Source: Candidatus Palauibacter australiensis
GTDB lineage: Bacteria; Gemmatimonadota; Gemmatimonadetes; Palauibacterales; Palauibacteraceae
DNA: 37,811 nucleotides
Assembly: GCA_026705295.1 (NCBI GenBank)
Contig: JAPPBA010000107.1
Location: forward strand, 1 to 37,811
Direction of reading: 5' to 3'
Of the stretch, positions 1-37,811 are shown piece by piece; within the stretch, counting starts at the first letter, position 1, and every line of letters begins with the position of its first letter. The position numbers and the translations under genes were made by a program. The notes beneath the pieces are model-generated. The model saw only the letters and a list, made by a program, of their open reading frames with translations, had not been told where the DNA came from and did not search any database.

Positions 1-1132
1 CCTCGTAGATGTAGCTGTGGTGCCAGCGCGCGTCGAAGTCCGTGACCATGCTGATGAGTTCGAGCCTGCCGTCGGGGTAGAGCGCCTGGATCGACATCGC
101 GTGCAGGTGCACATGCCCGTGCGGCTGGTAGCTGTCGAGCCTCACCGGGTGGTCCCAGCGGTAGAACCCCTGCGTCATCGCGGTCCCTCCCGGCGCCAGC
201 GCGATGTCCCCCCTGAGAGGATAGAGACGCAGGTCCTGCTGGAACTCGGGCTCGTAGCCCTCCTCGTGGAACCAGATCCCGAGTTCGACCTGGTCGCCGG
301 TCACCTCGTATCCCATGGGATAGTAGTGCGCGTCCCACTCGATCATGTCGTTCGCCTTCAGCATCCGCCCCGCGTCCGCGGGCACGATCTCCCCGACCTT
401 GCCCATCGCGTACTCGGAGAGGCTCTGGATGCGCCGGTACTCCCCTTCCTCGTTGAGCCTGAGCAGGCGCGGGATCGCGTGGTGCACGACCTGACGCCCG
501 GCGGGGAAGGAGGGCCGGGTCTCGAACGCCATCACCCAGCGATCCTCGTCGAGCCCCGTCGGCACCCGCGGTCGCCACCAGGTGTCGCCGCCCTCGGCCG
601 GCACGTCGAACGGCTTCGACTTGATCACGTGATCGGGCGGGCCGAGGATGTCCTCGAGCTGCCACTTCTGCTCGGTCGGCCACTCGATCGGGGGCGGCAT
701 GTCCGCCGGATTCCCTTCGGGCGCCCCGGCGTCGGCCCAGGCGACGATCGTCCCGATGTCCGCCTCGCTCAGCCGCCAGTCATCCTTGATGTCCTGGATG
801 CCGACGCCCGTGTCGAGGTGGAATGGCGGCATGAGCCGCTTCGAGACCAGCTCCTTCATGCGAGACGCCCAGCGGCGCGTGTCCCGGTAGTCGAGGAGCG
901 GCATCGGACCCACGGACCCCGGCCTGTGGCAGTTCTGGCAGTTCGCCTGGAGGATGGGGGCGACGTCCTTCGAGAACGTGACGTCGGCCTCTGCCCCGGC
1001 CCGCTCCGCTCCGTTCGGCCCCTGTCCGGTGAGATCCCGGAACGTGAGACCCAGAGCCAGGGGCACCATGAACACGACAAGGGCCGTTGCATGCGACCAG
1101 GCATGGCTCGAGTGACGATGCGATCCACGCAT
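1..1132 (-). CDS. Cytochrome c / copper type II monooxygenase-like protein (3' end outside window)
   Basis: This partial gene has 377 codons visible and its C-terminus lies beyond the window start. The ATG at 1132 is preceded by a strong GGAGGAGG site. The N-terminus has a hydrophobic signal segment (about residues 14-32). A haem c site CQNCH follows near residue 65, within a stretch ending in the MPPFH and WADAGAPEG motifs usual for these cytochrome domains. The second half carries paired and spaced histidines (VVHHAIP, DAHYYP, HGHVHLHAM) resembling the copper sites of type II ascorbate-dependent monooxygenases. Family knowledge suggests a periplasmic copper enzyme fed electrons by its own haem; the substrate is unknown. 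It is divergent from the PQQ dehydrogenase, so the two may share electron-transfer partners, which is inference. Confidence 0.8.
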   Translation of the reverse strand, partial: MRGSHRHSSHAWSHATALVVFMVPLALGLTFRDLTGQGPNGAERAGAEADVTFSKDVAPILQANCQNCHRPGSVGPMPLLDYRDTRRWASRMKELVSKRLMPPFHLDTGVGIQDIKDDWRLSEADIGTIVAWADAGAPEGNPADMPPPIEWPTEQKWQLEDILGPPDHVIKSKPFDVPAEGGDTWWRPRVPTGLDEDRWVMAFETRPSFPAGRQVVHHAIPRLLRLNEEGEYRRIQSLSEYAMGKVGEIVPADAGRMLKANDMIEWDAHYYPMGYEVTGDQVELGIWFHEEGYEPEFQQDLRLYPLRGDIALAPGGTAMTQGFYRWDHPVRLDSYQPHGHVHLHAMSIQALYPDGRLELISMVTDFDARWHHSYIYE

Positions 1133-1280
1133 GAGACATCCTCCTCCAGCTGGAACTGCTCCGCTGCCGCGTCCGGCGACTCATCTTTAATGCCCTGATA
1201 CAGTGCGAAGAAACGTGGTCTGCGTGCAAGGAGACGTTGCGTCCCGGGAAACGCGCGTCCACGATGGAGTGTTATCCTTG

Positions 1281-1295
1281 CCGTACCCCGTACGG
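1281..1295. promoter_or_regulatory. Inverted repeat in the divergent intergenic region
   Basis: CCGTAC-ccc-GTACGG is a perfect 6-bp inverted repeat with a 3-bp centre. It lies 36 bases before the PQQ dehydrogenase start, in the 198-base gap shared with the divergent copper monooxygenase gene. It could be an operator for either gene, but no regulator is identified. Confidence 0.3.
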
Positions 1296-1330
1296 TGAAC
1301 TGCGGAAGAGAGAACAGCGAGAGCGGACGG

Positions 1331-3397
1331 ATGATGAAGAACCACCGGAGCTGGCGGCCGAGCAGCACCCTTCTTCTTCCCCTTCTGTTCGGAGTCATTG
1401 CGGGAGCCCCCGCCGCGGCGCAGGGCCCGGGCGTGGAGGGAGCCGCGTGGACCTACTACGGGGGCGACGCCTGGCACACTCGCTACACGCCGGCGACGCA
1501 GATCGATGCTTCCAATTTCGAGAGCCTCGAGGTCGCGTGGCGCTGGGACGCGTCGAGCTTCGGGCCGAGCACGGCGCGGGCCACACCGTCCTACATCGAC
1601 GGGAAGATGATCACGGTGACGGGCGAGAACCGGCATGTCATCGCCCTCGACCCCACCACGGGAAGGCTCCTGTGGAGCTTCGCCGAACCCATGACCTGGC
1701 GGCACGAGTACTCGATGCGAAAAGCGTACGGCAAGGGCGTCGCCTACGCCGAGGTCGATGGACGGGGCGTCGTCTACATCATCAGTCCCGGGTTCTTTCT
1801 CTACGCGCTCGACGCCGACACGGGACGGCCGCTCGAGAACTGGGGCGAGGCGGTGCCGCTGCCGGGGTTCCCGTCCTCGGGGACGGTGGACCTGGTGGCG
1901 GATCTCATCGAGGGCTGGGGGCCGTGGGAGAGCCTGAACCAGGAGTACGACCCGGACCAGGGGATGCCGCTCGAGATCGGCTACATCACGGCGTCGTCCC
2001 CTCCGATCGTCGTCAACGACGTGGTCGTCGTCGGCAACTCCGCGGAGCAGGGCTACAACCAGACGCGGAAGGAGATGGTCCCGGGCGACATCCTAGCCTA
2101 TGACGCCCGCACCGGCGAGTTCAAGTGGAAGTTCCACATCATCCCGCGGCCCGGCGAGTTCGGGCACGAGACGTGGGAGAACGACGCCTGGCAGTGGACC
2201 GGTGACGTGTCCCCGTGGGCGCCGCTCTCGGCGGACCCCGAACTCGGACTCGTCTACCTCGTCACGAACGGCGCCACGATCGACTATTACGGCGGTTTCC
2301 ACCCCGGCGACAACCTGTTCGGCACGAGCATCGTCGCGCTGGACGTGGAGACAGGCGAGCGCCGCTGGCACTTCCAGTTCGTGCACCACGACATCTGGAA
2401 CTACGATACGCCGACCGCGCCGCTCCTCATGGACGTCGTCGTGGACGGCCGGCCGATCAAGGGTGTCTTCCAGGCGACGAAGCAGTCGTGGCTGTACGCG
2501 CTCGACCGCGAAACGGGCGAGCCGATCTGGCCCATCGAGGAGCGGCCGGTCCCGCAGTCGAAGGTGCCGGGCGAGAAGCTCGCCGAAACGCAGCCGCACC
2601 CGACGTGGCCCCTGCCCTACGACCTGCAGGGCCGCACCGAGCAGGACCTCATCGACTACACGCCCGAACTGCGCGAGATGGCGCTCGAGTACGCGCGTGA
2701 TAACGACCTCTTCGTGCCGCTCTTCAACCCCCCTACGCACCTCGGGAACCCGGACGGCGAGGGCGCGGCGCTCATCTGCCCCGGCGGGGGGGGCGGGGCC
2801 AACATCACGGGTCCGCCGGCGGCCGATCCCGTGGAGGGTGTGGTGTTCGTGACGTCGACCAGCGGGTGCTCACCGGTCATGGTGGCGCCGGGGATCGAAT
2901 CCGAGCTCGACGGGCCGGAGCAGACGGGCGTCACCCACTCCGAATTCTCCCGCGCGATCGGCGTGGTGACGGAGAGCACGGCGGACCAGGCGACGGTCGA
3001 GGGGCTGCGGATCTGGAAGGGGCCGGTGGGACGGATCACGGCGATCGACGTGAACACGGGCGAACACCTGTGGATGATCCCGCACGGCGATGCGCCCGAG
3101 CGGCAGCAGGCGGTGATTCGCGACCATCCGATGCTGCAGGGGGTGGACGTGAATCCGAACCAGGGCCGGCGCGGCCATTCCGCCATGGTTGCAACTCCGA
3201 CGCTCCTTCTTGCGTCTGGACAGACGAGCGATGGAACGCCGCACCTGTTCGCGATCGACAAGCGGACCGGCGAGCGCGTGGGGCAGGTGGAGTTGCCCGG
3301 CAACACGCGCTACGGGATGTCGAGCTGGGTCCACGAAGGCAGGCAGTATGTGATCATTCAGTTGACCGATGGACTTGCGGCGCTGGCCCTGCCCTGA
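1331..3397 (+). CDS. Secreted PQQ-dependent dehydrogenase
   Basis: This 688-aa quinoprotein is predicted to oxidise an alcohol or sugar in the periplasm and pass electrons to a cytochrome or quinone. The ATG at 1331 (ATG ATG) is chosen because it gives a clean signal peptide: basic start, Leu-rich core, cleavage near AAAQ at about residue 30. An upstream in-frame ATG at 1295 would bury it. The body shows repeated propeller blades (LDPTTGRLLWSF, YDARTGEFKWKF, LDVETGERRWHF, LDRETGEPIW, IDVNTGEHLW) and the HHDIWNYDTPTAP segment typical of glucose/glycerol-type quinoproteins. The N-terminal multi-pass membrane domain of membrane glucose dehydrogenase is absent. There is no PQQ synthesis cluster in the window. 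Substrate cannot be assigned. Confidence 0.88.
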   Translation: MMKNHRSWRPSSTLLLPLLFGVIAGAPAAAQGPGVEGAAWTYYGGDAWHTRYTPATQIDASNFESLEVAWRWDASSFGPSTARATPSYIDGKMITVTGENRHVIALDPTTGRLLWSFAEPMTWRHEYSMRKAYGKGVAYAEVDGRGVVYIISPGFFLYALDADTGRPLENWGEAVPLPGFPSSGTVDLVADLIEGWGPWESLNQEYDPDQGMPLEIGYITASSPPIVVNDVVVVGNSAEQGYNQTRKEMVPGDILAYDARTGEFKWKFHIIPRPGEFGHETWENDAWQWTGDVSPWAPLSADPELGLVYLVTNGATIDYYGGFHPGDNLFGTSIVALDVETGERRWHFQFVHHDIWNYDTPTAPLLMDVVVDGRPIKGVFQATKQSWLYALDRETGEPIWPIEERPVPQSKVPGEKLAETQPHPTWPLPYDLQGRTEQDLIDYTPELREMALEYARDNDLFVPLFNPPTHLGNPDGEGAALICPGGGGGANITGPPAADPVEGVVFVTSTSGCSPVMVAPGIESELDGPEQTGVTHSEFSRAIGVVTESTADQATVEGLRIWKGPVGRITAIDVNTGEHLWMIPHGDAPERQQAVIRDHPMLQGVDVNPNQGRRGHSAMVATPTLLLASGQTSDGTPHLFAIDKRTGERVGQVELPGNTRYGMSSWVHEGRQYVIIQLTDGLAALALP

Positions 3398-3455
3398 CGG
3401 CCACTCGGGCCGGACGGGCCGAACCCTTCTCAAGAGCCTAAGGAAGAAACAGAAA

Positions 3456-4127
3456 ATGCTGCGTGAACATCTGAATTTCCGGCGCGCGGGCGGCTTTGTC
3501 GCCTTGGCGTTGTCCGTACTCGTCGCCGGGGCATGCATCGAGAGCGAGGACACGATGGAGCCCACGCCGGCGAACGAAGCGCCGGTCGCGGTCGGCGTCG
3601 TGCCGCCGCTGGCCGTGGCGGCCGGCGATCATGTCATCGTGGACGTGTCGGGCTTCTTCCAGGATCCGGACGGCGACCCGCTAGCGTACGGCGCGGGTAC
3701 ATCGAACGCGCTCGTAGCCGGCGTCTCCGTTTCGGGCAGCATGATGACCGTGGTGGGGGTCGGAACCGGCCAGGCGGCCGGGTTGATCTTCGCTCGCGAT
3801 CAAGCCGGCGGAGAGGCCGTGCAGAACTTCCTGATCACGGTGCCCAACCAGCAGCCGGTCGCGGCCCAGGCGCTCCCGGCGCTGAGCCTGACCACGGGGC
3901 AGGTGCACCAGCTGGACCTGTCGCAGTACTTCAGCGATCCGGAGGGCGACGACCTGACGTTCAGTGTCACGACCGGGAACACGCTCGTCGCGGTGGGGGC
4001 GGTTTCGGGCAGCACCCTCACGGTGGTCGGCGTGACGGTGGGGAGTACGACGATCACCGTTACGGCGCGGGACGCGGACGGGGGCGAGGTCCAGCAGGAA
4101 ACGCCCGTGATCGTGAGAAGCGGCTAG
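3456..4127 (+). CDS. Lipoprotein with two Ig/cadherin-like repeats
   Basis: This is a 223-aa exported protein. The ATG at 3456 follows an AAGGA-type site at about 3440. The signal core runs over residues 13-25 and ends at Cys27 (AGAC), a loose lipobox, so outer-membrane anchoring is likely but not certain. After a short acidic linker come two homologous domains of about 90 residues. Each has a Pro-Val-Ala start, a FxDPDGDPL or FSDPEGDDL acidic motif (probable calcium loop), and a TVVGV strand. Such putative Ig/cadherin-like domains mediate adhesion or surface binding. It lies 58 bases after the PQQ dehydrogenase and may be co-transcribed with it. The exact role is unknown. Confidence 0.75.
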   Translation: MLREHLNFRRAGGFVALALSVLVAGACIESEDTMEPTPANEAPVAVGVVPPLAVAAGDHVIVDVSGFFQDPDGDPLAYGAGTSNALVAGVSVSGSMMTVVGVGTGQAAGLIFARDQAGGEAVQNFLITVPNQQPVAAQALPALSLTTGQVHQLDLSQYFSDPEGDDLTFSVTTGNTLVAVGAVSGSTLTVVGVTVGSTTITVTARDADGGEVQQETPVIVRSG

Positions 4128-4289
4128 GGCGGGGCCGGGGGCGCGGCGGCGCCCTGCGAAGCGGTTGCGGGCGGGGGGTCGGTGAAGATGTGACCCGGCC
4201 GGGGATTGGTTCGTGTTAGGAGTGGCACACCGAAAACCCGGTTGGCGCGAGCGCATGAAGTTCCGCTCAGGTGCCTTGAAGGAGGCAAT

Positions 4290-5036
4290 GTGAAGTACCG
4301 ATTCAGACAGTCCTCGATGCCGGCTGTCCTCGCCGTCATCGGGGGAGCTTTGGCGGCCGAAGCCCTCGCGGCGCAGGACTTTCTCTTCCGGCGTCCTTCC
4401 GTCACGCTCGGCGCTCGAATCGGGTACTCGATTCCCCGCGCGGACAGTGACATCTTCGACTTCACGCGCAGGGAACTGACCGTCGAGAAGGAGGACTTCA
4501 ACGCGGTGGCGCTCGCCGCCGACCTCGGCATCCGGCTCTCCGACCGCATCGACTTTGCGCTGGGCGTCGGGTATGAGAACAGCCAGATCGACTCCGAGTC
4601 CCGGGAATTCATCGGCACGGACGACCTGCCGATCCTGCAGACGACGGATTTTCGACGCATCCCGTTCACCGTCGGCATGAAGGCCTACCTCACGGAGCGG
4701 GGACGGAGGATCAGCGATCTCGCCTGGATTCCGGGCAAGTTCGCCCCCTTCGTCGGAGGCGGCGTCGGCTTCATGTGGTACGAATTCGAGCAGGATGGCG
4801 AATTCGTCGACTACGAAACGCTGGACATCTTCGACGACTACTTCTCGTCCAGCGGCGGATCCGCGCTCGCCTACGTGACGGCCGGATTGGACTACTCGCT
4901 CGGGCTGCGGTGGATTTTGACCGCCGAAGCCCGTTATTCTTGGGCCAGCGCGAATATGGGCGGGAGCTTCATCGGGTTCGACCGAATCGACCTGAACGGA
5001 CTCCGTGCCGCGTTCGGCTTCTCGGTACGGCTGTAA
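4290..5036 (+). CDS. Outer-membrane beta-barrel protein
   Basis: This 248-aa protein starts at GTG 4290, directly after a perfect AAGGAGG site (4279-4285); this decides the start over an upstream in-frame ATG at 4206. A signal peptide (residues 1-27, ending ALAAQ) precedes alternating amphipathic strands such as VTLGARIGYS, IDFALGVGYEN, FAPFVGGGVGFMWYEF, WILTAEARYSWAS and the terminal LRAAFGFSVRL. The final residues form a C-terminal barrel signature. It resembles small 8-strand OmpA/OmpW-like porin folds, but no specific family is recognised. The next gene begins 18 bases downstream, so the two probably form an operon. Confidence 0.75.
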   Translation: MKYRFRQSSMPAVLAVIGGALAAEALAAQDFLFRRPSVTLGARIGYSIPRADSDIFDFTRRELTVEKEDFNAVALAADLGIRLSDRIDFALGVGYENSQIDSESREFIGTDDLPILQTTDFRRIPFTVGMKAYLTERGRRISDLAWIPGKFAPFVGGGVGFMWYEFEQDGEFVDYETLDIFDDYFSSSGGSALAYVTAGLDYSLGLRWILTAEARYSWASANMGGSFIGFDRIDLNGLRAAFGFSVRL

Positions 5037-5054
5037 ACCTCGAGGTATGGTCAC

Positions 5055-6233
5055 ATGACGAAAAAGCGAACTGCTGGAATCGGCTCGGCTCTTTTCGTGG
5101 CGGCCGGCATGATGCTCGCGGCCGGACCGCTGTCGACCGCGGCGGCGCAGGAGATGGACCAACGCTGGCTCGCCTGGATGGGTTGCTGGCAGCCGGTTCG
5201 TACTTCGACGAGCGCGGACGCGCCCGAATCGCTGCTCTGCTTCCGGCCGAGCGCGGAAGAGACCGGCGTCGAGATGATCGCGATCGAAGACGGCGAGATC
5301 GCGGCCCGGGAAATCGTGCAGGCGGATGGACAGCCGCACGAAGCGGCGCAAGAGGGCTGTAGCGGATCGCGCCGCGCGGTCTTCGCCTCGCGGCCGGGCC
5401 GGGTGTTCATGGATGTGGACCAGGTCTGCGAGGGCGGCGTCGACCGATCGTCGAGCGGCATGTTCGCGATGATCTCGTCCGACGCTTGGATCGACGCGCG
5501 GGTCGTCACCGTCGGCGACGAGAAGCTGACGTGGGTGACGCGATACCGCCTGGCCACGCAGAGCCAGGCCGAGGCTGTCGGCCTGGGTGAGATCGCGGAG
5601 GACCGGAGCCTGGCCGTGCGCTCGTTGCGGCTCGCGGCGTCCGGACGATATTCGGTCGACGACATCATCGAGGCGCAGGCTCATGTGGATCCCGAGGCCG
5701 TGGAGGCCTGGATCGTCGAACACGAGACGCCCCTCGCGGTCGACGCCGACCGGCTCCTCCAACTCGCCGATGCCGGCGTGTCGGAAGGGGTCATCGACAT
5801 GATGATCGCGCGGAGCTATCCGGAACGCTTCGCGGTGTCCACGGGCGGCGACGGCGGCGAACGGCCCTGGCGCGGCGTGGGTAGCGGATACTACGACCCG
5901 TTCTCGTTCTACGGCTGGGGTTATCCCTACTACGGCCGCTACGGCTACCGCTACGGGTACGGCTACTCGCCCTTCGGTTTCGGCTACGGCTACCCCTACG
6001 GATACGGGTACGGCTACGGCTATGGTTACGGTCCGACGATCATCCGCACGGAGCCCGCAAACAACGGCGGCCGGGTGATCAGCGGACGCGGCTACAGCAG
6101 CGGAACCTCCAGAATCGGAACACGGTCGACCGGGTCTTCGCGGGGAACGGCGTCGATCGGTTCCTCTTCCTCGGGGTCGGGAGGGCGGTCGACGGGACGG
6201 ACCGCGAGGCGGCGCGGCGGCGGAGGTCTCTGA
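5055..6233 (+). CDS. Secreted protein with Gly/Tyr-rich low-complexity tail, function unknown
   Basis: This 392-aa protein has a signal peptide at residues 1-32 (cleavage near TAAAQ). The middle region (residues 35-270) looks folded and includes a WLAWMGCWQP motif near its start and a helical LADAGVSEGVIDMMI stretch. Residues 279-327 are almost only Gly and Tyr with a few Pro, Phe and Arg. The last 60 residues are Ser/Gly/Thr/Arg-rich and end in an Arg-Gly tract. The composition resembles structural or adhesive low-complexity polymers. It is the second gene after the beta-barrel protein, and a hairpin terminator follows its stop. The central domain is unassigned. Confidence 0.72.
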   Translation: MTKKRTAGIGSALFVAAGMMLAAGPLSTAAAQEMDQRWLAWMGCWQPVRTSTSADAPESLLCFRPSAEETGVEMIAIEDGEIAAREIVQADGQPHEAAQEGCSGSRRAVFASRPGRVFMDVDQVCEGGVDRSSSGMFAMISSDAWIDARVVTVGDEKLTWVTRYRLATQSQAEAVGLGEIAEDRSLAVRSLRLAASGRYSVDDIIEAQAHVDPEAVEAWIVEHETPLAVDADRLLQLADAGVSEGVIDMMIARSYPERFAVSTGGDGGERPWRGVGSGYYDPFSFYGWGYPYYGRYGYRYGYGYSPFGFGYGYPYGYGYGYGYGYGPTIIRTEPANNGGRVISGRGYSSGTSRIGTRSTGSSRGTASIGSSSSGSGGRSTGRTARRRGGGGL

Positions 6234-6265
6234 GACCCACTGTCCGACCCAACTGACAGCGCTTC

Positions 6266-6293
6266 GAGAGGGCCCGGTCTTCCGGGCCCTTTC
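6266..6293 (+). terminator. Rho-independent-like terminator
   Basis: A perfect 9-bp stem (AGGGCCCGG at 6269-6277 with CCGGGCCCT at 6282-6290) closes a 4-base TCTT loop. Three more pairs, including one G-U, extend it. Only a short T run follows (TTTCG), so it may be an imperfect terminator. It lies 33 bases after the stop of the Gly/Tyr-rich gene. Confidence 0.65.
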
Positions 6294-6375
6294 GCGTTGC
6301 ACGTCTCGCGCCCGAAGCTCGGGAAACGCAGATTGAACACACTGCCGATCCCGATGCCGGCACCGAGGAGGAACG

Positions 6376-7464
6376 ATGAACGTGGACCGACCCGCCGCGC
6401 GCCCCTTCACCTACGTCGCGATCGGCGTCCTCGGACTCGCTGCCGCCGCCGCGGTACTCATTCAGCCGGACGCGGCCCGCACCCAGACCACGTCCGACGA
6501 CTGGGAGCCCCCGCGCACTGCGCACGGCCATCCCGACCTGCAGGGGAACTGGACGAACCAGACGCTGACCCCCTTCGAGCGCCCCGAAGGCCGGGGACCC
6601 GTGCTGAGCCCGGACGAGGTCGCCGCCATAGAGGGTGGACAGGCGCAGACCGTCGCCGAACGGACGGCCCCGGTGGACCCGGACCGGCCGCTGCCGCCGG
6701 GGGGCGAGCACCGGGTCTGCATCGATGGGGCCACGACCTGCTACGACGAGTTCTACCGCGAGCCGGGCGAACGCGTGGCGATCGTGAGAGGCGAGCCGCG
6801 CAGTTCCCTCGTCACCGACCCGCCGGATGGACGGATTCCGGATCTTACGCCGGATGCGCGCAGGCGGCTGGAGGACGCGGCGGAGTTCCGCGGCAGATTC
6901 GGCCAGTACGACCACCCCGAGCTTCGGCCGCTCGCGGAACGGTGCATCGTATCGTTCGGATCGAGCGCCGGGCCGCCGATGCTCCCCAACTACTGGTACA
7001 ACAACAGCTACACGATCGCGCAGAACGAGGACTTCGTCGTGATCATGGCCGAGATGGTGCACGACGCGCGGATCATCCCCATCCGTGATCCGCAGGAGCA
7101 GCTCGAGAGCCGGCTCGAGCCGGACCACGTCACGCCGTGGTTCGGAAGTTCGGTCGGCTGGTGGGAGGATGGAACGCTCGTCGTCGAGACGACGAACCTG
7201 AACCCCGAGCACGCGTTCCGGGGGGTGCCGCCGTCGAAGGATCGGAAGGTCGTCGAGCGCTTCACGCGCGTCGACGAGGAGACGATCCTCTACGAGTTCA
7301 CGATCGACGATCCCGCGGTGTACACGAGCCCCTGGGGCGGACAGGTCCCCTTCAAGCGCTTCGACCATCTGCTGTACGAGTACGCGTGCCACGAAGGCAA
7401 CTACGCCATGTTCAACGTGCTGAGCGGTGCGCGCTACCAGGAGCGGATGGGGGGGAATCCGTAG
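6376..7464 (+). CDS. Conserved secreted protein of unknown function ('GHPDLQGNW' family)
   Basis: This 362-aa protein starts at an ATG preceded by GAGGAGGAACG. A hydrophobic segment at residues 12-30 acts as signal peptide or anchor. The mature start carries PPRTAHGHPDLQGNWTNQTLTPFERP. I recognise this signature from a large family in Acidobacteriota and Gemmatimonadota that has no known biochemical function. Conserved inner motifs include YNNSYTIAQNEDFVVIMAEMVHDARIIP and WWEDGTLVVETTN, suggesting a beta-rich fold. The C-terminus (NVLSGARYQERMGGNP) looks complete. The following dehydrogenase frame opens at or just after its end. Confidence 0.72.
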   Translation: MNVDRPAARPFTYVAIGVLGLAAAAAVLIQPDAARTQTTSDDWEPPRTAHGHPDLQGNWTNQTLTPFERPEGRGPVLSPDEVAAIEGGQAQTVAERTAPVDPDRPLPPGGEHRVCIDGATTCYDEFYREPGERVAIVRGEPRSSLVTDPPDGRIPDLTPDARRRLEDAAEFRGRFGQYDHPELRPLAERCIVSFGSSAGPPMLPNYWYNNSYTIAQNEDFVVIMAEMVHDARIIPIRDPQEQLESRLEPDHVTPWFGSSVGWWEDGTLVVETTNLNPEHAFRGVPPSKDRKVVERFTRVDEETILYEFTIDDPAVYTSPWGGQVPFKRFDHLLYEYACHEGNYAMFNVLSGARYQERMGGNP

Positions 7465-7634
7465 CCCGCCCGCCGACTGTCCTGCGTTCGCTCGTCGCCG
7501 CGCTGGCGGTGGCGGGCTGCGCCGCCGATCGTCCGCCGGAGAGCGCGGCCGAAGCGGAGCGCGCCCCGGCCGGGGTGCTCGGCCTGCGTCCGGGCCCTTC
7601 GCCCGATCGATCCTCGCCTGACTGGGAGCCGCCC

Positions 7635-8615
7635 GTGAAAGTCGTCGTCGCCGATCTGTGGCCCGGCCGCACGGCCGAACTCGCGGAGGTCGCCCCCGGG
7701 GTGGACCTCGTCGTCGTCGGAGACGGCCAGGCCGCGGCAGCCGAAGCGCACGACGCCGACGCGGTCCTCGGCGTGCTGAACGCGGACATCCTCGCCGCCG
7801 GCGACCAGCTCCGCTGGGTGCAGCTCGCCTCTGCGGGGGTCGAACGCTACCTCGCGTTGCCCGGGCTCTCCGACGCCGAGGACCTCGTCATCACCAACGC
7901 CCAGCGGATCTTCGCCCCCGGCGGCGCGGAGCACGCGCTCGGCATGGCGCTCGTGCTGGCGCGACGGTTCCACACGGCGCTCGACCTGCAGCGCGAGCGG
8001 CGCTGGGACATCCGGCCGCTGACCGGGCCGTCCCCCTACCGCGGTGAGGGCAGCCAGTTACTCGAACTTCGCGGCCGCACGATGCTCGTCATCGGCCTCG
8101 GCGGGATCGGGACGGAAACCGCGCGCATCGCGCACGGGATCGGCATGCGGGTCATCGCCACGCGGAACAGCAGCCGGGAGGGGCCCGATTTCGTAGAGCG
8201 GGTCGGGCTGGCGTCGGAACTGCTGGATCTGGTTCCCGAGGCGGACGTCATCGTCAACGCCCTGCCGCTCACGCCGGAGACGGACGGCGTCATCGACGAG
8301 GCCTTCTTCGAGCTGACGCGGCCCACCGCGCTCTACATCACCCTCGGGCGCGGCCGCACAACGAACACGGCGGCGCTCGTCCGCGCGCTGAGGGAGGGCC
8401 GGATCGCGGGCGCGGGGCTGGACGTGGTGGATCCCGAGCCGCTCCCGCGGGACCACGTCCTCTGGTCGATGCCGAACGTGATCATCACGCCGCACCTGGG
8501 CGGCGACTCCGATGAACACATGGAGCGGATGTGGACGCTCTTCCGCGAGAACCTGCGGCGCTTCGCGGCCGGCGAGCGGCTCCTGGCCGTCGTCGACCGG
8601 GAGCGCGGCTACTAG
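7635..8615 (+). CDS. D-isomer-specific 2-hydroxyacid dehydrogenase
   Basis: From the GTG at 7635 this is a 326-aa NAD(P)-dependent oxidoreductase that would reduce 2-oxoacids or oxidise D-2-hydroxyacids. The Rossmann motif GLGGIGTETA is intact. The catalytic triad is visible: Arg in ITLGRGRTT, Glu in DVVDPEPLP and His in ITPHLGGDS. The substrate is unknown. The start is uncertain. The frame is open upstream and encodes a convincing lipoprotein signal (LRSLVAALAVAGC, about 7482-7520), but no ATG, GTG or TTG begins it. A CTG at 7482 or a frameshift at a G7 run are alternatives. GTG 7635 has a weak GGGAG site and gives a normal cytoplasmic enzyme. Confidence 0.82.
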   Translation: MKVVVADLWPGRTAELAEVAPGVDLVVVGDGQAAAAEAHDADAVLGVLNADILAAGDQLRWVQLASAGVERYLALPGLSDAEDLVITNAQRIFAPGGAEHALGMALVLARRFHTALDLQRERRWDIRPLTGPSPYRGEGSQLLELRGRTMLVIGLGGIGTETARIAHGIGMRVIATRNSSREGPDFVERVGLASELLDLVPEADVIVNALPLTPETDGVIDEAFFELTRPTALYITLGRGRTTNTAALVRALREGRIAGAGLDVVDPEPLPRDHVLWSMPNVIITPHLGGDSDEHMERMWTLFRENLRRFAAGERLLAVVDRERGY

Positions 8616-8636
8616 CGCGGCTAACGCGGCTTCCGG

Positions 8637-9509
8637 CTAGCCGCCCCGGACCTGGAACGTGAGCGTGGCCCAGTTCGACTCGTAGTCGAGGTCAGGCTCC
8701 GACGGCGTCTCCACCATGTGAATCGTCCGGATGTACCACCGACCTCCACCTACGAGCGGGATCGTCGCGACGCCGTCCGCGTTCGTGCGAACCTCGACCG
8801 CCTCGTTGTGTGCACCGGTATCGTCGTGCGAGTGGGGGTTGAACTCGTAGTTCGCGTAGAGGAGCGCGTTCTCGACCGGCTCGCCCGCGCGCAGGAAGCG
8901 CACCTGGAGCTCGTCGCCGACGACGAGATCGTACGGGTTCTCCAGCGGGATGAGCTCCACCGGATAGCCGAGCTCCTCCGCCCATTCGCCGCTTCGGGCG
9001 TCGCCCACCTGGACGATCGCCTTCACGTGCTTGCTGTAGCGCTCGACCGCGTCGTCGTCCGTCTTTCCGGCCGCTTCGCGCTGCGCGATCTCGTCGACCA
9101 AGCCCTCGTGAACCAGGTATTCGTAGAACGCCTCCGCTTCGAGCGGGATCACGCGGGCCGCCGTCGACACGCCGATCGTGTAGGTCCCGGCGGAGCCCGT
9201 CTCGAAGGTCAACAGGGCCGTGTCGACGCTGTCCGCATGCCAGTGGAACATCGCCGTGTCGCGCCACGCCTCGGTCGGTGGGTGTACGACCCCATCCGGT
9301 CCCACGATGCTCACATCCAGCATGCGGTCGCGCGTGATGTGGTTCTCGCTCTCGTCGAAGTCTCCGTTGAAGAGCGCAACGACGTTCGTCGAGTGCGGCT
9401 CCAGGAAGAAGCTCTCGAGCTTCAGGTACATCGTGTGCGCCCGCGCCGTCGCGACGATGGCGACGGTCAGCACGGCGGTCGTCAACAGGACACGGCGTCC
9501 GATCTTCAT
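8637..9509 (-). CDS. DUF4198 family secreted protein
   Basis: This 290-aa protein starts at ATG 9509 with GGAGG eight bases upstream; a longer in-frame start at 9593 is rejected because it would bury the signal peptide. Residues 1-24 form the signal (cleavage ARA-HTM). The mature protein begins HTMYLKLESFFLEPHSTNVVALFNGDF and ends in an Ig-like half with EFNPHSHDDTGAHNEA, NADGVATIPL and GGRWYIRTIHM. This fits the DUF4198 (NikM-like) family, some members of which sit beside metal-uptake systems. The His-rich patch (HSHDDTGAH) is consistent with metal binding, which is inference. It is convergent with the dehydrogenase and divergent from the peroxiredoxin. Confidence 0.78.
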   Translation of the reverse strand: MKIGRRVLLTTAVLTVAIVATARAHTMYLKLESFFLEPHSTNVVALFNGDFDESENHITRDRMLDVSIVGPDGVVHPPTEAWRDTAMFHWHADSVDTALLTFETGSAGTYTIGVSTAARVIPLEAEAFYEYLVHEGLVDEIAQREAAGKTDDDAVERYSKHVKAIVQVGDARSGEWAEELGYPVELIPLENPYDLVVGDELQVRFLRAGEPVENALLYANYEFNPHSHDDTGAHNEAVEVRTNADGVATIPLVGGGRWYIRTIHMVETPSEPDLDYESNWATLTFQVRGG

Positions 9510-9623
9510 CAGGGGTCCTCCGGAGGCTCCAGCTTCTCGGGTTCGGTAGCGCATGGCCGAGAAACATGCGCCGAGCCGGGCCGGTTCGGCCATAGCCGGG
9601 GACGGGCCGGCGTTGTCGCGGCG

Positions 9624-9652
9624 TTGTCACCATGGCGGGAAACGCCGATCAT
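9624..9652 (+). promoter_or_regulatory. Candidate sigma-70-type promoter for the peroxiredoxin gene
   Basis: TTGTCA (9624-9629) matches five of six positions of the -35 consensus. It is followed after exactly 17 bases by GATCAT (9647-9652), which matches four of six of the -10 consensus. It would start transcription about 50 bases before the peroxiredoxin ATG. No experimental support is available. Confidence 0.35.
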
Positions 9653-9707
9653 GGGCTGCGTCGCCCGCAGCGGCTCCACAGCGACCACCTCGAAACAGGG
9701 AGTAGTG

Positions 9708-10373
9708 ATGACGCTCCGGATCAATGACACGGCGCCGGATTTCACGGCGGATACGACGCAGGGCAGAATCCGCTTCCACGACTGGATCGGGGACGGGTGG
9801 GTCCTCCTCTTCTCCCATCCGAAGGACTTCACGCCCGTGTGTACGACGGAACTCGGGGCCGTGGCCGCCCTGGAGGACGCGTTCGCGGCGCGCAACTGCA
9901 AGATCATCGGGGTCAGCGTCGACGGGGTGAGCGACCACAAAGCCTGGTCGAAGGACATCGAGGCTTCGCAGGGGCACGCCGTCGGCTACCCGCTGATCGG
10001 CGACCCGAGGCTCGAGATCGTCAAGGCGTACGACATGCTCCCGGCCGACGCCGGCGACACGTCCGAGGGACGCACACCGATGGACAACGCCACGGCGCGC
10101 TCGGTGTTCGTCATCGGCCCCGACAAGAAGATCAAGGCCACCCTCACGTATCCGATGAGCACGGGCCGCAACTTCGCCGAGATCCTCCGGCTCCTGGATT
10201 CGTGCCAGCTCACGGCCGAGAAGCAGCTCGCCACGCCGGCGAACTGGGAGCAGGGCGACGACGTGATCATCGCGCCGGCGGTCACCGACGAGGAGGCGCG
10301 GAAGCGTTTCCCGGAGGGCTGGGAGCAGCCCCTTCCCTACATCCGGGTCGTTCCGCAGCCGCAGGACGGTTAG
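9708..10373 (+). CDS. 1-Cys peroxiredoxin (Prx6 subfamily)
   Basis: This 221-aa thiol peroxidase should reduce hydrogen peroxide and organic or lipid hydroperoxides in the cytoplasm. The ATG at 9708 follows AGGGAG at normal spacing; the frame is open far upstream but only this start gives the standard MTLRINDTAPDF beginning. The peroxidatic cysteine is Cys45 in DFTPVCTTE. The long C-terminal extension (TPANWEQGDDVIIAP, EARKRFPEGWEQPLPYIR) is diagnostic of the Prx6 group. A second Cys in LLDSCQLT replaces a residue that is often Ser in relatives, so a two-cysteine mechanism cannot be excluded. The next gene begins three bases after the stop. Confidence 0.92.
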   Translation: MTLRINDTAPDFTADTTQGRIRFHDWIGDGWVLLFSHPKDFTPVCTTELGAVAALEDAFAARNCKIIGVSVDGVSDHKAWSKDIEASQGHAVGYPLIGDPRLEIVKAYDMLPADAGDTSEGRTPMDNATARSVFVIGPDKKIKATLTYPMSTGRNFAEILRLLDSCQLTAEKQLATPANWEQGDDVIIAPAVTDEEARKRFPEGWEQPLPYIRVVPQPQDG

Positions 10374-10376
10374 CTG

Positions 10377-11825
10377 TTGCGGTTCGCGCCGACACAAACC
10401 ATTGCCCGAGCCGGCGGGGGATTCCTCCTCGCCGGCGTGTTCCTGTCCGCGTGCTCGGCCGGTCCGGATGCCGGCGACACAGCCTCGGAGGGCGGCCGGC
10501 TCCTGATCGACGGCGGCACGGTCGTCGTCATGGACGACGCCGGCACCGTCCTCGAGGCGGGCGCGGTGCTCGTGGAAGGGGATCGGATCTCCGCCGTCCT
10601 CGACGGTGAGGCTCCCCGCCCCGCGGGCGTGACGGTGCTCGACGCGACGGGGCACCTCGTGATCCCCGGACTCGTCAACACGCACGGCCACGCCGCCATG
10701 TCGCTCCTGCGCGGACTCGCCGACGACATGCCGCTGATGACGTGGCTGAACGAGCACATCTTCCCCGCCGAGGCAGAACTCGTCGATCCCGAGTTCGTCT
10801 ATTGGGGCACGCTGCTCTCGTCCATCGAGATGCTGAAGAGCGGGACGACGACGTTCGCGGACATGTACTACTTCCGGGATGACGCGGCGCGGGCGGTGAT
10901 CGATGCGGGCATCCGCGCCGTCATGGGCCCGCATGTCATCGGCTTTCCCGCCCCCGACTTCGCGTCGCCGGCGGAGACGCTGGCCAACGCATTCGAGTTC
11001 ATGGAGGCGTATCGCGACCACCCCACGCTGGTTCCCGGTACGGCCGCCCACTCGCTGTACACGACCTCGCTGGACGACGTTCGCGCCGCGCTGCGGTTGG
11101 CCATCGAGTACGATGCCCCGTTTCAGATCCACACGGCCGAGGACGCGAGCGAGTTCGCGACGGCGACGGAACGGACCGGGATGGGCGTGGTGGAGGCACT
11201 CGAGTCCGTAGGAGCGCTCCGTCCGGGGACCGTCCTCGCCCACTCCATCTACCTCTCGGATGAGGACATCGAACGCATCGCGGCCGGGGGGGCGGGGGTC
11301 TCGCACAACCCGCAGAGCAACCTCAAACTCGGGATCCCGCGGGCGGCGCCGGTTGTGAAGCTGCTCGCCGCCGGAATCCCTGTGGGACTCGGCACCGACG
11401 GTCCGGCGAGCAACAACGACCTCGACCTCTTCGACGAGATGGATGCCGCCGCCAAGCTCCACAAGTTCACGAACGCCGACCCGACCGCGCTCCCGGCCGA
11501 GACGGTGTTCCGCATGGCCACGATGGGCGGCGCCCGCGTGCTCAACCTCCACGACCGCATCGGCTCGCTGGAGCCCGGAAAGCGCGCCGACGTCGTGCTG
11601 CTCGACACGCGGCGTGCCGGGCTCACGCCCCTCTACAACGTCTATTCCCACCTCGTGTACGCGGCTCGGGGGAGCGACGTCTCCACGGTGCTCGTGAACG
11701 GGCGCGTCGTCGTCAGGGACGGCCGAGTGCTCACGGTCGACGAGGCCGAGGTCATGGAACGGGCACACACCTTCCGCGATCGGGTGCGGGACGTCATCGC
11801 CCGGGTGGCCGAGGAGGCGGGCTAG
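10377..11825 (+). CDS. Amidohydrolase lipoprotein, MTA/SAH deaminase-like
   Basis: This 482-aa protein belongs to the TrzA/MtaD branch of the amidohydrolase superfamily, which deaminates methylthioadenosine, S-adenosylhomocysteine or related amines. Metal and catalytic residues are visible: HGH in VNTHGHAAM, His and Glu in QIHTAEDASE, His in LAHSIYLSDEDIE and Asp in GLGTDGPASNN. The start is TTG 10377. It gives a signal ending LSAC at Cys26, so the enzyme is probably exported and lipid-anchored, unlike the cytoplasmic members of the family. The Shine-Dalgarno site is weak. It lies three bases after the peroxiredoxin and is likely co-transcribed. The exact substrate is not determinable. Confidence 0.82.
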   Translation: MRFAPTQTIARAGGGFLLAGVFLSACSAGPDAGDTASEGGRLLIDGGTVVVMDDAGTVLEAGAVLVEGDRISAVLDGEAPRPAGVTVLDATGHLVIPGLVNTHGHAAMSLLRGLADDMPLMTWLNEHIFPAEAELVDPEFVYWGTLLSSIEMLKSGTTTFADMYYFRDDAARAVIDAGIRAVMGPHVIGFPAPDFASPAETLANAFEFMEAYRDHPTLVPGTAAHSLYTTSLDDVRAALRLAIEYDAPFQIHTAEDASEFATATERTGMGVVEALESVGALRPGTVLAHSIYLSDEDIERIAAGGAGVSHNPQSNLKLGIPRAAPVVKLLAAGIPVGLGTDGPASNNDLDLFDEMDAAAKLHKFTNADPTALPAETVFRMATMGGARVLNLHDRIGSLEPGKRADVVLLDTRRAGLTPLYNVYSHLVYAARGSDVSTVLVNGRVVVRDGRVLTVDEAEVMERAHTFRDRVRDVIARVAEEAG

Positions 11826-11874
11826 TCCCTTCGAGCGGCGTGCGGCAACCGGGCGTGGCGGCCGGCAGCCCGTG

Positions 11875-12495
11875 CTAGGCGCCGCTCGCGTGTCCCGGCT
11901 GCGGTGGCGGCGTCCAGCCCGTCGCGGCGCGGCGCTCCTGCACGCAGCGCTTGAAGCGGAAGGCGTTCTCGGGCAGGGCGAAGTCCATCCCGTAATTGTC
12001 CGGGCCCACGGCGTCGACGCGGGCCACGATCACGCCGAGGTCGTCCCGCTCCAGCGCCTCGACGAACGCTTCCCCGAACGCCATCGGCGAGTCCACGGCC
12101 ACCGCGTGCTCGATCCCGGCCCCGCGCGCGATCGCGGCGAGATCCGTGACGCCCGAGGTGGTGTGCGACTCGAACCCTCCCGTCGAGAGGAGGCTTCCGT
12201 TGTCGAAGATGATGTGCAGGAGGTTCCGGGGCCGGTAGCGCGCGAGGGTGGTGAAGGTGCCGAGGTTCATCAGCGCCGATCCGTCCCCGTCGAGCACGAT
12301 CACCTGCTCGTGCGGCAGATGACTCGCGAGGCCGAGACCGATCGACGAGGCGAGCCCCATCGCGTGCTGCAGGTAGAAGAAGTTCTCGCGGTGGCCGAGG
12401 TCGTACAGTTCCTGGGCGCAGGCCCCCATGATCGTGACGACCAGCCTGTCCTCGATCTCGGGGTAGATCAGCTCCAGGCAGTCCTCCCGCCGCAT
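11875..12495 (-). CDS. ThDP-binding subunit of a split 2-oxoacid decarboxylase (sulfopyruvate decarboxylase beta-like)
   Basis: This 206-aa protein is the C-terminal, pyrophosphate-binding half of a thiamine-diphosphate enzyme. It has the binding motif LDGDGSALMNLGTF running to FDNGS, about 25 residues after GDG as expected. A Gly-rich AMGLASSIGLGLA segment precedes it. The size and arrangement match ComE or the C-terminal half of phosphonopyruvate decarboxylase. The ATG at 12495 has a strong GGAGGAGG site. Its partner gene ends 37 bases upstream. The tail beyond GMDFALP is atypical and Pro-rich. The reaction would be decarboxylation of a 3-substituted pyruvate; whether sulfo, phosphono or other is open. 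Confidence 0.78.
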   Translation of the reverse strand: MRREDCLELIYPEIEDRLVVTIMGACAQELYDLGHRENFFYLQHAMGLASSIGLGLASHLPHEQVIVLDGDGSALMNLGTFTTLARYRPRNLLHIIFDNGSLLSTGGFESHTTSGVTDLAAIARGAGIEHAVAVDSPMAFGEAFVEALERDDLGVIVARVDAVGPDNYGMDFALPENAFRFKRCVQERRAATGWTPPPQPGHASGA

Positions 12496-12532
12496 CAGGC
12501 CTCCTCCCCCCGCCTGAATCCGCCGTCCCGCA

Positions 12533-13042
12533 TCACACTTCCATGAGGTCGCGCGTCAGCAGCAGCGCGACCGGCGAGAGCGAACTCTGCGACAGCGTGT
12601 ACGCCTCGGCGATCTCCTTCGCGACGAGCGCCGGATCTCTCGCGTGGTGGTAGGGGATGTTGAGCGCCTGCAGCAACCCCTCCGTCACGATCCCGCCACG
12701 AGTGTGCCACGGGTAGGGCTCGCCCCAGTGGCCCCGGACCGCGATGAGCATGCAGAGCGGGACGGAGTAGAGCTGGGCGAGGGAGATGATCCCGTTCATT
12801 GCCGCGAAGAAGCCGTGGTTCTGCATGAGCAGGATGTGCGGCTCGCCGGCGAAGTAGGCCCCGGCGGCGATGCCGACCGCCTCCTCCTCCTTGGCGACCT
12901 GGATGAGATCGACCTCGGGATCGTCCTCGGCGCGCTGCAGGAGGAGACCGAGCCATGTCTCCGGCAGAGCGGAGATGCTGCGGATGCCGGCGGCCTTGAT
13001 CCCGTCGAAGACGGCCTTCGAGTTCTCGTAGGAAACGGTCAT
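12533..13042 (-). CDS. Pyrimidine-binding subunit of the split 2-oxoacid decarboxylase (sulfopyruvate decarboxylase alpha-like)
   Basis: This 169-aa protein corresponds to the N-terminal (PYR) half of a ThDP decarboxylase. The cofactor-activating Glu lies in the AKEEEAVGIAAGAYFAG segment. The following MQNHGFFAAMNGIISLAQLYSVPL and RGHWGEPYPWH motifs are like those of ComD and phosphonopyruvate decarboxylases. With the next gene it should form an alpha/beta enzyme. The ATG at 13042 lacks a clear Shine-Dalgarno site. No phosphosulfolactate synthase, phosphonate mutase or other coenzyme M gene is nearby, so the pathway is unknown. It is divergent from the DUF4143 ATPase, with a repeat array between them. 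Confidence 0.78.
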   Translation of the reverse strand: MTVSYENSKAVFDGIKAAGIRSISALPETWLGLLLQRAEDDPEVDLIQVAKEEEAVGIAAGAYFAGEPHILLMQNHGFFAAMNGIISLAQLYSVPLCMLIAVRGHWGEPYPWHTRGGIVTEGLLQALNIPYHHARDPALVAKEIAEAYTLSQSSLSPVALLLTRDLMEV

Positions 13043-13091
13043 GCGCCGAACGGTGCGCGCAGGAGCCCAAGTGGCGCAATCCCCATCGCCG

Positions 13092-13179
13092 AAATGACGA
13101 TTGGACGATGAAACAATAACGATCAGACGCGGTGCAAATAACGATTGGACGAAGATCGAATAACGATCAGACGCGGTTT
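13092..13179. repeat. Iteron-like array: two 44-bp units, each with two half-repeats (22-bp period)
   Basis: Positions 13092-13135 and 13136-13179 are direct repeats about 85% identical; the last 19 bases of the shared core are exact. Each unit contains ACGATTGGACG and ACGATCAGACG 22 bases apart. The motif ACGATYRGACG therefore occurs four times, at 13097, 13119, 13141 and 13163, always 22 bases apart, about two helical turns. The array lies in the 161-base gap between the divergent decarboxylase and ATPase genes. A cooperative protein-binding site (operator or iteron) is the natural reading. It is too short and lacks the spacers of a CRISPR array. Confidence 0.7.
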
Positions 13180-13203
13180 CCGGCGTGACCCCAGGCTGTT
13201 ACG

Positions 13204-14469
13204 ATGGGCAACATGCAACGATCCACGCCCATGTATCGACGTCTGGCGGCCCGCTTCGTCAAGGAGGCGCTCTCCGACACGCCGGTCGTCTTCCTCATGG
13301 GCGCGCGGCAAGTCGGAAAAACCACGCTGGTTCGAACTCTGATCGACGAAACCTGGGAATACATCACGTTCGACGACCGCGCGCAGTTGGAGATCGCCCG
13401 CGCGGATCCCGTGGGCTTCATACGTAACCTGCCTGCGAAGAAGATCGCGCTCGACGAAGTGCAGCGCGTTCCCGATGCGCTCCTCGCGGTCAAACAGGCG
13501 GTGGACGAGGACCGCACGCCCGGCCGCTTCCTGCTGACCGGCTCCGCCAACGCCATGCTGCTGCCCAAGTTGGCCGATGCCCTGGTTGGGCGAATGGAGG
13601 CCGTCCGGCTGGCGACACTGTCCGAGTGCGAAATCGCCGCTCGGGAACCCAGCTTCATCGACACCATGCTGCGGCTGGAAATGCCGGTGGCCGCCGAGGT
13701 GCGCGTAAGGGACCGCTTGGTGCGGCGGATCGTAGCGGGCGGATTCCCCGAGCCCTTGGCCCGAACGAGCGAGCGGCGGGCCCGCGCGTGGCACGAGCAG
13801 TACATCGGTACCCTGGTGCAGCGGGATCTGCGTGAACTCGCCCGCGTCGAGCACCTGGACGCGATGACGAAACTGCTCAAACTGACCGCCCTCTACTCCG
13901 GCCGCCTCGTCAATCTCGCCGAGCTTGGGGGCAGGCTGGGCCTGAACCGCCTCACCGTCGGCCGATACCTCGCTCTTCTGGAACAGCTCTTCGTCGTGGA
14001 GCGGCTGCCCGCGTGGCACACGAGCGAGTTCAAACGGCTCGTCAAGGCCCCGAAGCTGCACGCCGTCGACACGGGCATGATATGCGCCCTGCGCGGGATC
14101 AACCGGCACATGTTGCTGAACCGACCCGGCGAACTCGGGGCGCTGCTGGAGTCCTTCGTATACAACGAGCTGCGGAAGCAGGCGCTGTGGGCAGATGAAC
14201 CGCTGACGTTCCATCACTACCGAGACAAGGACAAGGTGGAGGTGGACATCGTCATTGAGACGCTGTCCGGCCGATGCTTCGCGATCGAGGTAAAGGCGGC
14301 GGCGGGTTTGACGGCCGGGGACTTCCACGCTTTGAGACGGTTTCGAACCGTCGCCGGCGACCGGTTCGGGGCAGGCATTCTGCTGTACGACGGTGACCAC
14401 GCCACAGCGTTCGGGGACCGGCTGTTCGCCGTGCCGATCGGGGCGCTGTGGGCGGGGACGGCAATGTGA
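13204..14469 (+). CDS. AAA ATPase with DUF4143 domain
   Basis: This 421-aa protein has an N-terminal P-loop ATPase domain with Walker [10 protein letters not shown] at residues 33-41 and Walker B IALDEVQ near residue 80, then LLTGSAN (sensor 1). The C-terminal DUF4143 half has a winged-helix region ([32 protein letters not shown]) and a nuclease-like VEVDIVIE...FAIEVKAA end, recalling PD-(D/E)XK folds. This family is widespread in bacteria and archaea, often strain-variable, and without a settled function. ATG 13204 or 13213 can start it; neither has a clear ribosome site. It sits alone between unrelated operons with a repeat array upstream, suggesting an independent, possibly mobile unit. 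Confidence 0.88.
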
Positions 14470-14554
14470 TCTCCTGTTCCACCCGCTTCGCCGTGGCGCG
14501 GCCGTTGCGCGGTCCAGCCGCGTGTGGGCACCATGGACGCAGCAAGGAGTGTGT

Positions 14555-15316
14555 ATGGACGAATCGGAAAGGCGGCCGGTCGACCGGCGCGGGTTCATCA
14601 GGGACGCGGCGGTGGGTGCGGCCGCATTCGCCGCCCCGGGGAAGCTGATGGCCGACCAGGACGAGTCACACGAGCACAGTCACGAGCACGACCACGACCA
14701 TGATCATCAGGACGTGCCGTCGGACATCGCCCTCCGGGTGCGGGCGCTGGAGTCCGTCCTCGCGGAGAAGGGGATGGTGGATTCGGCGGCGCTGGACGAA
14801 ATCGTGGACACGTACGAGAACCGGATCGGCCCGCGGAACGGAGCCGAGGTGGTCGCGCGCGCCTGGGTCGATCCCGCGTACCGCGAGCGCCTCCTCGCGG
14901 ATGGGACCGCGGCGATCGGCGAACTCGGCCATCTGGGCGGTCAGGGCGAGCACATGAAGGTCGTGGCGAACACCGCGGAGGTGCACAACCTCGTCGTCTG
15001 CACGCTGTGCTCGTGCTACCCGTGGCCGACGCTGGGCCTCCCGCCCGTGTGGTACAAGTCCGCCCCCTTCCGGGCGCGGGCGGTCATCGAGCCGCGCGCC
15101 GTGCTGAGCGAATTCGGTCTCGATGTGCCCGAGGATGTCGAGGTCCGCGTCTGGGACAGCACCGCGGAGATCCGCTACCTGGTGCTCCCGGAGCGGCCCG
15201 CCGGCACCGAGGAGATGAGCGAAGAGGAGCTGGCGGGGATCGTCAGCCGGGACTCGATGATCGGCGTGGCCCGGGTCGAGGCGCCAGCGGGAGGCCCGTC
15301 CGGAGGAGACCGGTGA
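14555..15316 (+). CDS. nthA: Cobalt-type nitrile hydratase alpha subunit with Tat-like signal and His-rich tract
   Basis: This 253-aa catalytic subunit hydrates nitriles to amides. The metal claw CTLCSC is at residues 149-154; Thr at its second position marks the cobalt type, and two of its cysteines are normally oxidised. The motif [16 protein letters not shown] and the end [14 protein letters not shown]...VSRDSMIGV are standard. ATG 14555 follows AAGGAG. About 50 extra N-terminal residues are unusual. DRRGFIR at 10-16 plus an Ala-rich core to residue 33 resembles a twin-arginine signal, and residues 39-51 alternate His with Glu, Asp or Ser (seven His). Export of a folded metalloenzyme is inferred. 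It overlaps nthB by four bases (GTGA). Confidence 0.92.
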
Positions 15317-15969
15317 ACACGATCCACGACATGGGCGGCATGGACGGCTTCGGCCCGGTCGAGCCCGAGGAGAACGAGCCCGTCTTCCACCACCGCTGGG
15401 AGGGGCGCGTGTACGCGCTCACCAGGGCGGTCGGTCCGTGGGGCCGGGGGCGCGAATGGCCCTCCTTCCGCTACACGCTCGAGAGCATCCCCCCCGTCGA
15501 ATACCTCAGCATGTCCTACTACGAGCGCTGGTTCCGGATGATGACGACCCGACTGCTCGTGAGCGGCCTCATCTCGGAGACCGAACTGGAGACCGGCTAC
15601 CCGGATCCGGGGGCGCCGCGGCCGGAGATGCTCCCGCCCTCGAACACCGGGGCGCCGGGCGCCGGGCTCCTCGACATGGATGTACCCGCCCGCTTCGCGC
15701 CGAACGACCGGGTGCGTGCGCGGAACCTCCACCCGCGCGGCCACACGCGGCAGCCGCGCTACGTCCGCGGGCGGCAGGGAACCGTGGTCGAGGACTACGG
15801 CGTCTACGCGCTGCAGGACACGGACGAGGACGGCCGGCGTCCCCTCGACCGCCGCCCGCAGCACGTCTACTCGGTGCGCTTCGAGGCGCGGGAACTGTGG
15901 GGTGAGCGGGCCGCCGCGGGCGACGCGATCTACGTCGACCTGTGGGAAGACTACCTGGAGCCAGCGTGA
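15313..15969 (+). CDS. nthB: Nitrile hydratase beta subunit
   Basis: This 218-aa structural subunit pairs with NthA to form the active site. The GTG at 15313 overlaps the nthA stop (GTGA) and has GGAGGAG just upstream. The N-terminus [16 protein letters not shown] is the canonical beta start with no signal peptide, so any export would require riding with the alpha subunit. The C-terminal SH3-like half carries [26 protein letters not shown] and [14 protein letters not shown], the typical hallmark segments. The length is normal for the family. Its stop again overlaps the next start (GTGA), so the three genes are translationally coupled. Confidence 0.93.
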
Positions 15970-16361
15970 CGACGAGCGCCGGACGGGGCGGGGCCGAGCG
16001 GGTCGACGCCGAACGTCTCGCGGCACTCCCTCCGCTGCCCACTGACGAGGAGGGCCCGGTGTTCGAGGCGCCGTGGCAGGCACAGGCCTTCGCGCTTGCG
16101 GTGAAGCTCTCCGAGGAGGGACACTTCACGTGGAAGGAGTGGGCCGGGACGCTCGCCGACGAACTCGCCGAGGCGGAAGCGCGTGGGGAACCGGACGACG
16201 GCTCCCGCTACTACCACCACTGGGTCGCCGCCCTCGAACGGCTCGTCGTCGACCGCCGGCTCAGCACCTCCGCGGCTCTCGACGATTGCAAGGAGGCGTG
16301 GGCGGACGCCTACCGCCACACCCCCCACGGCCAACCCGTCGAACTGCGCCGCACCGACTGA
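15966..16361 (+). CDS. Nitrile hydratase activator / accessory protein
   Basis: This 131-aa protein belongs to the small activator family (P14K/NhlE-like) that helps load metal and oxidise the claw cysteines of the alpha subunit. The motifs DEEGPVFEAPWQAQAFALAVKLSEEGHFTWKEWAGTLADEL and YYHHWVAALERLV are family hallmarks and also resemble the beta-subunit N-terminus, to which the activator is related. The GTG start at 15966 overlaps the nthB stop by four bases. The presence of this gene suggests a functional cobalt enzyme. It lacks a signal peptide, so maturation would be cytoplasmic. Confidence 0.88.
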   Translation: MTTSAGRGGAERVDAERLAALPPLPTDEEGPVFEAPWQAQAFALAVKLSEEGHFTWKEWAGTLADELAEAEARGEPDDGSRYYHHWVAALERLVVDRRLSTSAALDDCKEAWADAYRHTPHGQPVELRRTD

Positions 16362-16372
16362 ACACAACCACG

Positions 16373-16388
16373 CGTTCCCGCGGGAACG
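16373..16388. promoter_or_regulatory. 16-bp perfect palindrome between nitrile hydratase operon and VPS10 gene
   Basis: CGTTCCCGCGGGAACG is fully self-complementary with no loop, starting 12 bases after the activator stop and ending 25 bases before the next ATG. The lack of a loop and of a T run argues for a protein operator rather than a terminator. Confidence 0.35.
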
Positions 16389-16413
16389 TCTTTCTCGAAG
16401 CTGGGAGGCGACG

Positions 16414-19400
16414 ATGCGCCATCACGATCACTCGCCGTCGCTCGGGATCCTCTTCTCCATCTTCCTCATTCCCGCCCTGGCCTGTGCGGAGCCGGACGAC
16501 CTGCCGGATCGGGACGCGGCCGCCGGGCTGGGGGGCGGTTCGGTCGACGCGTCGGTGCTCGAGGTGCTGGAGTGGCGGCCCATCGGCCCGTGGCGAGGCG
16601 GCAAGTCCATCGCCGGAGCCGGGCATCCGACGGAGCCCGGCGTGTTCTACATGGGGAGCACCAACGGGGGCGGCGTCTGGAAGACGGACGACGCCGGGGT
16701 AAGCTGGCACAACCTGTCGGACGGGTACTTCGGGACGACGACGGTCTCTTCGCTGGCGATCTCGGAGTCGGACCCTGACATCCTCTACGTCGGCACGGGG
16801 GATGTCTCGTTCCGCACCAACATCTCGCGCGGCGACGGCATCTACCGCTCCGACGACGCCGGACGCACATGGCGGAACATGGGGCTGGCGGACACCCGCA
16901 ACCTCTCCGCGATCGAGGTCCACCCGCGCGATCCCGACCTCGTCTACGCCGCCTCTCACGGGCACGGGTTCATCCCGGACGAGAACCGCGGCGTGTACCG
17001 CTCCCGCGACGGCGGCGAGACGTGGGAGCGCGTCCTGTACGTGGACGACGAAACGGGGGTCATCGACCTGGTCATGGACCGGAGCGCGCCCGGCACGCTC
17101 TATGCGGCGACGTGGAACGGGCGCCGATTCCCGTGGACGATCAAGGATGCCGGGCCCGACAACGGGGTGTGGAAGACGACGGACGGGGGCGACACCTGGG
17201 AGGACATCTCGGCGGCCCCCGGACTTCCCGCCGGCCTGAAGGGACGGATCTCGCTCGACATCTCCCGGTCGCGGCCGAATCGCGTGTGGGCGCTGATGAC
17301 CGCCGAGGGGGACGGGACGGGCGGCCTCTACACCGCCGACGCGCCCGGCCAGGCGGACTGGCTCCCGTGCCGCGACTACTACTGCTCCGGCAACGGGCTC
17401 TACCGCTCCGAGGACGGCGGCCGCAGCTGGGAGCGCGTGGCCGACAACCCCAACTTCTTCCAGCGCCCGTGGTACTACACGCACGTCGTGGCCGACCCCA
17501 CGGATCCGGACGTCGTGTACGTGCTCAACACCTCGATCTGGAAGTCGACGGACGGGGGCGAGAGCTTCGCCGCCCTCACGACGCTCCCGCACGGCGATCA
17601 CCATGCACTGTGGATCGACCCCGCGGATTCGCGCCGCATGCTGGGCGGGGGCGACGGCGGCACGACCGTGACGCTCAACGGCGGCCGCACCTGGTCGTCG
17701 GTCGAGAACCAGCCCACGGGGCAGATGTACAACGCCTCCGTCGACGACGACTTCCCCTACAACGTGTGCGCGCCCCAGCAGGACAACACCAGCATCTGCG
17801 TGCCCAGCCGTTCCGACGAGGGGGCAATCTGGGACTACCAGCGCTGGACGACGGCGGCGGCGGAGAACGGGGGGATCGCGGTCCACCCGGACCGGCTCGA
17901 CGTGAGCTACGGGGGCGACCACCACTGGATCGCGCGCGTGGACCGCTCGACGGGCGAGCGCCGCTGGATCTCGGTCTGGGGCGAGAACTACTACGGCACC
18001 GGCGAGGACCAGCTCCGCTACCGCCAGGTGTGGGACGTCAAGCTCTTCCTCTCGCCCCACGACCCCGATGTGATGTACACGGCCACACAGTACGTCCACC
18101 GCTCGACGGATGAGGGCGCGAGTTGGGCGGACATCTCCCCCGACCTCACGCGCGCCGACGAAACCCGCTTCGAAGCGACGCTCCCCTCCGATCGCGGCGA
18201 GTTCTGGGGCCTCACGCGGGAAAACGTGGGGATCGAGTGGTACGCCGCGATCGCGAGCATCGCCGAGTCGCCCGTGCGGGAAGGAGTGCTGTGGACGGGC
18301 TCGAACGATGGCCTCGTTTACATCTCGACGGACGGCGGAGGGAACTGGGAGGACGTCACGCCACCCGACATGGAGCCCGACACCTGGGTGAGCGTCGTCG
18401 AGGCCTCGCGGCACGATCCGGCGGCGGCCTACGTGTCCGCCAACCGGCACATGATGGGCGACGACGCCCCGTCGGTGTGGGCAACGGCCGACTACGGGGC
18501 CACCTGGCGCCGCATCGACGCGGACTTCCCCGAGGACGACTTCGTGTGGGTGGTTCGAGAGGACGACGAGCAGCCCGGGCTTCTCTACGCCGGCGCGGAA
18601 TGGAGCGGCGTGTGGGTGAGCCTGGACGACGGGCAGAACTGGCGCTCGCTGCGGCTAAACCTGCCCGTCACGCCGGTGCGCGACCTCAAGGTGAAGGAGG
18701 GCGACATCGTCGCGGCCACGCACGGGCGCGCGCACTGGGTGCTCGACGACATCTCGCCGCTGCGGCAACTGGCGGCGGCGGGCGCAGCGCTGCGGGCCGA
18801 CGGCGGAGGGCCGGACGTGGACGATGGCGTGCGTCTGTTCACGCCGCGGCCCACGATCCGCTTCCGCGAGATGGTCACGCGGGCGACGTTCGGCGGCCTC
18901 TTCATGCCGAATCCGCCGAGCGGCGTCGTCTTACGCTACTACCTGCCCGGCGCCCCCGAGGGGGAGGTCCGCCTGTCGATCCACGAGGCGGGTGACGACG
19001 GGGCCGAGGGGGAGGAGATCCGCACCTTCTCGAGCCGGGGCGCCGCCCCCGAGGCAGGGCCGGATCTCATCGACCCGGCGGATCTGGTGGAGCCGGGGCT
19101 CCTAGCAGAGGCCGGAGCCAACGTGTTCGAATGGGACATGCGCTATCCGGAGCCCGTGGACTGGGTTCCGAAAACGCTCTACCGGCACCGCGACCCGTAC
19201 GGGCCGCTGGCGCCCCCGGGCCGCTACGAGGCGCGCCTGGCGGTGGACGGCGAGACGTTCACGGTCCCGTTCGAGATCGTGCCGGACCCGCGCGTGACGA
19301 CGCCGCAGGCCGAGTTCGACGAGCAGTTCGGCTTCCTGATGGCGATCCGGGAGAAGATCGGCGAGAACCACCGCGCCGTGATGCGCATCCACAACCTCCG

Positions 19401-19758
19401 GCGAAGGATCGTAGAGGCGATCGAGGCCGCCGCCGGCACGGAGGGCGGCTCCGAAATCGCCGGCGCCGGGGCCGAACTCGACGCCCGGCTGTGGGAGATC
19501 GAGGACCAGTTGCGTCAGTTCCGGCCCTCGCGAGAGCACCGGGCCAAGCAGGAACTCATCAACTGGCCGGTCCGTCTCGACGACAAGTTCGCGAAGCTGC
19601 TCGAACATGCCGAGGCATCGGATGCGGCCCCGACGTCGCGCGACCGCATGCTGTTCGACGACCTGTCCGAGCGTCAGGAGGAACAGATCGAGGAACTCGG
19701 CTTCATCGAGGAAGGCGAGGCGGCCCGCTTCTTCGACGCCGCCGAACGCGGAAGCTAG
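16414..19758 (+). CDS. VPS10/BNR-repeat beta-propeller exported protein
   Basis: This 1114-aa protein starts at ATG 16414 after GGGAGGCG. A hydrophobic signal (residues 9-23) ends at ALAC, a possible lipobox with Cys24. The first 850 residues are packed with Asp-box/BNR and sortilin-type repeats (VWKTDDAGVSWHN, IYRSDDAGRTWRN, VYRSRDGGETWER, VWKTTDGGDTWED, LYRSEDGGRSWER, WKSTDGGESF, VYISTDGGGNWED), forming one or more large propellers. The C-terminal part has an Ig-like region and a charged helical segment near residues 990-1100. Such proteins are often annotated as glycosyl hydrolases, but no catalytic residues can be assigned. They are abundant in Gemmatimonadota and probably bind or process extracellular polymers. 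Confidence 0.85.
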   Translation: MRHHDHSPSLGILFSIFLIPALACAEPDDLPDRDAAAGLGGGSVDASVLEVLEWRPIGPWRGGKSIAGAGHPTEPGVFYMGSTNGGGVWKTDDAGVSWHNLSDGYFGTTTVSSLAISESDPDILYVGTGDVSFRTNISRGDGIYRSDDAGRTWRNMGLADTRNLSAIEVHPRDPDLVYAASHGHGFIPDENRGVYRSRDGGETWERVLYVDDETGVIDLVMDRSAPGTLYAATWNGRRFPWTIKDAGPDNGVWKTTDGGDTWEDISAAPGLPAGLKGRISLDISRSRPNRVWALMTAEGDGTGGLYTADAPGQADWLPCRDYYCSGNGLYRSEDGGRSWERVADNPNFFQRPWYYTHVVADPTDPDVVYVLNTSIWKSTDGGESFAALTTLPHGDHHALWIDPADSRRMLGGGDGGTTVTLNGGRTWSSVENQPTGQMYNASVDDDFPYNVCAPQQDNTSICVPSRSDEGAIWDYQRWTTAAAENGGIAVHPDRLDVSYGGDHHWIARVDRSTGERRWISVWGENYYGTGEDQLRYRQVWDVKLFLSPHDPDVMYTATQYVHRSTDEGASWADISPDLTRADETRFEATLPSDRGEFWGLTRENVGIEWYAAIASIAESPVREGVLWTGSNDGLVYISTDGGGNWEDVTPPDMEPDTWVSVVEASRHDPAAAYVSANRHMMGDDAPSVWATADYGATWRRIDADFPEDDFVWVVREDDEQPGLLYAGAEWSGVWVSLDDGQNWRSLRLNLPVTPVRDLKVKEGDIVAATHGRAHWVLDDISPLRQLAAAGAALRADGGGPDVDDGVRLFTPRPTIRFREMVTRATFGGLFMPNPPSGVVLRYYLPGAPEGEVRLSIHEAGDDGAEGEEIRTFSSRGAAPEAGPDLIDPADLVEPGLLAEAGANVFEWDMRYPEPVDWVPKTLYRHRDPYGPLAPPGRYEARLAVDGETFTVPFEIVPDPRVTTPQAEFDEQFGFLMAIREKIGENHRAVMRIHNLRRRIVEAIEAAAGTEGGSEIAGAGAELDARLWEIEDQLRQFRPSREHRAKQELINWPVRLDDKFAKLLEHAEASDAAPTSRDRMLFDDLSERQEEQIEELGFIEEGEAARFFDAAERGS

Positions 19759-19766
19759 TTCGTGAC

Positions 19767-19795
19767 TTGATTGGTCTTTATATCGAGACTAGATT
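19767..19795 (+). promoter_or_regulatory. Candidate promoter for toxin-antitoxin pair, probably leaderless
   Basis: TTGATT (19767-19772) and TAGATT (19790-19795) are separated by 17 bases, each matching four of six consensus positions. The region is locally AT-rich. Transcription would begin about at the A of the antitoxin ATG (19802), and no Shine-Dalgarno site is present, which suggests a leaderless mRNA. GTCT-N8-AGAC inside the spacer is a possible autoregulatory operator. Confidence 0.4.
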
Positions 19796-19801
19796 GACCT
19801 T

Positions 19802-20083
19802 ATGACTACAGTATCGATTTCGTCTCTCAAGGCCAATCTCTCGCGTTACCTTCGCCACGTCCGGCGGGGCGGCGAGATTCAGATCCTCGACCGCGGGGTG
19901 CCGGTCGCCAGGTTGATCGCGGCCCGGCCGGGGGGCGACGACGCCGTGCGCGACCGGCTGATTGCCGATGGTCTTCTCCGGCCCCGCTCGGGATCGGCCG
20001 CATCGATTCTCGACCATCCTCCCATGAAACTGTCGACGAGCATTTCGCAAGCCTTGGCGGAGGACCGGGCCGACCGGCTGTGA
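19802..20083 (+). CDS. Phd/YefM-family antitoxin
   Basis: This 93-aa antitoxin begins MTTVSISSLKANLSRYLRHVRRGGEIQILDRGVPVARLI, the classic Phd/YefM DNA-binding fold. Residues 1-45 should bind the operator. The C-terminal part, ending SISQALAEDRADRL, is expected to wrap the toxin. It overlaps the PIN-domain toxin by four bases, as is usual for type II systems, so both are co-translated and the antitoxin-toxin complex likely represses its own promoter. No ribosome site precedes the ATG. Confidence 0.88.
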   Translation: MTTVSISSLKANLSRYLRHVRRGGEIQILDRGVPVARLIAARPGGDDAVRDRLIADGLLRPRSGSAASILDHPPMKLSTSISQALAEDRADRL

Positions 20084-20511
20084 GGTATTGGGATGCGTCG
20101 GCCCTTGTCCCGCTGATGGTCTCCGAGCCTGGGAGCCGGTTGGCTCGAGCGTGGCTCCTCGAAGACGATCACGTCGTGACTTGGGCCTGGACCCGGACGG
20201 AGATCACGAGCGCGATCGAAAGGTGCACGCGCGAAGGGACGCTGACCCGGGGGGAGCGGCGGACGGCTCTCGACCGCCTTCGTGGCTTCGCCGCCGGCTG
20301 GGACGAAATCATCGATTTGCTTGCCGTCCGCGCCCGGGCGAACGCGGTGCTGGCCCGGCACCCCCTCCGGGCTGCCGATGCCGGCCACCTTGGCGCCGCC
20401 CTGCTGGTGAACGAGCAACTCTCGGATCCGCTCGTTTTCCTTTGCTTCGATCAGCGTCTTTGCGACGCCGCCGAGCGGGAAGGCCTCGGCGTGGCCGCCA
20501 GCGGCGATTGA
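20080..20511 (+). CDS. vapC: PIN-domain toxin (VapC family)
   Basis: This 143-aa putative ribonuclease toxin starts at GTG 20080, inside the antitoxin stop (GTGA). The four acidic PIN-domain residues appear in place: Asp5 (YWDASALV), Glu41 (TRTEIT), Asp100 (AADAGHL) and Asp124 (CFDQRL). They would bind Mg or Mn and cleave RNA, often tRNA or rRNA in characterised VapCs. All catalytic residues are intact, so the toxin is probably active unless bound by the antitoxin. The pair sits between unrelated genes, which fits horizontal acquisition. Confidence 0.88.
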   Translation: MRYWDASALVPLMVSEPGSRLARAWLLEDDHVVTWAWTRTEITSAIERCTREGTLTRGERRTALDRLRGFAAGWDEIIDLLAVRARANAVLARHPLRAADAGHLGAALLVNEQLSDPLVFLCFDQRLCDAAEREGLGVAASGD

Positions 20512-20536
20512 AGGCGACGGGGCTGTCCAGCGGCGG

Positions 20537-21946
20537 TTAGCGCCGCCAGACGCCGACGCCGTTCTCGTACGTGATCTCGGTGCCGTAGGGGCGCGACAGT
20601 TCGGCGAGGTGCTCGATGATCCTTCGGCCCAGTTCCTCGGGCGCGATCCGCGGGGTGCCCCGCCGCCCGCGCGGCGCCTTCCAGCTGAGTTCAATCGGGT
20701 GGAAGATGATCTCGACCACCTCTTCGCCCTCGAAGGTCGCGACCGGAACGACGCTTTCGTACCACTCGGACCCGATGGGGAAGCCCGTCGTGGGGTTGCC
20801 GTCCTCGTCCACCTGGAAGCGCGTGTCGTAGATCTCCGACGCGAGCCGGTCGAGCGGGATCCCGTAGCGGTCGCGCTGGTCGGAGGGCATGGGGTCGATC
20901 GTCTCGTTCTGGAAGATGAAGTTCGCCAGAGAGTAGAAGATCGGCCGGCCCCTGTAGATCTCCACGCCGCGGAGCTGGTGCGGCCCGTGGATGATGAACG
21001 CGTCCGCCCCCTCGTCGATCGTCTGCCGCGCGAACTCCTCCATCCACGCCGGCGCCGTCACGAACGCGTTGCCCGGCTCGTGCGAGTGGCTGTTCACGAC
21101 GACGTAGTCGGCCTGGTCGGTGGCGTTTCGCACCTCGTGCAGGACGCGTTCGCGGTCCTCGTCGTTGAGCGACACGGTCGCGCGGTCCTCGTCTCCGGGG
21201 AACACGGTGGAACCGAAGACGCGGACAGGCGCGTCCGGATCGTCCGACACGTCCCCGCCCTGCCGGCGCGCCACATCCTGGAGCGCGGCCATCGTCTCCG
21301 GCGACCCCTCGTAGCGCGTGCTCAGCCGCAGCGGGTTCAGCCCCGGGCGTCCCTGAACGGTGGGGCCGGTCTTGCCGGCGCGCGACATGGGCGTGAAGGT
21401 CGACGCCATCCCGATGAGCGCGATGCGGCCCTTCGGCGTCTCCAGATATCCGGGACGGCTGGCCCAGCCCAGGTTCTCGCCGGTCCCGGAGTGGATGAGG
21501 CCCCACTCGTCCATCAGCCGGTTCGTGAGGCGCATGCCCTCGACCCCGTAATCCGTCGAGTGGTTGTTCGCCCGGTTGTAGAGGTTGAACCCCATGTCCA
21601 CGAGGTCCTTCAGCGTCTCGGGCGAGCCCACCTCGTAGTTGCCGCCGTTCTCCGCCGCCGGCCAGCCCGTGAACTCCTGCAGCCGGAACACGGACTGCTC
21701 GAGGTTCAGGAACGCGGCATCCGTCGCCCGGATGATGTTGGCGAGGTCGTGGAAGCCGGGGTCGCCGGGGTGGTCGAACGGCGCCGTGCGCCGGTTCATG
21801 ATCACATCCCCCACGGCGGACAGCGTCCAGCGCGTCTCGGCGTCGATGGGCGAAAGGCTCTGCGCCTCCGCATCAGACCAGCCAGCGGGCGCGAGGGCGG
21901 TGAGGGATAGAACGACGCAGAGAGCGAGAAGAGCGTGACGGCGCAT
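20537..21946 (-). CDS. CapA-family exported metallophosphatase-like protein
   Basis: This 469-aa protein starts at ATG 21946 with AGGAGG seven bases upstream. A signal peptide (residues 1-29, cleavage AEAQ) is present. The calcineurin-like CapA motifs appear in order: SAVGDVIMN, LNLEQSVF, NRANNHSTDYG, VVNSHSHEPGN, IHGPHQLRGVEI and IFYSLANFIF. The founding members act in poly-gamma-glutamate capsule synthesis. Many others are of unknown function, and no other capsule gene is nearby, so a capsule role is not supported here. It is the last gene of a minus-strand run of exported hydrolases, 26 bases after the CehA/McbA-like gene. Confidence 0.85.
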   Translation of the reverse strand: MRRHALLALCVVLSLTALAPAGWSDAEAQSLSPIDAETRWTLSAVGDVIMNRRTAPFDHPGDPGFHDLANIIRATDAAFLNLEQSVFRLQEFTGWPAAENGGNYEVGSPETLKDLVDMGFNLYNRANNHSTDYGVEGMRLTNRLMDEWGLIHSGTGENLGWASRPGYLETPKGRIALIGMASTFTPMSRAGKTGPTVQGRPGLNPLRLSTRYEGSPETMAALQDVARRQGGDVSDDPDAPVRVFGSTVFPGDEDRATVSLNDEDRERVLHEVRNATDQADYVVVNSHSHEPGNAFVTAPAWMEEFARQTIDEGADAFIIHGPHQLRGVEIYRGRPIFYSLANFIFQNETIDPMPSDQRDRYGIPLDRLASEIYDTRFQVDEDGNPTTGFPIGSEWYESVVPVATFEGEEVVEIIFHPIELSWKAPRGRRGTPRIAPEELGRRIIEHLAELSRPYGTEITYENGVGVWRR

Positions 21947-21972
21947 AGGGTCCTCCTGGTGACGGGATCCGG

Positions 21973-24126
21973 TCATTCGGGAAAAGCGGCGCCCGCGGCG
22001 CGGGCGCGGTCGAGGAGGGTCTGGTAGCGGGCGTCCGCCTCCTGTACGCGCGGTTCGAGGCGGAGGCGCTGCTGTTCCCATTCCTCCTCCAGGAGGCGGG
22101 TCGTCTCCCAGTATTCGAGATCGCCCTCGGGCCGGATCGGCTCCATGAGCAGTTCCCGGAGCTTGGCCCGGTGGCGGGCGACGAGTTCGGGCACGGCTTC
22201 CAGCTTCCACCAGGGCTCGTCCTCGACGACGACGAACACCGGGGCGCTGTGCGCGACCGTCATGTCGCGCGCCCCGTCGCGGTCGCCGAAGGCGCGGACG
22301 GCAACCCACAGGCTCTCGTCGGCCTCGACCTGCGTGGCGAGCCGCAGCCGGTCGCCGTCCTCGGACGCCTGGGTCGCGGTCGCGACGACCTCGCCGTGGA
22401 CGACGAGTTCCAGCCGGTTCAGGCGGTCGATGTCGGGGTTCAGCGACGCCTCCGCCACGATTTCGAGGCTCTCCCCGCGCTCGGCGCGAAGCTCGGAGCC
22501 CATCTCCCGCCCGTTCACGCGGAACTCGATGAAGGGCCCGTTGCTCACGTAGGTGTGGCCGGAGCGGTAGGCGTTGTACCACTCGGTCGGGGCGAACGGC
22601 CCGTCCAGCTTCACGTAGGTGCGCTCGACCCCCGGCAGCGTGGGTCCGAAGTACGGGTAGTCGGCGCCCGCGATGGGACGGACGTTGAAGCCGAGGTTCA
22701 GGAAGCTGTACCAGATGTCGTCGTACAGGCGGCCGCCCTGGAGGACCTCGATGAAGTCGACGAGGTCGAACGGCACGTCGAGCGCCAAACCCCGCTCGCC
22801 GTTGAAGAGTTGGCCCATGTGCGCGTAGCCGGAGATCCCGCCCTGGGCGCGCGATGCCTCGAACACGCGGTGATAGAGGAAGTAGGACTCCGGGTCCGGA
22901 CGGATGGGATGCTGCAGGTTGTGGTGGATCGTGTGTCCGCGGTGAACGGTGCGCGGGTCCTCCTGTCCGGACACGAGCGCATGGCCCTCGCGCACGTACT
23001 GTCCGGCCTCCCCCCACGCAGGCTGCTTGAAGTGCGTGACGGCGATGTTGCCCATCTCGAGCAGGTTCGCGACGTGGATGTCTTCGGCGGCGATCTGCGC
23101 CCATACGGCGTCGTCCTCGGTGTGCTCGCGCGCGATGTGCACGTGGGAATCGCCGGAGTACCATCCGTCGGCCGGGAGGTTTGCGTAGCGCTCGAGCGAG
23201 ACCGTGAGATCGGTCGTCTCATCGGCGCGCACCTCAACGGTCCGCTGGTAGCCGCGGTACTCGGGGCCCCGCGTCGCGACGAGTTCGTACCTCCCGACCG
23301 GAAGGCGGGCCTCGTAATCGCCGTCGACGTAGAAGGCGAGGCGGTGCTCGGACGGCCACCACGTGCGCGGGTTCACCCACAGGAGGCGCACTTCGTCGAC
23401 GAAGCGGTGCACGAGAACGGAGCGCTCGGACGGGAGCGGAGCGCGACCCGTCTCGTCATAGAGGCCGAACCGTGCGGGGACCGGGCGCCCGCTCTCGGCA
23501 TCCTCGACCGACAGGCGCAGCGTGCCGTAGCCGGTCGGGACGGGCGTGGCGTGGCTGCGCACGACCTCGATGTCGCAGAGGGCGATCCCTTCCGGACCGC
23601 CGATGGCGAGATCGGTGTCGCGGATGCCGTGCGCGGCGAAGCGGGCGCGTTCGAGCGTCACCCGGGCCGTGGCGAGGGGCGAGCCGGAGGTGGAGCCGGG
23701 TCCGGAGCCGGACTCGGGTTCGATGGTCGCCGACTCGCCGATCCCGTCGCCGCCGTTGTCGTTGAACCCGACGCTGAACGGGCCCGTGAGTTCCGGCGCG
23801 TAGGTGACCACGAGGTCGACCGGCTCATCGATGTCGAACGCGAACCCGTCCTCGATGTCGAGCGCGAAGAGGGGGCCGACGACGCACGCCAGATCGCCGA
23901 TGTCGCGCGTCTGGAACGGGTTGCCGCGGCCGTACATGCCGAGTTCCGAGCGGGCGACGCCGAGCGTGCGGGCGACGTTCTCGCGCGGCCACTCGAGTTC
24001 GACGACGAAGCGGGCATCGCTGTCGTGCACGGGAGCAGGCGCGCCCTCCCCCGCCGGGCCCGCGGCTCCCGAGACGAGGAGTCCGGCCGCGGCGAGCAGA
24101 CAGGTCCGGCGGACGCGCGCGTTCAC
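21973..24126 (-). CDS. CehA/McbA-family metallohydrolase, exported
   Basis: This 717-aa protein starts at GTG 24126, overlapping the upstream stop (GTGA). A signal peptide covers about residues 1-26. The N-terminal half contains Ig-like and carboxypeptidase-regulatory-like strands (GRYELVATRGPEYRGYQRTVEV). A PHP-type metal centre follows: GDSHVHIAREH near residue 320, then GHTIHHNLQHP, ISGYAHMG and IAGADYPYFGP. Known relatives hydrolyse carbaryl or other esters and carbamates, but most homologues are uncharacterised. The C-terminus is helical and charged. Context with two amidohydrolases suggests turnover of small amides or esters in the periplasm. Confidence 0.82.
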   Translation of the reverse strand: MNARVRRTCLLAAAGLLVSGAAGPAGEGAPAPVHDSDARFVVELEWPRENVARTLGVARSELGMYGRGNPFQTRDIGDLACVVGPLFALDIEDGFAFDIDEPVDLVVTYAPELTGPFSVGFNDNGGDGIGESATIEPESGSGPGSTSGSPLATARVTLERARFAAHGIRDTDLAIGGPEGIALCDIEVVRSHATPVPTGYGTLRLSVEDAESGRPVPARFGLYDETGRAPLPSERSVLVHRFVDEVRLLWVNPRTWWPSEHRLAFYVDGDYEARLPVGRYELVATRGPEYRGYQRTVEVRADETTDLTVSLERYANLPADGWYSGDSHVHIAREHTEDDAVWAQIAAEDIHVANLLEMGNIAVTHFKQPAWGEAGQYVREGHALVSGQEDPRTVHRGHTIHHNLQHPIRPDPESYFLYHRVFEASRAQGGISGYAHMGQLFNGERGLALDVPFDLVDFIEVLQGGRLYDDIWYSFLNLGFNVRPIAGADYPYFGPTLPGVERTYVKLDGPFAPTEWYNAYRSGHTYVSNGPFIEFRVNGREMGSELRAERGESLEIVAEASLNPDIDRLNRLELVVHGEVVATATQASEDGDRLRLATQVEADESLWVAVRAFGDRDGARDMTVAHSAPVFVVVEDEPWWKLEAVPELVARHRAKLRELLMEPIRPEGDLEYWETTRLLEEEWEQQRLRLEPRVQEADARYQTLLDRARAAGAAFPE

Positions 24127-25841
24127 CGCTCGTACACGATCCGGCCGCCCACGACGGTCAGATCGACCGCCATCGATTCCAGGCATGGGTCCTCGCACTC
24201 CAGCACATGGTCCGCCGTGACGATGAGGTCGGCGGCCATCCCGACCTCGAGCGTCCCCCTCTCTTCCTCTTCGAAGGTGAGGTGCGCGTACCCGATTGTC
24301 ACCGCGCGCAGCGCCTCCTCGCGGGTGATCGCCTGGGCCGGATCCAGCACGCCGGCGCTGATCGTGCCGCGCGTCGTGAAGTGGTGCAGCATCCACCATG
24401 GTTCCCAGGGGACGACGGGGGAGTCCGTCCCCAGCGACACCGGGATCCCGGCGTCGAGATAGGCACGCACGGGCGTGGTCCAGGCGGCGCGATCCGCACC
24501 CCAGTACTTCACGAGACTCGGGGCCGCGACGAAGAGGTGGTTTTGCGCCGTCACCGATAGACCGAGCGCCCGCATGCGCGGGAAGTGGTCGTCGCGCGGG
24601 AGGAACCCGTGTTCGATGACCCAGCGGAGGCCGTCGATCGGGGCGTCGGCGTGCGCGGCCTCGTAGCCGTCGAGGACGAGGTCGATGGCCGCGTCGCCCA
24701 CAGCGTGCGTCGCCACCCGCCAACCCTGCCGGTGAAGTTCGCGGACGGTCTCGATGTAGCGGTCGGTCGGCACGGTCTGCAGGCCGCGGAAGGTGCCGCC
24801 CTCGCCCCACGGTTCCTCGTACGGCTCGCGCATGAGGCCGCCCTCGAAGCCGCCGTCCACGCCGAGCTTCACGCCGCCGACGCGGAGCCAGGCGTCGCCC
24901 TCGCCCATGGCCGGCCACGTGGCGAGCGCGTCGGCAAGCGGCGGCGCCCCGGCGCCGCGCGGGGCGCGGAGGACATAGTTCACGCGCACGGTGAGCCGGC
25001 CCTGGTCCCGGAGGCGCTCGATGGCCCGGTACTGCTCGGGGGGGCCGCCCGGGTAACGGATGCTGGTCAGACCGCGGGAGTTGAGCGCGGCGTACTCCTC
25101 GGCCAGCTCGTCCAGGACGGCGGCCGAGTCGGGCGGCGCGGCTGTCGGCAGCGTCACGAGGTCCTTGGCGCGGTCGACGAGTTCGCCGTTCAGCCGCCCG
25201 CTCGGGTAGCGTCCGATGCGGCCGCCCGGCACCTCCGGCGTCGATTCGTCGATGCCCCAGCGGGCGAGCGCCGGGCTGTTCAGCACGTACTCGTGCCCGC
25301 CACGGACGACGACGACCGGCTGCCCGGGCGCCGCGCCGTCGAGATCGTCACGGTACGGGAGGCGGTGCTCGGCGAGTTGTCCCTCATGCCAATCGCGGTT
25401 CGTGATGATCAACCCGCCGGGCGCGGTCTCCAACGCGAAGGCGGCGATCGCGTCGATCACGTCCGCCATCGATCGCGCCCGCGTCAGGTCGACGCCGGAA
25501 CCGCCCCCGATCCCGTGGTAGTGGTTGTCAGTGAGCCCCGGGATCACGGTTCGCCCGTTCAACTCCACGACGCGCGTGCCGGGCCCGGCCAGCCCGCGGA
25601 TTTCCTCCGAGGTTCCCACGGCCGCCACGCGGCCGTCGGCGACCGCCAGCGCCTCCACGGTCCCCGGCGATCCCATCGTGAGGATCTCTCCATCCACCAG
25701 GACGAGATCCAAAACGAGATCGGCCGTGTCGCCCGAGGGCGCCGCGCATGCCGCGAGCCCCAGCAGCACCACGAACCCCGGCACCGCCGGCCCGAGCACC
25801 ACGCGCGCGGAGACGGCCCGCGAAGGCCCGGTCCTCCTCAT
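24123..25841 (-). CDS. Amidohydrolase family 3 (YtcJ-like) lipoprotein
   Basis: This 572-aa protein starts at ATG 25841, overlapping the preceding stop (ATGA). The signal ends LGLAACAAPSG, a good lipobox. Residues typical of YtcJ-like enzymes are present: VIPGLTDNHYHGIGG, NRDWHEGQ, VKLGVDGGFEGG, VATHAVGDAAI, VIEHGFL and SLGTDSPVVPWEP. Members hydrolyse or deaminate exocyclic amines and amides; the substrate is unassigned. The first metal motif reads HYH rather than HxH with a following Asp. It is exported, coupled to the neighbours on both sides, and seems part of a scavenging operon. Confidence 0.86.
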   Translation of the reverse strand: MRRTGPSRAVSARVVLGPAVPGFVVLLGLAACAAPSGDTADLVLDLVLVDGEILTMGSPGTVEALAVADGRVAAVGTSEEIRGLAGPGTRVVELNGRTVIPGLTDNHYHGIGGGSGVDLTRARSMADVIDAIAAFALETAPGGLIITNRDWHEGQLAEHRLPYRDDLDGAAPGQPVVVVRGGHEYVLNSPALARWGIDESTPEVPGGRIGRYPSGRLNGELVDRAKDLVTLPTAAPPDSAAVLDELAEEYAALNSRGLTSIRYPGGPPEQYRAIERLRDQGRLTVRVNYVLRAPRGAGAPPLADALATWPAMGEGDAWLRVGGVKLGVDGGFEGGLMREPYEEPWGEGGTFRGLQTVPTDRYIETVRELHRQGWRVATHAVGDAAIDLVLDGYEAAHADAPIDGLRWVIEHGFLPRDDHFPRMRALGLSVTAQNHLFVAAPSLVKYWGADRAAWTTPVRAYLDAGIPVSLGTDSPVVPWEPWWMLHHFTTRGTISAGVLDPAQAITREEALRAVTIGYAHLTFEEEERGTLEVGMAADLIVTADHVLECEDPCLESMAVDLTVVGGRIVYER

Positions 25842-27571
25842 CGCCGCTCCGCCCCCGTCTCGCGGCGCAGGAGGCGACCGGGCTGTGCCTCCGTGAGCGC
25901 GCCGCCGTCGATCACGGGCACGCCGTTCACGAACACGAAGTCCATCCCCTCGGCATAGCGCATCGCGTCGCCGAACCGGGCCAGGTCCCGCACCTCCTCC
26001 GGATCGAAGATGACGAGGTCCGCCGCCATTCCCGGCGCGATCAGGCCCCTGTCGGCCAACCCCAGCCGGCGGGCGGCGAGCGACGTCATGCGGCGCACGG
26101 CGTCCTCCAGACTCAGGATCCCGTCTTCCCTCACGTACTTCGCGATCACGCGCGGGAAGGCTCCGAACGCCCGCGGATGGGAACTCGCCGTGGTCGCCGG
26201 ATTCACCGGGGAGGCGTCGGTGTCGATCATCACGAACTCGGCCCGAAGGGCCTGCCACTTCTGCTCCTCGTTCATGCTCTCCGGGTTCACGCTCACGCCG
26301 CCCGCCTGAACGAGATCGAAGAACGCGTCCCACGGATCGGTCCCGAGGAGGTCCCCCGCCTCGGCGACCGAGAGGTTGATCACTCGCTCGTCCACCTCGT
26401 CGGAGGCGGAGACGATGAGAACCTTGTCCCAGTCCATGCCCACATGGCGGTACCAGTTCTCCCAGTCCGACGTCGTCTCCACCTCTCGGCGGAGCTCGGC
26501 TCGCACCGCGGGGTCGGACAGGGTCTCCAGGAAGGGAGCCCTGCCGCCCGCGTAGTGCCGCGGGTGGAGGAAGGACCCCAGGCCGATCCCGTTCCGGATG
26601 TAGGGATAGATGTCCGCCGTCACGTCGATCCCGGCCACCCTCGCCGAGTCGATGAGGGCGAGGGCCTCGGCCATCAGCGGCCAGTTCTCCTGTCCCGCGG
26701 CTTTGAGGTGGTAGATGTGGACGGGGGTGCCGGCGCGGACGCCGATCTCGATCGCTTCGCGGATCGCCTCCAGGACGGAGTGCGATTCGTTCCGCATATG
26801 CGTGAAGTAGGTGCCGCCGTACTCGCCCGCGACGCGCGTGAGTTCGACGAGTTCCTCCGTCGTCGCGTACACGGCGGGCGGATAGATGAGAGACGTGGAG
26901 GTCCCGACCGCGCCGTCCTCCATCGCCTGCCGCACGAGCGCCTTCATCTCCTCGAGTTGCCCGGGCGTCGGCTGCACGTCCTCCTCGCCCAGGACCACGC
27001 GGCGCACCTGGGTGAGTCCGACGTCGTGCACCACGTTGATCGGGATGCCGATGCGCTCGACGTGCGCGAAGTACTCGGCGTACGTCCGCCAGCGCAGTTC
27101 CTCGCCGTTCACGACCACCCCCCAGGGCTGCGTGGCGTCGCTCTGCGGCGCGGCCGACCCGCCTTCGCCGGAGAGGTAGGTCGTGATCCCCTGCCGGAGC
27201 TTGCTCTCGGCGCTCGGGGGATCCGTGATGAGGACGACGCTCGACTGGCCCATCATGTCGATGAAGCCGGGGCTGACCACGCGGTCCGCCGCGTCGATCG
27301 TGCGCGCGGCCGGGTGGCCCGCGAGGTTCCCGACCGCCGCGATCCGGTCGCCCCGGAGGCCGACGTCGCCCCGCATCCAGGGGTTCCCGGCCCCGTCCAC
27401 GATGCGCGCCCCCGTGATGAGCACGTCGAACGGCTCCGCCGCCGTCGGTGCCTCCCCCATCCCGCAGCCGGGAAGACCGGCTGCGAGGAGACAGACTCCC
27501 AGCACAGCGAGCAGCTTAGCCCTCCTCGGAGCCCCGCACGACCGGTCGTGTCTCGCGTTCGCTGATTTCAT
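25838..27571 (-). CDS. N-acyl-D-amino-acid deacylase-like amidohydrolase lipoprotein, HxH motif replaced
   Basis: This 577-aa protein resembles D-aminoacylases: FDVLITGARIVDGAGNPWMRGDVGLRGDRIAAVG at the start, THMRNES and VHIYHLK with later metal histidines, MIDTDASP with the catalytic-type Asp, and AADLVIFDP at the end. The expected GFIDxHxH metal motif reads GFIDMMGQS, so both first-site histidines are absent, and the bridging Cys position reads SGEGG. This subgroup recurs in related phyla (recalled, not searched), so it is probably a divergent active family rather than a dead copy. The lipobox LPGC is at Cys36. ATG 27571 has a weak ribosome site. It is the first gene of the hydrolase operon. 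Confidence 0.83.
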   Translation of the reverse strand: MKSANARHDRSCGAPRRAKLLAVLGVCLLAAGLPGCGMGEAPTAAEPFDVLITGARIVDGAGNPWMRGDVGLRGDRIAAVGNLAGHPAARTIDAADRVVSPGFIDMMGQSSVVLITDPPSAESKLRQGITTYLSGEGGSAAPQSDATQPWGVVVNGEELRWRTYAEYFAHVERIGIPINVVHDVGLTQVRRVVLGEEDVQPTPGQLEEMKALVRQAMEDGAVGTSTSLIYPPAVYATTEELVELTRVAGEYGGTYFTHMRNESHSVLEAIREAIEIGVRAGTPVHIYHLKAAGQENWPLMAEALALIDSARVAGIDVTADIYPYIRNGIGLGSFLHPRHYAGGRAPFLETLSDPAVRAELRREVETTSDWENWYRHVGMDWDKVLIVSASDEVDERVINLSVAEAGDLLGTDPWDAFFDLVQAGGVSVNPESMNEEQKWQALRAEFVMIDTDASPVNPATTASSHPRAFGAFPRVIAKYVREDGILSLEDAVRRMTSLAARRLGLADRGLIAPGMAADLVIFDPEEVRDLARFGDAMRYAEGMDFVFVNGVPVIDGGALTEAQPGRLLRRETGAERR

Positions 27572-27734
27572 TGGCCAGTCCCGGGAATGGGCGAGTTGGG
27601 TGTCCCATCAAGGATCGACCGGGCGTCGTCTGGCGGCAACCGCACCCGTCGGCCACTGTTTCGAGGACCGGATCCCGGCTCGACCCCTCGGAGGTTCCCA
27701 ATGACGCACACACAGCGGCCCTTGCGACCGAACG

Positions 27735-28379
27735 ATGGGCACTGAGGGCCGCGGGCCAGCCGCGTCGGCGACCCCGCAACTCGAAGTACCCGGCGACTTC
27801 TTCAACGTCGAAATACCGCTCGACGCACTGCCCGGCGCCGAGAACGTCGACTGGACGCCGCTTCACCACCGTTTCGCGAGGCGCCTCCAGGTCGGGGCGA
27901 CCATCCGGGCCGTCGTCTACGTCCTGGGGGCCGGAGGGTTCCAGATGGCGGTATCCCCTCGCAACCGGGCCGCCATCGCGGAGTCCGTGCCGTGGCTGCC
28001 GGCCCTCCTGTGGACGGCCCTGGGGGCCTTCTGCGTGTGCTCCATCGTATGGCCGCTCATCGCCGTCCCGCGTCGGGGGTATGTCGTCCGCGAGAAGGAC
28101 CTCCTGTACAAGTCCGGCGTCCTGTGGCGCTCCGTGAAGGCGTTCCCCTTCAACCGCGTGCAGCACACCAAGCTCCACAGCACGCCGCTGGACCGCCGGT
28201 TCGGGCTGGCCAGCCTGTCGGTCTTTCCGGCGGGGGGCGGCCTCGGCAACCGTGTCCGCGGTTTGGGACGGGAGACCGCCGAGCGGCTGCGCGTCTACAT
28301 CTCGGAACGAATAGAATCCGGGGCGCCCGCCGCGGATTCCGACGAACGCTTCGAAACCGCGGGGGACACCGGCCGGTGA
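27735..28379 (+). CDS. Bacterial PH-domain membrane protein (YdbS-like)
   Basis: This 214-aa protein has two membrane segments at about residues 57-72 and 85-110. A bPH2 (DUF304) domain follows: YVVREKDLLYKSGVLWRSVKAFPFNRVQHTKLHSTPLDRRFGLASLSVFPAGG. ATG 27735 lacks a clear ribosome site. It overlaps the next gene by four bases (GTGA). The pair matches the YdbS/YdbT arrangement, linked in Bacillus to tolerance of a bacteriocin; whether that applies here is unknown. The 163-base gap to the divergent hydrolase operon holds no clear promoter. Confidence 0.85.
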   Translation: MGTEGRGPAASATPQLEVPGDFFNVEIPLDALPGAENVDWTPLHHRFARRLQVGATIRAVVYVLGAGGFQMAVSPRNRAAIAESVPWLPALLWTALGAFCVCSIVWPLIAVPRRGYVVREKDLLYKSGVLWRSVKAFPFNRVQHTKLHSTPLDRRFGLASLSVFPAGGGLGNRVRGLGRETAERLRVYISERIESGAPAADSDERFETAGDTGR

Positions 28380-30004
28380 ATCCGCCGAACCCCGGCGAAT
28401 GGCAGCGCTCCTCCCCCTTCGCCCTTCTCTTCTTCGCCGGAAACGTCTTCAGGATCCTGGCGCGAGCGATGATGGGCGCCCTGATCCCGCTGATCGCGAT
28501 CATACCCCTGGTGCGGGACGATCCCGGCGCTCTCGGGATTCTGCTCCTCGTGCTCGGGGCGGTGCTGCTGCTGCCCTTCGTGGTGGGCGCGGTTCAGTGG
28601 GCGTGCTTCAGGTTCAGGATCGCCGGCGACCGACTCTTCATCCGCAAAGGCGTCCTCAAGAAGACGGCGCTCGACCTCCCCTACGAGCGCGTGCAGGGCA
28701 TCAACGTCAGGCGGTCCCCGGTCGACCGCCTGTTCGGGCTGGTGTCGGTCACCCTGGATACGTCGGGCTCGGTCCAGGCCGAGGGCAAACTGCCGTCGAT
28801 CAGGACGGAAGTCGCCCACCGGCTGCAACGCAGCGTGACGGCTCTTCGACCCGTCCTCGAGGGCCCCGCCGCGGGCGAGGGGGACTCGGCGGCGGCGGCC
28901 GCGAGCGGGTCGGCCGCTCCGGCGGAAGCGCGGTCCGGCGTCGGACCGGGCCCCGTCCTTCTCCGGCTCGGCCCGGCCGACATGGTGCGCATCGGGCTCG
29001 CCAGCCGGAACTTCATCTTCGTGGCGGCGCTGATCGGCATACTGACCGACCTGCTCCAGCCCGGCGATTCCCTCGATCCGATCCTGGAGGCGATCGAAGC
29101 CGGCGTCGACAGTGCGGCGAGCGCGTTCACCGGACTCGGGGCGCTCGCGCAGGTGGGGCTCGCGGCCGCCGTGATCGCCTCCATCGCGGGCGTGGCGCTC
29201 CTCCTCACGGTGACCGCCGCCTTCCTGCGACACCACAACTTCACGCTGCAACACGATGGCGGCAGGTTCCGTTCGCGCGCGGGCCTCCTCACGCAACGCG
29301 AGGTCGTGGTCGAGGCGCCGAAGATCCAGCAACTGACCGTGAGCCAAGGCCTCGTGCTGCGGTGGTTGCGGCGGTACCGGCTCTACGCCCTCCCCGCCGC
29401 GGCGGTCTCCCCGGAGGCGGGCCGGGTCTCCGCCGTCGACGTGCCGGACGTGCTTGAGGTGCCGCTCCTGGGCGACCGGCTCGCCGAGGAACTGCGGGCG
29501 CTGGTGTTCGCGCGGGAAGCGACGGCGGTTCCCGTTCTGCCCCGAAGCCGCGGTTTCAAGCGGGTGTCGCCCCACTACATTCGCGCCCTCACCCTGCGGT
29601 ACGGCCTTGTCCTGGCCACCGTCTTCGGAACCCTCCTGGTGCTGGCGTGGGCCGGAGTGTTCGGCCGCACGTCTACGATCCTCTTCTGGTGGGCCGCATC
29701 CATCCCGGCCGCGGCGCTCGCCGCCTGGCAGCACTGGCGCCGGCAGGGATACGCGTACGACCGCGACGGACTGGCGAGCCGCAGCGGCTTCATCGGAAGC
29801 GACGTGAAGGCGTTCCCCCTGCGGAAAGTTCAGTCCGCGGCCGTGAGACAGTCGCCGCTACAGCGCCGGAAGGGCCTAGCCACGCTGCGTGTCCAACTGG
29901 CGTGCGGGAGGATCACGGTCCCGTATATCGACCGCCGCGTGGCGTGCGCGCTGCGCGACTACATCCTGTACCGGGTGGAGTCCTCGCGCCGACGCTGGCA
30001 CTGA
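28376..30004 (+). CDS. Bacterial PH-domain membrane protein (YdbT-like, three bPH2 domains)
   Basis: This 542-aa protein starts at GTG 28376 within the upstream stop codon. It alternates hydrophobic pairs (about residues 20-75, 215-280, 410-450) with three bPH2 modules. The motifs are LFIRKGVLKKTALDLPYERVQGINVRRSPVDRLFGLVSVTL, FRSRAGLLTQREVVVEAPKIQQLTVSQGLVLRWL, and LASRSGFIGSDVKAFPLRKVQSAAVRQSPLQRRKGLATL. An Ala/Gly/Ser-rich linker (about residues 165-195) joins the first two modules. It works with the upstream YdbS-like protein, probably in membrane organisation or stress defence. The three-module layout is standard for YdbT-type proteins. Confidence 0.86.
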   Translation: MNPPNPGEWQRSSPFALLFFAGNVFRILARAMMGALIPLIAIIPLVRDDPGALGILLLVLGAVLLLPFVVGAVQWACFRFRIAGDRLFIRKGVLKKTALDLPYERVQGINVRRSPVDRLFGLVSVTLDTSGSVQAEGKLPSIRTEVAHRLQRSVTALRPVLEGPAAGEGDSAAAAASGSAAPAEARSGVGPGPVLLRLGPADMVRIGLASRNFIFVAALIGILTDLLQPGDSLDPILEAIEAGVDSAASAFTGLGALAQVGLAAAVIASIAGVALLLTVTAAFLRHHNFTLQHDGGRFRSRAGLLTQREVVVEAPKIQQLTVSQGLVLRWLRRYRLYALPAAAVSPEAGRVSAVDVPDVLEVPLLGDRLAEELRALVFAREATAVPVLPRSRGFKRVSPHYIRALTLRYGLVLATVFGTLLVLAWAGVFGRTSTILFWWAASIPAAALAAWQHWRRQGYAYDRDGLASRSGFIGSDVKAFPLRKVQSAAVRQSPLQRRKGLATLRVQLACGRITVPYIDRRVACALRDYILYRVESSRRRWH

Positions 30005-30049
30005 CCGAGCAGTCCCTGGGAAGCGACGCCCGCCACCCGCCGGGCCCGG

Positions 30050-30835
30050 CTAGCGGCCCTTGAAGTTCGGCTCGCGCTTCTCCGTGAAGGCGCGGGGGCC
30101 TTCCGCGTGGTCTTCCGAGACGAGCATGCGCTCGTAGGCGGGGAACCGGCCCTCCTGTACGGCCTCGAAGGCGTCCCGCACCGACGAACCCTCGATCCCG
30201 CGCACGATCTCCTTGATCGCCCGCATCGAGAGTGGGGCGTTCCGGGCCAGACCCTCGGCAACCTCCCGGGCCTTCGAAAGCACCTGCTCCGAGGGGACGA
30301 CCCAGTTCACGAGGCCCCATTCGTGCGCCTCCGCGGCGCCCATCCGGCGACCGGTGAGCAGCATCTCCAGCGCGACGTTCCGCGGCAGCCGCCTCGGAAG
30401 CCGCTGGACGCCGCCCGCGTCGGGCACGTTCCCCAGCCGGCCTTCGGGGAACCAGAACTCGGCGCCCTCGCTCGCGACGATGAGGTCGGCGGCAAGCATG
30501 ATCTCGCACCCTCCGCCCACCGCCAGGCCGTTTACGGCGGCGATCACGGGCTTCGTCAGGTCCCACAGCTCCGTGATCCCGCCGAAGCCGCCCACCCCGT
30601 AGTCCATCCGCTCGTGCTCGCCCCCGGCCGCGGCCTTCAGGTCCCAGCCGGCCGAGAAGATGCGGTCGCCGGCCGAGGCGAGGATCGCCACGCGGAGATC
30701 ATCGTCGTCGCGAAAGTCGCAGAAGACCTCCCCCATGCGGATGCTCGTCGCCGCATCGATCGCGTTCGCCGGCGGTCGGTCCAGCGTGACTTCGAGGACG
30801 TGCCCGCGGCGTCGGGTTCTCACCGGATCGGACAT
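30050..30835 (-). CDS. caiD: Enoyl-CoA hydratase/isomerase, carnitinyl-CoA dehydratase-like
   Basis: This 261-aa crotonase starts at ATG 30835 with AAGGAGG upstream. The oxyanion-hole segments are FSAGWDLKAAAGGE and AVNGLAVGGGCEIMLAAD. The following motifs, FPEGRLGNVPDAGGVQRLPRRLP, LLTGRRMGAAEAHEWGLVN and the C-terminal EGPRAFTEKREPNFKGR, are much closer to CaiD (crotonobetainyl-CoA hydratase) than to general FadB-type hydratases. The catalytic Glu pair (GGGCE and PEGRLG) is present. No caiA, caiB, caiC or caiT is nearby, so participation in carnitine turnover is plausible but unproven. It lies two bases after the endonuclease IV gene. Confidence 0.85.
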   Translation of the reverse strand: MSDPVRTRRRGHVLEVTLDRPPANAIDAATSIRMGEVFCDFRDDDDLRVAILASAGDRIFSAGWDLKAAAGGEHERMDYGVGGFGGITELWDLTKPVIAAVNGLAVGGGCEIMLAADLIVASEGAEFWFPEGRLGNVPDAGGVQRLPRRLPRNVALEMLLTGRRMGAAEAHEWGLVNWVVPSEQVLSKAREVAEGLARNAPLSMRAIKEIVRGIEGSSVRDAFEAVQEGRFPAYERMLVSEDHAEGPRAFTEKREPNFKGR

Positions 30836-30837
30836 GT

Positions 30838-31749
30838 TCAGCGCCTCCTTTGTCGGTAGCTCCGCAGGCGCGCGAGGTTCCGGATGTCGGCGTCCGCGCC
30901 GTCCTCCCCCTTCGGGGTCTCCAGGATCTTGGGGACGTGGCGCAGGCGGGCGTCCCCCATCAAGCGCCGGAACGGACCCTCGCCGAGGCTGCCCTCGCCG
31001 ATCTCTTCGTGGCGGTCCTTTCGCGAGTCGAAGGGGTGCTGCGAGTCGTTCACGTGGATGAGACCCAGGCGTTCGATTCCCAGAACGCGGTCGAACGCCT
31101 CCCAGACGCCATCGTAGTCGCCGACCAGGTCGTAGCCCGCCGAGTAGGCGTGGCACGTGTCGAAACAGATGCCCACGCGTCCCCGCCGGGATTCCGGGAT
31201 CCGGTCGAGGATGGCGCGCAGGTTCTCGAAGCTCGCGCCGACGGTCGTGCCGGCGCCGGCGGTGAGTTCGAGGAGGACGCGGGTCGGGCCTTTCACGGCC
31301 TCCAGCGATTCGGTCACGCCCCGCGCGTTGCGCGCGAGGCCCTCCTCGATGTCCCCGTCCGTCGCGTTCCCGGGATGGGTCACGAGGAAATCGAGGCCGA
31401 GCCGCACGCAGCGCCGAAGTTCGCTCTCGAAGGAGCGTTGCGACATCCGCCACAGCCGCCGGTCGGGGGATGAGAGGTTGATGAGATAGGAGTCGTGGGC
31501 CCCCGCGACCGCGATCTCGTGCTCGGCGCGCACCGCCTTGAACGCCGCGGCCGTCTCGTCGTCGATTCGCGGCTCGGCCCACCGGTTGGGCTGCTTGGTG
31601 AAGAGCTGGAGGTTGGTCGCTCCGATCTCCGCCGCCCGCCGCGGCGCGGTCTGCACGCCCCCCGCCACCGAGACGTGGGCGCCGAGTTCGTCGTGGGCGC
31701 CGAGTTCGTCGTGGGCGCCTGCTCCCGCACTCTCCGTCGGCGTGGTCAC
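30838..31749 (-). CDS. nfo: Deoxyribonuclease IV (AP endonuclease) with duplicated N-terminus
   Basis: This 303-aa enzyme cleaves DNA 5' to abasic sites in base-excision repair. The zinc ligands of the TIM barrel are all visible: His in AGAHDSYLINL, His in VTHPGN, Glu in LLELTAG, Asp and His in CFDTCHAYSAGYD, His-Asp-Ser-x-His in IHVNDSQHPF and Glu in ILETPKG. The normal start would read (L)GAHVSVAGG, as in E. coli Nfo. Here it is preceded by two copies of GAHDEL from an 18-bp tandem duplication and a short tail. GTG 31749 overlaps the SDR stop (GTGA). The enzyme core appears intact. Confidence 0.9.
   Translation of the reverse strand: MTTPTESAGAGAHDELGAHDELGAHVSVAGGVQTAPRRAAEIGATNLQLFTKQPNRWAEPRIDDETAAAFKAVRAEHEIAVAGAHDSYLINLSSPDRRLWRMSQRSFESELRRCVRLGLDFLVTHPGNATDGDIEEGLARNARGVTESLEAVKGPTRVLLELTAGAGTTVGASFENLRAILDRIPESRRGRVGICFDTCHAYSAGYDLVGDYDGVWEAFDRVLGIERLGLIHVNDSQHPFDSRKDRHEEIGEGSLGEGPFRRLMGDARLRHVPKILETPKGEDGADADIRNLARLRSYRQRRR
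31675..31719. repeat. 18-bp tandem direct repeat inside the nfo start
   Basis: GTGGGCGCCGAGTTCGTC occurs at 31675-31692 and 31693-31710, followed by a partial third copy (31711-31719). The copies are identical, so the duplication is recent or conversion-maintained. It adds the hexapeptide GAHDEL in frame near the start of endonuclease IV. Confidence 0.85.
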
Positions 31750-32465
31750 GCCTTCCGCGGTGGCTGCGAGGGGCGCAGTTCGACCCGGCTCACGTGTGCC
31801 TCCTTCGGATAGGAGAGCAGTTGCATGACCGCCGACGCGCAGTCGTCCACGTGCAGGCGCCAGGTCCGTTCCGGCACCTGCTCCCGGCCGTTGAAGTACG
31901 TGTCCACGCTCCCGGGCATCACGATGCTCACCCGCACGTCGTCGTAGCGCACGTCGAGCAGCATCGCCTCGGTGAGTCCGAGCAGGCCGTACTTGCTCGC
32001 GTTGTACCCGGTGCCGCCGTGGAAGGGATGGCGGCTGGCGAGCGACGCGATGTTCACGATGAAGCCGTCGCCGCTCGCACTCAGGTGGGGGAGCGCGGCC
32101 CGCGAGCAGTAGAACACGCCGCCGAGGTTCACGTCGATCTGGAGCTGCCACTCCTCGACGCTCATCTCCCGCAGCGGTTTGAAGATCCCGAGTCCGGCGT
32201 TGTTCACAAGGATGTCGAGCCGGCCGAAGCGGGCCACGGTCTCCTCCACCATGCCCTCGCAGGCCGCCGCGTCCGCCACGTCGCACACGATGCCCAGCGC
32301 CCGGTCGCCGAGTGCCGCCTCGGCCGCGCGCACCGCCGCCCCGGTCCTCGCGCAGACCGCCACGGACGCCCCCGCCGCGAGCAGGTGCTCCGCGATCGCG
32401 CGCCCGATCCCCTTCGTCCCGCCCGTCACGAGCGCGACCTTCCCCGTCATATCCGTCGTTCCCAT
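31746..32465 (-). CDS. Short-chain dehydrogenase/reductase
   Basis: This 239-aa classical SDR has the cofactor motif TGGTKGIG near residue 15, NNAG in ILVNNAGLG, the catalytic Ser in NIASLASR and YNASK as the Tyr/Lys pair. Residues after the nucleotide-binding motif (CARTG) suggest NADP use, which is uncertain. The ATG at 32465 follows GAGGGGGT; an internal ATG at 32450 is an alternative. The substrate is unknown. The stop overlaps the nfo start, giving a three-gene minus-strand unit SDR-nfo-caiD-like. Confidence 0.88.
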   Translation of the reverse strand: MGTTDMTGKVALVTGGTKGIGRAIAEHLLAAGASVAVCARTGAAVRAAEAALGDRALGIVCDVADAAACEGMVEETVARFGRLDILVNNAGLGIFKPLREMSVEEWQLQIDVNLGGVFYCSRAALPHLSASGDGFIVNIASLASRHPFHGGTGYNASKYGLLGLTEAMLLDVRYDDVRVSIVMPGSVDTYFNGREQVPERTWRLHVDDCASAVMQLLSYPKEAHVSRVELRPSQPPRKA

Positions 32466-32519
32466 TCCACCCCCTCGTTGCCCCTCTCACTTTTCGATTC
32501 GAGACGCTCTCCCGGATCC

Positions 32520-35165
32520 TCAGATCGGGAGCCAGTAGGCGATCTTGAGCAGGAAGACGTGTTGCCCGCGGGAGCGCAGGCTGTCGACGAGGCGGCCGGG
32601 GTCCACGAGTTCGCCCGAGGCCCGCATGTCGGAGCGGTCCTGCTGCCACACGAGGAAGAGCGTGCTGCCCGGCTGCCACTCCCAGCGGAGGACGACGTTG
32701 CTCCGGAGAGAGAGGATGTTGAAGTCCCCATCGGGGAGGGTAAACGACCGGCCGCCCTCGGACACGTCCCACGTCCCATCCACCCGGCGGTTGATCCTCG
32801 ATCCCATCTCGCCGTACAGGAGCAGGTGTCGCTGGCCGGGTTCGAGGAGTTCGCCCAGCCCGTGGCGGCGTCCGCTCGCCGCGAACGGCTCGAAGTAGGC
32901 CTCGAGCGTGAGGTCGGGCCCGAACGCGTAGGCGCCGCGGAGGCGGAGGGAGAGGGTGCTGCGGTCGATGGCGGAGAAGATGTAGCGCCGGTCGAACGTG
33001 GCCCGCCGCCCGCCGGACAGCGTCGTGAGGTACTGGCGCGATTCCGTTTCGCGCCGGTAGCCGGGCTCGACTTCGAGTTGCAGCGCGGACCCCGGGCGGA
33101 GGGTGAGCGACCCCCCCACGTCATACGACCACCCGCCGATTTCGTCGCGCCCGTAGGATCCCCTGAGCCGGAAGCCGGTCCGGAAGGAGCGGTCGGTGGC
33201 GAGCGAAAGGCCGGCCTGCCAGCGCGCGAGCGTCTCCATGAGGGGGCCGCCGCGCGTGAGGTGGTCGCTGAGCGCGCGCGGGTGGTATCCGCCCTCGAGC
33301 GTCGTGCGCAGGTAGTTGTGCCAGGTGGCGGTCGCCCGGGCCCCGATCGTCGTCTCCGTGCGCACGCCGTCGAAGTTCCACGAACTCGCCGAGGTGAGGC
33401 CGACCTGCCAGGCGCGGGCGAACGCGGTCGGGATCGTCTCGCGGATCGCGATGTCGGCTTCGGCCGTGAGGCGATCCGCGTTGAACATCTGTCCCACGTC
33501 GTTGATCTCGAAGCCGGGAGAGACGGCTTCGCCTCGCACGCGCCACAGCCAGCGCCGCCCTCCCACCTTCTGCATCCCGAGGGCCGCCGTATACCCGGAG
33601 AGCGCGGATCGCGAAGGGTCCAGCCGCGCGGTCGCGCGGTCCGGGCGCTGGAAGAAACGCGCGCTCGAGCGCTGCACGCGCAGGATCGCATCCGGGTTCC
33701 CGCTGAGGTGTGAGAACCCCGCATGTCCGGTGAGTTCGTACTCGCCACCGGCGAAGCGCAGGTTCCAGTCCGTGCCGCCGGCGTAGGCGCGCCACGGGAG
33801 GAGCGCGGCGAGTTCCGGACGGCCCTCGCGGCTGAGCGTGGTCCCCGTGAAACCGAGCATGGAACCTTCCTCCCCGAACTCCTGCTCCAGTCTCGCCACC
33901 GCGAAGGCGCTCAGCGGGGCGATCGGGACGGCGCTCTCGATGGTGTCCGTCGCGGCCGGGCGCTGCGTGAAGTGGAACGCCCGGGCATCCTCGCGACCGG
34001 TGACGGCGAAGAGCGCGCCTACGGAGGTCCCGCCCGGGAGCCGGCCCGTGACCTTCCCCGCCCCGAGAATCGTGGTCTGATCGGGCGCGACGACGCTGTC
34101 GGCCTCCGCCCGCCCCGCGGGCGGGGCCCCGATGCGCCGCGAGTAGAAGTAGCGCGGACCCAGTCCCTCCATGAGTTGGCGACCCTCCGTGAAGAACGGG
34201 CGGCGCTCTTCGAAGACTTCCTCGAACGCGGTCAGGTTCACGACCGCCGGATCCGCTTCGACCTGTCCGAAATCCGGGTTGACGGTGGCGTCGAGCGTCA
34301 GGCTCGAACCGAGGCCGACCTTGAAGTCCGCCCCTACGCGGGACTCGCTCCGCGTCACCACACCCGCCATCGGGCCACCCGTGGGAGTTCTCAGATCGCC
34401 CGCCACGTAGGGGAGGAACTCGATCCCGCGGCTCCCCCGCACGCCCTCGAGTCCAGTGAGGTCGCCGAGGCGCGAGGCCCAGCCCGGCTCGCTCCGCACC
34501 ACGAGTTCCCACAGGAGGTTCTCCTGCACGTCCGGCATGTAGCGGTTGATGTTCACGCCCCACGCCGACTCGTCGCCGTTGAAGCGCAGTTGCGAGAACG
34601 GCATGCGCATCTCGGCCGTCCAGCCGAGCGAGTCGCGCTGCGCGCGCGCCGACCACACGGGATCCCACGTGTAGTCGCGGTTCGTCACGTTGTCCTCGGG
34701 GTGGTACCAGTCGGTGCGGCTGCCCGCCGCGTTCACCCCGAAGGAGACCGCCGTGCGCCGGTTCAGGTAGGGATCGAGCGAGACCAGCAGGCGCTCCGAA
34801 CCGGTGTTCTGGTCGCGGCGCGTGCGGTAGGCCTGGATGCCGCCGGGGTCGTCCGTGTACATCCGGCCGGCGATCCACAGCGCGTCGTCGTCGAACGCAA
34901 ACGCGACTTCGGTCCGCCGCGTGGCCGGCTCGCCCTCGTCCGGCTCGCGCTGCCAGAACGTCGTCGCGAATTCCGCCCGCGCCCAGACCGCGTCGTCCAG
35001 GAAGCCATCCAGTTGGAGCGTCCCATCTGTGTCGCGCGTGGCCCTGAGCTGCTGCCGGTCCTCCGGGCCCAGACCCTGCGCGCCGAGCGCCGGGGCCGCG
35101 GGGGACAGCGCCAGGACGATGGCGGCGACGGCCGGCAAGATGCGGCGCGAACCGTCAGCGCTCAA
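32520..35165 (-). CDS. DUF5916 outer-membrane protein with CBM9-like domain
   Basis: This 881-aa protein is read from TTG 35165, giving MSADGSRRILPAVAAIVLALS and a signal ending ALGAQ. An N-terminal CBM9-like domain (LDGFLDDAVWARAE, FAFDDDALWIAGRM, GWTAEMRMPFSQLRF) is followed by a long series of beta strands, including LDATVNPDFGQVEADPAVVNLTAFE and FFTEGRQLM, that form a large barrel ending in LLKIAYWLPI. This layout is typical of the DUF5916 family in Gemmatimonadota and Bacteroidota; transport or surface glycan binding is likely but not shown. The start overlaps the acetamidase stop by 11 bases, so coupling is likely. The ribosome site is weak. Confidence 0.85.
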   Translation of the reverse strand: MSADGSRRILPAVAAIVLALSPAAPALGAQGLGPEDRQQLRATRDTDGTLQLDGFLDDAVWARAEFATTFWQREPDEGEPATRRTEVAFAFDDDALWIAGRMYTDDPGGIQAYRTRRDQNTGSERLLVSLDPYLNRRTAVSFGVNAAGSRTDWYHPEDNVTNRDYTWDPVWSARAQRDSLGWTAEMRMPFSQLRFNGDESAWGVNINRYMPDVQENLLWELVVRSEPGWASRLGDLTGLEGVRGSRGIEFLPYVAGDLRTPTGGPMAGVVTRSESRVGADFKVGLGSSLTLDATVNPDFGQVEADPAVVNLTAFEEVFEERRPFFTEGRQLMEGLGPRYFYSRRIGAPPAGRAEADSVVAPDQTTILGAGKVTGRLPGGTSVGALFAVTGREDARAFHFTQRPAATDTIESAVPIAPLSAFAVARLEQEFGEEGSMLGFTGTTLSREGRPELAALLPWRAYAGGTDWNLRFAGGEYELTGHAGFSHLSGNPDAILRVQRSSARFFQRPDRATARLDPSRSALSGYTAALGMQKVGGRRWLWRVRGEAVSPGFEINDVGQMFNADRLTAEADIAIRETIPTAFARAWQVGLTSASSWNFDGVRTETTIGARATATWHNYLRTTLEGGYHPRALSDHLTRGGPLMETLARWQAGLSLATDRSFRTGFRLRGSYGRDEIGGWSYDVGGSLTLRPGSALQLEVEPGYRRETESRQYLTTLSGGRRATFDRRYIFSAIDRSTLSLRLRGAYAFGPDLTLEAYFEPFAASGRRHGLGELLEPGQRHLLLYGEMGSRINRRVDGTWDVSEGGRSFTLPDGDFNILSLRSNVVLRWEWQPGSTLFLVWQQDRSDMRASGELVDPGRLVDSLRSRGQHVFLLKIAYWLPI

Positions 35166-36312
35166 GGAAGATTTCTTTCGGGATGAAGCCCGTCACGACC
35201 TGGGTCAGATCGACGACCTCGCTCACCCGGAAATCGACGGCGATGCTGGCCAGGGAAAGCGCCTTGTCGGGCGCCAGTCCCTTCTCCTCCACGAGGAACT
35301 CCACCACGAGCCGGGTCGCCTCGCGCGCGGCGCGGTCGAGGTCGAGATCGATGCCCATGACCAGGTAGTGCGTCGGCGTCTCGGCACGCGGCGCGGGGAT
35401 CGACACCCCCTTGTGCACGACAAACTGGAACACGCCGGTCAGCGACTGCTCGATCGCGGTGCCGCTCACCTCCCCGTCGCCCTGCGCGCCGTGCCCATCG
35501 CCCGCGTAGAAGAGCGCCCCCGGATGGAATACGGGGAGGTACGCCGTCGTCCCGGCCGTGAGGTCCTTCACGTCGAGGTTGCCGCCGAAGGCGCCCGGCG
35601 GGCGCGACCCCTGGACGCCGGGCACCGTCACTCCGGGCTCGCCTACGACCGGATCGGGGGCGACGGCCATGATCCCCATGAACGGCGCCAGCGGCACGTG
35701 GATGTCGGGCGAGAAGAAGGCGACTTCCCGCCCCTCCGCGTTACCCGTCCGAATCAGGTGTCGGCCGGCCGCGATGTCGAGCGGCTCGTCCTCCTCGCGA
35801 GCGCCGGGATAGCTCGGGGAGAAGACCCCGCCCCGGCCGCTCGTCGAGTTCACGCCCCACGGCACGCGCGTCTCGATGTCGAGGATCCGGATCTCGAGCA
35901 TGTCGCCGGGCTCAGCCCCCTCGATGTGGATCGGGCCGGTGATGACATGCCCGCTCCGCCCCTCGCGCGGGCGGCCGTCGCGCGAGGCCCAGAAGTCGAT
36001 GACGTCGTCGAGAACCTCGTCCCGCGGCACCCCGAGTCCCGTCAGAAACTCGACCGGGTGCTCGTCCTGCGTGGCCCCCACATGGGTCAACGTCTCGATC
36101 CGCACGGTCTCCCCGGAGGCGATCCGCAGCACCGGCTCCTTGTCGATCGGAAACCAGCCCCAGTTGAGCGTCTCAGGGCTGGAGGGGAGGAAGTGGTCCG
36201 CTTCGATCTCCCCGGTGTCGGCGACACTCGGGTCGTCGCCCGCGGGCGGCGCGCACGCCAGCGTGATCGTGCATCCCAGTGCCACCAGACCCGACCCCAT
36301 TTGACGCGACAT
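35155..36312 (-). CDS. Acetamidase/formamidase family lipoprotein
   Basis: This 385-aa protein belongs to the FmdA/AmdA family, which hydrolyses short amides to acid and ammonia. Conserved stretches are SGHVITGPIHIEGAEPGDMLEIRILDI, GAFGGNLDVKDLTAGTTAYLPVFHPGALFYAGDGHGAQGDGEVSGTAIEQ and FQFVVHKGV. Unlike cytoplasmic members, it carries a signal ending near TLAC (Cys20), so it is probably lipid-anchored. ATG 36312 has GGGAGAG upstream. It precedes the DUF5916 barrel with an 11-base overlap and may act on imported or extracellular amides. The window's nitrile hydratase makes amides; a functional link is only suggestive. Confidence 0.85.
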   Translation of the reverse strand: MSRQMGSGLVALGCTITLACAPPAGDDPSVADTGEIEADHFLPSSPETLNWGWFPIDKEPVLRIASGETVRIETLTHVGATQDEHPVEFLTGLGVPRDEVLDDVIDFWASRDGRPREGRSGHVITGPIHIEGAEPGDMLEIRILDIETRVPWGVNSTSGRGGVFSPSYPGAREEDEPLDIAAGRHLIRTGNAEGREVAFFSPDIHVPLAPFMGIMAVAPDPVVGEPGVTVPGVQGSRPPGAFGGNLDVKDLTAGTTAYLPVFHPGALFYAGDGHGAQGDGEVSGTAIEQSLTGVFQFVVHKGVSIPAPRAETPTHYLVMGIDLDLDRAAREATRLVVEFLVEEKGLAPDKALSLASIAVDFRVSEVVDLTQVVTGFIPKEIFLER

Positions 36313-36324
36313 GGAAGGCTCTCC

Positions 36325-36382
36325 CACGCTGAGGTGAGCGTGTACAGTGGATCTTCCCGTTCCGGGAGGCAACGATCCCGGA
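36325..36382. promoter_or_regulatory. Two inverted repeats between divergent acetamidase and NHL remnant
   Basis: CACGCT-N6-AGCGTG (36325-36342) and TCCGGGA-N8-TCCCGGA (36361-36382) are both perfect. They fill most of the 89-base divergent gap. They may be operators or part of a promoter; no partner regulator is identified. Confidence 0.35.
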
Positions 36383-36401
36383 CAGAACGCAGGGGGCGGC
36401 C

Positions 36402-36761
36402 ATGAGAGACGGCATCCAGCGGGTGATCTTCCTCCTTCCGATCCTTCTTTCGGCGTGCTCGAACCCGGAGCTTCTCGGCGGCCCCGCCGGCGTCTGGCTG
36501 GACCCGGAGGACAACGAGGTCTTCGTCGCCGACGGCTACCAGAACCGCCGCGTCGTCGTGTTCGACGGCGAGACGGGGGCCCACCTCCGCCACTGGGGCG
36601 CCTACGGCGAGCCGCCGGAGGACGCCTACGAGTACGATTACGTGGGCTGGACGCCGGGCTCGGCACCGCCGCGCCAGTTCTCCACCGTCCACGACCTCAT
36701 CGGGTCGAACGACGGCCTCATCTACGTGGCCGACCGCCGCGGAAACCGGATCCAGGGTTGA
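36402..36761 (+). pseudogene. Truncated NHL-repeat propeller lipoprotein
   Basis: This 119-aa reading frame starts with a lipoprotein signal (ILLSAC, Cys19). It then enters propeller sequence: GVWLDPEDNEVFVADGYQNRRVVVFDGETGAHLRHWGAYG and SNDGLIYVADRRGNRIQG. Intact relatives are around 350-400 residues, have about 100 residues before this point and continue with several more blades. Here the signal joins the blade directly, and a TGA stops it within the VADRRGNRIQ strand. Both an internal deletion and loss of the C-terminus are therefore implied. It retains a good AGGGGG ribosome site. The stop overlaps the following DUF1499 start (TTGA). Confidence 0.75.
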
Positions 36762-37162
36762 TACGGGACAAGATTGCGACACGCCGGTTCCGGAGGCTCA
36801 GGCACGACCATGTGAGCAGCGAACCCGGCGGGTGGTGGATTCACCGAGTGACGCCGTTCCACGCCTCGGGAGAGCCGCTCGACCTCTTTCGTCGCCTCCA
36901 GGCAGTCGTCGCCGCCATGCCGCGTACTCACATCGTCACGGCGACGGACGATTACCTGCACGCCGTCTGCCGAACCCGGCTCGGGTTCCGCGACGATCTG
37001 GAGTTCCGATGGTGCCCGTCGGAGAACGTCGCCCATGTAGCGTCGGCGTCTCGTATCGGCCTCTTCGATTTTGGGGTAAACCGGCGGAGGGTAGAGCGGG
37101 TGCGCAGGAAGCTTGAGGCGATCACGTCAGGACAGGCTTCAGCCGCCAGCGATACCTCGTGA
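36758..37162 (+). CDS. DUF1499 family protein
   Basis: This 134-aa protein is recognised from its C-terminal half: AVCRTRLGFRDDLEFRWCP, then VASASRIGLFDFGVNRRRVERVRRKLEAI, the hallmark of DUF1499. The N-terminal HDHVSSEPGGWW corresponds to the usual (C)VSS start of the domain, and there is no signal peptide. The start is uncertain: TTG 36758 overlaps the preceding stop, while GTG 36812 is another option that would cut the domain start. Function of the family is unknown. Its 3' end overlaps the convergent TcmP-like gene by 24 bases. Confidence 0.65.
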   Translation: MIRDKIATRRFRRLRHDHVSSEPGGWWIHRVTPFHASGEPLDLFRRLQAVVAAMPRTHIVTATDDYLHAVCRTRLGFRDDLEFRWCPSENVAHVASASRIGLFDFGVNRRRVERVRRKLEAITSGQASAASDTS

Positions 37163-37811
37163 CCCATCAGCCGCGGGGGCGATTCGCAGCTTCGTCCCCC
37201 GCGGGTAGTTCTTCACCTTGCGGGGTGGCGGAGGGCCGTCTTCGAGCAAGCCGGGGATCATGGCTTGTGGCGAGGTCGCTTTGTCCGGAACCTCGACCTC
37301 GATCTCGCCGACGTCTTCCATTGGCATCAGGGCCTTCGTCCTGAGCTGCGACGAGTGGTAGTCCGTCTTGTCGGACATCACAAACTCCTCGACATCCTCA
37401 ATCCGTATCCAGCCCCTCCCGCCAAATCTGTCTCGCAAGGCGTCCCGCAACGGTGCGAAGTTCGGTTCATCGACGCCAAGCAGAAGTTGGTCGGTCTGTC
37501 CTCCTCGGAAGATGAAGCTGCCGCCCGGATCGATACTCCAGATCGCTGCCTTCATCTTGTCTGCAGCCAGGGCATGCCGACTCGCATGGAAGATGCTGTA
37601 CTTGTGTCGACTGCCTTCGTAGAGGTCGAAGTGGATGACTTGCTCGGCTCCGGCCTCCTTCAGCTGTCGCTTGTACAGACCAAAGAAGCACTGGCGGCGA
37701 TCGCGGGAATCAGCGATGTCGGCGCACTCTTTCCAATCGTTGCAACCGTAGAGCGAAGTGAGAGGAGCCTCGAACTCAGACGCCTCGTAGAACCTGTTGA
37801 TGTACTCGTAC
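37139..37811 (-). CDS. TcmP-like (three-Cys-motif partner) protein, 5' end outside window
   Basis: The visible 223 residues are the C-terminal part of a protein I recognise as TcmP-like. YEYINRFYEASEF begins the visible part. SIFHASRHALAADKMKAAIWSIDPGGSFIFR, LRDALRDRFGGRGWIRIEDVEEFVMSDKTDYHSSQLRTKAL and NYPRGTKLRIAP match the helical and winged-helix end of that family. These genes commonly neighbour a three-Cys-motif DUF5131 (phage Gp37/Gp68-like) gene. Their function is unproven but a nucleic-acid or defence role is suspected. The neighbour beyond the edge cannot be seen. Identification is from recalled motif patterns only. Confidence 0.65.
   Translation of the reverse strand, partial: YEYINRFYEASEFEAPLTSLYGCNDWKECADIADSRDRRQCFFGLYKRQLKEAGAEQVIHFDLYEGSRHKYSIFHASRHALAADKMKAAIWSIDPGGSFIFRGGQTDQLLLGVDEPNFAPLRDALRDRFGGRGWIRIEDVEEFVMSDKTDYHSSQLRTKALMPMEDVGEIEVEVPDKATSPQAMIPGLLEDGPPPPRKVKNYPRGTKLRIAPAADGSRGIAGG

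Follow-up and report, generated by a model that had tools for sequence, protein, structure and literature searches.

What does a short tandem array between two divergent genes serve, and which protein reads it? The question is raised by a 37,811-nucleotide stretch of Candidatus Palauibacter australiensis (contig JAPPBA010000107.1; hereafter the window), in which four ACGATYRGACG motifs at 22-bp steps, forming two 44-bp units, had been noted from the letters alone and likened to an iteron or an operator. All four are exact matches on the + strand, between positions 13097 and 13173, and they do lie between divergent genes. The sites are the following.

13097 to 13107, + strand: core 1 of the putative operator, ACGATTGGACG, an exact motif match also found with the unit profile; its unit, GAAATGACGATTGGACG, lies at 13091-13107.
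13119 to 13129, + strand: core 2, ACGATCAGACG, an exact match within the unit ACAATAACGATCAGACG.
13141 to 13151, + strand: core 3, ACGATTGGACG, an exact match within the unit CAAATAACGATTGGACG; it occupies the 17-bp spacer of a promoter-like pair.
13163 to 13173, + strand: core 4, ACGATCAGACG, an exact match within the unit CGAATAACGATCAGACG; it overlies the predicted transcription start, expected at about 13168-13172.

The alternation of TTGG and TCAG cores generates the two 44-bp units, which are 88% identical (13092-13133 against 13136-13177). The full motif spans approximately 17 bp (nnnTnnCRATYRGMCG) and recurs in head-to-tail orientation at intervals of 22-23 bp, a step of about two helical turns that places the sites on one face of the DNA. 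Taken singly, the motif is unremarkable, with 7 occurrences at no more than one mismatch in the window for 6.4 expected. Genome-wide searches that tolerated one mismatch gave too much noise to be of use. The 22-bp pair, searched with up to three mismatches through the whole 3.58-Mb genome, was found only here, as three overlapping pairs, and its reversed pattern gave no match. This uniqueness, the reversed controls and the sense-strand linkage to the ATPase gene described below rule out a chance repeat. An RNA hairpin was dropped as an explanation because the intergenic region of the window contains no inverted repeat. A direct DNA search of that region against plasmids returned short matches only, mostly within coding genes.

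The two genes that flank the array are as follows.

13231 to 14469, + strand: AAA_14-DUF4143 ATPase (PADLOC PDC-S01), with matches to PF13173, PF13635 and PDC-S01; its start was chosen by conservation.
12533 to 13042, - strand: divergent TPP-enzyme N-terminal subunit (decarboxylase-like; PF02776), which lies outside the module and is kept in congeners that have no array.

Alternative ATPase starts are present at 13204 and 13213. Judging from sequence conservation, the start is most likely the ATG at 13231 (MYRR...) rather than 13204, which puts the end of the array about 57 bp upstream of it. A nitrile hydratase alpha-chain gene (window 14393-15313) is located downstream of the ATPase gene; it probably starts at the ATG at 14555 and not at the listed GTG at 14393, which falls inside the ATPase gene.

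Comparison of the regions upstream of orthologous ATPases has revealed that the array is conserved across phyla. When each species was represented by a single genome, 74 loci with relatives of the ATPase were returned. Nearly every one has the array upstream, even where protein identity is as low as 38%; the taxa include Gemmatimonadota, marine gammaproteobacteria, Alphaproteobacteria, Legionella, Rhizobium, Acidobacteria and others. With a relaxed core, 88 pairs at exactly 22 bp were detected over approximately 75 ATPase loci, all of them on the sense strand (none on the opposite strand) and nearly all immediately upstream of the ATPase gene; the 3' side of the ATPase genes in these loci showed no such repeat. 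Most of the 56 genes with scoreable units have four units, successive ones being separated by 22 bp in 96 and by 23 bp in 46 of 146 cases. Similarly, the pair pattern was found 29 times in 150 Gemmatimonadota genomes, against once for its reversed control; 16 of these matches directly precede a DUF4143 gene, nine belong to arrays without an ATPase and four resemble chance matches. The longest array seen, of about seven units (TCAGTACCGATTRGACGG...), belongs to a gammaproteobacterial ATPase (L038), and at another locus (L066) the array directly precedes a truncated ATPase whose match starts at residue 256.

No gene is common to the ATPase neighborhoods across phyla, except within one gammaproteobacterial transposon lineage. 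In these marine gammaproteobacteria (L018-L035, L041, L050, L060, L063 and L217, the last being the plasmid copy of Marinobacter nauticus), a Tn3-family transposase adjoins the ATPase gene and MerR/metal-resistance genes are nearby, which suggests that the ATPase has spread among them via a single transposon lineage; L034/L035 represent two copies. Although this lineage carries the gene, transposon end repeats are ruled out, since no copy of the array is found 3' of it. A second conserved operon gene, as expected of a toxin-antitoxin module, is absent outside the same lineage.

Two promoter-like hexamers lie in the linkers of the array.

13133 to 13138, + strand: putative -35 element (TGCAAA) in the linker of cores 2 and 3; the equivalent position reads TTGNAA or TTCCGA in relatives.
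13156 to 13161, + strand: putative -10 element (TCGAAT) in the linker of cores 3 and 4, 17 bp from the -35 element; it aligns with TACGAT, TAAAAT or TATAAT in relatives.

Both hexamers of the window match the consensus weakly and are aligned with better ones in relatives. Throughout the clade of the window, the -35 and -10 elements occupy successive linkers, so that one operator core falls within the 17-bp spacer, and promoter-like pairs are embedded within the repeats of DUF4143 genes more generally. Of 98 proximal regions, 28 contain a pair resembling -35/-10 elements with a score of at least 10, against none of 98 distal ones, though the two sets also differ in GC content (55% vs 65%). In several DUF4143 clades (L204, L125, L116, L185 and similar), a -10-like hexamer is found 6-8 bp before the start codon, a distance that suggests leaderless transcripts.

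The gene product combines an AAA_14 ATPase domain (PF13173, E 8.7e-25, 87.6 bits for a cut-off of 27) with a C-terminal DUF4143 domain (PF13635, E 1.7e-43, 148.6 bits for a cut-off of 28.1), and it matches the PADLOC PDC-S01 model over its full length (E 3.6e-157, residues 6-414), as do all 65 aligned relatives with PDC-S01 models. It is thus a member of the PDC-S01 or AAA_14 + DUF4143 group (COG1373-type ATPases). The Walker A residues G30, R32, G35 and K36 are invariant in 65 sequences; among the putative PD-(D/E)XK-like catalytic positions of the aligned relatives, D345 is invariant, and E359 and K361 are more than 90% conserved. An AlphaFold model (mean pLDDT 94.9) places a winged helix between an AAA module and a C-terminal alpha/beta domain. 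The protein is modelled as an AAA ATPase followed by a winged helix-turn-helix and a PD-(D/E)XK-like domain. The segment of interest for DNA recognition is the following.

13849 to 14067, + strand: predicted winged helix-turn-helix, spanning ATPase residues 213-285 (numbered from the 13213 start), based on AlphaFold, Foldseek and profile matches.

Its modelled helices comprise residues 215-227, 235-242 and 246-258, the last being the recognition helix, and are accompanied by wing strands. When this fragment alone was submitted to Foldseek, the repressors CzrA, CodY, MepR and SmtB were returned (E about 0.002-0.01, probability about 1.0), and a profile search with the winged helix gave mostly HTH regulators, with weak E-values. 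The full-length model matched the Pyrococcus abyssi Walker-type ATPase 2qen, MalT and other STAND proteins, RuvB and ORC, in which a winged helix also follows the AAA module; 2qen was the best match, with a TM of 0.52 on the target, and these folds are only about 10-20% identical to the ATPase. They are not known to have the DUF4143 C-terminal domain. Weak fold matches to Card1/Cdn1 were also obtained with the full-length model, and a PDB sequence search with the single protein gave nothing informative. The ATPase had been described from the sequence as having no known role: its family is indeed uncharacterized, but it matches an unvalidated candidate family for single-gene phage defense and has a predicted winged helix.

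Repeats at the gene start are not confined to close relatives of this ATPase. DUF4143 genes were found in 77 of 150 Gemmatimonadota genomes, with up to about 22 scored matches per genome, some of them adjacent to one another (in G017, near 1.482-1.487 Mb). With 80 further DUF4143 genes added, the starts of 99 non-redundant genes were examined. A repeat, direct or inverted, reached z>4 at 49 of these 99 starts, against 3 of 98 regions further upstream of the same genes. Among other genes of the same loci, 17 of 185 passed this test, six of which are an ATPase gene or share the intergenic region of one; with these removed, about 11 of 179 (approximately 6%) remain. About half of the sampled DUF4143 genes fail this strict single-sequence test, and several of those have degraded or short repeats by eye.

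The periods of the direct repeats peak at 22 and 23 bp across DUF4143 genes, and the 22-23-bp repeats are specific to subclades (AATAACGATYRGACG, AACCTTNCAATYRGMCG, ATTCCGAATYGGACG, ATTTCTCGTAATAAG and others). Other subclades have palindromes (CCTTGAAAATCC...GGATTTTCAAGG, GGCTGATTCAA...TTGAATYAGCC, TTCACACCATGAA). Plasmid-borne examples inspected by eye show direct repeats in Marinobacter, Rhizobium etli, Prosthecochloris, Collinsella, Sulfitobacter and Skermanella, and palindromes in Moraxella, Runella, Paracoccus, Acidithiobacillus and Thiothrix; in two or three other named plasmid examples, a clear repeat was not seen by eye. The paralogues in the genome of the window itself have different sites. 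Anecdotally, two proteins that are apart in the tree (L039 and L154) have similar helix starts (SHVTIKKY and SHVTIRKY) and similar CTTTCAATTGG sites. Many DUF4143 genes carry their own repeat at the place where the window has its array, which suggests that each protein regulates itself.

The operator-like reading is thus supported by the non-random occurrence of the array and by its conservation upstream of orthologous ATPases. Two features expected of an autoregulatory operator were found, namely a repeat at the gene's own promoter whose linkage to the gene holds across lineages, and a predicted DNA-binding domain in the gene product. We consider, with a probability of about 0.72, that the array serves the downstream ATPase gene as its operator and that the ATPase binds it cooperatively and represses its own promoter. 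The ATPase would bind the sites through its winged helix, and its AAA module might let several copies line up next to one another along the array; on a palindrome, it would bind as a symmetric pair. The bound protein would block the promoter whose -35 and -10 elements sit between the sites, and the level of the ATPase-nuclease would thereby be held low and buffered, until something such as an infecting phage or plasmid strips the protein from the DNA and expression is released.

That the array, as an operator of the ATPase gene, might instead be read by a different, host-encoded repressor or activator is unlikely. The promoter architecture by itself is silent on the identity of the binder, and two covariation tests did not single out the winged helix or its recognition helix: 15-mer similarity, compared among 99 genes by a partial Mantel test, showed no signal for the winged helix, and in a refined test with explicit units over 56 genes, residues 11-24 (the N-terminal helix) and 199-212 ranked at the top and the recognition helix only weakly. 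On the other hand, the same array accompanies the gene into many phyla, its sequence differs from one ATPase subclade to the next, paralogues within a single genome included, and the genome of the window has the pair at the ATPase and nowhere else. The lack of a co-conserved gene outside the one transposon lineage makes a separate, co-inherited regulator unlikely. Together with the repressor-like winged helix and the paralogue-specific sites, it points to the ATPase as the binder. The sequence-only reading had found no binding protein; the ATPase itself is now the best candidate because of its predicted winged helix, but, as the covariation tests brought no confirmation, its role as the binder is inferred.

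It is rather improbable that the repeats primarily are docking or self-recognition sites of the ATPase-nuclease, used for sensing, for parking or for its own mobility, and not transcriptional operators. Such a role would suit a protein predicted to be an ATPase and to have a PD-(D/E)XK-like domain, encoded by a horizontally mobile module that is missing from the same site in relatives, as seen for the following segment.

13090 to 14528, no strand assigned: array plus ATPase gene, absent from the same site in most congeners by blastn against L271-L281.

Arrays can also outlast the gene. The locus L085 (G059), one of the Gemmatimonadota arrays without an ATPase, is collinear with L009 on both flanks of the ATPase, but its ATPase is gone while the array remains, and the closest relative left elsewhere in the genome has only about 35% identity. 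Orphan arrays with no ATPase behind them are also present in L084 (G128), L081 (G099) and L278 (G160), which makes at least three independent places. Their persistence in a few genomes speaks against the operator reading in so far as it could also suggest another ligand. Against docking as the main function, arrays occur on the 5' side only and in a single orientation, the 3' end has no matching repeat, and promoter-like elements are in register with the arrays.

An operator of the divergent decarboxylase pair, or one common to both genes, is very improbable, and as the primary role it is refuted. The array is intergenic and less than 60 bp from the decarboxylase start, and the sequence-only reading had linked it to that pair as well. 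However, the 11 congeners compared with the window (L271-L281) share its decarboxylase subunit (99-100% identical) and the nitrile hydratase gene beyond, and in nine of them both the array and the ATPase are missing from the site; L278 keeps three array units without an ATPase, and L275 keeps a single degenerate unit at the site. Elsewhere the array travels with the ATPase, and it has been gained, lost and conserved together with it. It follows that the array belongs to the ATPase module and does not serve as a decarboxylase operator; a side effect on the decarboxylase may occur in the strain of the window. Lastly, an iteron-type replication origin or plasmid remnant is scarcely credible. The 22-bp direct repeats are of iteron size and their geometry is confirmed, but the array follows a non-replication gene among TPP-enzyme subunit, nitrile hydratase and ATPase genes with no initiator gene nearby, no Rep gene is common to the relatives, the array accompanies the same non-Rep ATPase in chromosomes and plasmids alike, and the ATPase promoter sets where the array lies and how its units are spaced.

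In sum, the array exists and is conserved, and as a probable operator it is of an ordinary kind, but no description of one was found for the large DUF4143 family. Repression at a defense gene's own promoter by winged-helix or HTH proteins is familiar from the BrxR/CapW winged-helix WYL repressors associated with BREX and CBASS, and from the controller proteins of restriction-modification systems. In those systems the regulator has a gene of its own and its site is usually a single inverted repeat, whereas here the candidate effector itself has the winged helix, and the site in the subclade of the window is a head-to-tail array. In toxin-antitoxin autoregulation and with Rep proteins, a DNA-binding protein likewise represses its own promoter through repeats, those of Rep iterons being direct repeats of about 20-22 bp. 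In contrast, the DUF4143 module is a single gene with no toxin partner and no replication function, and both direct repeats and palindromes occur in the family.

PDC-S01 is reported to rank fourth in frequency among the defense candidates of prokaryotes and to be a fusion of an ATPase with a PD-(D/E)XK member; most candidates of this sort still await experimental validation (PMC12988326). In the literature searched, anti-phage activity of the DUF4143/PDC-S01 family was not found shown, and no published description of a cis-regulatory site, a DNA-binding role or autoregulation of DUF4143 ATPases was found, DUF4143 being named in one open paper only. In Thermus thermophilus, a gene annotated AAA_14/DUF4143/HTH was 6.6-fold up with plasmid in an Argonaute-positive strain (PMC4406477), which fits regulated expression but is no evidence for the array mechanism.

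DUF4143 ATPases are ranked among the most common defense candidates of bacteria and archaea, and nothing was found on their control or on the DNA that they recognize. The predicted recognition sites, with the empty sites and orphan arrays as natural controls, make DNA binding and autoregulation testable by simple assays. For the family as a whole, we give even odds to the broader proposal that DUF4143/PDC-S01 proteins are self-addressing, each reading a private operator, a 22-23-bp phased array or a palindrome according to subclade, with loss from the DNA triggering expression. Private sites may explain the coexistence of many paralogues in one genome: if the proposal is true, such operators would let twenty or more of them share a genome without cross-talk.
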